A stretch of 64,000 nucleotides of DNA, taken from contig JAKAFK010000002.1 in NCBI GenBank assembly GCA_021817985.1, positions 1 through 64,000 on the forward strand, read 5' to 3'. The notes beneath the pieces are model-generated. The model saw only the letters and a list, made by a program, of their open reading frames with translations. It searched no databases and was not told where the DNA came from. Below, in pieces: positions 1 through 64,000 of this stretch (positions are counted from its first letter, which is position 1; every line of letters begins with the position of its first letter). The position numbers and the translations under genes were made by a program. Source of the stretch: Pseudomonadota bacterium (GTDB lineage Bacteria > Pseudomonadota > Gammaproteobacteria > Burkholderiales > JAKAFK01).

Positions 1-17
1 ACCGCAATGTGCTTTAA

Positions 18-410
18 CTAGCTTGCCAATCCGGGGCTTGGCAACAGTTAGGCGGGAGCGATGTCCAGACATACCAGAGATGGTGGTATAGCTCCTTCGC
101 CAGTTGCGGATCAGGTTGTCTGTATGTCTCCAAGACATTTTCGATTCCGAACCAAGAATATCTGGTTGCCAGCGCATATGCGGCGGCCACATCGCCTGAC
201 AGCGGAGTCACACAGGCTGAGATTGTTTTCGACGGCACGACATGCAGCGTGGCGAGAAACACGGAGGCTGCCCAGGGGTACAATGAAGACGCAACGACAT
301 CCTGCGTCCAATGGCTGGGCGCCGGCTCTCATACGGTGACTGTCTATCTTCAGACCGTTGGCGATCCTAGCCTCTATTTCGGCGATGCGAGCTACATCCT
401 GCTCGAGTAG
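18..410 (+). CDS. silent alternative PilV C-terminal cassette (no start codon)
   Basis: After a TAA at 15-17, the plus strand stays open through the recombination site (read as C-Q-S-G-A-W) and for 122 further codons to TAG at 408-410, ending in ASYILLE. It has no start codon or ribosome site, as expected of a silent shufflon cassette expressed only after inversion fuses it to the pilV constant region. It contains several cysteines and many aromatic, Ser and Thr residues, like a small secreted adhesin domain. In R64 the PilV tail recognises recipient lipopolysaccharide; the target here is unknown. An overlapping ATG-started frame in another phase at 61-339 is a shadow. Confidence 0.8.
   Translation, partial: LACQSGAWQQLGGSDVQTYQRWWYSSFASCGSGCLYVSKTFSIPNQEYLVASAYAAATSPDSGVTQAEIVFDGTTCSVARNTEAAQGYNEDATTSCVQWLGAGSHTVTVYLQTVGDPSLYFGDASYILLE
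23..41 (+). repeat. shufflon recombination site (sfx-like), left copy
   Basis: The 19-mer TTGCCAATCCGGGGCTTGG is identical to the inverted copy at 842-860. It matches the R64 shufflon sfx consensus GTGCCAATCCGGTNNNTGG at 14 of 16 defined positions. In the reading frame of pilV it encodes C-Q-S-G-A-W, the junction peptide of PilV-type proteins. The consensus is recalled from the R64 literature; the repeat and its orientation are seen directly. Confidence 0.9.
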
Positions 411-841
411 GATTCTCTGCGACTTGCGCTTTTCGGGATGGCCCAACGCCGATAACATCGCCCGAGCCCGATCGACGATGCGGCGCTGCATCATCCTCGT
501 GCAATGGTGGAGATGATTACGCCGATCTAAGAGGTGGGCACCGTGGAAACGTGAACGCCGTCAGATTGGCCGACAGGCCAGGATCACTGACAAACCGCGA
601 TCGCCTCGACCCCGTTAGCCGCCGCCGAGCCGTTCCACAGCGAGCAATACCAGCCATTCCCAGAGGGCTCATTCGCGAAGATGTTGGTGTTGGCGGGACC
701 ATTCCCATAGAGGGTACAACCGCCAGCGACCAGTTTAGTGGTACCAGGACACGTCGACGTCACGGCCTCCGGACAGCCGCCGGCGCACTCGCCTGACGCA
801 GCTGCATATCGGCCGAATAGCGCAGGGTTGAATTGCTCGGC
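42..841. other. invertible shufflon segment (800 bp)
   Basis: The DNA between the two inverted 19-bp sites holds two C-terminal coding cassettes that converge: one on the plus strand ending at 410 and one on the minus strand ending at 584. Inverting the segment would replace the 85-residue PilV tail now in frame with a different 122-residue tail. The 411-583 stretch between the two stop codons holds no convincing gene. The recombinase gene (rci in R64) is not in this window and would be expected to the left, perhaps after further segments. Confidence 0.85.
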
Positions 842-1990
842 CCAAGCCCCGGATTGGCAAGAAAGTATCACGCCCGTCCCATCCTGAGCAATCCGACCAT
901 TCGGTGAGCATGCATTCCCAACGCTCGCGGTCGGGGTGACGGTCAAATTGCCGGCGAGATTATTGAGCGTGGACGTCCCGCTTACAGTCGCGTTATTGGC
1001 CGTGAGCGTCCCCGCCACAGTCAGATTCCCGCTGTCGTCAACCGCGAGCGCGCTCCAGGAGGCTCCGTTGCACGTGTATGCCCTCGGGCCGGTACCGACA
1101 CTCGGGGTCTCGACGACGCGCGTTTCATAGGCATTTGCCGACGAGCACGCCGGGAGACTGGCGTAATTCGCCACGGGGTTCTGCCAATACATGCTGCCCT
1201 GGGTTTCCCAGTTGTCCGACGCACCCTGGTTTTCGCAGGACAGGAGGACACCGCTGCCATCCTGCGCGATCGCGCCCACGGTCGTGCATGTCGATCCCGT
1301 CGTCTCGGTCGCAGACATGATCATCGGCACGGTCATGGTGTTCAATTCAGGGTGGCCGGGTACCGCGACACGGTACAAGTAACTCCCGTTCAGAACCTCA
1401 TCGCCATTGAAGTCAAGCAAGGCTACGACATGGCCCGGCCCCGGATTTGGGAACGTGCCGCCGACCGCGACCGGTCCCCAGCCGGAGTAGGCACCGCATG
1501 CCTGGTTCGCGGCGCATCCCGCCACGGACAGGTCGCCGGATCCGCCGCCGATCGCGCCACCCCGGGAATGCACCTCGCTTGCGATCTCCGACGCATCCGT
1601 CCCGTCAATCGGCACGCCGCCCGAAGATTCAACCAGCGCTTCCAGATTGCCGTTCGCGTCCTTTCCGACGACAACTTCCCAGGACTGCTGGTAGCTATTG
1701 ACGTTCTTGAACCCATACGGGAGGTAGCCGTTCGTGAGATCCGGCTCGCCCGCGGGGCAGGTCCCAGGCGTGTTCGGCACGCACAGGATCATCGATCCGT
1801 TCGTCGTGACGGCCGACTGCACGGTCGCGGAATTAGCGAGGATGTAATGCTGCGCGGCGTTCGCGATCGAGGTGAGTTCATGCGCAGTTGCTGCGTCCGT
1901 GATCGCCAGCCTAGCCGAGCGACCGAGGTGATTCATCACCGGAAAAAGAACCGCCAGCGCCACCAGTACGAAAACCATGCTCATGCCCAT
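584..1990 (-). CDS. pilV: PilV-type tip adhesin / minor pilin of the thin pilus (shufflon-switched)
   Basis: 468 residues. The N-terminus MGMSMVFVLVALAVLFPVMN is a prepilin-like hydrophobic helix after a two-residue leader (Met-Gly). The body is rich in Gly, Ser, Thr and Asn, and at residues 378-383 it enters the shufflon site (CQSGAW). The last 85 residues are the variable tail now in frame and include many cysteines. PilV is the pilus-tip adhesin that selects recipient cells in R64 liquid mating. The start has an AAAGGG site 8 bp upstream, and an in-frame stop just before it excludes a longer leader. It is the last gene of the pil operon, 12 bp after pilM. Confidence 0.85.
   Translation of the reverse strand: MGMSMVFVLVALAVLFPVMNHLGRSARLAITDAATAHELTSIANAAQHYILANSATVQSAVTTNGSMILCVPNTPGTCPAGEPDLTNGYLPYGFKNVNSYQQSWEVVVGKDANGNLEALVESSGGVPIDGTDASEIASEVHSRGGAIGGGSGDLSVAGCAANQACGAYSGWGPVAVGGTFPNPGPGHVVALLDFNGDEVLNGSYLYRVAVPGHPELNTMTVPMIMSATETTGSTCTTVGAIAQDGSGVLLSCENQGASDNWETQGSMYWQNPVANYASLPACSSANAYETRVVETPSVGTGPRAYTCNGASWSALAVDDSGNLTVAGTLTANNATVSGTSTLNNLAGNLTVTPTASVGNACSPNGRIAQDGTGVILSCQSGAWAEQFNPALFGRYAAASGECAGGCPEAVTSTCPGTTKLVAGGCTLYGNGPANTNIFANEPSGNGWYCSLWNGSAAANGVEAIAVCQ
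842..860 (-). repeat. shufflon recombination site (sfx-like), right copy inside pilV
   Basis: Exact inverted copy of the 19-bp site at 23-41. It lies at codons 378-383 of pilV, just where the constant region gives way to the variable C-terminus. The pair in inverted orientation is the arrangement that allows a site-specific recombinase to invert the DNA between them. Confidence 0.9.
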
Positions 1991-2002
1991 GGCGATGTCC
2001 CT

Positions 2003-2485
2003 TTATTGGGGTGCATAGACGAATGCGTTGTTGGGGATCCCCGCCGGGGCGGGCGTGGTCCCGCCGGTCTCGGGATTGACCAGCGCGCCGTTGACATCGA
2101 TGGACAGCGCCGCGTCGTCGGCGAGTTCGGGGTCGTTCTTGATGAGCCGCCCGACGGCCCCACTCGACATTGAAAGCGGAAGCACACCCCAGGCATAGGC
2201 ACGGTTCGACGACACGAGCGCGCCGTGCGCGATGCCCGCGGTTGTCATGGCCCCGGGCAGACTCGCCCAGGACGCGAGGCCCGGGGCCAGTTGGGCATCC
2301 GTGACGGCGCCCGAATAGCCCGGATTGCTGGCCAGGAACTGCTGAGCTGCCCCGCCATAGGTCACGACCCACTCTGCTTCGGTGGTCTGCATGCTGTCGC
2401 CGGACGACGGAACGGCTTGGTGGTCGACATGCGCAACGATAGCAGTGATGGCGATAACGAAAATAATGAATGCATAGGCGGCCAT
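2003..2485 (-). CDS. pilM: PilM-like inner-membrane pilus protein
   Basis: 160 residues. It starts with one membrane helix (residues about 3-19: AYAFIIFVIAITAIVAH) followed by a periplasmic-looking domain, matching the size and plan of the small PilM proteins of IncI thin-pilus clusters. I chose the ATG at 2485, which has a GAGGGA site, over a Cys- and Arg-rich upstream extension that looks non-coding. It sits between a two-helix membrane protein and pilV. Its exact role in pilus assembly is not known to me. Confidence 0.6.
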   Translation of the reverse strand: MAAYAFIIFVIAITAIVAHVDHQAVPSSGDSMQTTEAEWVVTYGGAAQQFLASNPGYSGAVTDAQLAPGLASWASLPGAMTTAGIAHGALVSSNRAYAWGVLPLSMSSGAVGRLIKNDPELADDAALSIDVNGALVNPETGGTTPAPAGIPNNAFVYAPQ

Positions 2486-2495
2486 ATGATTTCCC

Positions 2496-2747
2496 TCAGC
2501 GCAGCGGCAGCGACGCGGCGAGCAGCAGGGCGCGAACCGTGGGACGCAGGCGGACGAAAATCCGCCAGGTCCAGCCAAATGCCGCGGACAGCAGGCACTG
2601 GACACCGAAGATGATATTCAGGACGATCAGCCAGATCGCGCCGCCATGCGAGGCATCAAACGCCGCCCAGGCTAGACTGGCGAGGCCAAGCAGGCAATCG
2701 ACGGACCTCCACATGATGTCGAACCGGTCCTCCAAACGCATGCCCAT
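2496..2747 (-). CDS. small two-helix membrane protein of the pil operon
   Basis: 83 residues with two hydrophobic segments (about 15-30 and 36-60) and a basic C-terminus. Its ATG overlaps the stop of the upstream ATPase by one base (TAATG), so the two genes are translationally coupled. I do not recognise a family. Position between the third ATPase and pilM suggests a role in pilus assembly, for example as a membrane partner of that ATPase. Confidence 0.6.
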   Translation of the reverse strand: MGMRLEDRFDIMWRSVDCLLGLASLAWAAFDASHGGAIWLIVLNIIFGVQCLLSAAFGWTWRIFVRLRPTVRALLLAASLPLR

Positions 2748-3646
2748 TACCTCTCGTTGAGCGCCTGGAAGCGCTGTTTATCGATGTCAGAACTCAGCAT
2801 CGCGACGTTGCCATCGCGGATTTTCGAGCGAATGCCGTCGTCGTTGATGAAGAGCGGCTCGGCCCGCGCGAACGTCTCCTCTCCCATGCGCTCGAGCCGC
2901 AGGGTGATGACCGCCTTGAGTGTCTGCGCCAACGCAGGCCATCCGACCAGGAGCCCCAGTTTCTGGATAGCCTGCTGCGTGGACTCCGAATGGAGCGTTG
3001 CGGCGACAAACATTCCCGAAGCCGACGCGAGCACCGCGGCCTCCGCGCCCGCTTTCTCGCGGATCTCGCCGATGAAGAACATGTCGGCGCTCGACCGCAA
3101 TGTGTCGGACAGGACCCGCAAGATTTCTGCATCCGAGGCGATCTCTTCTTGAATGCAGTAGCCTTTTCCGTGCGGACCCTGCAGGTCATATTCGATGGGG
3201 TTCTCGGCGGTGTTGCAGAACCCCCCGATCCTCTCCATGCGCGCCACCAGCGTGGCGCAGGCAAACGTCGTCTTGCGGCTTGCCGGCGGACCGCAGAAAA
3301 GAACCGCCCCACCGCGAAGATTCGGGTCGACCAGACGCGCGATGATCGCAGGCGACATCCGCATCTCCTCGAGAGTGCGGATCGTCCTGTTCGATCGGCG
3401 AACGATGAACACGATCCCGGCCGGGGTCACGCGGCGCATGACGCGCAAACTCATCCCGTTCCATTGCTCGCGAAAGGAGGGTTGCCGTTCGCCTTTTCCG
3501 AGCAGCGCGGTGTAGAGGTCATGCAGCTCCGGCCACAACTCGTTTGGCACGGGGAGGAGCTCGACACCGCCAACGCGCTTCACGCGGCACTGCCCGGGAT
3601 CGCTGTGGAGGCTCAGGTCGACGAATGGAAGGTCCAAGAGCGGCAT
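2747..3646 (-). CDS. third PilT/GspE-class ATPase, with abnormal Walker A motif
   Basis: 299 residues with the layout of a PilT-type secretion ATPase: P-loop region at residues 119-126, acidic box near AENPIEYD, Walker B region FFIGEIRE, and a histidine box (HSES). The P-loop reads GPPASRKT, so the invariant Gly before the Lys is Arg. The two other ATPases of the cluster (at 5350-7173 and 8451-9503) have normal P-loops. ATP binding may therefore be weakened, and a regulatory or structural role is possible. The ATG at 3646 lies 6 bp after pilS. A longer frame upstream merely overlaps pilS in another phase. Confidence 0.75.
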   Translation of the reverse strand: MPLLDLPFVDLSLHSDPGQCRVKRVGGVELLPVPNELWPELHDLYTALLGKGERQPSFREQWNGMSLRVMRRVTPAGIVFIVRRSNRTIRTLEEMRMSPAIIARLVDPNLRGGAVLFCGPPASRKTTFACATLVARMERIGGFCNTAENPIEYDLQGPHGKGYCIQEEIASDAEILRVLSDTLRSSADMFFIGEIREKAGAEAAVLASASGMFVAATLHSESTQQAIQKLGLLVGWPALAQTLKAVITLRLERMGEETFARAEPLFINDDGIRSKIRDGNVAMLSSDIDKQRFQALNER

Positions 3647-3651
3647 CGGGA

Positions 3652-4164
3652 TTAGTCCGAGAGCGTATAGGTGAAGGTCAGTTCGTTGCCTTGCGCCGCC
3701 GTGCAGATGGTCTCGGCCTCCGCGTCCGTCGCCGGAGAATTCGCGGCATTGACGCCGGCCGCGACCGTGGTCCCGGAATTGATGCCATAGGCCGCTTCGG
3801 CCGTCGCGAGATCGATGCATTGTTCCTGTGACATATTGTTGACGGTGAGCCCCACGGCATTGTTCGTCCCGCCGTTGAGGCTGGCCGGGCCGCTGACGAC
3901 GATAGTCCCGCCATACGGGGTATCGACCGTTCCGCCGCTCACATACGAGGCGTCGATGTCGCCATTCGAAATTTCCGTTGCGGTCGTGACGCCCGCGAAG
4001 CTTCCCTCTTGTGAATAATGCCCCTGGATGTTCGCGGCAATCGCCGTCAGTTCCTGCGATGCGCCAGAAGTGCTTGATCTCCCGAATAGCGAATGCCCCG
4101 ACTTCCACGCATATCCCGCCATCAAGGCAACCACGACGAGTGCAAACAAAACCATCATGCCCAT
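3652..4164 (-). CDS. pilS: major type IVb prepilin
   Basis: 170 residues. The N-terminus MGMMVLFALVVVALMAGYAW gives a two-residue leader (cut after Gly2) and a hydrophobic alpha-1 helix. The C-terminal half has paired cysteines (EQCIDL and ETICTA), as for the disulphide-closed D-region of type IVb pilins. A good AAGGAGG site lies 8 bp before the ATG. It lies directly after pilR, as in R64. Position 5 of the mature protein is Phe and not the usual Glu. No prepilin peptidase gene (pilU) is seen in the window, so a chromosomal or off-window enzyme must act. Confidence 0.8.
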   Translation of the reverse strand: MGMMVLFALVVVALMAGYAWKSGHSLFGRSSTSGASQELTAIAANIQGHYSQEGSFAGVTTATEISNGDIDASYVSGGTVDTPYGGTIVVSGPASLNGGTNNAVGLTVNNMSQEQCIDLATAEAAYGINSGTTVAAGVNAANSPATDAEAETICTAAQGNELTFTYTLSD

Positions 4165-4207
4165 CTTCAGTTCCTCCTTCTGTTTTCTGCTGCTGTTAAA
4201 GTCTCAA

Positions 4208-5353
4208 TCAATGAATTGACGTGGTCATGACGCTTTCCAGTGACATCATGCCCATCGTGACGACGATCATCACCATACTGACGAGGACGATCGCGGCAAC
4301 CCCCGACATCGCGAGCACCCCGAGCAGCTTGGTCTCATAATCTTCGAGCCACGATTCTCCGATTCCCCTGAGCGTTTCGGGAAAATTGTCGGATCCTGCA
4401 AACGCCGTGATGTCCGCGATCAACACACGGTCTGGGAAATCGTGCCCGGCCTCATAAAGCGCCGGCCCCAGCTCCATGCCGCCCTCGACACGGTCGCGGG
4501 CGCCCTCCAGCCGTTCGCGCAGCCAGGGCGTCGACCACTGCTCTTGCTGCCGCAGCGTCTTGGCGAAGCCGGTGCCGGCTTTCACCATGCCCGAGAATCC
4601 GGACATCCACTTCGCCGCCTCCATGGCCTTGTAAATCGACCAGGGCGGAAACCTGTCGAGAAACTTGCGGACCGGCCCCGTGAAAACGGGCATCGTAGCG
4701 AAGCTGGCGACGGCGAGACCGATGAGCGCCATGATCACCCACACCGTCAGGGGCGAGTTGGCTATGGCCGCCATGGGGATCAACAGCTTCGCCATTGGCG
4801 GCCATTTGCCGGCGGGGACTTGGGTCAGGAATGGTCCGACCAAATCCTTGCCGATGACGAGAATCAGATAGACGACCCCGGCGAGCATGGTGAGCGGCTC
4901 GATACTCGCCATCACGATCTTCCATACAATCCGCGATACCATGCCTTGGTGTCCGGCGGCCAACCGGAGCGTCGCCGCCACATTGCCGGATGCCTCACCG
5001 GACCGGATAAGTCCGCGCTCCGACAACGGCGCCCATCCTTCGAGGGCGTCCGCCAGAGGATCTGCCGCCAGGCGGTCGGATATTTCCGCAAGCGCCGTGA
5101 GATTGATATCGAACCGACGCATCCAGTGCGGCCCCGACATCGACAGCGCCTGGCGATGCAGTTCGATGACGGACTCGCGCAATCCCTTGCCGTTCTCGTT
5201 GTACATCGCCAGGCGCTTGTAGAACGCCTGGCGCTTCTTGGCCGACCACATCTTGCGTTCGATGATCGCGTTCCACTCGACAAGCGTCTGGACACCGGGC
5301 CACTCCAGAACCGTGGCCACGGCGTTCCGAATGAATGCGGGCGGGTTCATCAA
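4208..5353 (-). CDS. pilR: PilR inner-membrane platform protein (GspF/PilC family)
   Basis: 381 residues with three clear membrane segments (about 150-170, 195-225 and the last 40 residues) and two cytoplasmic T2SSF-like halves, the second with the typical WLEDYETKL near the end. It anchors the assembly ATPase and the growing pilus in the inner membrane. Its ATG overlaps the pilQ stop by 4 bp (ATGA-type), and two adjacent ATG codons leave the start uncertain by one residue. Confidence 0.85.
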   Translation of the reverse strand: MMNPPAFIRNAVATVLEWPGVQTLVEWNAIIERKMWSAKKRQAFYKRLAMYNENGKGLRESVIELHRQALSMSGPHWMRRFDINLTALAEISDRLAADPLADALEGWAPLSERGLIRSGEASGNVAATLRLAAGHQGMVSRIVWKIVMASIEPLTMLAGVVYLILVIGKDLVGPFLTQVPAGKWPPMAKLLIPMAAIANSPLTVWVIMALIGLAVASFATMPVFTGPVRKFLDRFPPWSIYKAMEAAKWMSGFSGMVKAGTGFAKTLRQQEQWSTPWLRERLEGARDRVEGGMELGPALYEAGHDFPDRVLIADITAFAGSDNFPETLRGIGESWLEDYETKLLGVLAMSGVAAIVLVSMVMIVVTMGMMSLESVMTTSIH

Positions 5354-7173
5354 AGGTCGTCCTCCGTCAGTTTCCGGTGGCTCCGAGCGGGCGGAATCAG
5401 CGGGCCGAGGGCATCGACCAGCCGACGCGGATCGACGCGGCCCGACAGCACTTTGAGGATGCCATGCGCCATCATGCCGGTCTCGCAGTCGTCGCGCGCC
5501 ATGTATTTCCTGCGCGCGACCGCGGCCCCCTCCTCAAGGGCATCGCGGAGGAGATCCTCGTCTGTCGGCAATACCTGGGCGACGACCGTGCGCGGACCCT
5601 CGCCCGTTCCCCTGCAGTGCGGGCATTCCGTACCGTCGACACGGCCGCTGCTTTGCAGCCGCACCTTCGCGAGGTCGCCGAACGGGGTCAATGGCGCCCA
5701 CTCTTCCAGTGCCCGCGCTTCCCGTTCCGGAAGGATGTCGCGCGGATTTTTCATCATGACTGGCTCGCAGTAGGGACAGACGGTCTTCACCAGGCGCTGC
5801 GCGGTGATCGAGGAGAGCATGGACGGGTCGGCCAACATGAAACGGTCGACGCCCATTCCGACGAGCCGGGGGATGACCGCGAACGGATCCGTCACATGCA
5901 GCGTCGACCATACCGGGTGGCCAGTGATGGAGGCGTTGATCGCCTCCTGGGCCACTTCCAGCCCCCGGATCTCGCCCACCATGATGAGATCCGGATCCTC
6001 GCGAAGCGCGGTCTTAAGCTTCCCCGCGAAAACCCGGGCCTTCTCTTCGTCGCTCTTCGCGTTGAACTTGTACTGCCAGATGTTCGGATGCTTGAACTCG
6101 TTCTCGACCGGATCCTCCATTGTGATCACCCGTATCCCTTCGCGCGTGTCCACGATGGCGTTGACCTGCGCGAAGAGCGTTGTCGATTTGCCGGACCCGG
6201 TAGGTCCGGTAAAGAGATTGATGCCGCTCGTCAGGCGGGCGAGGTGCGCGTAGGTGTGCAGGTGGCGTGCGGAGTAGCCTAGCACCGTCAGTCGTCCGGT
6301 TCCCCTCGCCTCGCTCTTGTGGTTGTAAAGCAGGCGGAGTGCCATGCATTGCCCGTGCATGATCGGGCTCCGGGCGAGCCGTATGCCTGAAAGCGCGATC
6401 TGTACCGCCTGGCGCGAGTGACCTGACAACAATGCAGGGTCGGAGATCACCGCATGCTGATCCACGTTCTCGTTGACATCGTTGTCGCCACCGGAGGCCA
6501 TAGACTGAAGCAATACCCGAAACATGGGCTCGCCGTGCGCGAGCGGCATGTCGGGCATCCGGATGAGCGATCCGTTGATCCGGTATTGCACGATGATTCC
6601 GCCCTCACCGTTCTCGCGCTTCTCCAGCGTGAGGTGGATATCCGACGCGTTCCGACTCGTCGCATCGTCGAAGAGCGCAGTGGCGCGCCGCACGGCCTTG
6701 TGTTTGCCCAGGTCGTTCTTGCGCTCTCCCGCGGCTTCGCGCTTGATCCTCTGCCACTCTTCGAGCGGGCATGCGCTTATCTCGAGGAGGTCGCCGACAC
6801 GGTTGCGTACCTGCTGCTGCCAGGACAGCAGGGCAATGGATCCCTGCTGTCCATCGATCACGTAAACGACATGTCCGACCCGGATGGCATAGCTTGCGGC
6901 CGAGTCGGGCAGCGGAGGGATGCCCATGCTGTCGGCCTGATCCGATGCGATCGTCCGCAGTTCATCCTGAGTCACGAAGCCCATGTCCTGAAGAACGTTT
7001 CCCAGCCGGACCTTGCCTTCCGATTGCGCTTGGTGCTTGAGCGCCTCCGTGAGTTGCTCTTCTGTCAGGAGATCGGCGGCGACCAGCATCCTTCCCAGGC
7101 GGTGATCCGTGTCGCCGGAACCGTTGCGCGCCGCCCCCGCGACGGCGCCGATACCCAAGAACCCCGTGATCAT
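5350..7173 (-). CDS. pilQ: PilQ-type pilus assembly ATPase (GspE/PilB family)
   Basis: 607 residues. The N-terminal third resembles the MshEN/GspE N-domain. The core has Walker A GPTGSGKST (residues 323-331), the aspartate box EDPVE (353-357), Walker B with DLIMVGEIR (395-403), a histidine box (STLHVTDP), and a zinc-binding CPYC...CPHC pair near 466-521 as in PilB/GspE. This is the best candidate for the elongation motor. The ATG at 7173 overlaps the pilO stop (ATGA), which rules out the longer frame that starts at 7344. Confidence 0.9.
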   Translation of the reverse strand: MITGFLGIGAVAGAARNGSGDTDHRLGRMLVAADLLTEEQLTEALKHQAQSEGKVRLGNVLQDMGFVTQDELRTIASDQADSMGIPPLPDSAASYAIRVGHVVYVIDGQQGSIALLSWQQQVRNRVGDLLEISACPLEEWQRIKREAAGERKNDLGKHKAVRRATALFDDATSRNASDIHLTLEKRENGEGGIIVQYRINGSLIRMPDMPLAHGEPMFRVLLQSMASGGDNDVNENVDQHAVISDPALLSGHSRQAVQIALSGIRLARSPIMHGQCMALRLLYNHKSEARGTGRLTVLGYSARHLHTYAHLARLTSGINLFTGPTGSGKSTTLFAQVNAIVDTREGIRVITMEDPVENEFKHPNIWQYKFNAKSDEEKARVFAGKLKTALREDPDLIMVGEIRGLEVAQEAINASITGHPVWSTLHVTDPFAVIPRLVGMGVDRFMLADPSMLSSITAQRLVKTVCPYCEPVMMKNPRDILPEREARALEEWAPLTPFGDLAKVRLQSSGRVDGTECPHCRGTGEGPRTVVAQVLPTDEDLLRDALEEGAAVARRKYMARDDCETGMMAHGILKVLSGRVDPRRLVDALGPLIPPARSHRKLTEDDL

Positions 7174-8438
7174 TGCGGACCTCCTTTCCGGACGTACAAA
7201 TTGCCACTCGCCATCCATCCCCCATTGGTCCGGGACCATGACACCTCCGATAGCCGGAGACCCGGAATGGCATTCAGCCGGTCCACGAGCCCGAGAGACC
7301 ACAGCGGCGCCGGGGATTCGATATGCACTTGCGCAACGTCCCACGGCTGCGGGGGGGCCGCCTTGATCGCCGGATTTGGGCCAGGCTGCGCCTGATCGAG
7401 CCGTACCGCGACCTGTGCCGCGCCGATGGACTGGATGTACAGGAGCCTACGCGCGGCCGTGTCGAGGGACTCGGCGGACGGCGAACTCGACATCTGGACG
7501 CCTGGGCCAGAGCCATCGAGGCGGGAGGTTTTTCCGTCCGTGGCGATCAGGCCGGGCGCATCCATGGGTGATCCGCCCGCGTTGCGCCAACGCGTGCGGA
7601 TCGACACCGCAGATCCCTCGAGCACGCAATCCCACCCCGCGAGATCCCAGCCCGCGATATCGAGCGGCTGCGCATTCCATGCCGTCCGGCAGGCTCCAAG
7701 AAAGTTCCCAATCGTGGGCAACTGCTGCCATGGCACGACATGCGCGGCTGCGCTCGCCGCTTTCTCGGCCATAGCCTGTTCGATGGCCCGCTCTCGGGCA
7801 AGGGCCTGGGCGTGCTCGACCGCCAGGTGCAGTTCGTGGGCACGCCAGTAGTGCATCCCCACGCTAGCGGCTCCCGCGAGGGCGGTCGCGGTCATGATGG
7901 GCGCAACCCACGACTTGTGCTGGAGATCGCGAATGCGCGCCGCCGGCTGGTACTTCATACCATCGGACTGCACCAGCAGGACCAGGTCCTGTGCAGAGCC
8001 GTGCATATACTGCCAATTGGCGATCGAGGCGATCTGCTGCTGCCGCTCCAGGACGACATCGTAGGCGCCGATGACGTCGCCCCCCGGCATAAGCTGTTGA
8101 TTATCTTTGACTGCGATCAGCCAGTACATGCCGTCGCCGAGGTCGTACATGCCCTGCCAGGGTTCCGGCCGGACATCGGCGATGACCGCCGCGAGGGACA
8201 TGAGTCCGTGCGGATTCTTGATGCCCGGGATGGGCGCAGTGTAGCCAGACTGGAAACTCCCGAGAATGGTTTTGCGCCCAAGCCCCCACTTGCCGAACTC
8301 CTTGGCGTGCTTCGCAAGCGACGAGGCGGTGGGCTTGCGTTCCTCGTGGTGCCAATACATGCCGGCGACGAAGCGCTGCTTGACGCCTGGAAGAGTAACG
8401 ATTCGGGCAACCGTCTGGGCTATTGTCTGCTGTGCCAT
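7170..8438 (-). CDS. pilO: PilO, thin-pilus accessory protein
   Basis: 422 residues with a cytoplasmic N-terminal half (GMYWHHEE, DGMYWLIAV), one membrane segment near 178-195, an Ala/Glu-rich helix, and a periplasmic C-terminal half. This is the plan of the PilO (pilin accessory protein) family of IncI pil operons, which are much larger than the PilO of type IVa pili. It lies 12 bp downstream of the PilT-like ATPase and overlaps pilQ. Confidence 0.75.
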   Translation of the reverse strand: MAQQTIAQTVARIVTLPGVKQRFVAGMYWHHEERKPTASSLAKHAKEFGKWGLGRKTILGSFQSGYTAPIPGIKNPHGLMSLAAVIADVRPEPWQGMYDLGDGMYWLIAVKDNQQLMPGGDVIGAYDVVLERQQQIASIANWQYMHGSAQDLVLLVQSDGMKYQPAARIRDLQHKSWVAPIMTATALAGAASVGMHYWRAHELHLAVEHAQALARERAIEQAMAEKAASAAAHVVPWQQLPTIGNFLGACRTAWNAQPLDIAGWDLAGWDCVLEGSAVSIRTRWRNAGGSPMDAPGLIATDGKTSRLDGSGPGVQMSSSPSAESLDTAARRLLYIQSIGAAQVAVRLDQAQPGPNPAIKAAPPQPWDVAQVHIESPAPLWSLGLVDRLNAIPGLRLSEVSWSRTNGGWMASGNLYVRKGGPQ

Positions 8439-8450
8439 GTTTACGTGCTC

Positions 8451-9503
8451 TTACGCCCGTCCCGTCCCGAAATCGATGTCGATGGCGGCGGCGGCATCCT
8501 CCGGCCTTACCTTGCCGGAGCCTGTGAGGCCCATGACAGACTTGCGCATCGTCATCGCATAGGGCGCATGTTCGTCGCGCGCCATGATTTCGCCCAGCGC
8601 ATCGAGGTCGGCTGCGTTCTTCGTGAACCTGCGTTGATAGTTGAAGATCCACTCCGATGCCAGGGCCCATCCCTTTCTGTCGGCGCGCGGCAGGAGCTGC
8701 TGGCTCATGGCACCAACGAGGTGCGATGCGAGGACGTTGGCCTTTGCCTCGCGTTCGCGGCCAGGGAAGAAATTCAGTAGCTTCTGAATGGAAAGCGGCA
8801 CGCTATGCCCGTGGAGCGACGCGAGCACGAAGTGCCCTGACTCGGCGGCGAGCAATGCCACTTCCGCAGTCTCGCTGTCGCGGATTTCCCCGACCATGAT
8901 GACGTCGGGGGTCTGGCGCATGGCGTCGACGACCCCTTGATGAAAGGAGACGACGTCGATCCCGACTTCGCGCGAGGTGATGATCGAGCGCTTGCGCGCA
9001 TGGGCGAACTCGATCGGGTCTTCCACCGTGACGATGTGCTTCGCAAATCCGCTGTTGACATAATCGATCATGGCGGCAAGCGTCGTCGACTTTCCAGACC
9101 TCGTAGGCCCGCTCACCAGGAACAGTCCACTCCTGGATCTCGCGATGACTTCCAGCACGTCCGGGAGCGCATAGCCCTGGATCGTGGGCAAGGCCACGGG
9201 CACGCGCCGGACGGACATGACATACTTTGCTCCGCCGGATGCCATGTACGCTGTCAGGCGCACGCGCCAGTCGTCGAGTTGGGTCGTCCTCTTGATGGCC
9301 TGCTTGCAGATGATCTGCTGCCAGTCCTTGTTGAGCGTCCCGAGCAGGTGCTCCAGATCGTTGTGGTCGGGTTCGTAATCCACATCGGCTTCCGCCCACC
9401 CGCCCGGCAGCATGGCCATGACGGGCGCATCCTGCTCGACATGGAGATCCGACCATGGAACGTCTGACCGTATCTGCTTGATAATCGTATCCAGTAGGCT
9501 CAT
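8451..9503 (-). CDS. PilT-like pilus ATPase
   Basis: 350 residues. Walker A GPTRSGKST (132-140), VEDPIEFAH acidic box, Walker B PDVIMVGEIRD, and ASLHGH histidine box. The size and lack of the long N-domain and zinc motif place it with PilT retraction ATPases rather than PilB/GspE. R64 thin-pilus clusters are usually described with a single ATPase (PilQ), so a dedicated second motor is notable. Start ATG at 9503, 8 bp after pilP; the longer frame upstream overlaps pilP in another phase. Confidence 0.85.
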   Translation of the reverse strand: MSLLDTIIKQIRSDVPWSDLHVEQDAPVMAMLPGGWAEADVDYEPDHNDLEHLLGTLNKDWQQIICKQAIKRTTQLDDWRVRLTAYMASGGAKYVMSVRRVPVALPTIQGYALPDVLEVIARSRSGLFLVSGPTRSGKSTTLAAMIDYVNSGFAKHIVTVEDPIEFAHARKRSIITSREVGIDVVSFHQGVVDAMRQTPDVIMVGEIRDSETAEVALLAAESGHFVLASLHGHSVPLSIQKLLNFFPGREREAKANVLASHLVGAMSQQLLPRADRKGWALASEWIFNYQRRFTKNAADLDALGEIMARDEHAPYAMTMRKSVMGLTGSGKVRPEDAAAAIDIDFGTGRA

Positions 9504-9511
9504 ATGCACCT

Positions 9512-9973
9512 CTAAATCCGCAGAACCTTGACGGCCCCGTTGCGCTTGATCACGACAGTACGCGTCGTGATCGTTTCGACACGCCAGCCGCCATTGACCG
9601 GATCGCCTTGGCGCACGTCGACCGGATGTCCGCCGATCGACAGCGTCGCGACGAAATGCCCGTCGCGCTGACTGATAGACCACAGTTTGACCCGCGGCGC
9701 TGATACTTGCGTCACGGCCATGCCCGACTGCCCGCCCGGTACCGGCGGCGGCAAAGCCGCGCCCGGGAGCGGGGAGGCGGATCCGCCGCCAGCGATCTCG
9801 GTCTTGAGCTTGGCGATTTTCGCTTCCAGCTTGAGAAGGGTGAGTTGAGTCTGCAGCCTGGACATCTGGTCGGCCGGGGATCCGGCGGCAGCCAGCGAGG
9901 CGGATGCCGGGTCGCCCCATGCGGGAAGCGATACCGCGATCAAGAGGGCAAGGACGATTGTGGATTTACGCAT
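9512..9973 (-). CDS. pilP: PilP-like periplasmic pilus assembly protein
   Basis: 153 residues: signal peptide (cut near PAWGDPA), a short coiled coil (residues about 35-62, QTQLTLLKLEAKIAKLKTE), a Pro/Gly linker and a compact beta-rich C-terminus (VRQGDPVNGGWRVETITTR) typical of PilP, which links the inner-membrane platform to the secretin. It lies 12 bp after pilN, which agrees with that role. Confidence 0.75.
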   Translation of the reverse strand: MRKSTIVLALLIAVSLPAWGDPASASLAAAGSPADQMSRLQTQLTLLKLEAKIAKLKTEIAGGGSASPLPGAALPPPVPGGQSGMAVTQVSAPRVKLWSISQRDGHFVATLSIGGHPVDVRQGDPVNGGWRVETITTRTVVIKRNGAVKVLRI

Positions 9974-9985
9974 GCAGATTCTCCG

Positions 9986-11725
9986 TTACACCTGCGGCGA
10001 TGGAATGATGATGGCCTGGATTACGATGACCAGGACCGTGCGTGCCTTCTGTCCGTCGAGTCCTCCGCCGGCCATCACATTGGATGCCGAGCCCACCCCT
10101 TGGGTGGTCGCGCTTTGCGTGTTCTGTTCGAGCCCCGAGAGCACAATGGTCTGCCCGGAGGCCACCTCGAACCGATTAAGCCCCTTTTTCTTCGTGACGT
10201 CGGGCTGCTGGAGGACCATCCCGTTTGTAGTGAGGCTGTTCATCGCGACCAGGTCCGCGTTTTTGAGCGCAAACTGCATCATCAAGAGGCGATTGTTCAG
10301 AATGTGCGGCAGCAGCGTCATGGAGAATCCGGTGGACAGTGTGTTTTGCTGCGCTGTCGTCGTCGGAGCCACTCCGGCGGTGGTCGACGGGGTCGTCTCC
10401 TCGTTGGCCACATAGACCCGATCCTCGCCATTGATGACGGGCACCACTTGGTTGTTAAGGGTCAGACTGTCGGTGGACGTTTGCACCGCCACATCGCCTT
10501 GAGTCGACAGCGCCTGGAAGATCGCCTGGGACCCCGCCCAGGCCCCGATGTCGGCGCCAGTGGCCTGCCCGGCCGTGGGCAGGATGTTCAAGGTCAGTCC
10601 CGCCGCCGCAGGGTTCGTCACGACACTGTTGACGTTCGTAAACGCCCAGCCGAAATTTTTGGCGAGCGACTTGTAGACGATCCCCCAATTGATGCCGTAT
10701 TGGTCTTCGTGATTGAGCGTGACCTGATAGACCTGGACCCGGATCTCGGCTTGGCGCGACAGCGCGATGTTCTGGTCTTTGACATAGTCCGCCACGCGGT
10801 CGACGACCATCGGGATGTCCGTAACCGTAACCGTTCCGACGCTGGGCGACACAACCACCCGCCCCCCTTTTGAGAGCATGGCCTTGATGGACTTCTCGAG
10901 GCCATCCCATACGGACAACGATTTCGCGCTGACCGTGGTTTGGTTGGAATCGCCGGAACTCGACGGGCTGCTTGTGCCGCTGCTACCCGACGTGTTGGCG
11001 CTTTGCCCCGCGTCGGATACGGTGCTGTCCAGCGACGAGTCCCCAGGGATCGCCGCGACGGTGAAAGTCTTCGTTTCGTACCGGTAGAAATCGATGCGCC
11101 CGTGCCCATACTTCCAGCTGATGCCGTATTGGCCGGCGATCGCGTCGAGCGCCCCCGAAGCCGGACCGACGTACACGATCCTCGACGGACCATACGGAGT
11201 GCCATACAGCATCTCGCTGTACGGGCTATACGCGGCCGCGGACTGCTGTGTCACCTGGGGTGCCTGTCCGCCCACCACGGGGATCGGCGGCGGGGGCGGC
11301 ATGCCCGCCGGCATGCCGATGCCTGGAGTGCCAAGCCCCGACGTACTCCCCGTGATGCCTGACATGACATCCGGCGCGATGTACGTCGGGATATCGGTCA
11401 GCTTCGTCATGTAGGCAGCTGCTTCAAAAAGCGACCCAAAATGCCGCTTGATGGCGTAGGTCTTTTTCAATTCACGAGGCCACGACGCGGCGACGTCGTG
11501 GACCGTCTTCGCCGAGACCGCGAGAAAGACATCGTTTCCGACGGTCACGGCCGATTGCGGGCTGTTCGCGGCTGCCGCTTGCGCGACATTGCCGCGCGCC
11601 TCTCCAAGGGTCCGGTGCACGGAGTGCCGGATGGGTGCAACGTAGGCCGTCGAGCACGACGCGAGCATCGCGCAGAGCGCGACTGCGCCCAGGACGTTGG
11701 GCGTGTGGGGCTTCTTCGTTTTCAC
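9986..11725 (-). CDS. pilN: PilN outer-membrane secretin lipoprotein
   Basis: 579 residues. It has a lipoprotein signal (lipobox LASC, Cys24), N-domains, a Gly/Ser/Thr/Asn linker, and a C-terminal secretin domain with the typical VPVINGEDRVYV region and a final TVLVIVIQAIIIPSP strand. PilN forms the outer-membrane ring through which the thin pilus passes. The start overlaps the end of pilL by 4 bp. Confidence 0.88.
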   Translation of the reverse strand: MKTKKPHTPNVLGAVALCAMLASCSTAYVAPIRHSVHRTLGEARGNVAQAAAANSPQSAVTVGNDVFLAVSAKTVHDVAASWPRELKKTYAIKRHFGSLFEAAAYMTKLTDIPTYIAPDVMSGITGSTSGLGTPGIGMPAGMPPPPPIPVVGGQAPQVTQQSAAAYSPYSEMLYGTPYGPSRIVYVGPASGALDAIAGQYGISWKYGHGRIDFYRYETKTFTVAAIPGDSSLDSTVSDAGQSANTSGSSGTSSPSSSGDSNQTTVSAKSLSVWDGLEKSIKAMLSKGGRVVVSPSVGTVTVTDIPMVVDRVADYVKDQNIALSRQAEIRVQVYQVTLNHEDQYGINWGIVYKSLAKNFGWAFTNVNSVVTNPAAAGLTLNILPTAGQATGADIGAWAGSQAIFQALSTQGDVAVQTSTDSLTLNNQVVPVINGEDRVYVANEETTPSTTAGVAPTTTAQQNTLSTGFSMTLLPHILNNRLLMMQFALKNADLVAMNSLTTNGMVLQQPDVTKKKGLNRFEVASGQTIVLSGLEQNTQSATTQGVGSASNVMAGGGLDGQKARTVLVIVIQAIIIPSPQV

Positions 11726-12474
11726 TGATTGCTCCCTTGAGGCATGGCGGTACCGGAGATCTCGAGGACCCGGTTGCCGCCGGAGAAGTGCGCGCGCAGC
11801 CAGACGCCGCGCGCGTTAAGGGCAGCCACGAGCCCCAAGACGGCGGCGTGGAAATCGCCCGTGAACGTGGCATCGTTGCTGAGGGTGTAGACTTTGTTCT
11901 TGGGGAGTTCCCAATATGGCGTCCAGTCGGCCGCTGTTGCCCAGGCGTCGATCGTCTGGCTGAGGGTGGATCCTGCATGGACTTGCCAGAGACGGATGCG
12001 GACGCGTTGCACGGGCGCGGAAGGCATCGGAGCTCGCGGAGCGGTCTTCTTTGGCCGCGTCGGAGCGTCCTCTTCGGCGTTCGCCGCCGCGCTGGTCGCC
12101 TGGCTGGAAGGTAAAGGAGCTGGTGACGTCGCTGCTTGGGGCTGAGTGTTCGCCTGCGAGAGGCGAACATGCACGATGCAGCCGGCCTGGGTCCATGTGA
12201 AATGGGCGAAGCTGGCCATCTTGTTGAGCACGACGTCCAATGGACCGGTCACGTGATGTGCCCCCATCTTGAAAGATGTATAGCCCTCCACGTCGATCCC
12301 CAGAGGCGTCCCTTCCACGGCCTGCGCAAGCGCTTGGTTTAGCGGGATCCGATCGAAATTCATGTCGCTGACGCGGTATTGCGCCGCCGGATCGCAAGGG
12401 GCGGCGTGTGCCATCGGGATCGCGACGCCCAACGTGAACGCGACGATCAGCGCAAAAATTTTTTTCGTATCCAT
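11722..12474 (-). CDS. pilL: PilL-like protein with TcpQ-type C-terminal domain
   Basis: 250 residues: signal peptide (MDTKKIFALIVAFTLGVAIP, cut after AHA), a first domain like the secretin-interacting TcpQ/PilL fold (FDRIPLNQALAQAVEGTPLG), a Pro/Ala/Ser linker, and a second similar domain (SLSQTIDAWATAADW...FTGDF). TcpQ-like proteins help localise or stabilise the secretin, and the gene directly precedes pilN. The ATG at 12474 was chosen because the signal peptide begins there; upstream sequence in frame looks non-coding. Confidence 0.75.
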   Translation of the reverse strand: MDTKKIFALIVAFTLGVAIPMAHAAPCDPAAQYRVSDMNFDRIPLNQALAQAVEGTPLGIDVEGYTSFKMGAHHVTGPLDVVLNKMASFAHFTWTQAGCIVHVRLSQANTQPQAATSPAPLPSSQATSAAANAEEDAPTRPKKTAPRAPMPSAPVQRVRIRLWQVHAGSTLSQTIDAWATAADWTPYWELPKNKVYTLSNDATFTGDFHAAVLGLVAALNARGVWLRAHFSGGNRVLEISGTAMPQGSNQ

Positions 12475-12509
12475 CAGGACTCCCAGAACTCCTACTTTGT
12501 CTCGCAATT

Positions 12510-12959
12510 TCACCGCATGCCTCCCGCTGACAGCTTCCGCATTTCGGCATAGATGTAGTTGGCATAAAGGTCCTGGTAATAGATCGAATCCGGCGAGTTG
12601 TAGACCCCGACCGCTTTCCAGCTCATACCGTACCGTTGTACCCCAAGGGCGAATATCCATGCCCCAACCATAATGTTTGTGCACTCGTGGAAAAGGTCGC
12701 GCGGTACGATGCCAACGCGGGCAAGTTTGGGATACCACGACGAGTTAATGCCCATTAGGCCGATATCAACGGAGCCGTTCCGGTTCCGATGGACAAGGTT
12801 TTGCCGGAACCCCGACTCGTGGCCTGCAATGGCCTCGAGGAGAATAGGAGAGACGTGGTAACGCGCCCCGGCCTCAGCGAAGCACATATAGGCCTCCGCC
12901 CGCTGCATAACTCCAAGAGCGACGGCGATCAAGGCCACACTGAGCCACGCTTTAGTCAT
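12510..12959 (-). CDS. lytic transglycosylase (PilT/VirB1-type) of the pil operon
   Basis: 149 residues: signal peptide, then a Slt-type lysozyme-like domain with the catalytic Glu48 in AGHESGF and the IGLMGIN motif. It would open peptidoglycan for pilus assembly, as R64 PilT (a transglycosylase despite its name) does. It overlaps the end of the upstream gene by 8 bp; an alternative start three codons upstream (12968) is possible. Confidence 0.8.
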   Translation of the reverse strand: MTKAWLSVALIAVALGVMQRAEAYMCFAEAGARYHVSPILLEAIAGHESGFRQNLVHRNRNGSVDIGLMGINSSWYPKLARVGIVPRDLFHECTNIMVGAWIFALGVQRYGMSWKAVGVYNSPDSIYYQDLYANYIYAEMRKLSAGGMR

Positions 12960-14127
12960 GCTCGACATTCACACCGCGCGCACGTGGTTTCGCCGCTATG
13001 CCGGCTTCGATGGCTTCCGCCGTCGACATCGCAAGACGAGCGACCGCCTTCTCGCTGGATTCGGCAGGACCGACGCCACCCTCCTGGAGGATCTTCGTAA
13101 CTCTCGACATGGCCATGTAAGCGCCCTGCTCGTGCTGATACTGGAGCCGCGCTTTGATCACTTTGGCCAACGTCGAGTCGCGCCCTTCGATATCCTTTGC
13201 CACGTCGCGGCGGATATGAATCATGTGCGCCTGTTCACGCATGATCCGATAGACGGCGTAGTCCACGTCTTTGAGTCGTTCTGCGGCCGCCTTGTCGACA
13301 CAATCGAGCGCCTCATCGGCTTGCCTACCTCTTTCCTCCCTTTCGAGGATGTCCTCATGCAGGTCGGCCGCACTGATAACAGCGGGTGGAGTCAACTCAC
13401 CATCGTCGTCGCGGTACCCGACGATCGTCACCCGGGCATTGGCCTCATATGCTGAGAACAGCGGTTGTGCGGTATGGTCGTGCGCAACTTCCTGCTGCCC
13501 CGCCGGGGGAAGATCTTCAAACGATGCCGCACCACGGTGCCCCCTTTCAGGCATTTCACCCATCACCCGCGCGGCAAACAGGGCGGCACCTTTCCGCTTG
13601 TCCCCCTGACACGAGACCACGCAAGAAACCGCCATGGCCGCTATCTGCTCGGGCGACCACCCTAGCGTCCGCGCATAGGCCTGGTACCGGTTGACGTATT
13701 GTTCGACATCCTTCGTGCTATCCGCGAACGGATTGACGCTTAACGCTCTCAGTGTGATACCACGCGCCATCTTTAGCGCAGCCCGGAGTCCCACCTTGGG
13801 ATCGGACGAATCAATCCCCTGCGCTTTTGCGATCGAGTCGCTTATTTCCTGGAAACGACCCATCAAGTCGCCGCTGGATAACGCTAACGCATAGTGCGCG
13901 ATGTCTAGCGCTGACTCCAGCTCATCACGCGCGGAACCTTTCACAGACTCCGGAATAACACCCACCCAGCGCTCCGCACGTTTCGCAACGACCTCATCTG
14001 CTCCTTGACCGTCAACTTCCCGTGCAACCGTGGATGGGTCGACCCCAATCGCCGAACGGGCCTTCGCCGTCTCTGGCGGCGCAGCCGAATCCACAGCGGC
14101 AAGATCCAAATCGTCCAGGCTGCTCAT
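12952..14127 (-). CDS. uncharacterised soluble protein, first large gene of the pil operon
   Basis: 391 residues, largely alpha-helical and charged, with no membrane segment or signal. Two cysteines form SCVVSC near residue 170. A strong GGAGG site precedes the ATG. It overlaps the transglycosylase gene, so it belongs to the pil transcript. I do not recognise a family. A cytoplasmic role linked to pilus expression is inferred only from position. Confidence 0.7.
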   Translation of the reverse strand: MSSLDDLDLAAVDSAAPPETAKARSAIGVDPSTVAREVDGQGADEVVAKRAERWVGVIPESVKGSARDELESALDIAHYALALSSGDLMGRFQEISDSIAKAQGIDSSDPKVGLRAALKMARGITLRALSVNPFADSTKDVEQYVNRYQAYARTLGWSPEQIAAMAVSCVVSCQGDKRKGAALFAARVMGEMPERGHRGAASFEDLPPAGQQEVAHDHTAQPLFSAYEANARVTIVGYRDDDGELTPPAVISAADLHEDILEREERGRQADEALDCVDKAAAERLKDVDYAVYRIMREQAHMIHIRRDVAKDIEGRDSTLAKVIKARLQYQHEQGAYMAMSRVTKILQEGGVGPAESSEKAVARLAMSTAEAIEAGIAAKPRARGVNVEHD

Positions 14128-14130
14128 CGG

Positions 14131-14370
14131 CTAATCGCCTCCCATCCTCGCCTGCGCGATCTTCGTCGCCTGATTAAGAGCCGCGACGAAATCCCGGTGA
14201 TCCAGACTCTTGAGATGGTCTGCATACCGCGCGAGATACTCCGTGACCGCAGTCTCGAATCCTTCCGGGTCATCAACGGTTTTCCCACCTACGATCGGCA
14301 GGAGGGCGGCAATGATTGTGGCATCGTTCATGGCAAACGTTCTCGTCATGAACTCATCGTTGAATGGCAT
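14131..14370 (-). CDS. small helical protein, leader gene of the pil operon
   Basis: 79 residues, acidic and helical, no recognised domain. A GAGGAG site lies 9 bp before the ATG and an extended -10 promoter about 38 bp upstream, so this is probably the first gene of the pil operon. The next gene starts 3 bp after its stop. Confidence 0.6.
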   Translation of the reverse strand: MPFNDEFMTRTFAMNDATIIAALLPIVGGKTVDDPEGFETAVTEYLARYADHLKSLDHRDFVAALNQATKIAQARMGGD

Positions 14371-14404
14371 CGGTCTCAGCTCCTCAATTCATATCCGGAT
14401 AAGG

Positions 14405-14416
14405 GTATATAGCACA
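14405..14416 (-). promoter_or_regulatory. extended -10 promoter of the pil operon
   Basis: On the minus strand the sequence reads TGTGCTATATAC about 38 bp before the first ATG. It is a TGn-TATA extended -10 of the same form (GTGCTATA) seen before many genes here. The left half-site of the TATAGC-N12-GCTATA operator is absent. Confidence 0.5.
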
Positions 14417-14502
14417 GCCATGCCGTTCGGGCGCCGCCGCGGTGCCCTCATCCTCGCCCATCCTCGTTGGAAAGAGCCTCCCGCCACAAGCGGAATGGCA
14501 CT

Positions 14503-16893
14503 CTACAAAGTGCTCCCGGCGAGCATCCTGAACGCCTCCTTTTCCCGCCGCCGGTGTTCCGCCGTGCGGGAACGCGCCATGTCCGGCCACGCCGAAGCAT
14601 GCTCGCGCTCAAGCTTCTCCTCCCGCAGGTGGACCTCCTCAATCGCCCGCATTCGATCGCTCAATAGCCGCGCCTCCTCGAGCGCGCGGGCATGGTCATC
14701 ATCAGACTCTTCGAGATCAGCTTCGGAAAATGCCGCCGCGTCCAGCGCATCCAGACCGGTAAGCGGCGCCTTTGCCCCGGCGCTTCCAGTATCGTTCACG
14801 TCTCCTGTCGGCGCCGCCGAGGGCTGAGCCGCGGCGGGCGCCGCCGCGTCAGGGGCTGGCTGCGCCGCATCTCTTGCTTGCGACTGTTCCCATACCTGCG
14901 CGACCGATTCCGCCGACACCACCGCCGCCGTGCACCCGCTCTGAAAATCGTCGTCCATCACCTCCGCGCTGTCCGGCGGCGCAAGCTTCGCCCGCTTGTC
15001 GAAGGTCGGATCCTTGAAGTACAGCATTTGCGTGCCGTAGATGGGTGCATGGCCGGCAACGAGCGTAATCATGTCGCCCGGGATCAAAATGTTGCCCTGG
15101 GCGTCTTTCGTTGGCCCCCGAAGCGACATCACCTCTTCCGTCGTGAGAAGCTCGCGCGCCTGGTACTGAAGGCCCCCGGACATTCCCGTCTGGTACGGCA
15201 TAAATTGGCCGTTGTAGGAGAACGTCGTGTTTTCTGTCACAAGAGTGCGTTTCCCGAGCATCTTCGACAGCCACTCGGCCGTCTCCAGTTTGTTCGGCGC
15301 ATACACGACGCGCACGTGGCAGTTCGGGATGATCGTTTCATCCTTCGTGTATTCCTTGTAGAGCTGCGCAGTGTCCTGGCAGATCAGGTACATCTTCATG
15401 CCGTACCCGGCCACATACGCCAGCGACTCCGCGAAGATGTCGAGTTTCCCCAGGGACGGGAATTCGTCGATCATGAGCAGCAGGCGGTGCTGATACCCCG
15501 CCACCGATCGGCCATCCTTGAACTCCATGCTCTCGGTCAGCCGACGCACAATCTGGTTGAGTATGAGGCGAATCAGCGGTTTCAGGCGATCCTTGTCGGA
15601 TGGTGGCACGACGAGATAGAGCGCAATTGGGGGAATCCTTTCTCCCTTTGCATCCCCCATCAGATCCTCGATCTTGAAATCGGAGCGCTCGATGTTCGCC
15701 GCGACAACGGGATCGCGATAGAGCGACAGAAAGCTCATCGCGGTGGAGATCACACCGGATTTTTCGTTGTCCGCCTTGTTGAGCATCTCCTGCGCGCTCT
15801 GCGCCACCACAGGATGCGTCGTGGTCCGGTTGCCCTGAAGATCGACCCAGCCCTGCCTTCCAGCCGGGTCGTGTTCATAGCTCTTCATCATCTCGAAGAT
15901 CTCGTCCACGGCCGCCACGCTCGGGTCCGACAACAGATTCGCAACCGCACGCAGCGTCTTCGACGTTATCTCGCGAGCATAGAGCACATGGAGGATCGAG
16001 CCCACCAAGAGGGCAAAGCCCGTCTTTGCCCAATGATCGTTCAGCCCTTTCCCGTCCGGATCAACGATCATCGTCGCGATGTTCTGGACGTCGGATACTT
16101 CCTTGTCCGTTCCCACTCGGATCTCATTCAGCGGGTTGAAGTGGCAACACGTTCCGTCAGAGAGCGTGGGCGCGAACTTGAGGCAACGCTGCCCGATCGA
16201 ATGCCGCCACCCGGCGGTCAGCGCCCAGTTCTCGCCCTTGATGTCGTGCACGACAGTGCTTCCGCGCCATGTGAGCAGCGTGGGAAGCACCAGCCCCACG
16301 CCCTTGCCGCTTCGGGTAGGCGCGAAGGCAATAACGTGCTCGGGGCCGGAATGACGCAAATAATGCAGGCGCTTCTTCTCATCGAGCAAACCGCCTACGT
16401 AACACACGTGCGCATTCTCGGGCTTGGCCTTGGACTTTGGATCGGGCAGGAGACCGGCATTGACGATTTCGTCTGCCTCGGCCCAGTGCGCGCTCCCATG
16501 TGCGTCGCTTTTCAAGAGCTTGTCGCGGGACTTCCGCGCCCGCTTGGCGCCCAAATACCAGCCACACGCCGCGAAACACAGAAAGATCACAATCCCCATC
16601 CACGCAGCATGCTGCACCCGTGGATAAGCCTTGTATTTGAAAATACAGATCAGGTCGGGCATGATCGTGTACAAATCAAACCCGAGCGTGTTCTTCGGAA
16701 GAAAGGGTGTTCCGAAAAACCACGGATCACCTCCGAGCATCCAGCTGCTGACGGTCCCGCCCACAAACAGCCCGATAAACGCGAGGATCCCCGTAATCAC
16801 CATCTGATCCATGAAGGCGTTTCGGTACGCCAACGCCTCCCGCACCCCGGGCAGGCTCTGTTGCGGCCCCGGTTGCCGTGTCACGTTTGCCAT
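14503..16893 (-). CDS. traG: type IV coupling protein (TraG/VirD4 family)
   Basis: 796 residues. Two membrane helices near 28-52 and 97-116, then the ATPase domain with Walker A APTRSGKG (191-198), Walker B LLLMIDEFPSLG, and the VirD4 signatures DIKGENW and NCHVRVVYAPN. The C-terminal 130 residues are acidic, Ala- and Glu-rich, and may contact substrate. It brings the relaxase-DNA complex to the trb channel. It is the last gene of a run that starts at 22769. Confidence 0.93.
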   Translation of the reverse strand: MANVTRQPGPQQSLPGVREALAYRNAFMDQMVITGILAFIGLFVGGTVSSWMLGGDPWFFGTPFLPKNTLGFDLYTIMPDLICIFKYKAYPRVQHAAWMGIVIFLCFAACGWYLGAKRARKSRDKLLKSDAHGSAHWAEADEIVNAGLLPDPKSKAKPENAHVCYVGGLLDEKKRLHYLRHSGPEHVIAFAPTRSGKGVGLVLPTLLTWRGSTVVHDIKGENWALTAGWRHSIGQRCLKFAPTLSDGTCCHFNPLNEIRVGTDKEVSDVQNIATMIVDPDGKGLNDHWAKTGFALLVGSILHVLYAREITSKTLRAVANLLSDPSVAAVDEIFEMMKSYEHDPAGRQGWVDLQGNRTTTHPVVAQSAQEMLNKADNEKSGVISTAMSFLSLYRDPVVAANIERSDFKIEDLMGDAKGERIPPIALYLVVPPSDKDRLKPLIRLILNQIVRRLTESMEFKDGRSVAGYQHRLLLMIDEFPSLGKLDIFAESLAYVAGYGMKMYLICQDTAQLYKEYTKDETIIPNCHVRVVYAPNKLETAEWLSKMLGKRTLVTENTTFSYNGQFMPYQTGMSGGLQYQARELLTTEEVMSLRGPTKDAQGNILIPGDMITLVAGHAPIYGTQMLYFKDPTFDKRAKLAPPDSAEVMDDDFQSGCTAAVVSAESVAQVWEQSQARDAAQPAPDAAAPAAAQPSAAPTGDVNDTGSAGAKAPLTGLDALDAAAFSEADLEESDDDHARALEEARLLSDRMRAIEEVHLREEKLEREHASAWPDMARSRTAEHRRREKEAFRMLAGSTL

Positions 16894-16911
16894 AGATGCA
16901 TCCTCTGTGAG

Positions 16912-18105
16912 TCACCGAGTGTTCGAGGCCCGGATGACAGGAACGCCTAAAAGCAACGCCCAGGCGCGCGCCTGAGCAGCCTGGATAGCCGGGCTTGGGT
17001 TTCCCTGGTCGGCCCACCACGCATTGCTTTGCAGCAGAATGAGATCGGGGCGCTGCCAGAGCGCCTCCAACCACGCCCATGGCAGCACCTGCTCATAACA
17101 GATCGAGGACCAGATCCTTAACCGTCCTATTTTTCTGACAGGCTCCCACCACGCCGCTTGGTACGAGTCGCGGCTTCCGGGCCGCCACATCGAGAGAGGC
17201 ATCGGTAGCGCAGAGTCAAAGAGTTTCGCTGGCGTGCCGCCACGCCGGAATGCATACACGGAGTCCGTTTCCCCGTTCTCCGCCCCAATGAGCCACGTTT
17301 CGCCCGCCGGAATAGCCTCCTCCACGAGATCCACAGTTCCAGGCAGCATGTCGTCCAGCACGGCCTCAGGAAACACCTCGAATCGCGCCGGATATGCCAA
17401 GCCTGCTTGTACAACGGACGCAGCGTTTGAGAGCGATTTAAAGACATTGCCGCCACTCGGCAGGAGCCCCTGCGTCGACACCGCGGCCCACCCCTTGGGA
17501 ATCGACGCTCTCCAATCGAACCTCTCCTGCACATGCACAAAGCCAAGGCCTGCCAATAACGGCAATATGAAACCAATGCGCAGACAACGGATGCCGTCAC
17601 TGTCATTCGCAAGCATTGACACAGCGCCACCGATAACCGCGAGCAGCACCAGGATCCCGACTGCTCCACTCCCAGGGCCAAGGTCCACTCCCGCAGCCGC
17701 GAAGGGAGAAATCACGTCCACAAGTCCAATCGGGGGAATCGCCTGCAACAGCATGGCCATCACCGTCCACCTCCCGTTCTTCGCGAGTACATACGGCGCG
17801 GCGAGAATCAGTGCCGTCGCCAGCCAGCTCGCGATCCCAATCCATGCCCCATGGCCAGGGAAAAATTCCGAGCAGCTCGGAAGAATCCCCCACGTCGCGG
17901 GCAGCATATAAGCCAGTGCAACACCGAACCGCCGCGATCGCCTTTCACCACCGCCCGCGAGCAGCGGCAATCCGATGGACAAGGCGGGGGCAAGCCACCA
18001 CACCTGGGCCGCCGTTAACGGCCACAGTAGCCCGAGCGCTGAGGCCATCCCGATGTCCGCTCGTTTGACGCATGCCATGCCCCAGCTACTCACTTCGGGC
18101 TCCAT
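16912..18105 (-). CDS. traB: TraB-like membrane protein with nitrilase / N-acyltransferase fold
   Basis: About 397 residues. The N-terminal half has about six membrane helices. The C-terminal half is a carbon-nitrogen hydrolase domain with SICYEQ around the expected catalytic Cys and ILLQSNAWWAD near the end, as in apolipoprotein N-acyltransferase (Lnt). TraB of Ti-type and related plasmids has this plan. One copy of the 17-bp palindrome is embedded at 17866-17882. The start is uncertain: ATG 18105 overlaps the end of the VirB1-like gene, and GTG 18123 is an alternative. Confidence 0.75.
   Translation of the reverse strand: MEPEVSSWGMACVKRADIGMASALGLLWPLTAAQVWWLAPALSIGLPLLAGGGERRSRRFGVALAYMLPATWGILPSCSEFFPGHGAWIGIASWLATALILAAPYVLAKNGRWTVMAMLLQAIPPIGLVDVISPFAAAGVDLGPGSGAVGILVLLAVIGGAVSMLANDSDGIRCLRIGFILPLLAGLGFVHVQERFDWRASIPKGWAAVSTQGLLPSGGNVFKSLSNAASVVQAGLAYPARFEVFPEAVLDDMLPGTVDLVEEAIPAGETWLIGAENGETDSVYAFRRGGTPAKLFDSALPMPLSMWRPGSRDSYQAAWWEPVRKIGRLRIWSSICYEQVLPWAWLEALWQRPDLILLQSNAWWADQGNPSPAIQAAQARAWALLLGVPVIRASNTR
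17866..17882. repeat. 17-bp palindrome TTCCGAGCAGCTCGGAA, copy 1
   Basis: Perfect 8-bp arms around one central base. It lies inside the traB-like gene, where the minus-strand frame reads it as P-S-C-S-E-F. Confidence 0.9.
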
Positions 18106-18608
18106 GGGACCGAGAACCGCCACCTCGGGGGAAGGTCCCCTGGTACACCATCAATCCCGGCCGCTGCCCATACCCGAACCGCGTACGCGGGCGCACCGAA
18201 GAGACTTCCTGAGTTGTATGCCTGAATTGCGTGATTGAGCGCGGCCTGCCCTCGGTAACCTTCTGCCAGCGCCAACCTCCATGCCTTCTCCAGGATCTTG
18301 CCGCCGGTCCGAATATTCACGCATGGATCGAATACGCTCGCCGCCGTCACACCATAACGCGCAAAGTTGAGGGTGTTGATCTGCATAAGTCCAGCATCGA
18401 CGCTGTGCCGTTGTCTGATCCAGCGTGAGAGAATCCGCTCCGCGTCCCGGATGCTCGCCGCGACGGTGCTCACGCCCGTGGTGTTATCGTGGAGGGCTAG
18501 AGGATCACCTTTCGATTCCACACGCACGATCGCCGCGACAGTCGAGGGTGCAACCTGGGGAGCGCACGTATGGGCAAGAGCAAGGATCGGCACCATACCG
18601 ATCACCAT
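18090..18608 (-). CDS. virB1: VirB1-like lytic transglycosylase
   Basis: 172 residues with an export signal-like start and a lysozyme-like domain: catalytic Glu31 in VRVESKGDP, GLMQIN, and a late AYNSGS motif. It locally degrades peptidoglycan for assembly of the mating channel. ATG 18608 overlaps the traF stop; the gene in turn overlaps the traB-like gene. It is distinct from the transglycosylase at 12510-12959 that serves the pil operon. Confidence 0.85.
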   Translation of the reverse strand: MVIGMVPILALAHTCAPQVAPSTVAAIVRVESKGDPLALHDNTTGVSTVAASIRDAERILSRWIRQRHSVDAGLMQINTLNFARYGVTAASVFDPCVNIRTGGKILEKAWRLALAEGYRGQAALNHAIQAYNSGSLFGAPAYAVRVWAAAGIDGVPGDLPPRWRFSVPWSPK

Positions 18609-19213
18609 GTCAGTACAGGAGTCAGCCGGGCCGATACAAGAGACTCGGGAACAGGCCCGAAGTAGCGCGAATCGAATGCGGCCGCACTGTGAGTCGCCAC
18701 CGCGAAAAATTCTCCCGGGGCCAGCTTCTGTGACCCGAACGGCTGGTGCGGGATTCGGGATCCGGCCTTCGATCGAGCAACGACTGCCGAATTTCCGATC
18801 ATGTGCCCGTTGACGCGGATCCCCGCCGGCTCCACATCCACCACGTCGCCAGGCAACGCGCCTACTTGTTTGATGAGCGGCAACACACCCCCGGGGCACT
18901 CCCCGGAGTTAGTCCCCAGCCACCCGCGGCCTCTCGCAAAAGCGATGACCACATTCGTCTCCGGCGGGCAAAACTCAACCAGCATGCCCCGCTTCCATTC
19001 CGAGCTGCTCGGAACAGATTTGAGGCGATATACTCCAAGAGGAAGACAGGGCGAAATATTGAGCGTCAGCCGCGCGGCCGACAAGACAGTCGGTCCCGCC
19101 GCCACGATCGTGGCGGCAAGCAGGCAAAGGCTCAGAATATGCCGATCTGGCGTCGGCCCGAAACGAAAGAAGCGGGTTCTGTCGGGAAACGAAGGCATGC
19201 CAGCATATAGCAT
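18602..19213 (-). CDS. traF: TraF-like conjugative signal peptidase (S26 family)
   Basis: 203 residues with an N-terminal membrane helix (about 28-47). The catalytic Ser region is SPCLPLGVY, and GDVVDV and the C-terminal FDSRYFGPV region are typical of S26 peptidases. RP4 TraF matures and cyclises the TrbC pilin, so trbC at 47122-47457 is the likely substrate. A 17-bp palindrome copy is embedded at 18998-19014. A later ATG at 19198 is also possible. Confidence 0.85.
   Translation of the reverse strand: MLYAGMPSFPDRTRFFRFGPTPDRHILSLCLLAATIVAAGPTVLSAARLTLNISPCLPLGVYRLKSVPSSSEWKRGMLVEFCPPETNVVIAFARGRGWLGTNSGECPGGVLPLIKQVGALPGDVVDVEPAGIRVNGHMIGNSAVVARSKAGSRIPHQPFGSQKLAPGEFFAVATHSAAAFDSRYFGPVPESLVSARLTPVLTW
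18998..19014. repeat. 17-bp palindrome, copy 2
   Basis: TTCCGAGCTGCTCGGAA inside traF, read on the minus strand as P-S-S-S-E-W. Confidence 0.9.
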
Positions 19214-19254
19214 ACCCTGGCACGGTTCATAATTTCATCGGGCCATGCCGGGCG

Positions 19255-20058
19255 CTATCCATTGGTCACCATCAGCCTCTCAATCTCCTCTAAATGCCGA
19301 CTCGCGAGGTACGCATCCTCAAATCCGTCGGCATCTGCCGGTGCGCCAAACAAATATCCCTGCGCCGACTGACAGCCCTGTCCTGCCAGGTAGGCCGCTT
19401 GCTCCTCGTTTTCCACACCTTCGGCTAGAATCTCGACGCCCAGATCCTTCCCCATCGCGAGGACTGCTTCCACAATCGCCCGTGAATTCGCGCTCCTCGG
19501 GAGATCCCGCACGAATGCGCGATCGATCTTCAGCTTGTGCGCGTGGAGCCTTGGAAGATACGAGAGACTTGCATACCCCGCCCCGAAGTCATCGATCGCG
19601 AGCCGAAAGCCCTGCATACGCAAATCATCAAGACCGTCGACGCAACGCGGATCCTTCAGGATCGGCTCCGTCTCCGTCACTTCAATCTCAATCCACTCTG
19701 GCAAAATATCGAAGCGCCGAAGTACCTCCACAGCCTTCTGGTTCAGACTTCCGCTGGCTAATTGCGGAGCCGATACGTTCACCGCAATACACAAGGGTGC
19801 ATATCCTGCATCTCTCCAAGCCCGATGCTGCCGGCACGCCTCCGTCAACACCCAGATTCCCAGCTGGTCGATCAGGCCTGATCGTTCTGCCGCGTGAATC
19901 AAACGCGCAGGAGACGTACCGCTTAATGGCCCATGCTGGCAGCGGAACAGCGCCTCGGCCCCTGTCACCGTCCTTGTATGCAAATTCACCTGCGGCTGAT
20001 AGTTCAGTCGGAAGAGCGAAAGATCCCATGCCTCCCGGAGGTCACGTCCCACGCGCAT
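19255..20058 (-). CDS. EAL-domain cyclic-di-GMP phosphodiesterase
   Basis: 267 residues forming one complete EAL domain: YQPQV, EAL at 34-36 (EALFRC), VNVSAPQL, VTETE, IDDFGAGYASLSYL, KIDRAFV, ILAEGVEN and CQSAQGYLFG. The metal- and substrate-binding residues of active enzymes appear present, so it probably hydrolyses c-di-GMP. Open frame continues upstream of the ATG with sequence weakly resembling the linker of a GGDEF-EAL protein, so it may be the detached tail of a larger ancestor. It sits in the coupling/channel operon, 41 bp before traF, so transfer and biofilm signalling could be linked. Confidence 0.85.
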   Translation of the reverse strand: MRVGRDLREAWDLSLFRLNYQPQVNLHTRTVTGAEALFRCQHGPLSGTSPARLIHAAERSGLIDQLGIWVLTEACRQHRAWRDAGYAPLCIAVNVSAPQLASGSLNQKAVEVLRRFDILPEWIEIEVTETEPILKDPRCVDGLDDLRMQGFRLAIDDFGAGYASLSYLPRLHAHKLKIDRAFVRDLPRSANSRAIVEAVLAMGKDLGVEILAEGVENEEQAAYLAGQGCQSAQGYLFGAPADADGFEDAYLASRHLEEIERLMVTNG

Positions 20059-20143
20059 ATCGTCGTCGAAATCGCTGGCCTGTCCAGCCCCCTGCCGTCC
20101 GTGTCTTGCATTCGGGAATAGCGTTTTCAGAGGAATTCTCCCT

Positions 20144-21502
20144 CTAGAGTTCCGGCCCCCGGCCGCGTTGTCTTATCTTCGCCTGCCCGGTATCTTGCCG
20201 CTCAGGCGGCTCATCGCCCCTGCCTGCCTGCAGCTCCACTGCGACCGCCGGTTCCGGAACAACGTCGCGCATTTTCGCGACGGTTGGAAAGCCGTGGGTA
20301 AGTCCTGTGATCATAGTCCCTGTATTCGGCTCGACCATCCAGTCCTGTCCGGGACTCCCAAGTCCGGTCGCCCTCCCGAATTCCTCAGGGGTCATCGCCT
20401 TTCCACGGATCGCGAAAATGGGATCCCCATTGACGAGCGCCGCAGGCCCGTTCTCCCGGTGCAGTTTGCCTTCACGCATCCAGAGGACATCTCCACTTGC
20501 CGAAAGGACAGCAGGCCCGTCATCCCGATGCGGCATGCCATCACGCATGAAAAGAACTGTCTTCCCCTCCTTCAGGTCGCCAGACGCCGTGAACGCGACG
20601 TCGTCGATGACCACCGCAGGCCCGTTGTCACGATGAATTCGCCCGCCCTTGATCACCGCGATGGCCTTGTAGGGCTCTCCGATGCTTATGCCATCGATCT
20701 CCGCAGTCGTCGTCAGGGTGATGACTCCATCCTTCTTGGGAGACTCCGCAATCTTCGCGTGCAGCATTTCAAGCGACGATTTCGTGAATGTCGTCCGGGT
20801 GAGCGCCTGCTCGAAGATATCTGCGCTGTCGCGCGGGGGCCTGGCCAGTTCTTTCTCTGCCTCCAGATACCCCGCCAGCACTTCCACGCGCGCCGCTATG
20901 TGCCTGCCATCATCGAATCCCAACGCGCTTGCGCAGTCCCGCTCAGAAAATCCCGCCCTGCCTGCGCTACCCACGATGGCGCGACGGACGTCTTCCACAT
21001 CAAAATTTGCCAGATGCCGGTACGCCGCGCTCTCCAGCGCCTCCGCGCGACCCTTCTCCGCTGTAGGGTCTTTACTGCGCACACCGAGAGACCGACGAAC
21101 GCCCGCCGCTTCGACGAACATATCAGCCCCGGGCCACACCCCCCGCTGCAGGAGGCCCAGCCGTTCCTCATCGATATGCAAGCCCGCGCATTGCTCCGGA
21201 GGAAGCAGTTGTCGTGCCGCCTCAAGCGCGTCCTGCACCTCCTTGGTGCTCCCGCGTGCAAGACTCTCGTACGCCTGCTGCAGCCGCTCCGCCTTATCGG
21301 GCACCGTGCTCGGCACGTTCACAAGCGCGGCAAGATCCTTCACGCCGCACCGGACGTGCCCTGTCCGCCAATCGTCCCAGGTGACTTTCCGCCCGCCAAC
21401 ATCCGCCTCGATCGGCCGCCCCGTGTACCGTACGGCCGCGAGCCCATCCTTCCATTCAGCCAGAGTTTCCCGCGAAGGTGCCATGATCTCCATATCGCTC
21501 AT
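20144..21502 (-). CDS. uncharacterised protein with HRxxGPA repeats
   Basis: 452 residues, cytoplasmic. Residues about 283-360 contain three tandem beta-hairpin-like repeats, GGRIHRDNGPAVV, DGMPHRDDGPAVL and EGKLHRENGPAAL, resembling MORN-like variants seen in some phage proteins. The rest is helical. A good AGGAG site precedes the ATG, and the gene lies 10 bp after the gene at 21513-22769 in the same operon. Function unknown. Confidence 0.7.
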   Translation of the reverse strand: MSDMEIMAPSRETLAEWKDGLAAVRYTGRPIEADVGGRKVTWDDWRTGHVRCGVKDLAALVNVPSTVPDKAERLQQAYESLARGSTKEVQDALEAARQLLPPEQCAGLHIDEERLGLLQRGVWPGADMFVEAAGVRRSLGVRSKDPTAEKGRAEALESAAYRHLANFDVEDVRRAIVGSAGRAGFSERDCASALGFDDGRHIAARVEVLAGYLEAEKELARPPRDSADIFEQALTRTTFTKSSLEMLHAKIAESPKKDGVITLTTTAEIDGISIGEPYKAIAVIKGGRIHRDNGPAVVIDDVAFTASGDLKEGKTVLFMRDGMPHRDDGPAVLSASGDVLWMREGKLHRENGPAALVNGDPIFAIRGKAMTPEEFGRATGLGSPGQDWMVEPNTGTMITGLTHGFPTVAKMRDVVPEPAVAVELQAGRGDEPPERQDTGQAKIRQRGRGPEL

Positions 21503-21512
21503 CAGGACACTC

Positions 21513-22769
21513 CTAGCGCGATATTTCGCGTTGCGCGCTTTGCTGGCGCTTACGCTCCTGGGTAAGGTTCACCACCTTCGGCGGTTCTCCTCTCATACGG
21601 GGTTCATAGCGAACCGTCTTGCCTTTCAGCGCCTGCGCCTGCGCTTCAGAGAAATGCCTCGCGTCGATCTTCACTTGGACATCCTGGCCCATCCGTTTGA
21701 TCGTCAACGTGCGCGTACCATCCTCCGCCACGATCGGGCTAACATCTACAAGGCGCCCTGTCACTCTGGACATTTCGATGCCCGCGCGGCTAGGCGCAAC
21801 AGCCCCTTCAACTCCCGGCGCCACCTCTTGCCCACGCCCCTCCGACAGCGGCGGGGTATTAATCGCCTCTCCTTGCGACGTAATGCGCCGCGCCAACCCG
21901 GCCTCCTTCTCCAGCAGGAGGTCGCGGTGCTTCTCGGACACCTCAACCAGGAGGCCCCTGGCGATGGCGGCATCAATGGCCGCGCCGACAAACTTGGCGT
22001 TCCCGTCGAACCGAAGCGGTTGCCCCGGAAACTTCGTCGCGGCATGGCCTACCATCGCCTCGATGCGCTCGAGTCGCGCTTCCTCGCTCATGAGGGGATT
22101 CGCGGGTGCAAGCAGTCCGTTATTGCTTTCAATGACTGGTTGTCCCAATGGCGTCCACAATTGCTGGCCGCTCGTCATCAGTTTCGCCGCCACGCCCTCC
22201 ATCTCCCGATCGCGCCCGATGAAATTCCCCAGCGGGGTCGGCTCGTAATCAGAAACACTATCTGAGACGGCGGGCTCGGGCGCCTGTTGTGTCTCTTGCA
22301 GGCCCTGACCCAACTTCACTCGCGCCTGGGCATGCCTGGCGTCATCGAACCATGTCCCAGCCGCGAGCCGGTCAACTGCCGCACGCGCCTCTTCAGCGGG
22401 TCCGTGCGCCAGCCCGACATATGCCTGTTCCTTAAGTCGCTCCGCATCCCGCATTTCCCTTACGCGCATCGTACGGTCGTCCAAGTAGGACGCATCGAGC
22501 TCCATCCTGCTCGCCGCCACGAGATCGCGCGCGCCCTGCTTCACCTTCTCGCGCGCCTCCAGGACCGGCCCCATATCCAAATCCGGGCGCAGGTCCGGCG
22601 CAGCCAATTGGCTGCTGAAATCGAGATCAAGATGCTTCTCGCGGACATCGAGGACTGGCCCCATATCCAAATCGAGATGGGCTTCGCTTGGACCAATCAT
22701 GCCTTCCAGGCCCGTCTCCGCGGGTCTTTCAGCAACCCTCTCACGTACAGTATCGAAAAAGCCTGCCAT
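21513..22769 (-). CDS. polyvalent-type accessory protein with KfrB-like C-terminal domain
   Basis: 418 residues. The N-terminus carries a duplicated acidic motif (LDLDMGPVL, twice). The middle has an LPD7-like segment (FDGNAKFVGAAIDAAIARG). The last 70 residues begin VTGRLVDV and contain RMGQDVQV, matching the KfrB-like domain that also ends the three proteins at 59823-62883. LPD and KfrB domains are typical of proteins carried into recipients by conjugative elements. It is the first gene after the 24-bp operator at 22822-22845 and has a GGAGG site 5 bp before the ATG. Confidence 0.65.
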   Translation of the reverse strand: MAGFFDTVRERVAERPAETGLEGMIGPSEAHLDLDMGPVLDVREKHLDLDFSSQLAAPDLRPDLDMGPVLEAREKVKQGARDLVAASRMELDASYLDDRTMRVREMRDAERLKEQAYVGLAHGPAEEARAAVDRLAAGTWFDDARHAQARVKLGQGLQETQQAPEPAVSDSVSDYEPTPLGNFIGRDREMEGVAAKLMTSGQQLWTPLGQPVIESNNGLLAPANPLMSEEARLERIEAMVGHAATKFPGQPLRFDGNAKFVGAAIDAAIARGLLVEVSEKHRDLLLEKEAGLARRITSQGEAINTPPLSEGRGQEVAPGVEGAVAPSRAGIEMSRVTGRLVDVSPIVAEDGTRTLTIKRMGQDVQVKIDARHFSEAQAQALKGKTVRYEPRMRGEPPKVVNLTQERKRQQSAQREISR

Positions 22770-22821
22770 GGCCGCCTCCGCGTATAGGACATTTCAAAGA
22801 TAAAAACTTCCGCTTCCGTCC

Positions 22822-22845
22822 TATAGCATCGGGAAAAGAGCTATA
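22822..22845 (-). promoter_or_regulatory. palindromic operator/promoter of the coupling/channel operon
   Basis: TATAGC-N12-GCTATA. On the minus strand the right half forms the -10 (GATGCTATAGG) and the left half falls at the -35 position, so a bound protein would cover the whole promoter. It lies 53 bp before the ATG at 22769. Confidence 0.75.
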
Positions 22846-22862
22846 CCGCTCCTGCGGGCATG

Positions 22863-24674
22863 TCACGTATAAAACACAACGGTTTGCCCATCGATGCCCC
22901 CAAACATCGACTGCCCCCCGTCCAGCTTTACCAATACCACCGGACGGTTATTGTCCTTGCGATATAGCCACCCGAGAAGCAGCCCGGCCGGGGTGAAGAC
23001 CCCGACGGCGTCATGATCGTACGGATTGTCCTTGTCGCGCGCGATACGTACGCGGGACCCGTCGTACCGCCCGATATCGAGCCCTCTTACCACCGCCAAA
23101 TTTGATCTACGCTGCATCCGCCCTCTCCGCACCTCCGGAAGGTAAAATTCTTCGCACCCGAGGAGCTCGGCCAGATCCTCATCGACGGCCAGGGCGCGCA
23201 TCGCACGCGTGCCGGCCACGTACAAGAGATTCCCTTCCTCACGGGACCAATGCCTGTGCTCCGGGTGGAGAAAATCTCCAGCGAGCTCCACCGTACCCCA
23301 TTCGAGGCCCTTCGCCTTGTGCGCTGTCGAGATCACGATCGAATCGCCTCTCGGCTCTCTCGCAGTCCCGTTCAACATCCCGATGAGCGTATCGATCTCC
23401 GGTCCGCCCCCGGCGAGTTTGAGCAACACCGCCAAATCATTCTTGCTCTCGCCACAATGCTCGCAAAACGTCTGCCAGCTTTCGAAATGGCACAGTTCGC
23501 GGTGCTGGGTCCTGCCCGTCTCGTGCAGTTCCCCCATCCCTCTCAGGAGAGAGATCATCTGAGCGGTCCCGCCAGCAACGTACACTTTCGAGATATCTGC
23601 ATTATGCTGCGCCAACGCCTCCATCACCCCCGAGTTCGTCCTGCACACAATGGCGCGCCGAGCGACATCGGACGGAATCGGGGCACTTGGGTTCGCCCGG
23701 CCAATCAAACGCAAGTCGGATTCACAGAACCGTTGGAGCGCGTGATTCGCGTACCGTGCAATGTGCTCGGAGAATCGGAACGACTCGGTAAGGCGCGTCT
23801 CGCGCTCCGTCGCGATCAGGCTCATCGCATTGACCGCTCCGCGCCACGAGTAAATTTGCTGGTTCGGATCTCCGACGTATACGCGCTGCGCCGCCTGCAT
23901 TCCGACGAGCCCTAGCATCACGCCGTTGGCGTCCTGCGCCTCGTCGAACAGAATGAAATCGGCGGGTATCCTGGGTCTTGTCAATGCCCACGCCTTAAGA
24001 TACACATCATGGGTAGATGGGAAGGAATCGAGGGGATTACTCATCCTTTCCCACAGACGGATCACTGCACTCTTGAGCTGCATGGCTATGCCTCGTGCCG
24101 CTGCAAAATCCTCCTTCGTCGCATTACCTGTTTCCACCTCTAGCCAACGGAAAGCGCGACCCCATGGTAGACAACCCTCGTCCAGGATTACCTTATCGGA
24201 CATGCAGTAAGATCCGACCCAGTCCAGAAGAAGGTATCCGATCGCGGCCGCCGACACCCGTATCACGCACGCCTCGCCGTCGCGCCGGAAAGAGATGTCC
24301 TGCCCAAGGCCTGATATGCCAGCGGCTTGCGCCGCCATCATCGCGGGGAGCCGGCTTCCTACTTTGGCGGCGAAAGCACCGTTCGTTGCTCGGTACGCAA
24401 GTGCATGCGCCGTATAGACCTGCACATTGCCCGGCATCCGCTTCTTGGCGTCGTCCGCCATCGCACGATTGAACGCCAAATAGACGCCTCGTTTGCCCGT
24501 CGACTCTGAAATCATTCTGAGTGTGGCTGTCTTGCCTGTTCCCGCACCCGCCACGATCTTCGTGTTACGGCCACTCGCGAAAGCGTCGATAGCCGCCAAC
24601 TGTTCGTCCGTCGGCTTGAGATTGGACTTGCGAGCCGCAGACGTTCGGCTTTGCCCCTCCCTCGAAACGATCAT
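22863..24674 (-). CDS. UvrD/Rep-like superfamily 1 helicase with HIRAN-like C-terminus
   Basis: 603 residues. Motif I AGAGTGKT (42-49), motif II DEAQD, motif III GDPNQQIYSWRGA, motif V STAHKAKGLEW and motif VI LLYVAGTRAM make an SF1A helicase complete. The last 60 residues (IARDKDNPYDHDAVGV...LGWLYRKDN) resemble a HIRAN domain, which binds DNA ends or stalled forks. I chose ATG 24674 with an AAGGTG site; a GTG at 24695 would lie inside the terminator hairpin. Possible roles are plasmid replication or processing of transferred DNA. Confidence 0.85.
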   Translation of the reverse strand: MIVSREGQSRTSAARKSNLKPTDEQLAAIDAFASGRNTKIVAGAGTGKTATLRMISESTGKRGVYLAFNRAMADDAKKRMPGNVQVYTAHALAYRATNGAFAAKVGSRLPAMMAAQAAGISGLGQDISFRRDGEACVIRVSAAAIGYLLLDWVGSYCMSDKVILDEGCLPWGRAFRWLEVETGNATKEDFAAARGIAMQLKSAVIRLWERMSNPLDSFPSTHDVYLKAWALTRPRIPADFILFDEAQDANGVMLGLVGMQAAQRVYVGDPNQQIYSWRGAVNAMSLIATERETRLTESFRFSEHIARYANHALQRFCESDLRLIGRANPSAPIPSDVARRAIVCRTNSGVMEALAQHNADISKVYVAGGTAQMISLLRGMGELHETGRTQHRELCHFESWQTFCEHCGESKNDLAVLLKLAGGGPEIDTLIGMLNGTAREPRGDSIVISTAHKAKGLEWGTVELAGDFLHPEHRHWSREEGNLLYVAGTRAMRALAVDEDLAELLGCEEFYLPEVRRGRMQRRSNLAVVRGLDIGRYDGSRVRIARDKDNPYDHDAVGVFTPAGLLLGWLYRKDNNRPVVLVKLDGGQSMFGGIDGQTVVFYT

Positions 24675-24692
24675 CGTATTCACCTTCGGGGG

Positions 24693-24734
24693 CACGGGCT
24701 TTCCACGCAGTCACATCGGCATGGAAAGCCCGTG
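24693..24734 (-). terminator. hairpin terminator after the outer-membrane protein gene
   Basis: Perfect 13-bp inverted repeat, CACGGGCTTTCCA paired with TGGAAAGCCCGTG across a 16-base loop, placed 5 bp past the stop at 24739. There is no long T run, so it may act as a processing or partial terminator. Confidence 0.6.
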
Positions 24735-24738
24735 TTGG

Positions 24739-25407
24739 TTAGAACCGGTACTCCACGCCGATTGAGGCGACGGGATACCATTTGTAGCTGTTGAGATCGC
24801 TTTGTAGCGTGCTCTGCGACGCGCTCACGTCACTCGTCAACGAGGCGTTGTGCGTCGGATTCGTGGCGGTGAGGCTAACTGATGCCGAGCCCTGGTACAG
24901 GGCACCGACGTCAACCATGAACGTCCACGGGCTGCCGGCCGCAACCGCGTCTCCGTAGCCAATTCCGATGTAGGGCGCGGCGTTGTTCCAGTTAATGGAA
25001 CCGTTCAACGAACCTACCTCCGCCGCCGAATAGGTATGCCCGTTGATGGTATACGCGCCGCTGGAGGGCTGCCCGCTAACATCAAACTTGTTGTTGTCAT
25101 ACATCACCCCTCCCGTGAACCGAAAGCCGTTTCCGAACGGGTGCCAATCGGCCAGCACGTCGAAACTCTCCAGTTTCAACGTGCCATCGTAACTCACGCC
25201 CCCGGACGTCTTCGTCTTCGACCAGTTATACGCGTTATACCCGAACCGCAGATTAACGGTATCGCTAAGCGCGCGCACGCCCTCAATACCATATCCGAGG
25301 GTACCGACCTTCAGGCCCACAGCTGTCGCGTCGGAGGCCTGCGCCGGCAACACGGTCAAGCCTCCCAGGGACATGACCGCCACCAATACCGCTACTTTCT
25401 TGAACAT
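24739..25407 (-). CDS. outer-membrane beta-barrel protein
   Basis: 222 residues: signal peptide (cut near AQASDA), then alternating amphipathic strands rich in Gly, Tyr and Asn, and the C-terminal aromatic signature VEYRF used for insertion by the BAM machinery. It is most like small OmpW/OprF-class or surface-antigen barrels. AAGGAG site; flanked by hairpins on both sides, so transcribed alone. It may alter the surface of plasmid-bearing cells, but the function is unknown. Confidence 0.75.
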   Translation of the reverse strand: MFKKVAVLVAVMSLGGLTVLPAQASDATAVGLKVGTLGYGIEGVRALSDTVNLRFGYNAYNWSKTKTSGGVSYDGTLKLESFDVLADWHPFGNGFRFTGGVMYDNNKFDVSGQPSSGAYTINGHTYSAAEVGSLNGSINWNNAAPYIGIGYGDAVAAGSPWTFMVDVGALYQGSASVSLTATNPTHNASLTSDVSASQSTLQSDLNSYKWYPVASIGVEYRF

Positions 25408-25429
25408 CGTCTTTTTCTCCTTTTCTCAA

Positions 25430-25448
25430 AGCCCCGGAAATCGGGGCT
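25430..25448 (-). terminator. rho-independent terminator of the DNA-processing operon
   Basis: AGCCCCG paired with CGGGGCT around a 5-base loop, followed on the minus strand by TTTG, 43 bp past the NrdD-like gene. Confidence 0.7.
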
Positions 25449-25490
25449 GCACACCACGCTCACAAATACAAGCGGGATCGCTTTCCGCAT

Positions 25491-25748
25491 TCACTGGTCA
25501 GAATCTTCATCCTCGGCGCCCCCTGGCCCGGGCACGCTGTCGGGCGGAACCTCGTACTCCCCGCCGGGTTCCGCCTCGACTTCACCCAAGCCGGCTCGAT
25601 CCTCTCGGAAAAATATCCGCTCGGCATGTTCGCCCTTTTTCCCGATATTGAAGGACTCGACCGGACGGTGATAACCCATCACCCGTGTCCAGACCTCGCA
25701 AGGCTGCCGCTCCGAGTTCCGCAGCACAATTCCGTCTTCTCCATTCAT
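25491..25748 (-). CDS. small NrdD-like protein (anaerobic RNR C-terminal fragment family)
   Basis: 85 residues. The segment CEVWTRVMGYHRPVESFNIG followed by KKGEH and ERIFFRE resembles the glycyl-radical-region tail of anaerobic ribonucleotide reductase (NRDD family; RVMGYHRPV is a hallmark), with an acidic Pro/Glu/Asp tail added. Such short stand-alone versions occur near relaxase genes on conjugative elements; their role is not known to me. ATG 25748 has an ideal GGAGGA site; a TTG at 25769 is possible but less likely. Confidence 0.7.
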   Translation of the reverse strand: MNGEDGIVLRNSERQPCEVWTRVMGYHRPVESFNIGKKGEHAERIFFREDRAGLGEVEAEPGGEYEVPPDSVPGPGGAEDEDSDQ

Positions 25749-25769
25749 GACCGTCCTCCGGTTCACCAA

Positions 25770-27308
25770 TTAACGTTCCACATCCGGATCCTTCCTTGGA
25801 TCCCCCTTGTGGCGGCGTTTCCCGGCCTTCTTCTCCAGGTCTCGCGCCTGGCGCCGCGCCTGCTCCAGAATCGCCCGCTGCATAAGCGCCGCGAACCCCG
25901 CCGTCGCCATCGCCTCCTGTACCTGCGCCACGCCCGCTTTGCTGCGCCGATCCACCTCTTCACGCGCTGCCCGGGCCACCTCCCCATTGTTTGCCATTGC
26001 ACCTGCAAATCCGCGGGCGGGGATCACGAGGTCGTATTCGCGCACGTTCAATCCAGGCCGCCCGCTCTTCCCCTCGTACGCCTCAATCGCTACGAGCTGG
26101 CCCGGGCGCACGGGAGCATCCCCCTCACGCCGCGCGATAAAATGCGCCCGCCCGTCCATACCCTCGACGAGGAGATACGGTCTGTCCGTCGATTCGTCCA
26201 ATCCTCCCCCCAACGAGCGTCCTATCAGACTTTCTCCCGCCTTCAACTTCGTCACCACGGGAAGGCACCGGGGATCCGTCATCAGCTCTCGGTGCTGCAA
26301 CAGCATCGTGGAGCGCGTCCGCAGCACCTCGAGCTGCTTCAACGCCGACTCCCAGTTCCCATCCAGCCGCCATGTCTGGCTCCCCACCTTCTCCGCGACG
26401 CCGAGCTCCTCCAGTTTCTGCAGGCGGGCGATGCGCTTGTTCCGCATCTCCACGTTCGATTGCCGATACCGTACATCGGACCCAATCCGGGATAGCCCAC
26501 TCTCAGTCACGATAAAATCGCCGTCCTGCCGCAATTCGGTCTTAGCCTTTATCAGCCGGTCGAGTTGCGTGAAGCGCCGGGCAGCAATGTCGCGGTCCAT
26601 CTCCGCACGCTTCTCCCGCTCCGACTTGTAGCCCAGCATCCGCGTCGCCTGGTCCTCCGCGATCGAACGCATGCCCTCTCTGACAAGATCTCTCGCGAGC
26701 TCGATGTTCCCCCGCAGCAGCACGTGAACATGCGGATTGTCGGTGTTGTGGTGGTCAATCGCAGTCCATTCCAGTGAACGGCCGGCGTGCTTCTCCACCT
26801 CCCTCATGAAACTCCGTGTGTACTGCACCAAATCGAGCTTGATCCCATCCTCGGGGGAGAGCACTAGCTTGTACAGCTTCGGATCTCCGTCGTGCTGCCA
26901 CGCGTAGACGGTTTGCGACAAATTCACCGCATCAGACAACGCGTCGAATCCAATTCCGCGCTTCCCTTCCTCTTGGGCGCCCTCACGCTCCAGATACCGC
27001 CCGTGCGCCGCCCACGCATCCGCATGTTTGTTCGGGGCCCACCGCAGTCGTACGAACGCCCGCCGGGCAAATTCCCTTGCCGGCAACGATCTCGGCAGCG
27101 GCTTCCTGAGTCTTTTCGCGCGGGGCCGCAGCGGTTTAGTCTTCCGCGAGACCCCCACCGCGCGGCGCATGCCCTTGACACGGCTTTCAACGCGCGCCGC
27201 GGACGGGCGGAAACCTTTTCGTTGCCTGCGCTCATCTCGCTCATGCTGCTCGATTTCTCTTTCGTGCTCGCGTTCCGCTTTCGAAAGCGTGCGATTGTCC
27301 TTGACCAC
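25770..27308 (-). CDS. relaxase (MOBP / VirD2-like, DUF3363 type)
   Basis: 512 residues with a GTG start. A very basic N-terminus is followed by the relaxase domain: candidate catalytic Tyr105 in HGRYLEREGA and the histidine triad in IDHHNTDNPHVHVLLRG (about 184-200). The C-terminus is Ala/Arg-rich and highly charged, as for a secretion signal. It should nick oriT, stay bound to the 5-prime end and lead DNA into the recipient. The upstream 223-bp gap is the natural place for oriT. Confidence 0.88.
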   Translation of the reverse strand: MVKDNRTLSKAEREHEREIEQHERDERRQRKGFRPSAARVESRVKGMRRAVGVSRKTKPLRPRAKRLRKPLPRSLPAREFARRAFVRLRWAPNKHADAWAAHGRYLEREGAQEEGKRGIGFDALSDAVNLSQTVYAWQHDGDPKLYKLVLSPEDGIKLDLVQYTRSFMREVEKHAGRSLEWTAIDHHNTDNPHVHVLLRGNIELARDLVREGMRSIAEDQATRMLGYKSEREKRAEMDRDIAARRFTQLDRLIKAKTELRQDGDFIVTESGLSRIGSDVRYRQSNVEMRNKRIARLQKLEELGVAEKVGSQTWRLDGNWESALKQLEVLRTRSTMLLQHRELMTDPRCLPVVTKLKAGESLIGRSLGGGLDESTDRPYLLVEGMDGRAHFIARREGDAPVRPGQLVAIEAYEGKSGRPGLNVREYDLVIPARGFAGAMANNGEVARAAREEVDRRSKAGVAQVQEAMATAGFAALMQRAILEQARRQARDLEKKAGKRRHKGDPRKDPDVER

Positions 27309-27531
27309 TCATCACCCCGCTGAAAATGAAACGACCGCGCCCGAGCCTTAGCCGCCTTGGCTGGGGAGGAGACGCTCGTCGCGGTCCGCAGGTGTTTTTG
27401 CGTGCATGTCGTTACGCCTATGGCCCGGCGTGCCACCGCCTGCTGGGCATCCGGGTTGCACCTTCAAGCAGTTCTATCCTTCTCAATACAGGGCGCTCGG
27501 TATGACCTATAGCGCCCGTTCGCAAGCGGAT
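27309..27531. other. candidate oriT region
   Basis: Gene-free 223 bp directly before the relaxase. It holds an imperfect inverted repeat GCCCGGC...GCTGGGC (27423-27448) and, 25 bp further on, CTATCCT (27474-27480), which shares 7 bases with the RP4 nic region (CTATCCTG). It also has an AGCC...GGCT repeat and an extended -10 (minus strand CGCTATAGG, near 27508-27513). The assignment rests on position and these partial matches. Confidence 0.4.
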
Positions 27532-28530
27532 TCATTCGCACAACCCTTGGCCCGCCTCACAAACCCGAAACAGGTTCCCCTGCCTTCCATCTTCGCCGAA
27601 CACATCTTCGTACCTGGCGAACTTGTTCTTCCGGAAATTGACCGTCGCCCAGCGCACAGCCCCGTCGATGGCGAACCTGTGTCTCCGTTGCGCAGGCGTG
27701 GCAGGAATCTCCTTCGTCGAGAAGAAAGGCGCAAATCCCGACTTCGATGCCCTGCTCACAAGTCCCTCCCAGGCGCGAATCCTCTCCACCTGCTCGGGAT
27801 AGCGATCCGCCAGCAGCCTGATCTCGCTCTTCCTCGCATAGATGCATGGCGCGCAGGAGACCCTTGAGAATCCGGACCCATACAAGGGATTAGCTGGGGT
27901 GCCCGACTCATCCAGGTACTTGAACACATCGGCGTCGGTCCACTCGAGGAGAGGCCGGAAGATCCACCATCCCGGGGCTTGGCGGGCATAGGGAAGCAGA
28001 TCCGCCCGCTTGTCGCTGTCGGCCCGCTTAACGCCCTGCCACACGATAAGAGGCCGGTTCTCATGCGCTGCCAGGAGCCAGTTCGCCACCACCTCGGTCT
28101 TTAGCCGCCGGGTGCAAAATCTCCGCTGATTCGTCGGGAACATTCCCGAGAGGAGACACAAATCCAGGAAGGGGTTCCCTGTAGGACGCAGTACCTCAAG
28201 CGCCTCCCGCTTCCTCCGGTTCGTGCGGCGTTTCTTCGCACCCCGGTAGTCCCTTCCAGTTCGCAGATCGCGTGCGATCGCCTGTCTCGCCTGCGCAAAC
28301 TCCTCCGAGAAATCCGCCTGCAGGCGCTCGATCTTGTGCCCCAAGTGGGACGAAAGGCAGTCCAGGTATCGGTACGTCTCCGGATGCTCGTTCCCGGTAT
28401 CGGCGAACACCAACCGCAACCGATCACGCGGCAGACGCCGCGTCGCCAACGCCCCACATACGGCCGAATCCTTCCCGCCGGAGATCAGAACGATATGAAG
28501 GGGGCGAATTCCGAGCTGCTCGGAATTCAT
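27532..28530 (-). CDS. PAPS-reductase-like PP-loop protein
   Basis: 332 residues with the PP-loop SGGKDSA (17-23), FADTGNEHPET, and cysteine motifs FCTRRLK and SCAPCIYARK typical of phosphoadenosine phosphosulfate reductase-like proteins (CysH superfamily, which also includes DndC). Its first codons are the palindrome itself (M-N-S-E-Q-L-G-I). The ATG overlaps the stop of the zinc-ribbon frame (ATGA). It lies inside the DNA-processing operon, so a role in nucleotide or DNA modification is as likely as sulfur assimilation. Confidence 0.75.
   Translation of the reverse strand: MNSEQLGIRPLHIVLISGGKDSAVCGALATRRLPRDRLRLVFADTGNEHPETYRYLDCLSSHLGHKIERLQADFSEEFAQARQAIARDLRTGRDYRGAKKRRTNRRKREALEVLRPTGNPFLDLCLLSGMFPTNQRRFCTRRLKTEVVANWLLAAHENRPLIVWQGVKRADSDKRADLLPYARQAPGWWIFRPLLEWTDADVFKYLDESGTPANPLYGSGFSRVSCAPCIYARKSEIRLLADRYPEQVERIRAWEGLVSRASKSGFAPFFSTKEIPATPAQRRHRFAIDGAVRWATVNFRKNKFARYEDVFGEDGRQGNLFRVCEAGQGLCE
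28506..28528. repeat. 17-bp palindrome, copy 3 (extended to 23 bp)
   Basis: Core TTCCGAGCTGCTCGGAA at 28509-28525, flanked symmetrically by GAA and TTC so the whole 23 bp is palindromic. It forms codons 2-8 of the PAPS-reductase-like gene (frame S-E-Q-L-G). Confidence 0.9.
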
Positions 28531-28688
28531 GCCGCCTTGGCCTCGAACGGCTTCCCCGGCTTTCCCTTATCATCCTTCAACAAGGGATGGTCGCGATTCT
28601 CGCAGCCCCAGAAAAACGTTCCTTTCTTCTTTTTTGACTCGAAGCGTGTCGCTTGCTTACCACATACGGGACACTTGGCTGTTTTCAA
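28527..28688 (-). CDS. detached topoisomerase zinc-ribbon peptide
   Basis: 53 codons from a TTG that overlaps the topoisomerase stop (TTGA) to a TGA overlapping the next ATG. It reads KCPVCGK...FESKKKKGTFFWGCEN, a CxxC...C zinc ribbon of the kind fused to the C-terminus of many type IA topoisomerases. It is either made by translational coupling as a separate peptide, or joined to the topoisomerase by a -1 frameshift at CCCCTTGA, or it marks an old frameshift. Confidence 0.6.
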   Translation of the reverse strand: MKTAKCPVCGKQATRFESKKKKGTFFWGCENRDHPLLKDDKGKPGKPFEAKAA

Positions 28689-30481
28689 GGGGCGCCCACC
28701 CCCTTGCCTGCAGTAGTACCGGCTGATTGCTTGACGAGCGCGAGCTGCTCGCGAACAAACTGCGCGATCGCGCCCTCAAAACGCGCCCGATCAAGTTTCC
28801 CGGCGGCGATGTTGGCCAAATGGTCCTCCCACCGCGCCGTGGTCACTGGATCCGTAAGTTCCGCCGGCAACGCCTTCACCACCGCACGGCCCACGGATGT
28901 CGAGATGACGCTCTTGCCCTTCTTCTCGATGAACTTCCGCGCGAACAGCGTCTCAATCACGTTCGCCCGGGTTGCTTCGGTCCCGATCCCCGAGGTTTCC
29001 TTGAGCTTCGCCTTCGCAGCCGGATCCTCGATGTGGCGATGAATGTTCGCCATCGCATCGATGAGCGTGCCCTCCGTGAACCGTGCAGGCGGCTTGGTCT
29101 GGAGCGCCTTCACATCCGCCCCTTGCCCAAGCACTGGATCCCCCGCCCTCATGTCGGGCAGGCTCTCGCCCCCTTCCTCGTCGTCATCTGCGGCTTCGCC
29201 ATAGAGCGCCCGCCACCCCGGATTCAGCACGCGGCGACCCTTCGCAGCCCACCGCTCACCCCCCAGATCCACCTCGGCTGAGATCGACAGATACTCCTCG
29301 GCGGGCATGAAAAGCGCCACGCTCGCCCGCGCGATCATGTCGTAGACTTTTGCCTGCGGCCCCGTCAGATTCGACGCGTCCTTGCCGGTCGGAACGATGG
29401 CCGTATGCGCGGTAACCTTGCCGTCATTGAATGCGGCATGCTTCACCTTCGAGATGCGCACGTTGAGTCCACCAGCCAGTCCCGCCGCTGCCCCGTATAC
29501 GCCGTCCAGCTGGTCCTCAGCCAGATACCGGCAGTCCGTCCGTGGATAGGTTGTGTACTGCCCCTCGTACAGCTCCTGGGCGACATCAAGAACGGCTTGC
29601 GCGCCGAGCCCCAGTCGGCTGCTCGCTGCTTTCTGGAGCTCCGACAGGCTGTAGGGCAGTGGGGCCGACCGTTTCTTGGCGTCCGCCTTGTACTCAGCGA
29701 TGACCCCACCCCCGGACGCCTTCGCAGCAATTCGCTCGGCCAGCGCTTTGTCGGTGAGCCGACCTTCCTCGTCGAACCCAGGGACATCTGTGGCGCCCGG
29801 CTTCCACTTTGCGGCGAAGGGCCCGTTGTGATGCCTCAGCGCGGCGTGCACCTCGAAATAGTCCCGCGGCTTGAACGCCTCAATTTCGAGATCCCGGCGC
29901 ACGATGAGCGCCAATGTCGGAGTCTGCACGCGCCCCACGGAGATCAGTCCGTTGTTCCGGATCGACCATGCGCGCGTGAGGTTCATGCCCACGAGCCAGT
30001 CGGCACGGGAACGTGCGGTCGCGGCGTCACAGAGTGGTTTGTACTCACTGTTGGGCTTCAACTTCCGGAAGGATTCTCGAATCGACTCCAAGGTCAAGGA
30101 TTGGAGCCATACCCGCTCCACCGGACCGTTGTAGTGCAACTCTTCTAGTATCTCGTCGATCAACAGCTGCCCCTCGCGGTCCGGGTCGCCGGCATTGACC
30201 ACAACGGCGGCCTCCTTGAGAAGCTCACGGATCTTCCCGATCTGCTCCTTGGCATCCTTCTTGGCGTGTTTCTTCCACACTTCCGGAATGATTGGGAGGT
30301 CCTGCTCGCGCCACACTTTCTTCCCGGTCTTCGCGTTGCGCGGAACATCGTCCGGCAGATAGTCGTCTGGCTCGTCCTGCTCGTAGATATGCCCGAAGGC
30401 ATTCGTAACGGTGTACTCTTTTCCCACCGCTTCACGGATCACTTTCGCGAGCGATGGTTTCTCTGCGATCACGAGTTTCAT
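28685..30481 (-). CDS. topB: DNA topoisomerase III (type IA; RP4 TraE-like)
   Basis: 598 residues. TOPRIM motifs IAEKPS and NAGDPDREGQ, active-site Tyr312 in TTYPRTDCRYL, and GIGTEATRA near 500. It relaxes or decatenates plasmid DNA and could resolve replication or transfer intermediates. It lacks its own zinc ribbon, which is encoded in an overlapping frame downstream. The ATG overlaps the stop of the preceding HTH-like gene (ATGA). Confidence 0.93.
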   Translation of the reverse strand: MKLVIAEKPSLAKVIREAVGKEYTVTNAFGHIYEQDEPDDYLPDDVPRNAKTGKKVWREQDLPIIPEVWKKHAKKDAKEQIGKIRELLKEAAVVVNAGDPDREGQLLIDEILEELHYNGPVERVWLQSLTLESIRESFRKLKPNSEYKPLCDAATARSRADWLVGMNLTRAWSIRNNGLISVGRVQTPTLALIVRRDLEIEAFKPRDYFEVHAALRHHNGPFAAKWKPGATDVPGFDEEGRLTDKALAERIAAKASGGGVIAEYKADAKKRSAPLPYSLSELQKAASSRLGLGAQAVLDVAQELYEGQYTTYPRTDCRYLAEDQLDGVYGAAAGLAGGLNVRISKVKHAAFNDGKVTAHTAIVPTGKDASNLTGPQAKVYDMIARASVALFMPAEEYLSISAEVDLGGERWAAKGRRVLNPGWRALYGEAADDDEEGGESLPDMRAGDPVLGQGADVKALQTKPPARFTEGTLIDAMANIHRHIEDPAAKAKLKETSGIGTEATRANVIETLFARKFIEKKGKSVISTSVGRAVVKALPAELTDPVTTARWEDHLANIAAGKLDRARFEGAIAQFVREQLALVKQSAGTTAGKGVGAP

Positions 30482-30846
30482 CGGGCCCCCTCCCCATCGT
30501 CCGACTGCCGCTGCGCATCGGGATCGAAGACACCCTTGGACACCCCTTGGACGGGCTGACCCTCCGGTTCCACTCCGCGCAACGCCTTTCCCACGCGCTT
30601 CGTCGGCAACTTGGCGGCGAGAGGACGAATCAGGACAACACTGATCTGGACGTCCCTTGCCGCCAAGAATTCCACCACTTGCTCGGGGGCATAACCCGCT
30701 CGGAGCAAGGCCCTCACCTCGGGCGCAATGACGCGCAGGAGATTCCGCACGCCTTGCGTCGCCTGTGGCTTGGGTGGCGCGGGAGGATGCTTGAGAAAAT
30801 CGCGCAGATCGGCGATCTGTTCGGGGGTGAATGTCTGCTTCCGCAT
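30478..30846 (-). CDS. small HTH-like protein, first gene of the DNA-processing operon
   Basis: 122 residues. The segment APEVRALLRAGYAPEQVVEFLAARDVQIS followed by a basic C-terminus resembles the helix-turn-helix region of small plasmid proteins that recognise DNA near relaxase genes. The gene is 37 bp behind the 24-bp operator at 30884-30907, so it could be an autoregulator or a relaxosome accessory protein. No firm family assignment. Confidence 0.6.
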   Translation of the reverse strand: MRKQTFTPEQIADLRDFLKHPPAPPKPQATQGVRNLLRVIAPEVRALLRAGYAPEQVVEFLAARDVQISVVLIRPLAAKLPTKRVGKALRGVEPEGQPVQGVSKGVFDPDAQRQSDDGEGAR

Positions 30847-30883
30847 GCTGAGCGATCCCTTGTGTCGTATTGGATTACCCTCG

Positions 30884-30907
30884 TATAGCCCCAGCGAAAG
30901 AGCTATA
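30884..30907 (-). promoter_or_regulatory. palindromic operator/promoter of the DNA-processing operon
   Basis: TATAGC-N12-GCTATA with the -10 (GGGGCTATACG) in the right half on the minus strand. The N12 begins TCTTT as it does at 22822-22845. Confidence 0.75.
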
Positions 30908-30942
30908 CACTTCTTCCATCGATGCGGGAACGGGATGGCGAA

Positions 30943-30959
30943 CTCCGAGCTGCTCCGAT
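30943..30959. repeat. degenerate copy of the 17-bp palindrome
   Basis: CTCCGAGCTGCTCCGAT matches the core at 14 of 17 positions. It lies between the divergent genes at 30846 and 31037. Confidence 0.5.
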
Positions 30960-31036
30960 TACCCGGCTGAGCGCATATGACCCACCACACCCTTTATCTT
31001 GCACTCTGTTTGGGGTGGTAGTATGGTGCTCAATGA

Positions 31037-31834
31037 ATGACTACGAAATCCCACCCCGCCATTCGCACTGTCACATTCGACGCGAACGTGCTAGAAGCAG
31101 TGGCTCTCCCCGATCGTCGCGCTAGAGATCCGCTTTATGAAACGTATGCCTCCATTCATCGAGCACTAAAGGAAGAGCGGATTAAAGGCTACTTTAGCCA
31201 GACGTACTGCACGCTTGAGGGCATCCAAAGCGCCGATCGCCCAGATGTGCTCGGGAGAACGTCTGTTGAGATAGATCCCACGTCAGCAGGCATTGTCATC
31301 AAGCATCATCGAAAACCGCTCCACAGGATCCACAGCACGGCTCTCCAAGCCATCCTGCAACTCGGCATGCGCGCGTTGCGGGGGCCCGCACGCATGGTCG
31401 ACGGGCTGGTCATAAAAGATCCCGACAACACGATTTACGTGAGCGAATCGATTGCGCAAACGATCGAGCACCGGGAAATAGCGAACGAAGTCGCTGCCGC
31501 GATCGAATGCCGGGGCGTTGGGCGAGCGGTCGCGCTAAAACTTGGACTGAAGTTCAGTGATCGTGCCGGCACAACGGGTGAGTTGTGGCTTCAAGGGCTC
31601 GCACAAGCGAACCCCGTGGAGCGCACGCTTGTGTCGAAGGCGATCGCAGAATGGTCTGATGGCGACGCTATCGCTTCGCACATCGGATATAGCATCGACG
31701 CTTTCTGCACTAAGGACTTGGGCCGAAGCGCAAACGGACCATCCATTCTGAACGCCAAAAACCGTGCGTGGTTAACGGAAACGTATGGCGTCGTGTTTGT
31801 GACGCCAGCCGAACTCCTTCAGCGTGTTCCATAA
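31037..31834 (+). CDS. PIN-like nuclease-fold protein
   Basis: 265 residues. FDANVLEAV at the N-terminus, TLEGIQ, SIDAFCTKDLG and a C-terminal VVFVTPAELL give the order of acidic residues and final strand typical of PIN-domain RNases. It stands alone on the plus strand with no small antitoxin-like gene next to it on the same strand, so it may be a lone toxin, an RNA-processing enzyme or a cargo gene. Codon use is slightly less GC-rich than in neighbouring genes, which hints at separate acquisition. Confidence 0.6.
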   Translation: MTTKSHPAIRTVTFDANVLEAVALPDRRARDPLYETYASIHRALKEERIKGYFSQTYCTLEGIQSADRPDVLGRTSVEIDPTSAGIVIKHHRKPLHRIHSTALQAILQLGMRALRGPARMVDGLVIKDPDNTIYVSESIAQTIEHREIANEVAAAIECRGVGRAVALKLGLKFSDRAGTTGELWLQGLAQANPVERTLVSKAIAEWSDGDAIASHIGYSIDAFCTKDLGRSANGPSILNAKNRAWLTETYGVVFVTPAELLQRVP

Positions 31835-31845
31835 TCCAGCGTGAC

Positions 31846-32117
31846 CGGGAGCGGCGCTGACATCCCTTCGCCGCGCGTTTATCAGCCGCGTGCGGGTTTC
31901 CGTCCATAATCGACATCACCCGCACTAGGTCGTCGAGATGATTCGACTTGCCGTTGTAGCTACAATAGCCACCACTGTGCAGGTAGGCCAAAACGAACCG
32001 CTTGCCAAATTTCTGCGGAAAATTGGTCTTGTAGTGCCAGGCCGATGGTCATAGCGGGTCACGTTGATGGTCGGAAAGCCGACGTGCCGGAAGACTCTCC
32101 GCAACGGTCTGGCTCAT
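31846..32117 (-). pseudogene. frameshifted gene remnant
   Basis: A GAGGA site precedes ATG AGC CAG (MSQTVAESL). The coding signal then continues in another frame (RHVGFPTINVTRYDHRP) and shifts again to a third (HYKTNFPQKFGKRFVLAYLH, then SGGYCSYNGKSNHLDDLV). Joined, these make a coherent protein of about 80 residues that is broken by two single-base indels. I do not recognise the family. It is either a decayed gene or a place where the assembly should be checked. Confidence 0.5.
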
Positions 32118-32130
32118 GCCATTTCCTCGG

Positions 32131-32721
32131 TCAAAACAGAGATAACTGACCGCGCCTCTCAGCGTCCTTTGCTGCCCTCCTGGCAGCTTTGGCGGCTTCC
32201 CACTTGACGCTTTCTTCGCGCAGCCGGGCCGTATACGCTTCGCGCTGGGCTCTCTCTTTTGCCTCTATCGTGGCTCTCGTGCGTGGCATCAGGTAATCGC
32301 GGAATCCTGGGTGCCGGTATAGCGGACTGCAGAGGGGCTCGCGATAGCTTATTGGGTTCGCCGCCTTGCACTCCCGCCAGTAGGAAATGGACTGCAGCCG
32401 CTTTGCAAGAGGATCCACGCTGCGATGCAGCGCGATTCTCTGCTTACGCTTTGCGCGCGCTTCGAGCGAATCGCGTTCAAGATTGGTACTGGGTCCATAG
32501 CCGAAACTCACGCTGTCCCCTTGTCGGCGATTCATCTCGTACGTGGGCGGGGGGTTGGCGATCTCCGTCCGTTCTTGCTTAGCGCGCCCCCGGCAAAGCA
32601 CTTTACCGTCGACGCCCAACTCATACAAATAGCCATCCGAGGCACGAGCATCGACAAACATCGCCCGAGCGCGCGCCTGTTCGGACTCGGATAACTGGGT
32701 GAAAGGAAGCTTGGTTGCCAT
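32131..32721 (-). CDS. uncharacterised basic protein
   Basis: 196 residues, strongly charged, with a long Ala/Arg/Glu helix near the C-terminus and the ending QLSLF, which resembles a beta-clamp-binding motif (QLxLF). That motif would be consistent with a replication or repair role near the polymerase gene. No domain recognised. AAGGG site 9 bp before the ATG. Confidence 0.6.
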   Translation of the reverse strand: MATKLPFTQLSESEQARARAMFVDARASDGYLYELGVDGKVLCRGRAKQERTEIANPPPTYEMNRRQGDSVSFGYGPSTNLERDSLEARAKRKQRIALHRSVDPLAKRLQSISYWRECKAANPISYREPLCSPLYRHPGFRDYLMPRTRATIEAKERAQREAYTARLREESVKWEAAKAARRAAKDAERRGQLSLF

Positions 32722-32747
32722 GAAAATTGGCCCTTCGCATCCCGTGA

Positions 32748-32918
32748 TTACGCCGCCAACCGGCGGACGCTATACTTGGCGAGACGCTTGATACCCCGAA
32801 GCGTCTTGGCGATCCCGATCAGCGTGTAGCCGATCGTGTAGGTGAGAACCTTGGCCACAATTTGACCAAGCGCATAACCCACCTTCCAGCCGAGGTACAT
32901 GTAGAGGACGGTCCGCAT
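32748..32918 (-). CDS. small amphipathic membrane peptide
   Basis: 56 residues with a hydrophobic centre (VLYMYLGWKVGYALGQIVAK and onwards) and a very basic C-terminus. A strong AAGGAG site precedes the ATG at 32918. A copy of the TTCAAGCGG motif lies 59 bp upstream. Function unknown. Confidence 0.5.
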   Translation of the reverse strand: MRTVLYMYLGWKVGYALGQIVAKVLTYTIGYTLIGIAKTLRGIKRLAKYSVRRLAA

Positions 32919-32976
32919 TCTCTTCTCCTTGTTCGTTAATCCGGTGGAATCCCGGTTCTTGCACAAAGCGAGAACG

Positions 32977-32991
32977 TTCAAGCGGAATGAA
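32977..32991. repeat. TTCAAGCGGAATGAA motif, copy 1
   Basis: 15-bp imperfect palindrome (TTCA...CGG...TGAA) in the gap between the polymerase gene and the small membrane peptide. Confidence 0.75.
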
Positions 32992-33050
32992 AATCTCTTT
33001 ACGGGCCTACCACCAGAATGCGTGTTCCATATGGGACAGAAAACCGACGC

Positions 33051-35714
33051 TCAATGCACCCAGAAATCAGCCACCGCAGGCTCCGCCTCTGTCGGCACAC
33101 CCCAGGGCAAAAGAAGTTCGTCCGCTGCGGCGATAAGCGTTTTGTCCACCTCTCGCGTGGTGCACTCTACCTCCCCCTCGGGGACCTCAAGCACCAGCTC
33201 GTCGTGCACGAAATCCACAAGATATTCCTGGATCTCGTCTGAGAGGTTCCCAAGCGCACTGAGCGCGATCTCCGCGCCCGTGCCCTGGTCCTGGTAATTG
33301 AGTGCGTTGTTCAGCGCGTCCGTGACGACCGGCCTCCCTGACAACGTGGCGGTGCGATAGATTTTCTTCTTCTGGCCAAGATTGTCTGGATCTACGACCT
33401 TTACGTTCCCAAAACGGGTGAGCATGTGCCAAAGCGAGACCTCCGGATAAAGCTGGAACCACGCCCCATGCGCACTTGCGGCCTCCGCCTGATCCCATGA
33501 GAGATCGTATTCGGTGATCCCATTCGAATGCAGCGTCTCGGGACTCATGAGGTATAGCAGTCCGAAGTTTGTCGGCTTCGCCGCCTGGCGCGCTCCCTTG
33601 AGGGACTCCTTCAAAGCCTTTTGCGCCCCCTTCTCCAGCAACTTGACATACTCGAGCGCGGGCTTCCCACCTGTGTCGTATCTTCCGGCCAGCACTTCGG
33701 TCGAAACGGCCGTGATGATGTGGGGGTCCAGTCCCTTCGAGAACACCTCGCTCAGCGTCAAGCGGTCTTTTGCTGGATCCACCTGAAACGCTCCCGCTCT
33801 CCACATCAGAACGACGACTCGCCAGAACTCGGCCACGTAGTAGGTTCCCCATTCCGACGGCTCCGAGACCCCGGCGGCCGGACGCTCAATGATGTCCGGA
33901 GCGCCGGGCGGGAGTTCCTGGAAGGCAAGGAGATGCACGAGGCAATCGATCAGGGAAGCGGAGCCATTATTGTTTGGCTTGCCGGGGTGTCCCAGCAGCC
34001 ATCCGATTCGGAGCTTGCGCACCTGCTCGGCATACTCATGTCTACGGCCACTGAGTATGGCATCGATCAGCGCCCGGACAGCACGATAGGCGCGCATGGC
34101 GAGCGCCGCAGCAATCCGCATTTCGATCGCTCCGTAGTCGATCGCGAGAATCTTGAAGCCTGCACGTGCGCGGAAAAGCGTGCGAAACGCCTTGTCGCGT
34201 GGCATGTTCTGGAGGTTCGGCTCCTGGCTTGTCGTTCTGCATGTCAGCGCCGAGATGACGATAAGCGGGTGCAGGCGCCCTTCACTATCCGCCTGGGCGA
34301 GATAAGCGCTCGCCATGGCTGCACGCTTGATCGCGCCCTGGGCCTCCAAATAGCGCTTCAGCGCCGGCAGATCACGATAAACCAGCTTGAGGTGCTTCGC
34401 GTTGAGGATCGGCTCACCTTCGGCATTGCAGCCAGGGTGCTTGCCAGTTCGCTCTTCCAGGGCTTTTGCAAACGCCGCCTTGAATTGCTCGGTCTGGCCA
34501 CCGTCCAGGATATTTTGCCGGTAGGGTTCAAGGCTCGGCAGTTCCTGGAAGAGCGCTTCGAGCGAAGCATCTGCCGCCCGGCGGTTGCACTCAACATAGT
34601 CGCTTACAGCGAGTGCATCGAGGCGGAGCCCGTTGCGCTGCATCCGGGAGAGGACCGGCACGGCGCGCTCGAGCGCGTTATACGCGTGGCCACCACAATG
34701 CGCGTCCAACGCCGCGAGCATCTCGGCGGTTGAACTACTCGCGGGTAGGTTGAGTACCAATCTCGCAATGACAGGTGGTTGCGTGATATCTGCTAGGCAA
34801 TACTCATGATGCCTTGGGGATAGGGTTGAGAGCATCCAGTTGTGAGGCGTCTGGAAGTCCTTGTCGAGTTTCTGATGCAGCAGCGCCATCGACAGAAAAT
34901 CCAGAGGAAGCCCCCGCGAGGCCTCACCAGCATCGCTCTTGAACTTGCGCGCCCGCCTACTTTTGACGGCATCCAGCAACTGCTTGTGAACTTCGGTCCC
35001 AAACGGAAGCAAGTGCAGCGCCCAAGACTCGTGATGTCCCAATCGGGAATAGAGATCCGCGCCGCCAAGGATCGCGTCGGAGACACACAGCTCAAACTCC
35101 GGGGCGATGGTGAGCGTCATCAGGAAGGTATCAACAAGCCGTCCTGGCTTGACGCTGGGAACGTCGTGCCGCAGCCACTGCAAGTCGAACGCAAGGTTGT
35201 GGCCCACCCACGTTTTGCCATCCAATGCGGAAACCAATCTCGTCCGTTCATGTTGCTGCAGACGATCAAGATCAAATGCGAACTTGCGAGAGGACAGCGT
35301 GGTGAAGGACAGAATTCTTGCACGTGGGCGATTATCCAATTCGCACCCGTAGGCCTTCTTGTACTGATTGACCGTGTCCCCGGTCCCGACCTTCGTGCTT
35401 CCTCCGACCGCGATCGGCGCTTGCCAAGGCGTTAGCGCCGTCGTCTCCAAGTCCAGACTGACTTCAGACGCGACTGTGAGGGCATCAAGTGCTTCTCCGA
35501 GCTGCTCGGAAGAATCGAATGCCCCTGGGGTAGCCGGAAAAAAGGCTATCTCTTCCTTCTTGCGGACCTTGTGTGGCGCTTTCCCCGCCGTTTCGACCGG
35601 CATTCCAAACAGATCAACCGCGACCGCCTTCGGTGGCTCGTTAAGGGGAGGCTGTTCGGGAACCGTTCCGGTGTAGACTCCCTCGGGTCTTAGCTCAGCG
35701 AAGAAATCAAGCAT
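33051..35714 (-). CDS. family A DNA polymerase with 3-prime exonuclease domain
   Basis: 887 residues. A 3-5 exonuclease-like domain (SLDLETTAL, DLE at 88-90) precedes the polymerase: motif A ILAIDYGAIEMR, motif B RQAAKPTNFGLLY, and motif C FVHDELVLEV. The 5-nuclease domain of bacterial Pol I is missing, as in phage T7-like or plasmid polymerases. About 130 residues separate motif A from the region before motif B, more than usual. It contains one palindrome copy (S-S-E-Q-L-G, residues 68-73). Together with the primase-helicase it suggests that the element encodes its own replication enzymes. Confidence 0.9.
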   Translation of the reverse strand: MLDFFAELRPEGVYTGTVPEQPPLNEPPKAVAVDLFGMPVETAGKAPHKVRKKEEIAFFPATPGAFDSSEQLGEALDALTVASEVSLDLETTALTPWQAPIAVGGSTKVGTGDTVNQYKKAYGCELDNRPRARILSFTTLSSRKFAFDLDRLQQHERTRLVSALDGKTWVGHNLAFDLQWLRHDVPSVKPGRLVDTFLMTLTIAPEFELCVSDAILGGADLYSRLGHHESWALHLLPFGTEVHKQLLDAVKSRRARKFKSDAGEASRGLPLDFLSMALLHQKLDKDFQTPHNWMLSTLSPRHHEYCLADITQPPVIARLVLNLPASSSTAEMLAALDAHCGGHAYNALERAVPVLSRMQRNGLRLDALAVSDYVECNRRAADASLEALFQELPSLEPYRQNILDGGQTEQFKAAFAKALEERTGKHPGCNAEGEPILNAKHLKLVYRDLPALKRYLEAQGAIKRAAMASAYLAQADSEGRLHPLIVISALTCRTTSQEPNLQNMPRDKAFRTLFRARAGFKILAIDYGAIEMRIAAALAMRAYRAVRALIDAILSGRRHEYAEQVRKLRIGWLLGHPGKPNNNGSASLIDCLVHLLAFQELPPGAPDIIERPAAGVSEPSEWGTYYVAEFWRVVVLMWRAGAFQVDPAKDRLTLSEVFSKGLDPHIITAVSTEVLAGRYDTGGKPALEYVKLLEKGAQKALKESLKGARQAAKPTNFGLLYLMSPETLHSNGITEYDLSWDQAEAASAHGAWFQLYPEVSLWHMLTRFGNVKVVDPDNLGQKKKIYRTATLSGRPVVTDALNNALNYQDQGTGAEIALSALGNLSDEIQEYLVDFVHDELVLEVPEGEVECTTREVDKTLIAAADELLLPWGVPTEAEPAVADFWVH
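35495..35511. repeat. 17-bp palindrome, copy 4
   Basis: CTCCGAGCTGCTCGGAA (one mismatch at the first base) inside the polymerase gene, read as S-E-Q-L-G. Confidence 0.85.
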
Positions 35715-36045
35715 GCTGACTCCACGCTTTCTTCCGGTCTCTAAAGTAGGCAACTTGAAAGTGGGGGTGCTGCGTCAGAGCGTATTGGTCCGCTTTGAAC
35801 GCACCGAGAACACTGACCGCCCACCCTTCTCCCCCACGAGGACCTTCGCGCTCAATCACCAACCCGCTTTTGACCAGGGGGACCAAATAGCCTTTGACTC
35901 GTTCCGCATCCCCAGCACCCAGCCACGCCGGCGGGCGCTTTGGGCAGAGCGCGACATGCGCCTGACGAAGCGAGAACCGCATGATCCCGTGTGCTCTATA
36001 AAGCTGGCAAAGAATTCGGAGCATCTTGGTATCTGTGTGGCGCAT
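35707..36045 (-). CDS. small winged-helix-like protein upstream of the polymerase
   Basis: 112 residues. LRILCQLYRAHGIMRFSLRQ and VKGYLVPLVKSGLVIEREG look like a winged-helix DNA-binding fold. It overlaps the start of the polymerase gene by 8 bp, so the two are co-expressed. A half operator (TATAGC at 36074-36079) and a TTCAAGCGG motif (36084-36098) lie upstream. Confidence 0.6.
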   Translation of the reverse strand: MRHTDTKMLRILCQLYRAHGIMRFSLRQAHVALCPKRPPAWLGAGDAERVKGYLVPLVKSGLVIEREGPRGGEGWAVSVLGAFKADQYALTQHPHFQVAYFRDRKKAWSQHA

Positions 36046-36073
36046 AAGACCCTCTGTTGACTTGCTGAATAGA

Positions 36074-36079
36074 TATAGC
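36074..36079 (-). promoter_or_regulatory. extended -10 promoter of the polymerase operon
   Basis: Minus strand GTGCTATATCT, about 29 bp before the ATG at 36045. The left half of the 24-bp operator is not present; a TTCAAGCGG motif sits at its upstream side instead. Confidence 0.5.
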
Positions 36080-36083
36080 ACTC

Positions 36084-36098
36084 TTCAAGCGGAATGAA
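36084..36098. repeat. TTCAAGCGGAATGAA motif, copy 2
   Basis: Overlaps the last codons and stop of the BRO-N gene (I-H-S-A-stop) and the upstream edge of the polymerase operon promoter. Confidence 0.75.
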
Positions 36099-36513
36099 TG
36101 GGTACGCAGACACCTCTCACACGTCCGTCCACGACACGCATTGTTTTCTGCCGAGCGGCGCGATCCTCTTCTTTGCCTGGCGCGGAATAGGAGCCTGTCT
36201 TTCTGATTGCAGGGAGGACATCATGGGTTACCCAGCGCTTGAAGCGCTTCGCGGCATCCTTGGTGCTGCCGAGGATCAGCGCGTACAGGCCGGACTCATT
36301 GACGACGCTCGCTAGTTGGACGCGGCCGAGCCTATCGATGATGTCGCGTTTTGCGACGTCATCCGAGTCGACATGTTTGGTAATCGCATCGCGCGGATTC
36401 GCCAATTCCAGGGCGGCACAGACGTCATTGGTGTTGAACCACGGCTGACCAGCATCGTCGACCTGTACGCGCAGGGCGCGCGACTCGAAGCGGAATGGGA
36501 TGATATTCGGCAT
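36085..36513 (-). CDS. BRO-N domain protein
   Basis: 142 residues. PWFNTNDVCAALELANPRDAI, VNESGLYALILGSTK, FKRWVTHDVLPAIRKTGSY is a complete BRO-N (phage antirepressor-type) DNA-binding domain. The usual second domain is absent, and the frame ends inside a TTCAAGCGG motif, so the gene may have been shortened when the motif arose. It lies at the edge of the repeat-rich region and may regulate it. Confidence 0.85.
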   Translation of the reverse strand: MPNIIPFRFESRALRVQVDDAGQPWFNTNDVCAALELANPRDAITKHVDSDDVAKRDIIDRLGRVQLASVVNESGLYALILGSTKDAAKRFKRWVTHDVLPAIRKTGSYSAPGKEEDRAARQKTMRVVDGRVRGVCVPIHSA

Positions 36514-36539
36514 TTATTGGCAGATCCCCCTCTTGAACA

Positions 36540-36556
36540 CTCCGAGCAGCTCGGAA
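36540..36556. repeat. 17-bp palindrome, copy 5
   Basis: CTCCGAGCAGCTCGGAA, intergenic, 27 bp before the BRO-N start. Confidence 0.85.
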
Positions 36557-36583
36557 AAGTTTCTCCAAACCCTAGCCAAACAG

Positions 36584-36598
36584 TTCAAGCGGACTGAA
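36584..36598. repeat. TTCAAGCGGACTGAA motif, copy 3
   Basis: 15 bp, intergenic, 28 bp beyond palindrome copy 5. Confidence 0.75.
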
Positions 36599-36606
36599 AA
36601 TCTCCA

Positions 36607-36899
36607 CATGGACCACCCTTTTCAGTCCATGATCGGACGCTCTTTCTCTATTCAAAATCAGTAGTTAAAGAAATAGTCGAGTCATGGACCGGAAAAATAA
36701 AACATAGACGCAGATGCGCGCGTATGCGCGCGTATGCGCGCGGTTTATAAGTTCGCGCGCAGGAATGCGCGCATGTATGTATTTATCTGGGTCCATGAGG
36801 TCCATGCGAACACTCGTCGTATCATTCCACTTATTCCTCATATAGTTAACCGTATTACTACATGGACCACACATGGACCATACATGGACCTCATGGACT
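36607..36899. repeat. iteron-like CATGGACC repeats
   Basis: CATGGACC or its complement starts at 36607, 36625 (7 of 8), 36683, 36790, 36799, 36861, 36872, 36883 and 36892 (7 of 8). The last four are direct repeats spaced 11, 11 and 9 bp, about one helical turn, as expected for iterons bound side by side by a replication or partition protein. Confidence 0.75.
36714..36743. repeat. 10-bp tandem repeat ATGCGCGCGT x3
   Basis: Three head-to-tail copies (last base of the third differs), followed within 40 bp by further GCGCGC blocks. Alternating purine-pyrimidine sequence of this kind can unwind or form Z-DNA. Confidence 0.8.
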
Positions 36900-36942
36900 A
36901 AGGCTGGCAGGCAAGGGGAATGAGCATTACTGCGCTGGCGAC

Positions 36943-37017
36943 ATGGTGCGTGTCGCGGTGGTCATCGAGAGGCAGGAAGACGGTGATATGGCCGTGGTGG
37001 TCACCGTGATGGATTGA
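36943..37017 (+). pseudogene. possible tail of a toxin-like gene before the MqsA-type regulator
   Basis: Frame MVRVAVVIERQEDGDMAVVV followed by TVMD and a stop, 14 bp before the regulator. It resembles the final beta-strands of the small DUF4258-like proteins that often precede this kind of HTH protein. The region before the ATG is open but runs into the CATGGACC repeats, so the front of the gene seems lost. Tentative. Confidence 0.3.
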
Positions 37018-37031
37018 GAGTGAGAAATAGC

Positions 37032-37481
37032 ATGCGTAAGGATTACCACTATACGGAGTGCGGGCTGCAAAACGTCTGGCTCGTGAACGGCTATTCTGCG
37101 AGGAAGACGAAATATGGTGAAGGAATCTCCGTTCACGACGTGGATGGTCTGCATCGCGCCATCGCCCAAGCACTGACCGACAAGCCGGCACCTCTTACCG
37201 GTGCAGAGGTACGCTTCCTTCGGAAAGAGATGAACCTGTCGCAGCGGGGGCTCGGCGAGCTGTTAGGCGTGACGGACCAAGCCGTCGCGCTATGGGAGCG
37301 TAAGAGTCGGCTGCCGCGCACGGCTGAGCGGCTTCTGCGGCTCCTGTACGTCGAGCACGATAAAGGCAATGTGCCGATCGTCGGTTTCATCAAGCGACTG
37401 AACGAGCTTGACCAGAGGAATCACGAGAGAATCGTCGCGGAAGAAGATAATGGCGGCTGGAAAACAAGACACGCGGCATGA
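37032..37481 (+). CDS. Xre/MqsA-type helix-turn-helix regulator
   Basis: 149 residues. The N-terminus KDYHYTECGLQNVWLVNGY and the HTH LTGAEVRFLRKEMNLSQRGL through VALWERKSRLP match the MqsA/YgiT-like antitoxin-type regulators, without the CxxC zinc fingers. It is the only gene reading right from the repeat-rich region. It could bind the iteron-like or TTCAAGCGG sites, or control its own promoter. ATG 37032 is preferred to a TTG at 37014. Confidence 0.8.
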   Translation: MRKDYHYTECGLQNVWLVNGYSARKTKYGEGISVHDVDGLHRAIAQALTDKPAPLTGAEVRFLRKEMNLSQRGLGELLGVTDQAVALWERKSRLPRTAERLLRLLYVEHDKGNVPIVGFIKRLNELDQRNHERIVAEEDNGGWKTRHAA

Positions 37482-37656
37482 AACCATGGCGAGGATGATC
37501 ATGCGCGCGTGGCTACCGAAAACCGGCGACTATCCCAGCTTTTTCGCCCGCAGGCGCGTATAGCGCTTGAGCATCTGCCAAAGCGAGTCCGATCTGCTCG
37601 CAAAAAAAGAGCCCGACACTTCTCCCCTATTCGAGGGCCAAGGCCGGGCTTGAAAA

Positions 37657-37686
37657 CGGAGCGGTGCCCGCTGCGGCGCCGCTCCG
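37657..37686. terminator. bidirectional hairpin between convergent genes
   Basis: CGGAGCGG paired with CCGCTCCG (8-bp stem, 14-base loop) in the gap between the regulator (ends 37481) and the primase-helicase (ends 37691). No T run; a TATAGC half-site at 37558 nearby has no gene behind it. Confidence 0.5.
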
Positions 37687-37690
37687 GACG

Positions 37691-40363
37691 CTACTCTAGT
37701 TGCAACGGGATGCGCACTCCATGTGCCCGGCCGGCGGCCACGCGCTGGCGGCACCGCTCCGCCCCGGGCAGGCGTCCGAGCAATGTGACAATGTTCTGCG
37801 TTGCATATTGTGTGTTTCTGAGGACTCCGCGAAGCTCTGGGCAATCACAAACAAAAAGGGAACCAGGCTGGCCTGCAGTTTCCCCTTCCATACGCGCCAT
37901 TCCCGCGCGCTTGAGCGCATCCTGGTATGCATTGTCGTGATCCTTCGGATGTCTCTTCGCCGCCTCCGTGAATACCTCAGCGACGACGCGATCATGGCGG
38001 AGAACACTGCGGTGGCCGGTCTCCGGATTTACCGTCTCCACCTCCACGGCCATCCGCGCCCCAAGAAGCGCCCGCAACGCCTTCTCGGCGTCTGTCTCGA
38101 GCGCATCATTCCCGCTTGCATGCTGCTGCTCCTTCGCGACATCCTGGAGCGAAGAAAGGAGCTTCTGCCTCCTTTCCTCCGTCTTAAGCGTTTCTTCGCC
38201 GTATGACAATGTGGCGAATGCCGCAAGGGGGACACCCCACGTTCGCAGGAGCCTGGCGTCGGCTTCGGTCACCTTCGTCCCTTCCTCTACCAGGAACGAA
38301 TAGATTTCCCTAAACGTCTCCCATCGAGACCACATGATGTGCCGTATTCGCTCGCCGAGCTCGCCGAGCCCAATGGTTGACGGAGGGTGCTCCGCGCGCC
38401 CGCGCTTGGCAACCTCGACGACGATGAAGCGGTTGCGGTCGGCCTGCTCAAAGTCCGGCCTCCCGATGGCCGCAATCATGGCGGCGGTTCGTATGCTGAA
38501 CTCCACTGGTCGTCCATCAGGGGATCCCTTCACGGCTGCGAGAGCCCGAGACCCGTCTGAAGTCGAATACGCAGCTCGCAGCATGTCGAGCACGCGGCGC
38601 AGCATCGCCGCACGCTGGTGGGCAACTTGCGTATCAGACGATCCAGGCTCCGACTCGTCGACGAGAAGCGTGACCGCATCTTTTCCCAGCAGCTGCCTAA
38701 GCCCTGCCGCAGAGCTGTTCGCGCCATCGTCCAGGCGCCACACGGTACCTCCCAAAACTTCCGAAACGTGCAGTGCCAGAACCGACTTGCCGGCCCCCGA
38801 CTCTCCGCAGAGAGTCACGGAAGGCCGCGCGTCCAAGGCGCCAAGATAGGACTGCGCGACGATCCATCCTGCCAGGAGCAGCGCATCCGCTTTGCCAGCC
38901 CATCCCCATTGGGAGAGATGACGGAGCAATCGAGCGGCGGATTCAAGGGCCTCGTCGTCCGTCCACTCAACCCCGACGTCGACGTGAAAGCGGCTCGTGG
39001 CCGGGTACACGTACTGGCCTCCGAATCTCGCTTCCTCCTCCAGGAGGACCAGCCCCTCTTCACTCGTTCGCAAGAGCCCGCTGCTCGAGTTGATGGTGAG
39101 TTGCCCCTCCACCTCGCGCCACACCCCCCCGCCCCGCTCACGTGCATCGGCCCAAGGACCCGCAGCATGACACTGGGAAACGATGTCATACCCGGCTTGG
39201 AAGGCGTCGATCGAGACTGCATCGTCCTTCCCGATCTTCTTCCACGTTTCCATCGCATAGGCAGCGCCGCAGGCATGCATGATTTCCGCAACTTTGCTAA
39301 GATTTGTGGGTGTAAGATGCTTTACGGACTTCGTAGGGCGGGACCAGATGACCAGGTGTTCCTTGGTGAAGCCGAGCGCCGCATACCCACCGGCCTTCGC
39401 CTCCTCTGCTCGCTTCCGGCTCGATGCGAGCCGCTCGACGTTGGCGCTCCGGGAGGCTGCGGTCATGTGTATGATCGCTGGTATGACCGCATCGCGCCCG
39501 TCTCGTACCAGCCAATCGTCGATACCCTGCTTGCCACCCTCCTGGGTGGGCGGGCACCAGTTCCCCGCAACCGGCAGCCCCTGCCTTGCGAATTCTTCCC
39601 TGATAGCCTTGGCGAGTTTCAGGCATTCCCAATAGACATCTTGGTTCCCGACGTATTGCTGGCGCTTTCCCTTGCCGACTGGCTTGTCCTTGTCGGAGGC
39701 CGGGGCTCCGTGAGGTGCACCGTCAGAATCGAATAGAACGAGCACCACAGCCTGCTCACCGGCTGCCGCGATGTATTTGCCGATGATCTCCCTGATATCC
39801 GGCAACAGTCGTCTGGGCGACGCCGTATCATCCGGATCGTCGCGAACATTGCCCATGTGGATGCCGGCGATGGCGACGGTTGGAAGGCCGGCCTTACATA
39901 GAGCCTCGGCCTTTTTCTCCCCTTCCGTGATGACAAAAGGCGGAATACTCTCCTGCCTCCCGGTGGAAGCCCCTTCGGGGGGCTGGGAAGATGATTCCGA
40001 GCTGCTCGGAAAAGCATCGAGCAACTCCTTGAGCCTGCATGGAATGTAGAGATGAGAGCCCGTGCCCGCAGGGGAGCGGTATTTGCTCGACTTGTACCTC
40101 TCTGCCAGGAGTCGCACCCGTACGAACGGACTGCCGTTGACGTTCAGTGCTCCTCCGTCGAAGTGCCGGTACGGAATGGCAATTCCGTCTGAGACGATTT
40201 TCCCTTCGGGGATTCCCAGCAAGGCGTTGAGGCGGAACTTCTCCACGTAAGTCCATGTGGGGACATCGGAAGGCGAGAGTCCGCTCTGGAACAAAAAGAC
40301 TTCCAGCGGGCCCTGGGGCGACGCTCCTTGTTCCTTTGGAGGGCAGCGGGTTTCAGCGTCCAT
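37691..40363 (-). CDS. TOPRIM primase-helicase (DUF3854-like plus SF3/DnaB-class ATPase)
   Basis: 890 residues. The N-terminal part has a TOPRIM domain (VITEGEKKAEALCKAG at 145-159, LVLFDSDGA at 208-216) as in DUF3854 proteins. The C-terminal half is a P-loop helicase-like ATPase with Walker A GESGAGKS (520-527) and VTLLVDESEPG as Walker B. This domain order is that of plasmid and phage primase-helicases that start replication. A palindrome copy is embedded at 39995-40011 (P-S-S-S-E). With the polymerase and the lambda-P-like protein it forms a nearly self-sufficient replication set. Confidence 0.8.
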   Translation of the reverse strand: MDAETRCPPKEQGASPQGPLEVFLFQSGLSPSDVPTWTYVEKFRLNALLGIPEGKIVSDGIAIPYRHFDGGALNVNGSPFVRVRLLAERYKSSKYRSPAGTGSHLYIPCRLKELLDAFPSSSESSSQPPEGASTGRQESIPPFVITEGEKKAEALCKAGLPTVAIAGIHMGNVRDDPDDTASPRRLLPDIREIIGKYIAAAGEQAVVLVLFDSDGAPHGAPASDKDKPVGKGKRQQYVGNQDVYWECLKLAKAIREEFARQGLPVAGNWCPPTQEGGKQGIDDWLVRDGRDAVIPAIIHMTAASRSANVERLASSRKRAEEAKAGGYAALGFTKEHLVIWSRPTKSVKHLTPTNLSKVAEIMHACGAAYAMETWKKIGKDDAVSIDAFQAGYDIVSQCHAAGPWADARERGGGVWREVEGQLTINSSSGLLRTSEEGLVLLEEEARFGGQYVYPATSRFHVDVGVEWTDDEALESAARLLRHLSQWGWAGKADALLLAGWIVAQSYLGALDARPSVTLCGESGAGKSVLALHVSEVLGGTVWRLDDGANSSAAGLRQLLGKDAVTLLVDESEPGSSDTQVAHQRAAMLRRVLDMLRAAYSTSDGSRALAAVKGSPDGRPVEFSIRTAAMIAAIGRPDFEQADRNRFIVVEVAKRGRAEHPPSTIGLGELGERIRHIMWSRWETFREIYSFLVEEGTKVTEADARLLRTWGVPLAAFATLSYGEETLKTEERRQKLLSSLQDVAKEQQHASGNDALETDAEKALRALLGARMAVEVETVNPETGHRSVLRHDRVVAEVFTEAAKRHPKDHDNAYQDALKRAGMARMEGETAGQPGSLFVCDCPELRGVLRNTQYATQNIVTLLGRLPGAERCRQRVAAGRAHGVRIPLQLE
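39995..40011. repeat. 17-bp palindrome, copy 6
   Basis: TTCCGAGCTGCTCGGAA in the low-complexity linker of the primase-helicase, read as P-S-S-S-E-S. Confidence 0.9.
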
Positions 40364-40450
40364 CTTATCGTTTTGCTGTTTTTAATGTGACGGCCGGTCT
40401 ATTCCCGGCTGCCAGCGTTTCCGCGCAAAACCCTGTATGTTCCTTGGGGA

Positions 40451-40933
40451 TCAAAAGATCGGCTGAGCAACGAGTCGGACCCGAACTGTGTTTCCAATGG
40501 GTGCTTCGGTGGTGTGCATGGTCATCGGCACACCTCCCTGAATGGGGAGGGAATACGTGACCGTATAACCTTCGCTGATTTCCTGGTAACCCGTCATGCA
40601 TTGCCCGCCAGGAGCCATTGAGCCTCCCGAGAAGTTGTTGCCCACGATGCCGCCAGCGATCGCGCCGGCCGCCGCGGCCGCGACGCGTCCATTGCCGTGG
40701 CCTACGGTGTTGCCCAGCAGTGCGCCGGCAATGCCGCCGATGATGGTCCCTGTGGCGCTCCCGCCGTTCTGCACTGGAGCGCCACAGGGACCATAGACTG
40801 GAACCTGCCGCGACACAGGTTGAACGGAAAGCACAGTTGCATCCACATCGACATAGTTGGAATAAACGGCGGAGTCTGCGATCGCGGATGCGGAGGCAGC
40901 GGCAAGGGCGACGGCGAGCATAATTTTTTTCAT
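40451..40933 (-). CDS. glycine-zipper outer-membrane protein (SlyB/PcP-like)
   Basis: 160 residues: signal peptide (cut after ASAIADS), a central glycine-zipper double helix (GTIIGGIAGALLGNTVGHG, then AGAIAGGIVGNNF) and a short beta-rich tail. Proteins of this type insert in or brace the outer membrane. No lipobox Cys at the signal-peptide end. A TATAGC/GCTATA promoter half-site lies at 40966-40971. Probably a stress or surface-exclusion-like function; unproven. Confidence 0.75.
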   Translation of the reverse strand: MKKIMLAVALAAASASAIADSAVYSNYVDVDATVLSVQPVSRQVPVYGPCGAPVQNGGSATGTIIGGIAGALLGNTVGHGNGRVAAAAAGAIAGGIVGNNFSGGSMAPGGQCMTGYQEISEGYTVTYSLPIQGGVPMTMHTTEAPIGNTVRVRLVAQPIF

Positions 40934-40945
40934 GATGGGTCCCTT

Positions 40946-41542
40946 TCATGCTGTGGACGAAGAGTTATAGCGCACGTTTGTAATTTTGTGGACTCGATGA
41001 TCCGAGTTCCTTCGTTTTGCACTCACAGTGCCTTCCCGTTCAAGCGGAATGAAGCCGGGCGCATTTGCGACGCCCGGGGCTGTGGGTTCTGACGCACGCA
41101 GGACCTTGGGCCGCGGGCGCCCGAGGACGGCCTCTGCGGCCCTAAGGCCGACCTCAATGTTGTATTCGCCCTGCGCGTGTCGCTCGAAGATCCGCTCCGC
41201 CCATAGGAGGTTTTTGCTTGAGGCGTTATTGGCATGCTGAGATGGAGCCTCCCGGTAACATGTCTCCATGTTGCCGGCCCCGCTGCTGTTCCCGTGATTT
41301 TCCAAGACGGATCTGCAAAGGGACCTGAACTCTGGAAGCGTCGGGGGCGTCGGGCGCGTCTTGCATGCGTCGAGCCCTCGAAGCAACTCCTCCGCAGTGT
41401 ATCCGGAAAGCCCAACGCCCCACGTTGTCTTCCAAGTGGGAGGGGCACTGCCGTTCCTCAGCGCGGAAAAACGTGCACCGTACAGCGCCTGCAGCCGCTC
41501 GAAAAGCCGATCGACCCACCGTGCAGGCAGCGTCCCTCCCAC
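40946..41542 (-). CDS. lambda-P/DnaT-like replication protein
   Basis: 198 residues from GTG 41542. WVDRLFERLQALYGARFSAL, TWGVGLSGYTAEELLRGLDA and PPTLPEFRSLC form the pattern of phage P-like proteins that load the host DnaB helicase (YGxxF, W, LPEFRxLC). The C-terminal part contains the TTCAAGCGG motif in reverse (F-I-P-L-E). It lies in the replication region. Start is uncertain because the frame upstream overlaps the neighbouring small gene. Confidence 0.6.
   Translation of the reverse strand: MGGTLPARWVDRLFERLQALYGARFSALRNGSAPPTWKTTWGVGLSGYTAEELLRGLDACKTRPTPPTLPEFRSLCRSVLENHGNSSGAGNMETCYREAPSQHANNASSKNLLWAERIFERHAQGEYNIEVGLRAAEAVLGRPRPKVLRASEPTAPGVANAPGFIPLEREGTVSAKRRNSDHRVHKITNVRYNSSSTA
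41039..41053. repeat. TTCAAGCGGAATGAA motif, copy 4
   Basis: Inside the lambda-P-like gene, read on the minus strand as F-I-P-L-E. Confidence 0.75.
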
Positions 41543-41547
41543 TGCTC

Positions 41548-41769
41548 CTACCCCTGTTCCCACTGAAACAAATAGGGTGCGATAGCCCGCAGGCGCGCCT
41601 GCGCGATCGCGATGGTGCTCAGCGCGAGGCGCTCGCGCCGTTCGACCATGGACTGCGGCAGTTCGGGCAGGCGCGCCCTGAAGTCCGCCGCGCGAATCTT
41701 CGCGGCGACGAGCGCTTGACGGCGCGCACGGATCATCGAAGGCAAGGTCGTCATGGGGTCGGTGATCAC
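41548..41769 (-). CDS. small helical protein upstream of the lambda-P-like gene
   Basis: 73 residues from a GTG with a GAGGAG site 9 bp upstream. Ala/Arg-rich helix, no recognised domain. It ends 5 bp before the lambda-P-like start, so the two are coupled. Confidence 0.5.
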   Translation of the reverse strand: MITDPMTTLPSMIRARRQALVAAKIRAADFRARLPELPQSMVERRERLALSTIAIAQARLRAIAPYLFQWEQG

Positions 41770-41825
41770 TTTTCTGTTCTCCTCTGTCGTGCGGACACCA
41801 TGCCCGCATATTGTCCGCCCGTCTT

Positions 41826-41840
41826 TTCAAGCGGACTGAA
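41826..41840. repeat. TTCAAGCGGACTGAA motif, copy 5
   Basis: Left arm of a motif-hairpin-motif arrangement between divergent genes. Confidence 0.75.
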
Positions 41841-41848
41841 AAGAGATC

Positions 41849-41880
41849 GCTGCGCCACCGCCCGAAAGTGGTCGCGCAGC
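41849..41880. other. stem-loop between two inverted TTCAAGCGG motifs
   Basis: GCTGCGC (41849-41855) pairs with GCGCAGC (41874-41880), with further pairing inside. It is centred between motif copies 5 and 6, which face each other in opposite orientation. Confidence 0.6.
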
Positions 41881-41889
41881 GCCCCCAAC

Positions 41890-41904
41890 TTCATTCCGCT
41901 TGAA
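41890..41904. repeat. TTCAAGCGG motif, copy 6 (inverted)
   Basis: TTCATTCCGCTTGAA, reverse orientation relative to copy 5. Confidence 0.75.
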
Positions 41905-41974
41905 GCGTTCCGCTTAGCTCAAAGGCAATTCCAAATCGAACCACAGAAACAACAGAAAATTATGGCCATCAGGA

Positions 41975-42187
41975 TTGTTCGTCACGCGAAAAAATCCGGG
42001 AGATCCACATACAGGATGGACCGCACCACCGGCATCCTTGGCGAAATCCGCCATCTCTCGCGCGGCAATCGCACGTACCGGTGCCTGGGTCACGTATCCC
42101 CACTGGGTGCTCCTATATCGGAGCGGGCGAATCGATCGCTTCGATACCCTCTCCGAAGCCAAGGACCAAGCGTTGAAACTTTCATAA
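41975..42187 (+). CDS. small uncharacterised plasmid protein
   Basis: Up to 70 residues from a TTG; the tail WVTYPHWVLLYRSGRIDRFD plus TLSEAKDQALKLS has clear coding character and is followed by an AAGGAGG site for the next gene. The true start is unclear. An overlapping frame from ATG 41961 is open but its later residues look less protein-like. Function unknown. Confidence 0.4.
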   Translation: MFVTRKNPGDPHTGWTAPPASLAKSAISRAAIARTGAWVTYPHWVLLYRSGRIDRFDTLSEAKDQALKLS

Positions 42188-42199
42188 GGAGGAGCACGA

Positions 42200-42598
42200 A
42201 TGCAAAGCGCGGTTGACCCATTTTTCGGACCCGCGGTGGTCTGTTATTCGCGCAGTCTAGCGATAGAAGAAGGCATGCTGATGGATGTTACAAACAGGCG
42301 GGCGGAGCTGGCTTCATCATCCCGGTAGCCATCACCGCGCAGACGTATGCGGGATATGTGGTGTGGGATAACACCATCGAAGTTGCATACCAGGACGAGA
42401 CGGCACAGCTGCACGATGTGTTGTGGATGCTTTTCGTGGCCGTCAAGAAAAGCCATGGAAACGCATCCGAGATCGTGTACCCCTTCTATTGCATTCCGCG
42501 CGGTGGGAGCGAACAAATGCTTGCGCACCTCAAAGCTGTGGTGGGGTGGCGACGAGGGAGAACCGGTCGTGACAATCCTTTGCTTGGACGAGGACTGA
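42200..42598 (+). pseudogene. DUF6573-like gene with two single-base frameshifts
   Basis: A strong AAGGAGG site precedes ATG 42200. The start (SRSLAIEEGMLMDVT), the middle (AGFIIPVAITAQTY...DVLWMLF) and the end (GGDEGEPVVTILCLDED) together match the DUF6573 family of plasmid proteins but lie in different frames. One base seems missing near 42287-42293 (ACAAAC) and one extra near 42541-42546 (GGGG). Either the gene is inactive or these are homopolymer errors in the assembly. Confidence 0.65.
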
Positions 42599-42601
42599 CC
42601 G

Positions 42602-43006
42602 ATGAATGATGACGTTTCCTTGGCGCTGGGTGTTCCCAACATCGATGCTTGGCACAACGCAGAATTGGAGTGCCCCACCTTCAAGACGTGCGGGATTGAA
42701 CGTGCGGTCCTGGACACCTTATCGGACGTGAAGGAGCACATATTGAGCGGCGATCTGGACGGTGCCAGGCACGAGCTCAACAGGGTGAAGTTTCTGGTCG
42801 ATCGGAATGACCGCGAGACCAAGAGGAAGACTCTAGGCGTGTACCCGAAATGGGTCGTGGTTGCGTGTGCAGGTACCGAAGACGAAAACATCGTCGCAGC
42901 ATTCGCGCATGCGCCCGACGCCCGGGAGTTTGTTTGCAAGAATGCCCAAGACAACTTGGATGTTATGAAGCGATTGCCCGACGATACCCTTACTACAGAA
43001 TTCTAG
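42602..43006 (+). CDS. uncharacterised small protein
   Basis: 134 residues, soluble, acidic. The N-terminal half is helical and the C-terminal half has VYPKWVVVACAGTEDENIVA, like a small alpha/beta fold. It starts 3 bp after the DUF6573-like gene and is followed 18 bp later by another small gene, so it is part of a short plus-strand operon. No family recognised. Confidence 0.6.
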   Translation: MNDDVSLALGVPNIDAWHNAELECPTFKTCGIERAVLDTLSDVKEHILSGDLDGARHELNRVKFLVDRNDRETKRKTLGVYPKWVVVACAGTEDENIVAAFAHAPDAREFVCKNAQDNLDVMKRLPDDTLTTEF

Positions 43007-43024
43007 GCCGCGGAGAACAACAAC

Positions 43025-43279
43025 ATGAGCGACTTTCATGGTTTGGTTGCCAAAAAGGACTGCACCCTCGTTCGTGACCACCCGGATTATCAAGGCAGCA
43101 TCGTCGCCTATGACGCCGATGGGGAGATCATCGAGCGGTTTGACGGCGATTGGACAGACGAAATGGTTTTCAAAGCGATCGAGTTCGCGAATCGGGCGCA
43201 CGACATTGGCTTCCATCGCGGTGAAGCGGCAAAAGCCCACGCAATCCGCGCCGCGCTCGGCTGCGCGGAAAAGGAGTGA
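43025..43279 (+). CDS. uncharacterised small protein
   Basis: 84 residues. GSIVAYDADGEIIERFDGDWTDEM is followed by a helical tail. No recognised domain. Third member of the small operon starting at 41975 or 42200. Confidence 0.55.
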   Translation: MSDFHGLVAKKDCTLVRDHPDYQGSIVAYDADGEIIERFDGDWTDEMVFKAIEFANRAHDIGFHRGEAAKAHAIRAALGCAEKE

Positions 43280-43452
43280 GGTTCGCCGAGTCGGATCTGT
43301 GTCCCTGGAAGCAAGAATTGGCCTGGACAATTTCGGAAGCAGAATGCGGCAAAACGGCCAGGTTATGCTTCCAGTTTCCCGTTGTTCACGGGGACTATGG
43401 CCAAAGCGTCAATCCTCTGGCAATTTCCCACACGGAACCCAGCGAACGGTAG
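43276..43452 (+). CDS. possible small coupled ORF
   Basis: 58 codons from a GTG that overlaps the previous stop (GTGA) to a TAG at 43450-43452, reading RFAESDLCPWKQELAWTISE then ending EPSER. Coding character is moderate and there is no proper ribosome site, so it may not be real. Confidence 0.25.
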   Translation: MRFAESDLCPWKQELAWTISEAECGKTARLCFQFPVVHGDYGQSVNPLAISHTEPSER

Positions 43453-43684
43453 GAAAGACCTACTTTTCCCCCACGGAAATCAGAGTGCAAGATAAAGGGT
43501 GTGGTTGGTCGTATCGACGCACGCGAGGATTCCGAGTTGCTCGGAATCTCGTCGTTGCACGCTGCAAAGTGCCGCAGGATCACGCTTGACGTTGACTGTC
43601 CATCTGTGTTTCACTGATGTATAACGCTATACGATTGGCGGAGCTATCCAGGCCCGGCGCAAGCCGTATCCGCGAAGGAAGAGA
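43453..43684. other. intergenic region with palindrome copy 7 and a promoter
   Basis: No gene recognised. It contains the palindrome at 43528-43548 and an extended -10-like GCTATACG (43626-43633) about 52 bp before the next ATG. Confidence 0.5.
43528..43548. repeat. 17-bp palindrome, copy 7 (TT centre)
   Basis: Core TTCCGAGTTGCTCGGAA at 43530-43546, extended symmetrically by GA and TC. Intergenic. Confidence 0.85.
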
Positions 43685-44878
43685 ATGATGTCTGTCCCAG
43701 CCGTATCAACGGACTTGGGTACCGAGGAAGTACCCGCATCGAAGTCCCCGGCGATGCCGGACGCAGCGGAGTTTCGCACGGTCCTCGAAGGCTGCGCGGC
43801 ATGCCGGACCGCAGCCGACCTTGATTGGCTCACCCGGAAGCAGATTATGCGCGATGCGGCGCAAGCGGGCACCGCATCGGTCGAGACGGCATACAACAAC
43901 GCCTATCATGACAGCACGGACCTTAGACTCGCGGCGGCGGCGTTCGTAGTGCGCGCGAGCGCCGGGTGCGAGGTACCGGCATCTTCACCACTCCTCTTCA
44001 GAATCGCGGTTGAGCGCGCAGTCGGCGCGATCAACGAGTTCCTCCGTGGAACCCGCGCCGGATCTCTGCCGAGTGCACTGGCGCAAGTCGCGTGCGGCGG
44101 TGGACAGACATACGCCTTCGAGCACTGCTGGGAGCACGTGTCAGACCTCGCCCATGCCAGCCTCTATCGCCTGGCGTGGCACCATGACTTCGGACGCCAG
44201 CCGACACCGATTCTGTCGAGGGTGCTGGCGCCGCACCTGCTCGCCCGCCCAACGCGGGAGGAAACGCATGCGCGAATCGAGGCGTTTGTGCGGCTCTCCT
44301 ACCAACCAGGGGAGCGCGCGCCTACCACGAGCCGCGCGCTGAGCTATGGCCGCCTGGCGGCGCTAGACGGGGTGATCTCCGGCGAAGATGATCGCACTCT
44401 CATTGACGTGATTACCGAGAGCGACCTGAGTCCCGCACAGGACCTTGTCCGGCTTAACGGAGATCCCGCACACTACGCACTGGTCAAGGCGCACATTATC
44501 GAGGTACTGGCGGACGTTGCCACCTTGGATCATCGAACCGCTCATGCGGTGCTATGCGCACTCCATCACACCTCACTTCAACATCAGGTCCTATTCGTAA
44601 GTATGGTGAAGAGAGTCGTTGAGTCCACGGCGACGACCGGGACCCTTCTTAGGCTGGTGCACGAAGTGGATGAGTTTCTGCAGGAAGGAGACGTATCCTC
44701 GGCCGGTCGGAGGCTGGATGCAGCGATACCGCATGCACGCAGACTCGCGGGGAGTGAGCGTGCGGAGATGCGCGCGACCGGACTTGCCCTCATCGAGTCA
44801 TTCAGGCGAATGACCGAGGTCACCCCTTCGTCCGACTTGTTGGCTGCCACACTGACGTGGCTCACATGCATTGCATAA
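43685..44878 (+). CDS. uncharacterised helical protein
   Basis: 397 residues, soluble, almost entirely helical with many His, Leu and Ala, and an N-terminal Cys pair (GCAACRT). No signal, membrane segment or recognised motif. A GAAGGAAG ribosome site precedes two adjacent ATG codons, and an extended -10-like site lies upstream, so it is probably transcribed alone. It could be a cargo or defence gene, but nothing in the sequence proves this. Confidence 0.65.
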   Translation: MMSVPAVSTDLGTEEVPASKSPAMPDAAEFRTVLEGCAACRTAADLDWLTRKQIMRDAAQAGTASVETAYNNAYHDSTDLRLAAAAFVVRASAGCEVPASSPLLFRIAVERAVGAINEFLRGTRAGSLPSALAQVACGGGQTYAFEHCWEHVSDLAHASLYRLAWHHDFGRQPTPILSRVLAPHLLARPTREETHARIEAFVRLSYQPGERAPTTSRALSYGRLAALDGVISGEDDRTLIDVITESDLSPAQDLVRLNGDPAHYALVKAHIIEVLADVATLDHRTAHAVLCALHHTSLQHQVLFVSMVKRVVESTATTGTLLRLVHEVDEFLQEGDVSSAGRRLDAAIPHARRLAGSERAEMRATGLALIESFRRMTEVTPSSDLLAATLTWLTCIA

Positions 44879-45009
44879 AGCTACTCGTCACGTGCTATCC
44901 GCGTCTCATCAACAACACAAGTCGGACGCCGGGGCAGAAGCCCCCGTTCATAGGCGCAAAGGCAATATGTTGAAGAGCACCGGCAGCTTGAACTGGCACT
45001 GTAGACCGA

Positions 45010-45306
45010 ATGTCTCAGATGACGCCCTCCCCTGACCCCTACCGAATCGCCTGGGTGAAACTCATTCAGGCGGCCCGCAGGGCAGGGTTCAGCGAGAGGT
45101 CTCTCTCCTTGTACGCGCAATGCGACAGGGCGACGATCAGGCGGTACAAGACAGGATGGCCCCCCGCGAGAACCCGCCGCGGCGCATGGGAGACGCGAGC
45201 AGCGATCGAGCGGGCGCTGGCCAACCTCGTGGATGCGGGCTTTGAGCATCCGGTTCTCGGCAGGCTGGCCCGCGAGGCGAAGCGCATAATCAGCCGAGCG
45301 TTATAG
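45010..45306 (+). CDS. small basic HTH-like protein
   Basis: 98 residues, very basic. GFSERSLSLYAQCDRATIRRYKTGW resembles a helix-turn-helix with a recognition helix. Its end overlaps the left half of the operator at 45302-45325, so transcription through it would interfere with the trb promoter. It is a candidate regulator of that operator by position only. Confidence 0.55.
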   Translation: MSQMTPSPDPYRIAWVKLIQAARRAGFSERSLSLYAQCDRATIRRYKTGWPPARTRRGAWETRAAIERALANLVDAGFEHPVLGRLAREAKRIISRAL

Positions 45307-45325
45307 CGCACCCGTGCGGGCTATA
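45302..45325 (+). promoter_or_regulatory. palindromic operator/promoter of the trb operon
   Basis: TATAGC-N12-GCTATA, with GCTATATAA as -10 in the right half, 36 bp before the ATG at 45362. The N12 is itself an inverted repeat (GCAC...GTGC). Confidence 0.75.
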
Positions 45326-45361
45326 TAACCCCCGTAAGCAACGAAACAAGGGGGCGATCGA

Positions 45362-45631
45362 ATGGATGGGGAATTCCGAGCTGCTCGGAAAATGACGATG
45401 GTGACGGAGCATGATGCGGGGAAGGTCTTGAATGCCCTGTTGACGCAGATTCCGCCGCAGCAAATTTCGGCCTACTGCTTGAAGGCCGCGATCGCTGCCG
45501 ACGACAGCGAGCTGGCGAACTGCATGTTTCATCTGGCCAGGACACCCGCAGCTGCGACGGACGAGATGCAGCGTTGCGTTGCGATGTACATGTCCTACAC
45601 ACCACTCAAGTTCATCCCGGAGGGTTACTGA
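45362..45631 (+). CDS. uncharacterised small protein, first gene of the trb operon
   Basis: 89 residues, helical. A good AAGGGGG site precedes ATG 45362. Palindrome copy 8 lies in the first codons (E-F-R-A-A-R-K), so either the N-terminus includes it or translation begins at ATG 45392 just after it. No recognised domain. The next gene starts 2 bp after its stop. Confidence 0.6.
   Translation: MDGEFRAARKMTMVTEHDAGKVLNALLTQIPPQQISAYCLKAAIAADDSELANCMFHLARTPAAATDEMQRCVAMYMSYTPLKFIPEGY
45374..45390. repeat. 17-bp palindrome, copy 8
   Basis: TTCCGAGCTGCTCGGAA 12 bp into the first gene of the trb operon, third reading frame (F-R-A-A-R). Confidence 0.9.
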
Positions 45632-45633
45632 CG

Positions 45634-46041
45634 ATGTTCAACGCAGCCGACATCGAGGCCTGGGCCTCTGAATATAGCGACTCGGAGACGGTGCAGGACC
45701 TCCTGGGCGCCATTGCGCAAGACCGGTCCATGCCCCAGCCCGGCGCACTGATCGCTGGGAGCCCCCAACGGCTGCAGGCGGAGAGCCGGCAGCGCCAACT
45801 GCTGCGCCAGGCCATGGTCTTGGGGTATAGACCGCCGGTGAAGGAGCTTGCGGCAACCATTACCAAAGAGGCGGTCAAAACCGAGGCGCTAGGCGTGGCC
45901 CGTCTCGAAGGAAGCGTTTTGGAAGGCATCCCACTTCCTGAGCGGGACGGCCGCGCCGCTCAGGAAGAAGACGCGAGACGGAAGAAGCGCGAACGACAAT
46001 CTGGGTGGTTAGGCATCGAGCGTGGTTTTGGAGACCAGTAA
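45634..46041 (+). CDS. uncharacterised protein preceding trbB
   Basis: 135 residues, acidic N-terminus and a highly charged C-terminal helix. No signal or membrane segment. A GGAGGG site lies 10 bp before ATG 45634, and trbB starts 5 bp after the stop. Probably a cytoplasmic accessory factor of the mating apparatus, by position only. Confidence 0.6.
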   Translation: MFNAADIEAWASEYSDSETVQDLLGAIAQDRSMPQPGALIAGSPQRLQAESRQRQLLRQAMVLGYRPPVKELAATITKEAVKTEALGVARLEGSVLEGIPLPERDGRAAQEEDARRKKRERQSGWLGIERGFGDQ

Positions 46042-46046
46042 CAAAC

Positions 46047-47033
46047 ATGTCCGCTGTCTTGTCCCCCAAGGAAGAGCAGCACCGACGGCTTGTACAGCAG
46101 ATGCGCTCGACGTTCGGGCCGGTGGTTTGCAGGGCGTTCGAGGATCCGCTCGTCGTGGAGGTCATGCTCAACGACGACGGGAATGTCCTGGTGGAACGCC
46201 ACGGCCGTGGGATTGAGGTGGAAGGGACACTCCCGGCCCAGCAGGGAATAAATGCCATTGGCCTGGTCGCTAGTTGGATCGGGGCCATCGGGAACGCCGA
46301 CCATCCGATCGTGGAGGGCGCGCTTCCCAAGGAGTTCGGCGGCGCGCGCTTCGAGGGCGTTTTGCCGCCCTGCTCCCCCGGGCCGCTGTTTGCCATTCGG
46401 CTCAAGGCCAGAGTGGTTTACACGCTCGAGGATTATGTCTCCAAGGGGATCATGTCTTCCGAGCAGCTCGGAAGACTGCGACAGGCAGTTATTAACCACC
46501 AGAACATCCTGGTGTCCGGCGGGACAGGGTCAGGCAAGACCACACTGGGAAATTCGCTATTGCGCGAAGTCGCGGTTGGCGCGGGGCTTAACGACCGGAT
46601 CGTGCTGATCGAGGACACGCCGGAACTCGAGTGTACGGCACCCAATACAGTGAGTCTCCTCACCAAGGACACCGTGGACATGACCCGGCTTCTCAAAGCC
46701 ACCTTGAGGCTCCGGCCAAACCGAATAATCGTTGGGGAGGTCCGTGACGGATCAGCACTGGCGTTATTGAAGGCCTGGAATACCGGGCACCCGGGTGGAT
46801 TGGCGACCATCCATGCCAACAATCCGGAAGGCGCGCTTCTACGACTGGATCAGTTGTGCCAGGAAGCCGGTGTGCCGTCCCAGCACCAATTGATACGTGA
46901 AGCCGTGGATCTAGTGGTTCAGATATCACGGACCAATGAACCACCTGGCCGCCGTGTTCATGCCATCTTCGACGTCAAGACAAGCAATACGGCCTTGACC
47001 TCTTCCGCTCAAGGAGATCTCCGATCGACCTAA
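46047..47033 (+). CDS. trbB: TrbB/VirB11-family secretion ATPase
   Basis: 328 residues. Walker A GGTGSGKTT (158-166), IEDTPELE acidic box, Walker B RIIVGEVRDG, and TGHPGGLATIHANN histidine box, all typical of TrbB. It energises assembly of the P-type mating channel. A palindrome copy is embedded just before the ATPase core (S-S-E-Q-L-G). Size matches RP4 TrbB. Confidence 0.93.
   Translation: MSAVLSPKEEQHRRLVQQMRSTFGPVVCRAFEDPLVVEVMLNDDGNVLVERHGRGIEVEGTLPAQQGINAIGLVASWIGAIGNADHPIVEGALPKEFGGARFEGVLPPCSPGPLFAIRLKARVVYTLEDYVSKGIMSSEQLGRLRQAVINHQNILVSGGTGSGKTTLGNSLLREVAVGAGLNDRIVLIEDTPELECTAPNTVSLLTKDTVDMTRLLKATLRLRPNRIIVGEVRDGSALALLKAWNTGHPGGLATIHANNPEGALLRLDQLCQEAGVPSQHQLIREAVDLVVQISRTNEPPGRRVHAIFDVKTSNTALTSSAQGDLRST
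46454..46476. repeat. 17-bp palindrome, copy 9 (extended to 23 bp)
   Basis: Core at 46457-46473 flanked symmetrically by GTC and GAC. Inside trbB, read as S-E-Q-L-G. Confidence 0.9.
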
Positions 47034-47038
47034 ATGAG

Positions 47039-47062
47039 TACGGCGGCACTCATTGTGCTATA
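47039..47062 (+). promoter_or_regulatory. weak relative of the operator before trbC
   Basis: TACGGC-N12-GCTATA: right half perfect, left half 4 of 6. About 60 bp before trbC; could be an internal promoter. Confidence 0.35.
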
Positions 47063-47121
47063 CGTCATCGTGGAAAAAGGTGGCGGGCTGCATCCTAAAC
47101 AACACTGTGAGGTTTGCGTAC

Positions 47122-47457
47122 ATGGATAAGGTAAAAGGTTTTCTGGAGAAAGTTCGGGCCGGCATGCTACTTGGGGCGGCCATGCTGTTTGTGACAAAGG
47201 ATGCTTGCGCCTCCACGTACGGGACCATGCCGTGGGACAGCACATTATCAAACATCGAGACCGACCTCCAGGGGCCGGTGGCGCATGGTCTTATCATTAT
47301 TGCAATCGTTGTTACCGGGCTGATGTGGGCGTTCGGCGAGCATGGTTCCTCCATGCGGAAAATCATGGGAATCGCAGCCGGCGGGTCGATCGCCCTTGGT
47401 GCCGCCAGTTTTATTTCCGGACTTGGGATGAGCTCCGGCGCCGTCATTGGGTGGTAA
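47122..47457 (+). CDS. trbC: TrbC/VirB2-family conjugative pilin
   Basis: 111 residues: long signal peptide (cut near ACASTYG), then two hydrophobic helices (HGLIIIAIVVTGLMWAFGE and a Gly/Ala-rich second). In RP4 the TraF peptidase cyclises mature TrbC, and a traF gene is present here at 18602-19213. GAGG site 9 bp before the ATG at 47122. Confidence 0.85.
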   Translation: MDKVKGFLEKVRAGMLLGAAMLFVTKDACASTYGTMPWDSTLSNIETDLQGPVAHGLIIIAIVVTGLMWAFGEHGSSMRKIMGIAAGGSIALGAASFISGLGMSSGAVIGW

Positions 47458-47461
47458 TCCA

Positions 47462-47752
47462 GTGCGTACGATTCCAATCCACGAAAGCCTCCTTCGTCCC
47501 CAGCTTCTAGGGGGCGGAGACCGCGATCTCGTGATGCTAAATGGGATCATCTCCTGCGCCTTGATTTTTGGAGTCGGAGGGCTCGTGGGCGCTGTTACCG
47601 GTGTGGCGCTCGGGACCCTGGTGCATATTGTGCTGGTGATTTGGGCCAAGAAAGATCCGCAGGGCAAAGCGGTGTATGCGCGCCATATCCATCAGCAGAA
47701 ATTTTATCCCGCGGCCGCCTCCCCTTTCGCGCGACAGCAGATCATTCACTAG
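47462..47752 (+). CDS. trbD: TrbD/VirB3-family membrane protein
   Basis: 96 residues from GTG 47462 with a double membrane segment (ISCALIFGVGGLVGAVTGVA, then VHIVLVIWA) and a soluble tail, the plan of VirB3/TrbD. It lies 4 bp after trbC, where trbD is found in IncP. Confidence 0.8.
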   Translation: MRTIPIHESLLRPQLLGGGDRDLVMLNGIISCALIFGVGGLVGAVTGVALGTLVHIVLVIWAKKDPQGKAVYARHIHQQKFYPAAASPFARQQIIH

Positions 47753-47759
47753 GAACAGC

Positions 47760-48227
47760 ATGTTCTTCGTGCCCTACATTCCCCCCCCACAACTTCCGCC
47801 GAGGCATGTGGCGGTACCGTCCGCTCCCGCGCTTGCGGCCACTCGCAAGCCTCAGACCCCGGTTCCTCCGTCTCGGAGCATGTCGGGCACATTCACTGTG
47901 GGCGGCGCGACGGGAATGGCCGCAGCAGTCCCGGCGCGCCAGCCCACGGGACGCGGTCCGTTATTCCCGCCAGACGTGGTTATTGGTTTCAAAGGCCGCG
48001 ACACTACAGTGTCTGTTCCGGACATCGTACGGCTATCGGACTGCGTGGAGAAGGCCGGTAAACGCGCCAAATTCGTTATCCACGCGAACCCGCGCCGCAT
48101 CGATAAATACCGTGGACTTGCGGTCCGCCATGAGCTGCTGCGGCTGGGCACTAGGCGCACCCAGATTAGAATGAGGTTTAGTCCCCGCGTCGTCCGCGGG
48201 GAGGTTGTCGTCTTCGGAGATTCGTAA
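47760..48227 (+). CDS. extra protein between trbD and trbE, weakly OmpA-like
   Basis: 155 residues. A Pro-rich N-terminus is followed by VVIGFKGRDTTVSV, FVIHANPRRIDKYRG and RHELLRLGTRRTQIRMRF, which loosely follows the OmpA C-terminal peptidoglycan-binding pattern. No clear signal peptide. IncP has no gene at this position, so it is an addition specific to this type of element. Confidence 0.5.
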   Translation: MFFVPYIPPPQLPPRHVAVPSAPALAATRKPQTPVPPSRSMSGTFTVGGATGMAAAVPARQPTGRGPLFPPDVVIGFKGRDTTVSVPDIVRLSDCVEKAGKRAKFVIHANPRRIDKYRGLAVRHELLRLGTRRTQIRMRFSPRVVRGEVVVFGDS

Positions 48228-48230
48228 AAC

Positions 48231-50750
48231 ATGCGGAGCCTCAAGGAATATAGGTCGAAGGCGCTTGGACTGCCGGATCTTCTCAACTTCGCCATGCTTG
48301 TGGGAGAGAGAACAATTGATGGCGACGGTCGCCTCGGTATAGGGCTCAACAAATCCGGCTCCCTCATGGCGGGATTCACCTATTCCGGACCAGACATCGA
48401 GTCGTCGTCTGAGGCCGATCTGGAATCGTTGTCCGCGCACCTCAACCATGCGGTTCTCCGATTGGGAACAGGATGGTCTGTTCATCTGGATAACGTCAGG
48501 CTACCGGCACCAGGGTACTCTGCCCCGGAGCAGAATTTCTTTCCGGATCCGGTGACAGCGCTGATCGATGAGGAGAGGCGAAGCGAGTATGGCCAGGATG
48601 GCACACATTTCATTACCCGCCAAGCGGCCGTTTTCAGCTGGGAATTACCGACCGATGCGGAGCAAAAACTAACCCGTTACGTGATGAGGAATCCATCCCG
48701 GGCGGAGTTCGATTTTGAGGAGCAGATCAAGCACTTCACCACGGACATGGAGTCCCTGATGGCCATCTTCGGTGGGGCGACACGCGTTACACCGATGTCC
48801 TCAGAAGATCTCATGACACACCTCCACGGGTGTCTGACCAATGACTTTCACTCCCTCAGGCCGCCCCGCTACCCCGCGTATCTGGACGCGGTTGTGGGTG
48901 CGCACGACTTCCTCGGGGGCTTTGAACCAAAGATCGATGATCAGCACATTGCAGTTATATCCTTCATGGGATATCCGCAGAGGTCGATGCCGATTATTCT
49001 GGAAAGCATCAACCAACTGGCGATCCCTTTCCGCTTCAGCCTTCGTTTTCTGTTTCTCGATCCCCACGATGCCGAGAAGGAACTTTCAAAATATCGTCGC
49101 AACTGGTTCCAGAAGCGCTTTGGAGTGCTCCAACAGGTCACCATGGCCATGGGCGGAGCCGGATCAGCCTTCGAGAATACCGATGCGCTCAAGATGGCAG
49201 GCGACGCGGATGCAGCTGTCGCCGAAGCATCATCCGGGAGCGTACGGTATGGGTATTTCACGCCAACAATCATTCTGCACGACTCCGACCGGAAAATTCT
49301 GCACGAGCGCGTAAACGTGGTAAAGAAGCACCTGGATAACAGGCGCTTCACGACCCGCCTGGAAACAACCAATGCTGTCGAGGCGTTCATCGGGAGCATT
49401 CCAGGGCAGACATTCGAGAACGTCCGCCGACCCCCGGTGTCAAGCCTGTCTCTCATGGATCTGGCGCCGACCACTTCCGTGTGGACCGGCAGCGCCGAAA
49501 ATCCCAACCCCATGTACAGAAAATTGTACGGGGACAAGGAGGCCCCGTGCCTTTTCCATGCGGCGACGACCGGGGCCACGCCATACCGATTCAACCTCCA
49601 TGTGGGCGATGTTGGACACACCCTGATTGCTGGCCCGACAGGCGCCGGAAAATCGGTGCTGCTCGCTCTGATCGAAGCGCAGTTTCGCCGATATCCGGCC
49701 AGCAAGATCTTCGGTTTCGACAAGGGGTGGTCTACGTACGCGTTATGCAATGCTGCTGGCGGGGCGCACTACGACGTCGGCAACGAGGACGCGCCGCTCG
49801 CGTTCGCGCCGCTCGCCCGGGTGAACGAGTCGGGCACCGAGCGAACCTTCGCGGAACGCTGGATCGAATCGATTTGCGTGTTGCAAGGCGTCAAAGTTGA
49901 TGCCGGACGGCGCCAGCGTATCCACGAGGCGGTCGAGGCCCTGGCTGCTTCCGAGCAAAGAAGCATCGACAACTTTTACAACCTCCTGCAGGACGAGGAG
50001 TTGCGAAGCGCTGTGAGTTTCTATACGAGCACGGGGCGAGCCGGGGCCATTCTTGCCGCCGAGACGGACAGCCTTGATCTCAACGGAAACCGTTTCAATG
50101 TGTTCGAGATGGAGCACCTGCTCTCTTCCGGAACCGAATCCGCCAAGCTTGTCACAGTGCCCGTCCTCATGTACCTCTTTCACCGGATTGAGCAGGCGTT
50201 GGACGGCTCGCCGGCATTGATCGTCCTCGACGAAGCCTGGGTGATGCTCGACAATCCCCAGTTCGCGGGCAAGATCCGGGAATGGCTAAAGGTGCTGCGG
50301 AAGTTCAACACGGCCGTCGTTTTTGCTACGCAGTCCCTGGCCGACCTGAAGGACAGTCCGCTCCGTCCGGTTCTTCAAGAGTCGTGCCCGACGAAGATTC
50401 TGCTGCCCAACAAGGAAGCGGGAAGCGAACAGCTGGCACCGCTTTACAGAGATCTGGGGCTCAATGAGTATCAGATCAGACTGCTCGCCAGCAGCACCCC
50501 TAAATCGGACTACTACGTCATCAGTCCGGATGGGCGCCGCAGGATCGGGCTCGCGCTGGGCCCGGTGGCCCTCGCATTCACCGCCGTGTCGGACCGCAAA
50601 GACGTGGAACGTGTTCGCGAGCTGATGGGACGCCACGGGAAGGAGTGGCCGCTCGCATGGCTGCGGGAACGCCTGCCGAGCCATAAAGGTGACTGGTTAA
50701 AACAAGCCGAATGGGAGTTCAAGAAAAACCCCGCAAGGACGCCCCCATAA
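48231..50750 (+). CDS. trbE: TrbE/VirB4-family ATPase
   Basis: 839 residues. CagE/TrbE N-domain, then Walker A GPTGAGKS (468-475), Walker B ALIVLDEAWVML, and FATQSLADL. This is the largest and most conserved ATPase of the mating channel. Starts 3 bp after the preceding stop. Length and motifs are normal for TrbE. Confidence 0.95.
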   Translation: MRSLKEYRSKALGLPDLLNFAMLVGERTIDGDGRLGIGLNKSGSLMAGFTYSGPDIESSSEADLESLSAHLNHAVLRLGTGWSVHLDNVRLPAPGYSAPEQNFFPDPVTALIDEERRSEYGQDGTHFITRQAAVFSWELPTDAEQKLTRYVMRNPSRAEFDFEEQIKHFTTDMESLMAIFGGATRVTPMSSEDLMTHLHGCLTNDFHSLRPPRYPAYLDAVVGAHDFLGGFEPKIDDQHIAVISFMGYPQRSMPIILESINQLAIPFRFSLRFLFLDPHDAEKELSKYRRNWFQKRFGVLQQVTMAMGGAGSAFENTDALKMAGDADAAVAEASSGSVRYGYFTPTIILHDSDRKILHERVNVVKKHLDNRRFTTRLETTNAVEAFIGSIPGQTFENVRRPPVSSLSLMDLAPTTSVWTGSAENPNPMYRKLYGDKEAPCLFHAATTGATPYRFNLHVGDVGHTLIAGPTGAGKSVLLALIEAQFRRYPASKIFGFDKGWSTYALCNAAGGAHYDVGNEDAPLAFAPLARVNESGTERTFAERWIESICVLQGVKVDAGRRQRIHEAVEALAASEQRSIDNFYNLLQDEELRSAVSFYTSTGRAGAILAAETDSLDLNGNRFNVFEMEHLLSSGTESAKLVTVPVLMYLFHRIEQALDGSPALIVLDEAWVMLDNPQFAGKIREWLKVLRKFNTAVVFATQSLADLKDSPLRPVLQESCPTKILLPNKEAGSEQLAPLYRDLGLNEYQIRLLASSTPKSDYYVISPDGRRRIGLALGPVALAFTAVSDRKDVERVRELMGRHGKEWPLAWLRERLPSHKGDWLKQAEWEFKKNPARTPP

Positions 50751-50757
50751 GAGCCTG

Positions 50758-50772
50758 TTCATTCCGCTTGTA
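50758..50772. repeat. degenerate TTCAAGCGG motif, copy 7 (inverted)
   Basis: TTCATTCCGCTTGTA, two mismatches, in the gap between trbE and the lipoprotein gene. Confidence 0.5.
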
Positions 50773-50825
50773 GACGGGTGCTCTCAGTGTAAAATCCTGT
50801 TTTGTCAACCGCCAAGGGGATCACA

Positions 50826-51080
50826 ATGTCTTATAGAAAATTGGCAGCCGCGCTCGCCTTCCTCGCTCTTACCGCATGCAGCAAGCACACCACAGTTGGG
50901 GCGTCCGCGCCGCTTCTTACCGCTCATGGACCCTATGCCGGCCAGACTTACACTTGGTACAGGACGCATCCCTCGCAGGCCCTCCAGGAGTGGAAATGGT
51001 GTAAGACACAACCGGCTAACATCGCTGATGCGAATAAATGTTGGGTTGCACTCAATGCGGCTACCGCGATGCGCCCATGA
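50826..51080 (+). CDS. small lipoprotein, probable entry-exclusion protein (TrbK/EexN-like)
   Basis: 84 residues: lipoprotein signal with lipobox LTAC (Cys at about 19), then WYRTHPSQALQEWKWCKTQP and a second Cys in KCWVALNAATA. Two spaced cysteines, 'hP...W.WC' and 'C..A..A' match the pattern of EexN-type entry-exclusion lipoproteins, and the place inside a trb operon fits TrbK. It would block redundant uptake of the same element. Confidence 0.7.
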   Translation: MSYRKLAAALAFLALTACSKHTTVGASAPLLTAHGPYAGQTYTWYRTHPSQALQEWKWCKTQPANIADANKCWVALNAATAMRP

Positions 51081-51237
51081 GGGTTATGAGACCGTATAGC
51101 CACCTCAGCCAAGGCGGCCACATGACACGCCTAAAAGCAGATCCCTGCAACGACGCATAGTCCTCCGGGGCCGGTAGCATTTTGTGTTCACCCCTCCGTC
51201 CGTAAGCGCCTCCTTCTCGCGGTTAACAAGAAAGGTG

Positions 51238-51261
51238 TATACGCCTCCGAGCGTGGCTATA
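51238..51261 (+). promoter_or_regulatory. weak relative of the operator before the 494-residue protein
   Basis: TATACG-N12-GCTATA: right half perfect and forming GGCTATATTA as -10, left half 4 of 6. About 36 bp before the ATG at 51297. Confidence 0.45.
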
Positions 51262-51296
51262 TTAAGTGACGACCATCGTTATATGAGGAAGTCACT

Positions 51297-52781
51297 ATGG
51301 TGCAGATTCGTCTTTTGGCTATTTGTGGGCTGTTTCTATCGTCTGCCGTTGCTTGGGCCGATCCTCAAGCCGCTATCGTGGCGGATCATGCCGCCAACGT
51401 GCAGGCAACCCAGGCGGCGGCGACCGCGTGGGCGCAAGCCCAGGCGTATACGAGTGCACAGGCGCAATCGCAAAATGTGGCGAACGAGGACATTGCGAAC
51501 GCCCAGGATCAGTATGGGATTTACGAGCAGGACCTCGACCAGGCGAACGCATGGAACGTAAAACAGGCGTCCGACAGAAAGACGGCCCAATCCGCTACTG
51601 ATCCCTCTGTAGCTCAGCAATATCAAACCGCCGCGGCACATGACGCGCAGGAAGCGGCAAACCGCACCAACAAGGCGAATCAGGATTACTCAGCGTACCA
51701 AGCCTGGATGGATGCCGCCAATGGGGCGCAGGCCATCGCGGATCAACAGGGGACCCTCGCATCCGAGCAGGCGGCGATCGCACGGCAATCCGAGGCCGAA
51801 GAACAGAACTCTCTCGATCAGGAGATGAACGACGCGCAGGACGTGACAGCGGAAACGGGCGCGGGGACTCAGGCTGCTGGAAAGGCAGGCGCCACAAGTA
51901 GTTTCTCGTCCATTCAATCGTCGACCGGGGTGTCCCAGGGCCAAGTGTCCGGAGCCGTCTCGCAAGACACAAGCTATCTTGCCGCCGGCATGGCCGAACA
52001 GGCCGCTCTCAACGGTCTAGCCAAGGATGAAGCCCAATCCAATATTGACGCTGTGCACGCAGCGCAGACGGCTGCCTCGTGTGGCAACTATGCGTGCGCG
52101 GCATACTGGGGGGCGGTGAATTATGTGAAGCAGACAGAAGCGGATGCCGATTTTGCCGCGGGCACGGGGGCGGCGCCGGTGTTGGGAATGGTCATGGACC
52201 AAGCGGCGTCAAAGGCCGCCCAGCAAGATGTGAATCAGGTTGGCCAGGCGATCCAGACACAAACGGGGGTTACGCAAGGCGTGCCTGCCGGAGTCAATGT
52301 CATGACGGCCCCCATCACAGCCTCGACCGACTCAAGCTACACGCACGCAGCTGATCCTTATAACTCACAGCAGGAGGCAGACAACCAGGCAAACATCAAT
52401 GCGGGCGTCAGCGAAGTGCAGACCCGGCAGGGCGGGCTGACGGCAACGACGGTGGCAAACGCCGCGAGAAGCATTGCGACGCAGGACAATGCTGCTGCCG
52501 CCAGGGCACCCGACTTCGAGGCAAAATGGGCGTGGCTGGACGCGGCCGGGAACGCACAGGCTATCGTCGATAGGGAGGCCCCGCGCGCACAACGGGAAAC
52601 TCAGGTCCAACAGCAAGACGCCGCGACGGAAAATAGCGCTTATGCGCAAGCAATGAGCACAGCGCAACCGGCTACGCAGGCGCTAGACTCGGGGGCCGCG
52701 CAGAGCGGGATCTCAAGCTATGATGCCGCAGTGCGCCAAATCCAGGATCAGACCGGCGTGGCGCAGCAGGTGGCGCAATAA
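51297..52781 (+). CDS. secreted Ala/Gln-rich repetitive protein
   Basis: 494 residues: signal peptide (cut after AWADPQ), then a low-complexity body very rich in Ala, Gln, Asp, Asn, Ser and Thr with few hydrophobic or aromatic residues. Related blocks recur (AWMDAANGAQAIADQQ near 140, and AWLDAAGNAQAIVDRE near 415). The helical pattern suggests a long extended fibre or periplasmic spacer. It has its own promoter-like site and GAGGAAG ribosome site. No family recognised; IncP has nothing like it between trbE and trbJ. Confidence 0.7.
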   Translation: MVQIRLLAICGLFLSSAVAWADPQAAIVADHAANVQATQAAATAWAQAQAYTSAQAQSQNVANEDIANAQDQYGIYEQDLDQANAWNVKQASDRKTAQSATDPSVAQQYQTAAAHDAQEAANRTNKANQDYSAYQAWMDAANGAQAIADQQGTLASEQAAIARQSEAEEQNSLDQEMNDAQDVTAETGAGTQAAGKAGATSSFSSIQSSTGVSQGQVSGAVSQDTSYLAAGMAEQAALNGLAKDEAQSNIDAVHAAQTAASCGNYACAAYWGAVNYVKQTEADADFAAGTGAAPVLGMVMDQAASKAAQQDVNQVGQAIQTQTGVTQGVPAGVNVMTAPITASTDSSYTHAADPYNSQQEADNQANINAGVSEVQTRQGGLTATTVANAARSIATQDNAAAARAPDFEAKWAWLDAAGNAQAIVDREAPRAQRETQVQQQDAATENSAYAQAMSTAQPATQALDSGAAQSGISSYDAAVRQIQDQTGVAQQVAQ

Positions 52782-52795
52782 TTGCTCAAAAGCCA

Positions 52796-53010
52796 AGGAT
52801 TCTCAACGTCCGATCCGCATGCTCCACGACGTAGTTCGCATCAGATTCATCGACGACCTCGCCAAGCTGGTAATCCGCCTTCTGCCGCCGGCTCTTAAGA
52901 TCGTGGCATTTATACCCGATTAACCGTGATTTCTGGTAGTTCAAGTCGTTGTTCGGCAGCGTAGGGTTCGTGAGGCGATAGATAAGCGTCTCGTGAACAC
53001 CGGCAGCGCA
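52796..53010 (-). pseudogene. possible antisense gene remnant
   Basis: The minus strand holds an open frame of about 70 codons with coding character (ETLIYRLTNPTLPNNDLNYQ, then DYQLGEVVDESDANYVVEHA) but no start codon behind the upstream TAG. It lies between two plus-strand genes and reads against them. Probably the tail of a lost gene. Confidence 0.35.
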
Positions 53011-53025
53011 CTATTCCCCTGTCTC

Positions 53026-53037
53026 CGGTGCTATATA
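53026..53037 (+). promoter_or_regulatory. extended -10 promoter of trbJ
   Basis: CGGTGCTATATA, about 33 bp before the ATG at 53070. The left operator half is only 4 of 6 (TATTCC). Confidence 0.45.
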
Positions 53038-53069
53038 TCATCCATCACGCATCGCACGAGGAGCCAGCC

Positions 53070-53837
53070 ATGTTCGACCGGAAACGCATTAGCGCGGTTA
53101 TCGTCCTATCGGGACTTTTCGCCTCCCCTGCTGTCCGGGCCTCCGGGATGATTGACGGCGCCACTTTGCCGGAGCAGATCGTTCAGGAAGCAACCGCCGT
53201 GCAACGGTACGAGCAGAGCGTTCAGCAGACGTACCAAGGGTTCCAGTCGTTGTATAACCAAGCAAGGAACCTGCAAAGTCTGGCGCAGAACCCGGTCCAG
53301 AACCTTAGCCCCCTCATGGGGCAGTTGATCAGCGCCGTGCAAACGGGCACGAATTTGTCTTACGCCGGACAGAATATTACCGGCATGTTTCAAAAGCTCT
53401 ATTCCAACTGGAAACCGGGACAGGACTTTGGGCAGGAATTTGCGAATTGGCGCAATACGACCCTCGCCAACCTCGAGAATGAACTCACCGCCGCGGGCCT
53501 GCAGGCGGCGGATTTTACCAACGAGAGCAACGCCCTCAACCAGGCCGTCAAGTTGAGCCAAAGCGCAACGGGCAGGTTGCAAGCGATCCAGGCGGGCACC
53601 GCCGTCTCCGCGATGCTTGCCCAACAGGTGCAGGAACTGCGCCAGCTCATCATGAACGAGCAGCAAAGCCAGATAGCGTACCGAGAGCAAATGCTGAACT
53701 CCGACAAGGATGGCGCGCAGCAAGCGCAGTACGCATCAACCCAATTTCTCAGCAACGACAAATACTCGACCTACAAGAATACGTCGCCGGACTCCCTCGA
53801 CGTCTGGAGCATTGCCAAAGAAGGGGCATCAAAATGA
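53070..53837 (+). CDS. trbJ: TrbJ/VirB5-family protein
   Basis: 255 residues: signal peptide (cut near VRASGM), then a long helical bundle rich in Gln, Asn and Leu with the TrbJ pattern (YEQSVQQTYQGFQSLYNQAR near the start). VirB5/TrbJ proteins sit at the pilus tip or in the periplasm. A GAGGAG site precedes ATG 53070, and the stop overlaps trbL (ATGA). Confidence 0.85.
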   Translation: MFDRKRISAVIVLSGLFASPAVRASGMIDGATLPEQIVQEATAVQRYEQSVQQTYQGFQSLYNQARNLQSLAQNPVQNLSPLMGQLISAVQTGTNLSYAGQNITGMFQKLYSNWKPGQDFGQEFANWRNTTLANLENELTAAGLQAADFTNESNALNQAVKLSQSATGRLQAIQAGTAVSAMLAQQVQELRQLIMNEQQSQIAYREQMLNSDKDGAQQAQYASTQFLSNDKYSTYKNTSPDSLDVWSIAKEGASK

Positions 53838-55294
53838 CAGCAGATCGTGAAGTAAAAACGTGGTCTTTTTCCTGGAATGCGGCCATCGCGCTTGTGATTC
53901 TTGAGATAACCCCGCTCTCCGCGCATGCATCGAGCGTCTTCGATATCGTCACCAGTTCATTTGCCCCTATGGTGGCGTGGGGCGCACAGTCCGAAGCGGT
54001 GGGCAAGGATATCCTCTACACATTCGCAGTGCTTGACGTCGTTTGGATGGCGCTTCAATGGGTGATCAACAGGAAGACGTTCGACGAGTTGCTACCGAGC
54101 CTGATCCGCAAGATGCTGGTTCTTGGCTTCTTCGCGTATTTGCTCATGAACGGCTCGCGCCTCGCGGGACTGATCGAGGCCACGTTCGTCCATATCGGGG
54201 GGCAGATTTCTGGGCGATCCGCGCCCCTGACACCCAGCTCTCTGATCGACATCGGCAACAACACGTTCGCAAACATTCTGGAGGAGTTTGATCAAGGAAT
54301 GTATGCCACGTTCTTCAGTGGCAGTTGGTCATCAGTTATCGAATCCATTCCAAAATTTCTGATGTATCTGCCCTTGATTTACCTGGCCGCAGGCCTCATG
54401 TGGCTCGCCTTCATGTTCATGGCCATCGATCTCATCGTCCTGACCGTCGAAAACTACTTCGTCATCGGCGGAGGCCTTTTTCTCCTCGGGTTTGGCGGAT
54501 CGCGATGGACCGCGAAGTACGCGGAAGGCTACATCAACTATGCCGTCAATGTGGGCATGCGGCTCGCCGTGCTTTATATGATTGTTGGCGTTGTTGTGAA
54601 CAGTGTCGTCCCCGGCCTGCAGGGCCCGATCAAGGACATTTTTTCGGGAAACAACATCGGTTTTGAAGGTGTAATGTCGGTCGCGGGCGTGGGCCTTGTC
54701 CTGCTGATGATATCGAAAGCGCTACCATCGAAGGCGGCATCGATGCTCTCAGGAGGATCCCATCTGACAGGAACGAATCTGGCCGGAATGGCGGCTCCTA
54801 TGGCTAGCGCCGCCGCCATGGGCACGGCCGCCCTAGCAACTGGCGGAACAGCTCTCGCGGCAGGGATGGCAGCCAAGGCGGCCGGAGGTGCCATCTCGGC
54901 GGGGACGGGGGCCGTTGCCGGCGCTAGCATGAGCCAAGTCGCGGCAGCACAGCTGGGCGGGGCCGGCATGGGGGACGCCGCCGCGTCTGGGTTGACGGAC
55001 ATTGCGTCGATCAATGCCCGGGCGGCTAAAGGCGTCCCGGCACCAGGGGTACCACGAGGCGCCGAGGATCCGGCTGGCTCCCCTTCGCCTGCTTCTGCGG
55101 GTGTAGATAGCGCTGGAGGAAAGCCACCAAGCGGTCTGTCCCCATCTGGTCCCCAGGAAAGATCCCTGGCGAGCAGCATGCTGGGTGCGGCGAGCAGGCA
55201 CACAGGTGAAGGGATCGGGTCCGCGCTCGGGGGTCAGCATGGCGCAGGCTCGGTGCAATCAAACCATGTCAATTTCTCGCATGGGAATGAGTGA
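53834..55294 (+). CDS. trbL: TrbL/VirB6-family channel membrane protein
   Basis: 486 residues. A signal-like N-terminus and about six membrane segments lie between residues 15 and 300, followed by a Gly/Ala/Ser-rich and Pro-rich soluble tail. This is the TrbL plan; the protein forms part of the inner-membrane channel. It overlaps trbJ by 4 bp. Confidence 0.9.
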   Translation: MTADREVKTWSFSWNAAIALVILEITPLSAHASSVFDIVTSSFAPMVAWGAQSEAVGKDILYTFAVLDVVWMALQWVINRKTFDELLPSLIRKMLVLGFFAYLLMNGSRLAGLIEATFVHIGGQISGRSAPLTPSSLIDIGNNTFANILEEFDQGMYATFFSGSWSSVIESIPKFLMYLPLIYLAAGLMWLAFMFMAIDLIVLTVENYFVIGGGLFLLGFGGSRWTAKYAEGYINYAVNVGMRLAVLYMIVGVVVNSVVPGLQGPIKDIFSGNNIGFEGVMSVAGVGLVLLMISKALPSKAASMLSGGSHLTGTNLAGMAAPMASAAAMGTAALATGGTALAAGMAAKAAGGAISAGTGAVAGASMSQVAAAQLGGAGMGDAAASGLTDIASINARAAKGVPAPGVPRGAEDPAGSPSPASAGVDSAGGKPPSGLSPSGPQERSLASSMLGAASRHTGEGIGSALGGQHGAGSVQSNHVNFSHGNE

Positions 55295-55297
55295 CGC

Positions 55298-55546
55298 ATG
55301 GGCAAACACGAGGACGAGATAAGGCGCGGGTACCTGGTCGGACTCCAGGATCAAATCGCATACATGAAGCGAGAGCAACCGCAGGAATGGCGCGTGCAAA
55401 AAGCCATGGGGGTTGTTGCGCTGGCTACGGGCTTGCTGATCTACAACGGGCACCCAGTCTGGGGCTGTGGAATTCTCATTACTGCCACGGTCATTGCGGC
55501 CTGGCACCCCAAGCGCCCAGCAAAGCGGCGGACAGAGCCGGAGTAA
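55298..55546 (+). CDS. small two-helix membrane protein after trbL
   Basis: 82 residues with one long hydrophobic hairpin (MGVVALATGLLIYNG, then CGILITATVIAAW) and basic ends. It begins 3 bp after trbL. No family recognised; perhaps an accessory membrane component of the channel. Confidence 0.6.
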   Translation: MGKHEDEIRRGYLVGLQDQIAYMKREQPQEWRVQKAMGVVALATGLLIYNGHPVWGCGILITATVIAAWHPKRPAKRRTEPE

Positions 55547-55606
55547 CCCCAGACATCCACGCGCCTGCACCTTTCTGGGGACGTTGTCGCCGCGCATTCA
55601 TTTTCC

Positions 55607-55641
55607 GGGCCATGATTCCGAGCTGCTCGGAATCATGGCCC
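55607..55641. repeat. palindrome copy 10, extended to 35 bp
   Basis: The 17-bp core TTCCGAGCTGCTCGGAA (55616-55632) is flanked by nine further symmetric bases on each side (GGGCCATGA and TCATGGCCC), giving perfect 17-bp arms around one base. It lies between the small membrane protein and trbF, just before the trbF promoter. As RNA it would make a very stable hairpin, possibly an attenuator or processing site. Confidence 0.9.
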
Positions 55642-55655
55642 AATCACCCTTTTAC

Positions 55656-55668
55656 TTGTGCTATATCT
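55656..55668 (+). promoter_or_regulatory. extended -10 promoter of trbF
   Basis: TTGTGCTATATCT, about 37 bp before the ATG at 55705 and 15 bp after the 35-bp palindrome. Confidence 0.45.
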
Positions 55669-55704
55669 GCTCAGAGGCGAATATCAGAGAGGGACGCAGT
55701 GGGC

Positions 55705-56391
55705 ATGAGCAAAGTTTCCCCGGATTACATGGCTGCCAGGCGCGAGTGGCTGGAGCGCTATGGCGACTATATCGCCCAGGCACGGAACTGGCGGACGATG
55801 GCATTCGGAGCGATTGCGATCGCAGCCCTCTTTGGCGCTGGCATGGTGTATGAGGCCCAGCGCGTCAAGGTCGAGCCCTACGTTGTCGAAGTCGACAAAC
55901 TGGGTGAATCCGTCCGGCTGGCGCAGGCCATCCAGACAGGGGCCGCTCGGCAGCCGATCGTGACGCATGTTCTCAGCCATTGGCTCGTGGATGTCCGCGA
56001 ACGGATAGGCGACCCGAACGCCGAGAAAGCCGCGATCCTGGACGCATACACATACATGACGCAGGATTCCGGGCAGGCGCTCGGGAACTATATGAATCAG
56101 GACCCAATGTATGCAGCGTCGGATCCCAACAGCGGGGTCGGGTCACGGACCGTCGAAATTCACTCGGCCCTACCTTTGGGAAATCCGACCCCGAAGGGGG
56201 GGACCTACCAGATCCAGTGGACTGAGCGCACACACGGGAAAGACGGGTCCCTTGTGTCAACTCAGCGTTGGACTGGAATCGTCTCCTACGTGCTCCTGCC
56301 GCCGGATGTCGGGGCGCACTCGACGCAACAACTGCTACAGAATCCGTTTGGCATCTACATCACGAGCTTCCAATGGCAGCAAACCCTTTGA
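55705..56391 (+). CDS. trbF: TrbF/VirB8-family protein
   Basis: 228 residues: one N-terminal membrane helix (about 30-48), then a periplasmic VirB8-like domain (VEVDKLGESV..., HWLVDVRERIGD..., TYQIQWTERTH). Links the inner-membrane channel with the core complex. ATG 55705 has a GAGGGA site. Confidence 0.9.
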   Translation: MSKVSPDYMAARREWLERYGDYIAQARNWRTMAFGAIAIAALFGAGMVYEAQRVKVEPYVVEVDKLGESVRLAQAIQTGAARQPIVTHVLSHWLVDVRERIGDPNAEKAAILDAYTYMTQDSGQALGNYMNQDPMYAASDPNSGVGSRTVEIHSALPLGNPTPKGGTYQIQWTERTHGKDGSLVSTQRWTGIVSYVLLPPDVGAHSTQQLLQNPFGIYITSFQWQQTL

Positions 56392-56405
56392 AGCAGGACG
56401 CACGC

Positions 56406-57464
56406 ATGCGAGCCATTCACGTTTCTCTCATTCTCGCGGGGTTGCTGTTCGCCGGGCAGGCTCTCGCCGGGAAATCGGCACAGCCCGTCCAGAACGCAAG
56501 GCAGACCACCGTGCCGGAGGTTCCCGCGATCTCCCCGAGCAACTCGGATATTAGCAGCGAGGAATGGGAAAAACTAATCGCCACACCCCCCCAGGGGCGG
56601 CTTGCCTTCAAAGAAAAGAAGGATGCCGAGCGCGCGGTCGTCGCCGCATACGAGGCAGGTCGGCTGGCCGATCTTCCACCGATCGCCGGTGACGACGGCA
56701 CGATTTACTATCCGTATGGCCAATCGTGGCCAACGGTTGTCTGCGCACCTCTGCAGGTGTGCGTTATCCAGCTCGGTCCCGGCGACAAACCGTCGCAAGT
56801 CACTCTCGGCCAGCCTGGCATGTGGAACATGACGCAGACGATGGCTGGCGACACGCCGATGCTGGCGATCTCTCCCAGATTCAAGGGGCTGCACACGAAT
56901 CTGCTGATCACCGCGACGTCGCCGAACGGAATGTCACGGGAGTATTACGTCAACCTCGTCTCCGACGAGTCAAAATATATCCCGAAGGTCGCCTTCTACT
57001 ATCCCGATGCGATCACCCAGCAGTGGACTCTGGAAGCAAAGCGGTTTCAAGCAACCGTGAACCGCAGACAAGCGACCGCGGAGAATGTTGCCGCACAGAC
57101 TGTCGCAGCGCTTCCGAGCATCAACGCGGCTTCGCTCGACTTTTCCTGGAAAATCGCTTGCGCAAGCCATGGCGGATGGTTTTCGTCCGCCCCAAGTTGC
57201 GCGGGGATCATGCCCACCCGAGTCTTCAGCGACGGGGTACATACCTACATCAGGATGCCTGACAACCTCGCCAATACCGCTGGGCTTCCGACCATCATGG
57301 CGCAGAACACCGCCGGCCAGCCTGCAATCATCAACTACAGGTTCAAGGATGGCTACTTTGTTGTCGATGGGGTGCCGCCGCGGATCAACCTGATTGCCGG
57401 CATGGGCAACGGCTCGAAACAACGGGTGGTGACCATCCAGCATGAGGCGAACTCACGTCCATGA
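56406..57464 (+). CDS. trbG: TrbG/VirB9-family protein
   Basis: 352 residues: signal peptide (cut near ALAGKSA), then GTIYYPYGQSWPTVVCAPLQ, an N-terminal core-binding domain, and a C-terminal beta domain (IACASHGGWFS..., DGYFVVDGVPPRINLIAG). Forms the outer ring of the core complex. An in-frame ATG at 56373 overlapping trbF is possible. A degenerate palindrome copy lies at 56533-56549. Confidence 0.9.
   Translation: MRAIHVSLILAGLLFAGQALAGKSAQPVQNARQTTVPEVPAISPSNSDISSEEWEKLIATPPQGRLAFKEKKDAERAVVAAYEAGRLADLPPIAGDDGTIYYPYGQSWPTVVCAPLQVCVIQLGPGDKPSQVTLGQPGMWNMTQTMAGDTPMLAISPRFKGLHTNLLITATSPNGMSREYYVNLVSDESKYIPKVAFYYPDAITQQWTLEAKRFQATVNRRQATAENVAAQTVAALPSINAASLDFSWKIACASHGGWFSSAPSCAGIMPTRVFSDGVHTYIRMPDNLANTAGLPTIMAQNTAGQPAIINYRFKDGYFVVDGVPPRINLIAGMGNGSKQRVVTIQHEANSRP
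56533..56549. repeat. degenerate copy of the 17-bp palindrome
   Basis: CCCCGAGCAACTCGGAT: 13 of 17 positions match. Inside trbG; may be chance. Confidence 0.3.
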
Positions 57465-58867
57465 GCCTGAAGGACAACCTCTACAAGAACTTCCCGATCC
57501 TTGCACGTCTCATGGAGCGTTCCCGGGCCAGCGCGCAGGACACCGACGCGGACTTGGATGCCCCGAGCGGCATCGACATCAAGCCCGATGGCGGGAGAAT
57601 GGCGATCCTGCTCAACAAGAAACCGCTGGGTATAGCCATTGGCGTTCTCGTGATCGCTGTGATCGCCGGCTGGATTGGATTGCGATCGGCGGGGATGCAC
57701 CACAAAGCCGGCATGACCGCCGGTCCTGGAACGGGACCTGGTGGAGAGAACGTGGTCCTCGCCCGGGCCTCCGCGGTGTCGTTGCCAACGCCGCCGGAAC
57801 CGGCGACAAAACCCTTGGCGGCACCCACTGCCTCGAACAATGGCCTTCCGCCAACGCCAGGGACAGCGCCCGCCACAGCCGCAGGTAACGTACAAGGCGC
57901 GAATGGCAACGCGCAGCCAGGCGAACCGCAACAAAATGGCCAGCCCGCACAGCCACCTCAGCCATCGCCCCAGCAACAGGCCACGATTGCGGCGCTCTCG
58001 GGCGGCAATAGTAGCGGGACGAACGGATGGGGTGGAGCACAAGCTGCGAAACCTGTGCAAAGCACGGGGCTGTCGTTTCCACCAAACGTGACGCCCCAAT
58101 TACCGACACCGGCGCTACCCTCCTCCCTGCCGACAGCGGTCTCGAGCCCTAACGACCAATCTGGGTTGGGGGTCTACGACACGCATCTCCTCAGACGGCC
58201 GGCTTCACCCTATGAGGTCATGCAGGGATCGGTCATTCCCGCGACGCTGACGACCGGGATCGAGTCGGACCTGCCCGGACAGATCACGGGAATCGTCTCG
58301 CGCAACGTCTTCGATTCGGCAAGCGGAGCGAGCCTTCTAATCCCGGGTGGAAGCCAGATCGTCGGCACTTACGTGCCGAGAGTCCTGCCGGGACAATCTT
58401 CCGTCGCCGTGGCCTGGAACAGGATCATTTTCCCGAACGGGAGCTATGTGAATCTTGGGACCATGCCGGGTACGGACCCGAACGGGATGAGCGGGCTTTC
58501 GGGTGCCGTGGACAACCACACTTGGCTCATGTTCAAGAATGCGCTGCTCGTGTCCTTGATCTCCACGGGTATGGCAGAGGCACAGCCCGCCCAGTCGTAT
58601 AACGGCGTGATGACCACCCAGCAGCTCTTCACGCAGCAATTTAGTCAAACATTCGGACAGGCGGTGAGCCAGCAGCTGCAGAAATATGCCACGATCGCGC
58701 CCACGATTCACGTACAGCCAGGGGCGCAACTCGCGATCGTTGTGAGCAAGGATATCGTCTTTCCTGGGCCGTATACCGATGCCCTGGCGGCCGATCCAGC
58801 GCGCCCGCGGTCATGGGCGCCGCCGTCAATGATGAATCCTTATCCGAAGAAAGGGAAAGGGGGGTGA
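57461..58867 (+). CDS. trbI: TrbI/VirB10-family protein
   Basis: 468 residues: cytoplasmic N-terminus, one membrane helix (about 56-72), a Pro/Gln-rich periplasmic stretch, and a C-terminal beta-barrel domain (VMQGSVIPATLTTGIESDLP, then PGGSQIVGTYVPRVLPGQS). Spans both membranes in the core complex. Overlaps trbG by 4 bp. Confidence 0.92.
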   Translation: MSLKDNLYKNFPILARLMERSRASAQDTDADLDAPSGIDIKPDGGRMAILLNKKPLGIAIGVLVIAVIAGWIGLRSAGMHHKAGMTAGPGTGPGGENVVLARASAVSLPTPPEPATKPLAAPTASNNGLPPTPGTAPATAAGNVQGANGNAQPGEPQQNGQPAQPPQPSPQQQATIAALSGGNSSGTNGWGGAQAAKPVQSTGLSFPPNVTPQLPTPALPSSLPTAVSSPNDQSGLGVYDTHLLRRPASPYEVMQGSVIPATLTTGIESDLPGQITGIVSRNVFDSASGASLLIPGGSQIVGTYVPRVLPGQSSVAVAWNRIIFPNGSYVNLGTMPGTDPNGMSGLSGAVDNHTWLMFKNALLVSLISTGMAEAQPAQSYNGVMTTQQLFTQQFSQTFGQAVSQQLQKYATIAPTIHVQPGAQLAIVVSKDIVFPGPYTDALAADPARPRSWAPPSMMNPYPKKGKGG

Positions 58868-59148
58868 TGAAGAACTATTGCAATGCGAGGTTGCCGGTCG
58901 AGAGTCCGGCGTACACCATGGCCCCGGACGAGCGCGCGAGGATCCTGGGGGAGTGGCTCGAACAACACTCCGACACGGACATCCTGGCTGTGAGCCTGCG
59001 ACCGAGCCCAGTGCGGCCGCGCCCGGACACCATATCGGTCGCGGTGAGGCTCGCGCCGGACCATATCACACGCCTCTTCTCCCTGCTGGACGGCCGCAGG
59101 CACACGTTCTCGTCCCTGGTGAGAAGCATTTTCGAAAACCATGCTTGA
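58867..59148 (+). CDS. uncharacterised protein after trbI
   Basis: 93 residues, soluble, mixed alpha/beta, no recognised domain. Its ATG overlaps the trbI stop (TGATG). The C-terminal half (ITRLFSLLDGRRHTFSSLVR) looks like a small DNA- or protein-binding helix pair. It is probably co-translated with trbI. Confidence 0.55.
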   Translation: MKNYCNARLPVESPAYTMAPDERARILGEWLEQHSDTDILAVSLRPSPVRPRPDTISVAVRLAPDHITRLFSLLDGRRHTFSSLVRSIFENHA

Positions 59149-59165
59149 GGCAGAAGGAGATTGTG

Positions 59166-59651
59166 ATGAATAGCAAGGGCCCCGTGTTCGCGCAGGTCAA
59201 ACTGGTTGGCGACTACGCGAGAGTACTGCGCGAAGAGTCCGAGCGGCGCAACGTGACGCTAAACGCGCTGGTATCCGAGTATGCCATGGAAGGCATCGAA
59301 GGGAGGAATGCCCCGGATGGCGACAAGCTGGCCGGATTCGAACGACGGATCATTTCCACGATGGTTGCCTTGCGTGGGGATGTGGAAAGCCTCACCGCCA
59401 CGATCGACGTGACGGTCGCGCTGGTGGATGCCCTTGCGAAGCTTCTGCTCGTCCACCTCCCGGAGCCGGCGGCGGAGTCCCTTGATGGCGTGCTCGCCTC
59501 TGCGCAGTCCCGCCATGAGAACCTTCTGAAGTCGGTTGCCCTTACGGGCTTCGACGAAGACCGTCCGGATGCGCTCCGCAGAATCGTCAAGCTGCTTTCG
59601 GAACGGCTCGGGCAAAAGGAGGAAAAGGAGTCCATCGAAGCGGCTGCGTAG
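59166..59651 (+). CDS. uncharacterised protein, possible RHH plus coiled coil
   Basis: 161 residues. The N-terminus (VKLVGDYARVLREESERRNV then TLNALVSEYAMEGIEG) has the strand-helix-helix pattern of ribbon-helix-helix DNA-binding proteins, and the rest is a long amphipathic helix. It could be a relaxosome or partition accessory factor. Last gene of the trb run, with a GAAGGAG site upstream. Confidence 0.55.
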   Translation: MNSKGPVFAQVKLVGDYARVLREESERRNVTLNALVSEYAMEGIEGRNAPDGDKLAGFERRIISTMVALRGDVESLTATIDVTVALVDALAKLLLVHLPEPAAESLDGVLASAQSRHENLLKSVALTGFDEDRPDALRRIVKLLSERLGQKEEKESIEAAA

Positions 59652-59708
59652 TATTTGCGCAGCACCGTTAAGTCCCTGTCCAGAACCACCAAATACGGAA
59701 TTTCCCCT

Positions 59709-59739
59709 GCACTTATCCCCAAAATCTGTGGGTAAGTGC
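59709..59739. other. inverted repeat with two DnaA-box-like nonamers
   Basis: GCACTTATCCCC and GTGGGTAAGTGC form an imperfect inverted repeat (10 of 12) with a 7-base gap. Each arm includes a nonamer one mismatch from the DnaA box TTATCCACA (TTATCCCCA, and TTACCCACA on the other strand). It lies 12 bp before the operator at 59751. Confidence 0.6.
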
Positions 59740-59750
59740 GGGCCATTGTT

Positions 59751-59774
59751 TATAGCGTTCTTTGCAGTGCTATA
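59751..59774 (+). promoter_or_regulatory. palindromic operator/promoter of the ardC operon
   Basis: TATAGC-N12-GCTATA with AGTGCTATAGG as extended -10, 48 bp before the ATG at 59823. The N12 contains TTCTTT, related to the TCTTT of the copies at 22822 and 30884. Confidence 0.75.
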
Positions 59775-59822
59775 GGAGTCTGGTAACACCTAATCTCCAA
59801 CCAGCCTGTAAAGGAACTGATC

Positions 59823-60680
59823 ATGAAATTCGTCAAGTTCAATGGCCGCGAAGGCCATTTCGCCGAAAAAGTCTCCCCCGAAACCCCCAACGCAGTGCAA
59901 GTCGAAGGCGGCAACGGAGCCATCCGCCACGAACTGCAGACGGATAAGTTCGAGAACATCCGGTTAGCCGAGGTCAAGACGGTCGAGGACACCGACGTCA
60001 AAGGGCAACCACGCCTCAACGTCGTGGCGCGTTTCGACCAAAAGGATAGTCCCGAACTCCTGCAGGTCACGTTCAACGCCAACTCGGTGACCACGGCCAA
60101 GATGCTGGGGGCCTTTCACGCCGCCGACATCGACAAGCCCGTGACGCTTAAGGGCGAGCTCCTGAAGGCCGGGGAGCAACCCAAGGGTTTCGACAAGCCG
60201 CTCGAGAAGGACATGGTGGCCCTCAACATGTTCCAGGGGGGCCATTATGTCCGCCCGGACATCGAGATCCCCCAAGCCGAAAACCTGCAGGCGACGCTCC
60301 CCGACGGCACCACGATGGGCGTGCGCTCAACGGCGAAGCGGAAGGAATTCGTGGTGAGCCAGGTCGAGGCACTGCAGGCCCGCCTCGAGCGCTCGCGCGA
60401 GGCCTCGATCGCGGCCGACCCGTCTCCGATCGTCTCAGACACGAAGGTGTCCGGGCGCCTGCGTGGCGTCTCGGTTGACCCTGAAAACCCAGAAGGCCGC
60501 GTGCTTCATATGACGCGCGCCGGCCAGGACATTCGCGTGCAGGTACCGGCCAAGGATCTTGAGTCCGTCGCTCCGGAACTCAAACCCGGGGTGCCATTCC
60601 GCGTGTCGCGGGGCGATGAGGGCGTCAAGGTTGAGCGCATCGTCCGCGCGCAGGGCCAAGAACAGTCCCTGGGCCGCTAA
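59823..60680 (+). CDS. KfrB-domain protein, first gene of the establishment operon
   Basis: 285 residues. The N-terminal 180 residues are mixed beta-rich, with a possible single-strand DNA-binding fold (LNVVARFDQKDSPELLQVTF). The last 75 residues are the KfrB-like domain (VSGRLRGV, RAGQDIRVQVP). It starts behind the 24-bp operator with an AAGGA site. Genes of this type are expressed early after entry in many elements, often beside ardC. Exact role unknown. Confidence 0.65.
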   Translation: MKFVKFNGREGHFAEKVSPETPNAVQVEGGNGAIRHELQTDKFENIRLAEVKTVEDTDVKGQPRLNVVARFDQKDSPELLQVTFNANSVTTAKMLGAFHAADIDKPVTLKGELLKAGEQPKGFDKPLEKDMVALNMFQGGHYVRPDIEIPQAENLQATLPDGTTMGVRSTAKRKEFVVSQVEALQARLERSREASIAADPSPIVSDTKVSGRLRGVSVDPENPEGRVLHMTRAGQDIRVQVPAKDLESVAPELKPGVPFRVSRGDEGVKVERIVRAQGQEQSLGR

Positions 60681-60691
60681 GGAGACGGGAC

Positions 60692-62170
60692 ATGGCAGCC
60701 GAACGCGCGATGGAGAAGACGGATTTTCGCCAGGAATTCACCGACAAGATCGTGGCCGCGATCGAGTCGGGCGAGCGGCTGCCATGGGACAAGCCATGGC
60801 GGGCCGGCATCGGACCCCGTAATGCCGTTTCCGGAAAGGAGTACAGCGGCATGAATCGCCTGATGCTGGCCGTGGCCATGATGGATGCCGGCTACTCGGA
60901 TCCACGCTTCGTGACTTTCAAGCAGGCGAAGGGCCTGGGCGGCCAGGTGGATAATGGGCAGCACGGCCATCTGGTCGAACGCTGGGACCGGGTGGGCTTT
61001 TGGAAGCGCAAGGACGTCGAAATCTTTCATGGATCCATGCGCGTCAAGGTCCTGAACGTCGAAGGCAGCGTGGCGCAGCTGGACAACGGGGGGAGCCCCA
61101 ACACCTCAGGCCTCGACGTCGTGTACCGGGGAAAGCATTACTCCTGGCGCCAGGCGCAGGCGGAATTGGACACGATGTACAGCAAGACGTACATTGTGTT
61201 CAACGTCGGACAATGCAAGGACCTGACGCTTGATCCGCTGCCTGAGCTGACGGGCGCGATCGATCCTGAAAAGCGCGTGTTGGAGATTCAGGAGGCCATG
61301 CGGGCGGATGGACTCAAGTTTGTCACCGGGCCCGCCGCTTATTACGAGCCGGCCAGCGACACCGTAACCACGCCGCCTCCCGGAGCGTTCAAGGATTTGG
61401 GTGGCTACCAGTCCACCCTGTTGCACGAGATTGGCCATGCAACTGGCGCGCCCCAGCGCTTGAAGCGCGAGGGGATTACAGGCGGGCACCGCTTCGGTTC
61501 CCAAGGATATGCCCGTGAGGAACTGCGTGCCGAGATATTCAGCGCGTTCATGGCGATGGAGACCGGCATCACGCGCACGCGCGACGAACAGCACCAAGCG
61601 TATCTGCAAAGCTGGGCCGAGGTCCTGAAGCGCGACAAGCACGAAATCTTCCGCGCGGCCGCGGATGCGGGCAAGGGTGTCGACTACGTGAGGGAAAAGG
61701 AGCACGCCTTGCTGCTTGAACGCGGATCCCAGGAGCGGAGTGCGGAAAAGACCGAGGAACAAAGGATCCAGGAGTATGAAGCCCATGGGATGACACGTGG
61801 CGATGCCCAGGCTGTTGTCGAGGCGGAGGATCTCGCAAGGGCCGAGGCCTCGGAGGCGCGCCCAGACCTTCCCCGTCCTGATCCTATTCCGCAACAGCGG
61901 GGCTCCGTGTTCAAGCGCCCTCACTACCAGATCGAGGACGCGAAACAGGTCACCGGGCGCTTCGCGGGGATTGAGCCAGCGTCCGGTGATCGCGTCACGA
62001 TCCACATGACGCGCGCGGGTGTGCCCCTGACAGTCGAAGCGCCCAAGCAAGCGCTCGACGGCATCCCGCTAGGGCACGGGAAGGGCGACCCTCTCGTCTT
62101 GAGGCACGACTCGAAGCTGGGCGTGCAGGTCGATGCCGGAAAGGCAAGAGCGCTGGGTGTTGCGCGGTAG
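60692..62170 (+). CDS. ardC: ArdC-like antirestriction protein with KfrB-like tail
   Basis: 492 residues. The N-terminal ssDNA-binding domain (LPWDKPWR, GMNRLML) and a zincin-like metalloprotease domain with HEIGH (245-249) match ArdC, which protects incoming single-stranded DNA from restriction. An extra C-terminal KfrB-like domain (VTGRFAGI, MTRAGVPLTVEAP) is added. GGAGA site; 11 bp after the preceding gene. Confidence 0.88.
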   Translation: MAAERAMEKTDFRQEFTDKIVAAIESGERLPWDKPWRAGIGPRNAVSGKEYSGMNRLMLAVAMMDAGYSDPRFVTFKQAKGLGGQVDNGQHGHLVERWDRVGFWKRKDVEIFHGSMRVKVLNVEGSVAQLDNGGSPNTSGLDVVYRGKHYSWRQAQAELDTMYSKTYIVFNVGQCKDLTLDPLPELTGAIDPEKRVLEIQEAMRADGLKFVTGPAAYYEPASDTVTTPPPGAFKDLGGYQSTLLHEIGHATGAPQRLKREGITGGHRFGSQGYAREELRAEIFSAFMAMETGITRTRDEQHQAYLQSWAEVLKRDKHEIFRAAADAGKGVDYVREKEHALLLERGSQERSAEKTEEQRIQEYEAHGMTRGDAQAVVEAEDLARAEASEARPDLPRPDPIPQQRGSVFKRPHYQIEDAKQVTGRFAGIEPASGDRVTIHMTRAGVPLTVEAPKQALDGIPLGHGKGDPLVLRHDSKLGVQVDAGKARALGVAR

Positions 62171-62178
62171 GAGAAATC

Positions 62179-62883
62179 ATGGAGCAGACGAAGCAGAAAA
62201 TGGAGGAAGTCCAGAAAGGCGTGCTCCTGCATATCCGTGGCCGAAATGGCAACGATGATGTTGAGCTTAGCCTCCCCTACCGCGTCGAGCCTGACATGGT
62301 CTTGACGGGTTCGGGCGGCACGAAGCCTGGCATTATCGTGGATCCCTCGCCCGAACTCGCGAAGGCGGATCTTCGTGACGTGGACCCGGAAGACGTTTGT
62401 GAGATCATTGGCTACGGAGTCATGGAGGGCCCGGTTTTCAAGGATGCGATCGAGGACGGCGAGGGCACCCCGTTTATCAAGTGGAGCCTCGATGAGAAAG
62501 AGTACGAGCGCGCGTGCGACGTCGCCGACGAGGAAGCGAGACGCCTTCGATTCACCGCGCCGCACTATGCCCGTCCGGATCTCCCCGGCGCGCCCCTCGA
62601 ATACGAAGAGATCAAGGGAACCCGGAAGGAATCCATCGAAGACCTGAAGCAGGTGACGGGACGATTCCAGGGCGTGACTGAGGACGAGGACGATCCCCGG
62701 CGGGCGACGATCCACGTGCGGCAAGCCGGCCATCTCTTGCGGGTGGACGTTCCGAAGGCCGCGGTCTCCGCCATCCCGCGCAACTATCAGCGCGACGAGC
62801 CGATCAAGCTCAAGATAGACAGATACTTTGCGGTGCAAGTGGAGACGGGCAAGACGAAGCCGAAAGAAATTGGACGGCAGTAG
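62179..62883 (+). CDS. third KfrB-domain protein
   Basis: 234 residues. An N-terminal alpha/beta part (PDMVLTGSGGTKPGIIVDPS) of unknown fold is followed by the KfrB-like domain (VTGRFQGV, RQAGHLLRVDVP). It starts 8 bp after ardC and ends the operon. Function unknown, probably linked to establishment in the new host. Confidence 0.65.
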   Translation: MEQTKQKMEEVQKGVLLHIRGRNGNDDVELSLPYRVEPDMVLTGSGGTKPGIIVDPSPELAKADLRDVDPEDVCEIIGYGVMEGPVFKDAIEDGEGTPFIKWSLDEKEYERACDVADEEARRLRFTAPHYARPDLPGAPLEYEEIKGTRKESIEDLKQVTGRFQGVTEDEDDPRRATIHVRQAGHLLRVDVPKAAVSAIPRNYQRDEPIKLKIDRYFAVQVETGKTKPKEIGRQ

Positions 62884-62906
62884 ACACACAGGCATCTATT
62901 GCACAA

Positions 62907-63018
62907 TATCGTTCGATAAAAGCATATCGACCCGCGAAGAAGAACTCTATCGAAATATTTTGTGCGATATCTTGAATCATGCTGTGAAGCAACCATATAA
63001 TAGAACAAAATCGTTCTA
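62907..63018. promoter_or_regulatory. hipB: hipBA promoter region with three inverted repeats
   Basis: AT-rich 112 bp containing TATCGTTCGATA (62907-62918), TATCG-N12-CGATA (62948-62969) and TAGAAC-N6-GTTCTA (63001-63018, 12 bp before the hipB ATG). HipB represses its own operon from several palindromic sites in E. coli, so these are likely operators. The region is much more AT-rich than the rest of the window. Confidence 0.6.
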
Positions 63019-63030
63019 TACGAGGTTGCC

Positions 63031-63309
63031 ATGCCTGTTGTCAAAAACCCTACCCAACTGGGCGCCATGCTTCGCGCGACGCGCACAGCCCTGAACTTGC
63101 CTGCGGCCGACCTGGCGGCAATGGCCGGCACATCGGCTGTCTTGCTGCGCAGGCTTGAACAAGGCAATGCGACCACCGCCTTGGAGAAACTGTTCAAACT
63201 GCTTGATGAACTGGGGATTGAGGTGCAGCTCAACGCACCGCCCCAAGCCGGCCACATACGTTTGCCGGCAGAAAACGAGAAGCCGAAGCGCACGAGGGTC
63301 CGGACATGA
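63031..63309 (+). CDS. hipB: HipB-like antitoxin (Xre-type HTH)
   Basis: 92 residues: QLGAMLRATRTALNLPAADL and GTSAVLLRRLEQGNA form the HTH, followed by the short dimer strand. It binds HipA and represses the operon. Stop overlaps the hipA start (ATGA). Confidence 0.85.
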   Translation: MPVVKNPTQLGAMLRATRTALNLPAADLAAMAGTSAVLLRRLEQGNATTALEKLFKLLDELGIEVQLNAPPQAGHIRLPAENEKPKRTRVRT

Positions 63310-64000
63310 TGCGAGTACTAAACGTGTTCATTGGCTCGGAACAGATTGGTTCGCTGTTCGAGAATAATGGCATCTGGTCCTTCAAATATGATGAAGGCTG
63401 GTCTTCGCATGGCTACCCGCTTTCCCCTGGTCTCCCACTGTCGAACGAGGCACTGGTGGATGCTGCGACGACACGTCCAGTGCAGTGGTTTTTTGACAAT
63501 CTGCTGCCGGAAGACGCGGCACGCGCCAAGCTCTTCACGTCCATGGGGCGGAATCAGGGCGACGCATGGGATCTGCTTGAGCAATTCGGCGCAGAATCGG
63601 CCGGAGCGCTCACGTTGCTCCCGCTGGGGGCGAGCCTACCGGAACCTGGTTTGCGCCCGCTCTCAGATGCGGATTTGAATGCTCGCATTCTTGCGATGCC
63701 GAAAGAGCCACTGTCCAGGAATGCCCCAAAGAAAATGTCGCTTGCCGGCGCGCAGGAGAAGCTGCCAGTCGTCATGGGTGCGGATGGATCCTTATTCGAC
63801 CCGATAGGCGCCACGCCTTCGACGCATATCCTGAAACCTAACGTCCTCAGCGACAGTTATCCTGCAAGTGCGGTAAACGAATGGTTTTGCTCGCGAGTGG
63901 CTCATGAGCTGAATATACGCGTGCCGAACGTCGAGCTTCGTCATATTCCGTCGAGCGTTTTCATTATTGAACGTTTTGACCGTGTGCAGCGCGTAGGTGG
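63306..64000 (+). CDS. hipA: HipA-like kinase toxin, cut by the window edge
   Basis: Open from ATG 63306 to the end of the window (about 231 residues seen). WFFDNLLPEDAARAKL, KMSLAGAQEKLPVV, STHILKPN and AVNEWFCSRVAHEL are HipA signatures. HipA is a Ser/Thr kinase that inactivates glutamyl-tRNA synthetase and can stabilise plasmids. The catalytic loop and C-ter lie beyond the window. Confidence 0.9.
   Translation, partial: MMRVLNVFIGSEQIGSLFENNGIWSFKYDEGWSSHGYPLSPGLPLSNEALVDAATTRPVQWFFDNLLPEDAARAKLFTSMGRNQGDAWDLLEQFGAESAGALTLLPLGASLPEPGLRPLSDADLNARILAMPKEPLSRNAPKKMSLAGAQEKLPVVMGADGSLFDPIGATPSTHILKPNVLSDSYPASAVNEWFCSRVAHELNIRVPNVELRHIPSSVFIIERFDRVQRVG

Follow-up and report, generated by a model that had tools for sequence, protein, structure and literature searches.

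A palindrome upstream of trbF as a probable operator of a KorB-like dispersed-site system on a conjugative element

The palindrome in front of trbF is probably an operator of a KorB-type dispersed-site repressor and partition system carried by a conjugative element; judging from the sequence, we put the probability of this reading at about two in three. Most likely, the site would serve for docking of the element's own ParB/KorB-like protein. Systems of this kind are known, and the literature searched yielded no report of this protein-site pair. The window, i.e. the whole stretch of 64,000 nucleotides that was analysed, is part of the conjugative element, with pil genes (including those for a shufflon protein and a secretin) and genes for a coupling protein, a relaxase with DUF3363, a topoisomerase, a protein with a DNA polymerase A domain, trbB, trbE, trbL, trbF, trbG, trbI and ArdC. 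On the contig (C63), the element comprises trb, tra, pil and relaxase functions. The surroundings of trbF contain the following features:

53834-55294, plus strand: trbL (VirB6/TrbL family), end of the upstream trb part
55298-55546, plus strand: 82-aa ORF between trbL and the gap
55607-55641: 35-bp perfect palindrome with 17-bp arms and a 1-nt centre, the copy before trbF
55615-55633: 19-bp core ATTCCGAGCTGCTCGGAAT, the part common to the other copies, proposed operator
55659-55667, plus strand: extended -10-like box TGCTATATC, proposed trbF promoter, hexamer at +38 from the palindrome centre at 55624
55705-56391, plus strand: trbF (VirB8/TrbF family, PF04335), ATG at 55705

The initial annotation had described a 35-bp perfect palindrome with 17-bp arms in a 158-bp gap, and both hold exactly: the inverted repeat reads GGGCCATGATTCCGAGC-T-GCTCGGAATCATGGCCC, with 17 of 17 positions paired around a single T, and the gap extends from the end of the 82-aa ORF at 55546 to the trbF start codon. 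When the 116,125-bp contig was scanned for perfect palindromes with a centre of 0-1 nt, this was the longest one, the runners-up having 11-bp arms. The trbF frame is open back to 55291 and thus runs across the palindrome, but in alignments with trbF homologues, similarity begins only at about residue 5-8 of the 228-aa form, which places the palindrome outside trbF, on its upstream side.

The extended -10 noted earlier is likewise present, and both its sequence and its position are conserved in relatives. Outside this genome the closest relatives of trbF are found in Acidithiobacillus (at most 57% identity), and in 9/10 Acidithiobacillus-type relatives, the trbF start is preceded at 36-50 bp by a CTATAYY box (44 bp in the window); some of these relatives are close kin, so that these do not amount to nine independent cases; the box occurs in 1.7% of 80-bp background tiles. 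It is very probable from these sequences that trbF has its own promoter, and the two trb parts can therefore be expressed separately. The palindrome is placed exactly at this predicted promoter, directly upstream of the conserved box, and its core ends 5 bp ahead of the expected -35 position if a 17-bp spacer is assumed. Since no palindrome was found upstream of trbF in the relatives, the promoter appears to be older than the operator. Separate expression of the two halves of the trb genes, as suggested initially, is thus plausible by means of trbF's own promoter and operator, whereas the mechanism then proposed for it is probably wrong. The longer form GCTATAYY is enriched in the window (12 occurrences vs 1.7 expected, e.g. 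at 22840, 32769, 36072, 51256 and 55660) and is perhaps the usual promoter form of the element.

The core of the palindrome is dispersed over the element. A search of the window for the 19-bp core gave 11 matches at up to 3 mismatches (0.02 expected by chance), and two more copies lie beyond the window, so that counting the trbF palindrome as 'copy 10' was right in spirit. The 15-bp core TCCGAGCWGCTCGGA is present in 11 exact and 2 one-mismatch copies, a total of 13 that span 17.8-74.6 kb (57 kb) of the one 116-kb contig, with none in the rest of the 3.97-Mb genome. No exact copy of the TCCGAGC palindrome was detected in 29 Acidithiobacillus-family genomes, and viral contigs gave just three scattered single matches. 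The copies other than that before trbF are:

17865-17883: core copy
18997-19015: core copy upstream of an SLT transglycosylase gene (18090-18899, minus strand), with a minus-strand TATATC just upstream
28508-28526: core copy at the 5' end of a PAPS-reductase-like gene
30942-30960: degenerate core copy with 1 mismatch in the 15-bp core, GCAAGATAAAG box 51 bp away
35494-35512: core copy in the 5' part of a long ORF with a DNA polymerase A domain
36539-36557: core copy upstream of a Bro-N gene (36085-36513, minus strand)
39994-40012: core copy within an 890-aa ORF (37691-40363, DUF3854)
43529-43547: core copy with 1 mismatch, non-coding, GCAAGATAAAG box 51 bp away
45373-45391: core copy heading the trb cluster, downstream of a TATATAAC box
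46456-46474: core copy within the coding sequence of trbB (VirB11-like ATPase)
contig position 64904 (centre 64911), beyond the window: core copy at the parAB operon promoter
contig position 74609 (also given as 74616), beyond the window: core copy within a C-5 cytosine methylase gene

At least 5 of the 13 copies are inside genes, hence not every copy is a promoter operator. Altogether, a palindrome of 15-19 bp that occurs 13 times over 57 kb, once before a parA-parB operon, suggests recognition by a DNA-binding protein rather than an RNA structure.

This operon lies past the window end at contig positions 64944-67670 and encodes a 181-aa small putative DNA-binding protein (P0002), ParA (PF13614) and a ParB-domain protein (ParB_N, PF02195; contig positions 66318-67670), the ParB_N match being above gathering score and both the ParA and the ParB gene lying next to a core copy. 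A -10-like hexamer is found at +30 from the palindrome centre at the operon promoter. The ParB is divergent, with about 25-31% overall identity to relatives; the GERRxRA motif of ParB_N is conserved in the alignment, and a profile of the family matches structures of Spo0J/ParB/Noc and KorB (KorB 8qa8, E 8e-14). No match to KorB-specific Pfam families was obtained up to E 0.01, no close ParB relatives were found in viral contigs, and the OB consensus TTTAGCSGCTAAA has a single 2-mismatch match in the window, which is at chance level. We therefore call the system KorB-like by its layout, which is not meant to imply KorB identity, as it is without a KorB-specific Pfam domain or OB consensus.

Members of the same ParB family occur in Acidithiobacillus elements, where a different 15-bp odd-centred palindrome, GTCTACCSGGTAGAC, was found. 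The G104:C220 element contains ten copies of it, one two-mismatch copy within a cluster being left aside in this count. Among the 29 genomes compared, all six with a close ParB (at least 74% identity to the reference ParB, given as L118 and as C220) have 6-33 copies of GTCTACCSGGTAGAC, as compared with any copy in 5/23 of the other genomes of the family (Fisher exact about 0.001 by our calculation, which ignores kinship); GTCTACC palindromes were present in 5 genomes without a close ParB in the assembly. Among the matches listed for G104, G109 and G113, palindromes are within about 16 kb of parB, and one is inside parB. The gene order small protein-ParA-ParB is kept in most elements compared, the YTS05 loci being without the small gene. 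In C220, the three-gene operon has a palindrome at its promoter, with TATACC behind it (+28 relative to the palindrome centre). When 88 sites were pooled, TATAYY was conspicuous at two offsets, +28 (in 7 contexts, corresponding to about 3 independent promoters) and +38 (in 2); the offsets on C63 are +30 (parAB operon) and +38 (trbF). A box at +26 to +40 accompanies 2 of the 13 core copies vs 0.05 expected, the P of 0.001 being only indicative because this range was picked after seeing the data; CTATAYY within 100 bp of all 13 copies was not significant (2 vs 0.74, P 0.17). That two unrelated palindrome sequences have a common layout is the strongest evidence for the trbF palindrome being a promoter-tied operator. 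In the YTS05 and G106 elements, which have related ParBs, no clear dispersed palindromes were seen, and G+C-rich repeats in the G017 and G049 elements, considered as candidates, were judged to be compositional.

A serious rival, if an unlikely one, is that the small protein P0002, encoded by the first gene of the operon, is the binder instead of ParB and acts on the palindromes as a global repressor, ParB having another centromere. The position of its gene before parA-parB in most elements compared, including those with GTCTACC palindromes, is in line with this, and a core copy directly at P0002's own promoter would fit autoregulation. By eye, its 181 residues read as two ribbon-helix-helix-like halves, but no match was found in Pfam or PDB, so the fold itself is unproven. 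Copy number, spread and intragenic placement are more in keeping with ParB/KorB sites than with a classical operator, and the GTCTACC elements have a copy inside parB itself.

It is very unlikely that the palindrome acts mainly through an RNA hairpin formed when transcripts from the trbL side read through it, i.e. as a terminator, RNase III site or stability element. Its stem is G+C-rich and, at -34 kcal/mol, more stable than those of 200/200 shuffled sequences, and its arms are far longer than those of the other 12 core copies (17 bp vs at most 11 bp). Lengthening of 9-11-bp arms to 17 bp by chance is expected only roughly 0.0003-0.004 times over 13 copies, so that a separate cause is needed for the long arms; they are not accounted for by an operator of 15-19 bp and stay partly unexplained. 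Against a hairpin function, however, the palindrome is absent at this place in relatives, its core is common to 12 other copies, at least 5 of them within genes, and the predicted promoter is downstream of it, which leaves trbF's own transcript without the hairpin. An Rfam search gave no match. The termination suggested in the initial annotation found no support: directly after the stem there is no U-tract in either direction (AATCACCCTTTT on the plus strand, GGAAAATG on the minus strand) and no terminator call was made, and a classical intrinsic terminator was accordingly rejected. That the palindrome is a cruciform or a functionless chance sequence, lengthened by templated repair of an imperfect one, is hardly credible: template switching can lengthen perfect inverted repeats and the outer arms occur in one copy only, but the 13 copies are confined to the element, and operon-promoter placement and spacing are common to the unrelated palindrome sequence of the sister elements.

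Some other motifs were noted in the neighbourhood. The sequence GCAAGATAAAG (reverse CTTTATCTTGC) occurs in the window at 31002 (minus strand) and 43487 (plus strand) and also at L118 14597, L159 14969, L162 14013, L163 7606 and others. Its distance to the palindrome is fixed, 51 bp upstream for both copies on C63 and 49 bp downstream of one palindrome in most GTCTACC elements. It resembles YATCYTGY, the consensus of nic sites in MOBP-type transfer origins; by this likeness the copies, two of them on C63, may be oriT sites. A second dispersed motif, TTCAAGCGGANTGAA(AA), surrounds replication-like genes (32980, 36087, 36587, 41042 and 41829 on the plus strand, 41901 and 50769 on the minus strand), is followed at 36587 by an inverted GGACTGAAAA / TTTTCAGTCC pair, and is possibly another operator. 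Within a replication-like region, 40743-40794 forms a perfect 19-bp inverted repeat with a 14-nt loop, ATGGTCCCTGTGGCGCTCC.

If the palindrome is an operator of the KorB-like system, the ParB-like protein would bind it as a dimer, as KorB does at OB, and RNA polymerase would be blocked by the bound protein at the promoter of trbF. The element would thereby keep this gene and those downstream of it under the same control as its parAB operon. Copies inside trbB, the DNA methylase gene and other genes may serve for loading and subsequent sliding to distant promoters, or for partition. The outer 8 bp per arm, extra in the trbF copy only, overlap the expected -35 position and might, speculatively, provide stronger binding or a processing hairpin in read-through RNA. 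In RK2, KorB is a ParB-type clamp that depends on CTP and represses jointly with KorA; its OB sites are found either 4-10 bp upstream of promoters or farther upstream, at 45 to >1,000 bp (PMC11790492).

Under the operator reading, transfer genes (here from trbF on) should be subject to joint control with partition. Among ParB-type clamps that act as distant silencers, KorB of IncP plasmids is the one mainly studied, and protein-site pairs of the same layout with other site sequences would offer independent systems for testing the generality of clamp-based silencing. More broadly, and quite improbably as a whole, diverse acidophile conjugative elements might share a second, independent KorA-KorB-like network, each with a divergent ParB clamp and its own dispersed palindrome at fixed promoter spacing (+28/+38), also beside putative oriT nic sites; one clamp would then link partition with the silencing of transfer genes and with DNA transfer, and an RNA hairpin would be an additional role of the trbF copy.

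Among known systems, the ParB-parS pairs of Spo0J and Noc are similar in ParB_N with GERRxRA, in the profile matches to structures and in having several sites near parAB, whereas the sites here are spread over 57 kb and occur at transfer-gene promoters, as for KorB. The present system resembles KorB/OB of RK2 (IncP-1) in that a trb-bearing conjugative element is dotted with odd-centred palindromes, one of which lies at the operon's own promoter, and in that sites occur both just upstream of promoters and further off; as in korA-incC-korB, the ParB-domain protein is encoded last in a small regulator-ParA-ParB operon. It differs from KorB/OB in its site, TCCGAGCWGCTCGGA and not TTTAGCSGCTAAA, and in a remote ParB sequence, and from KorA in a small regulator without a Pfam match, for which no KorA likeness was found. 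With the Acidithiobacillus GTCTACCSGGTAGAC elements it shares the homologous three-gene operon, dispersed 15-bp odd palindromes and TATAYY at +28/+38, while those elements have another palindrome sequence and copies that are often several close together.
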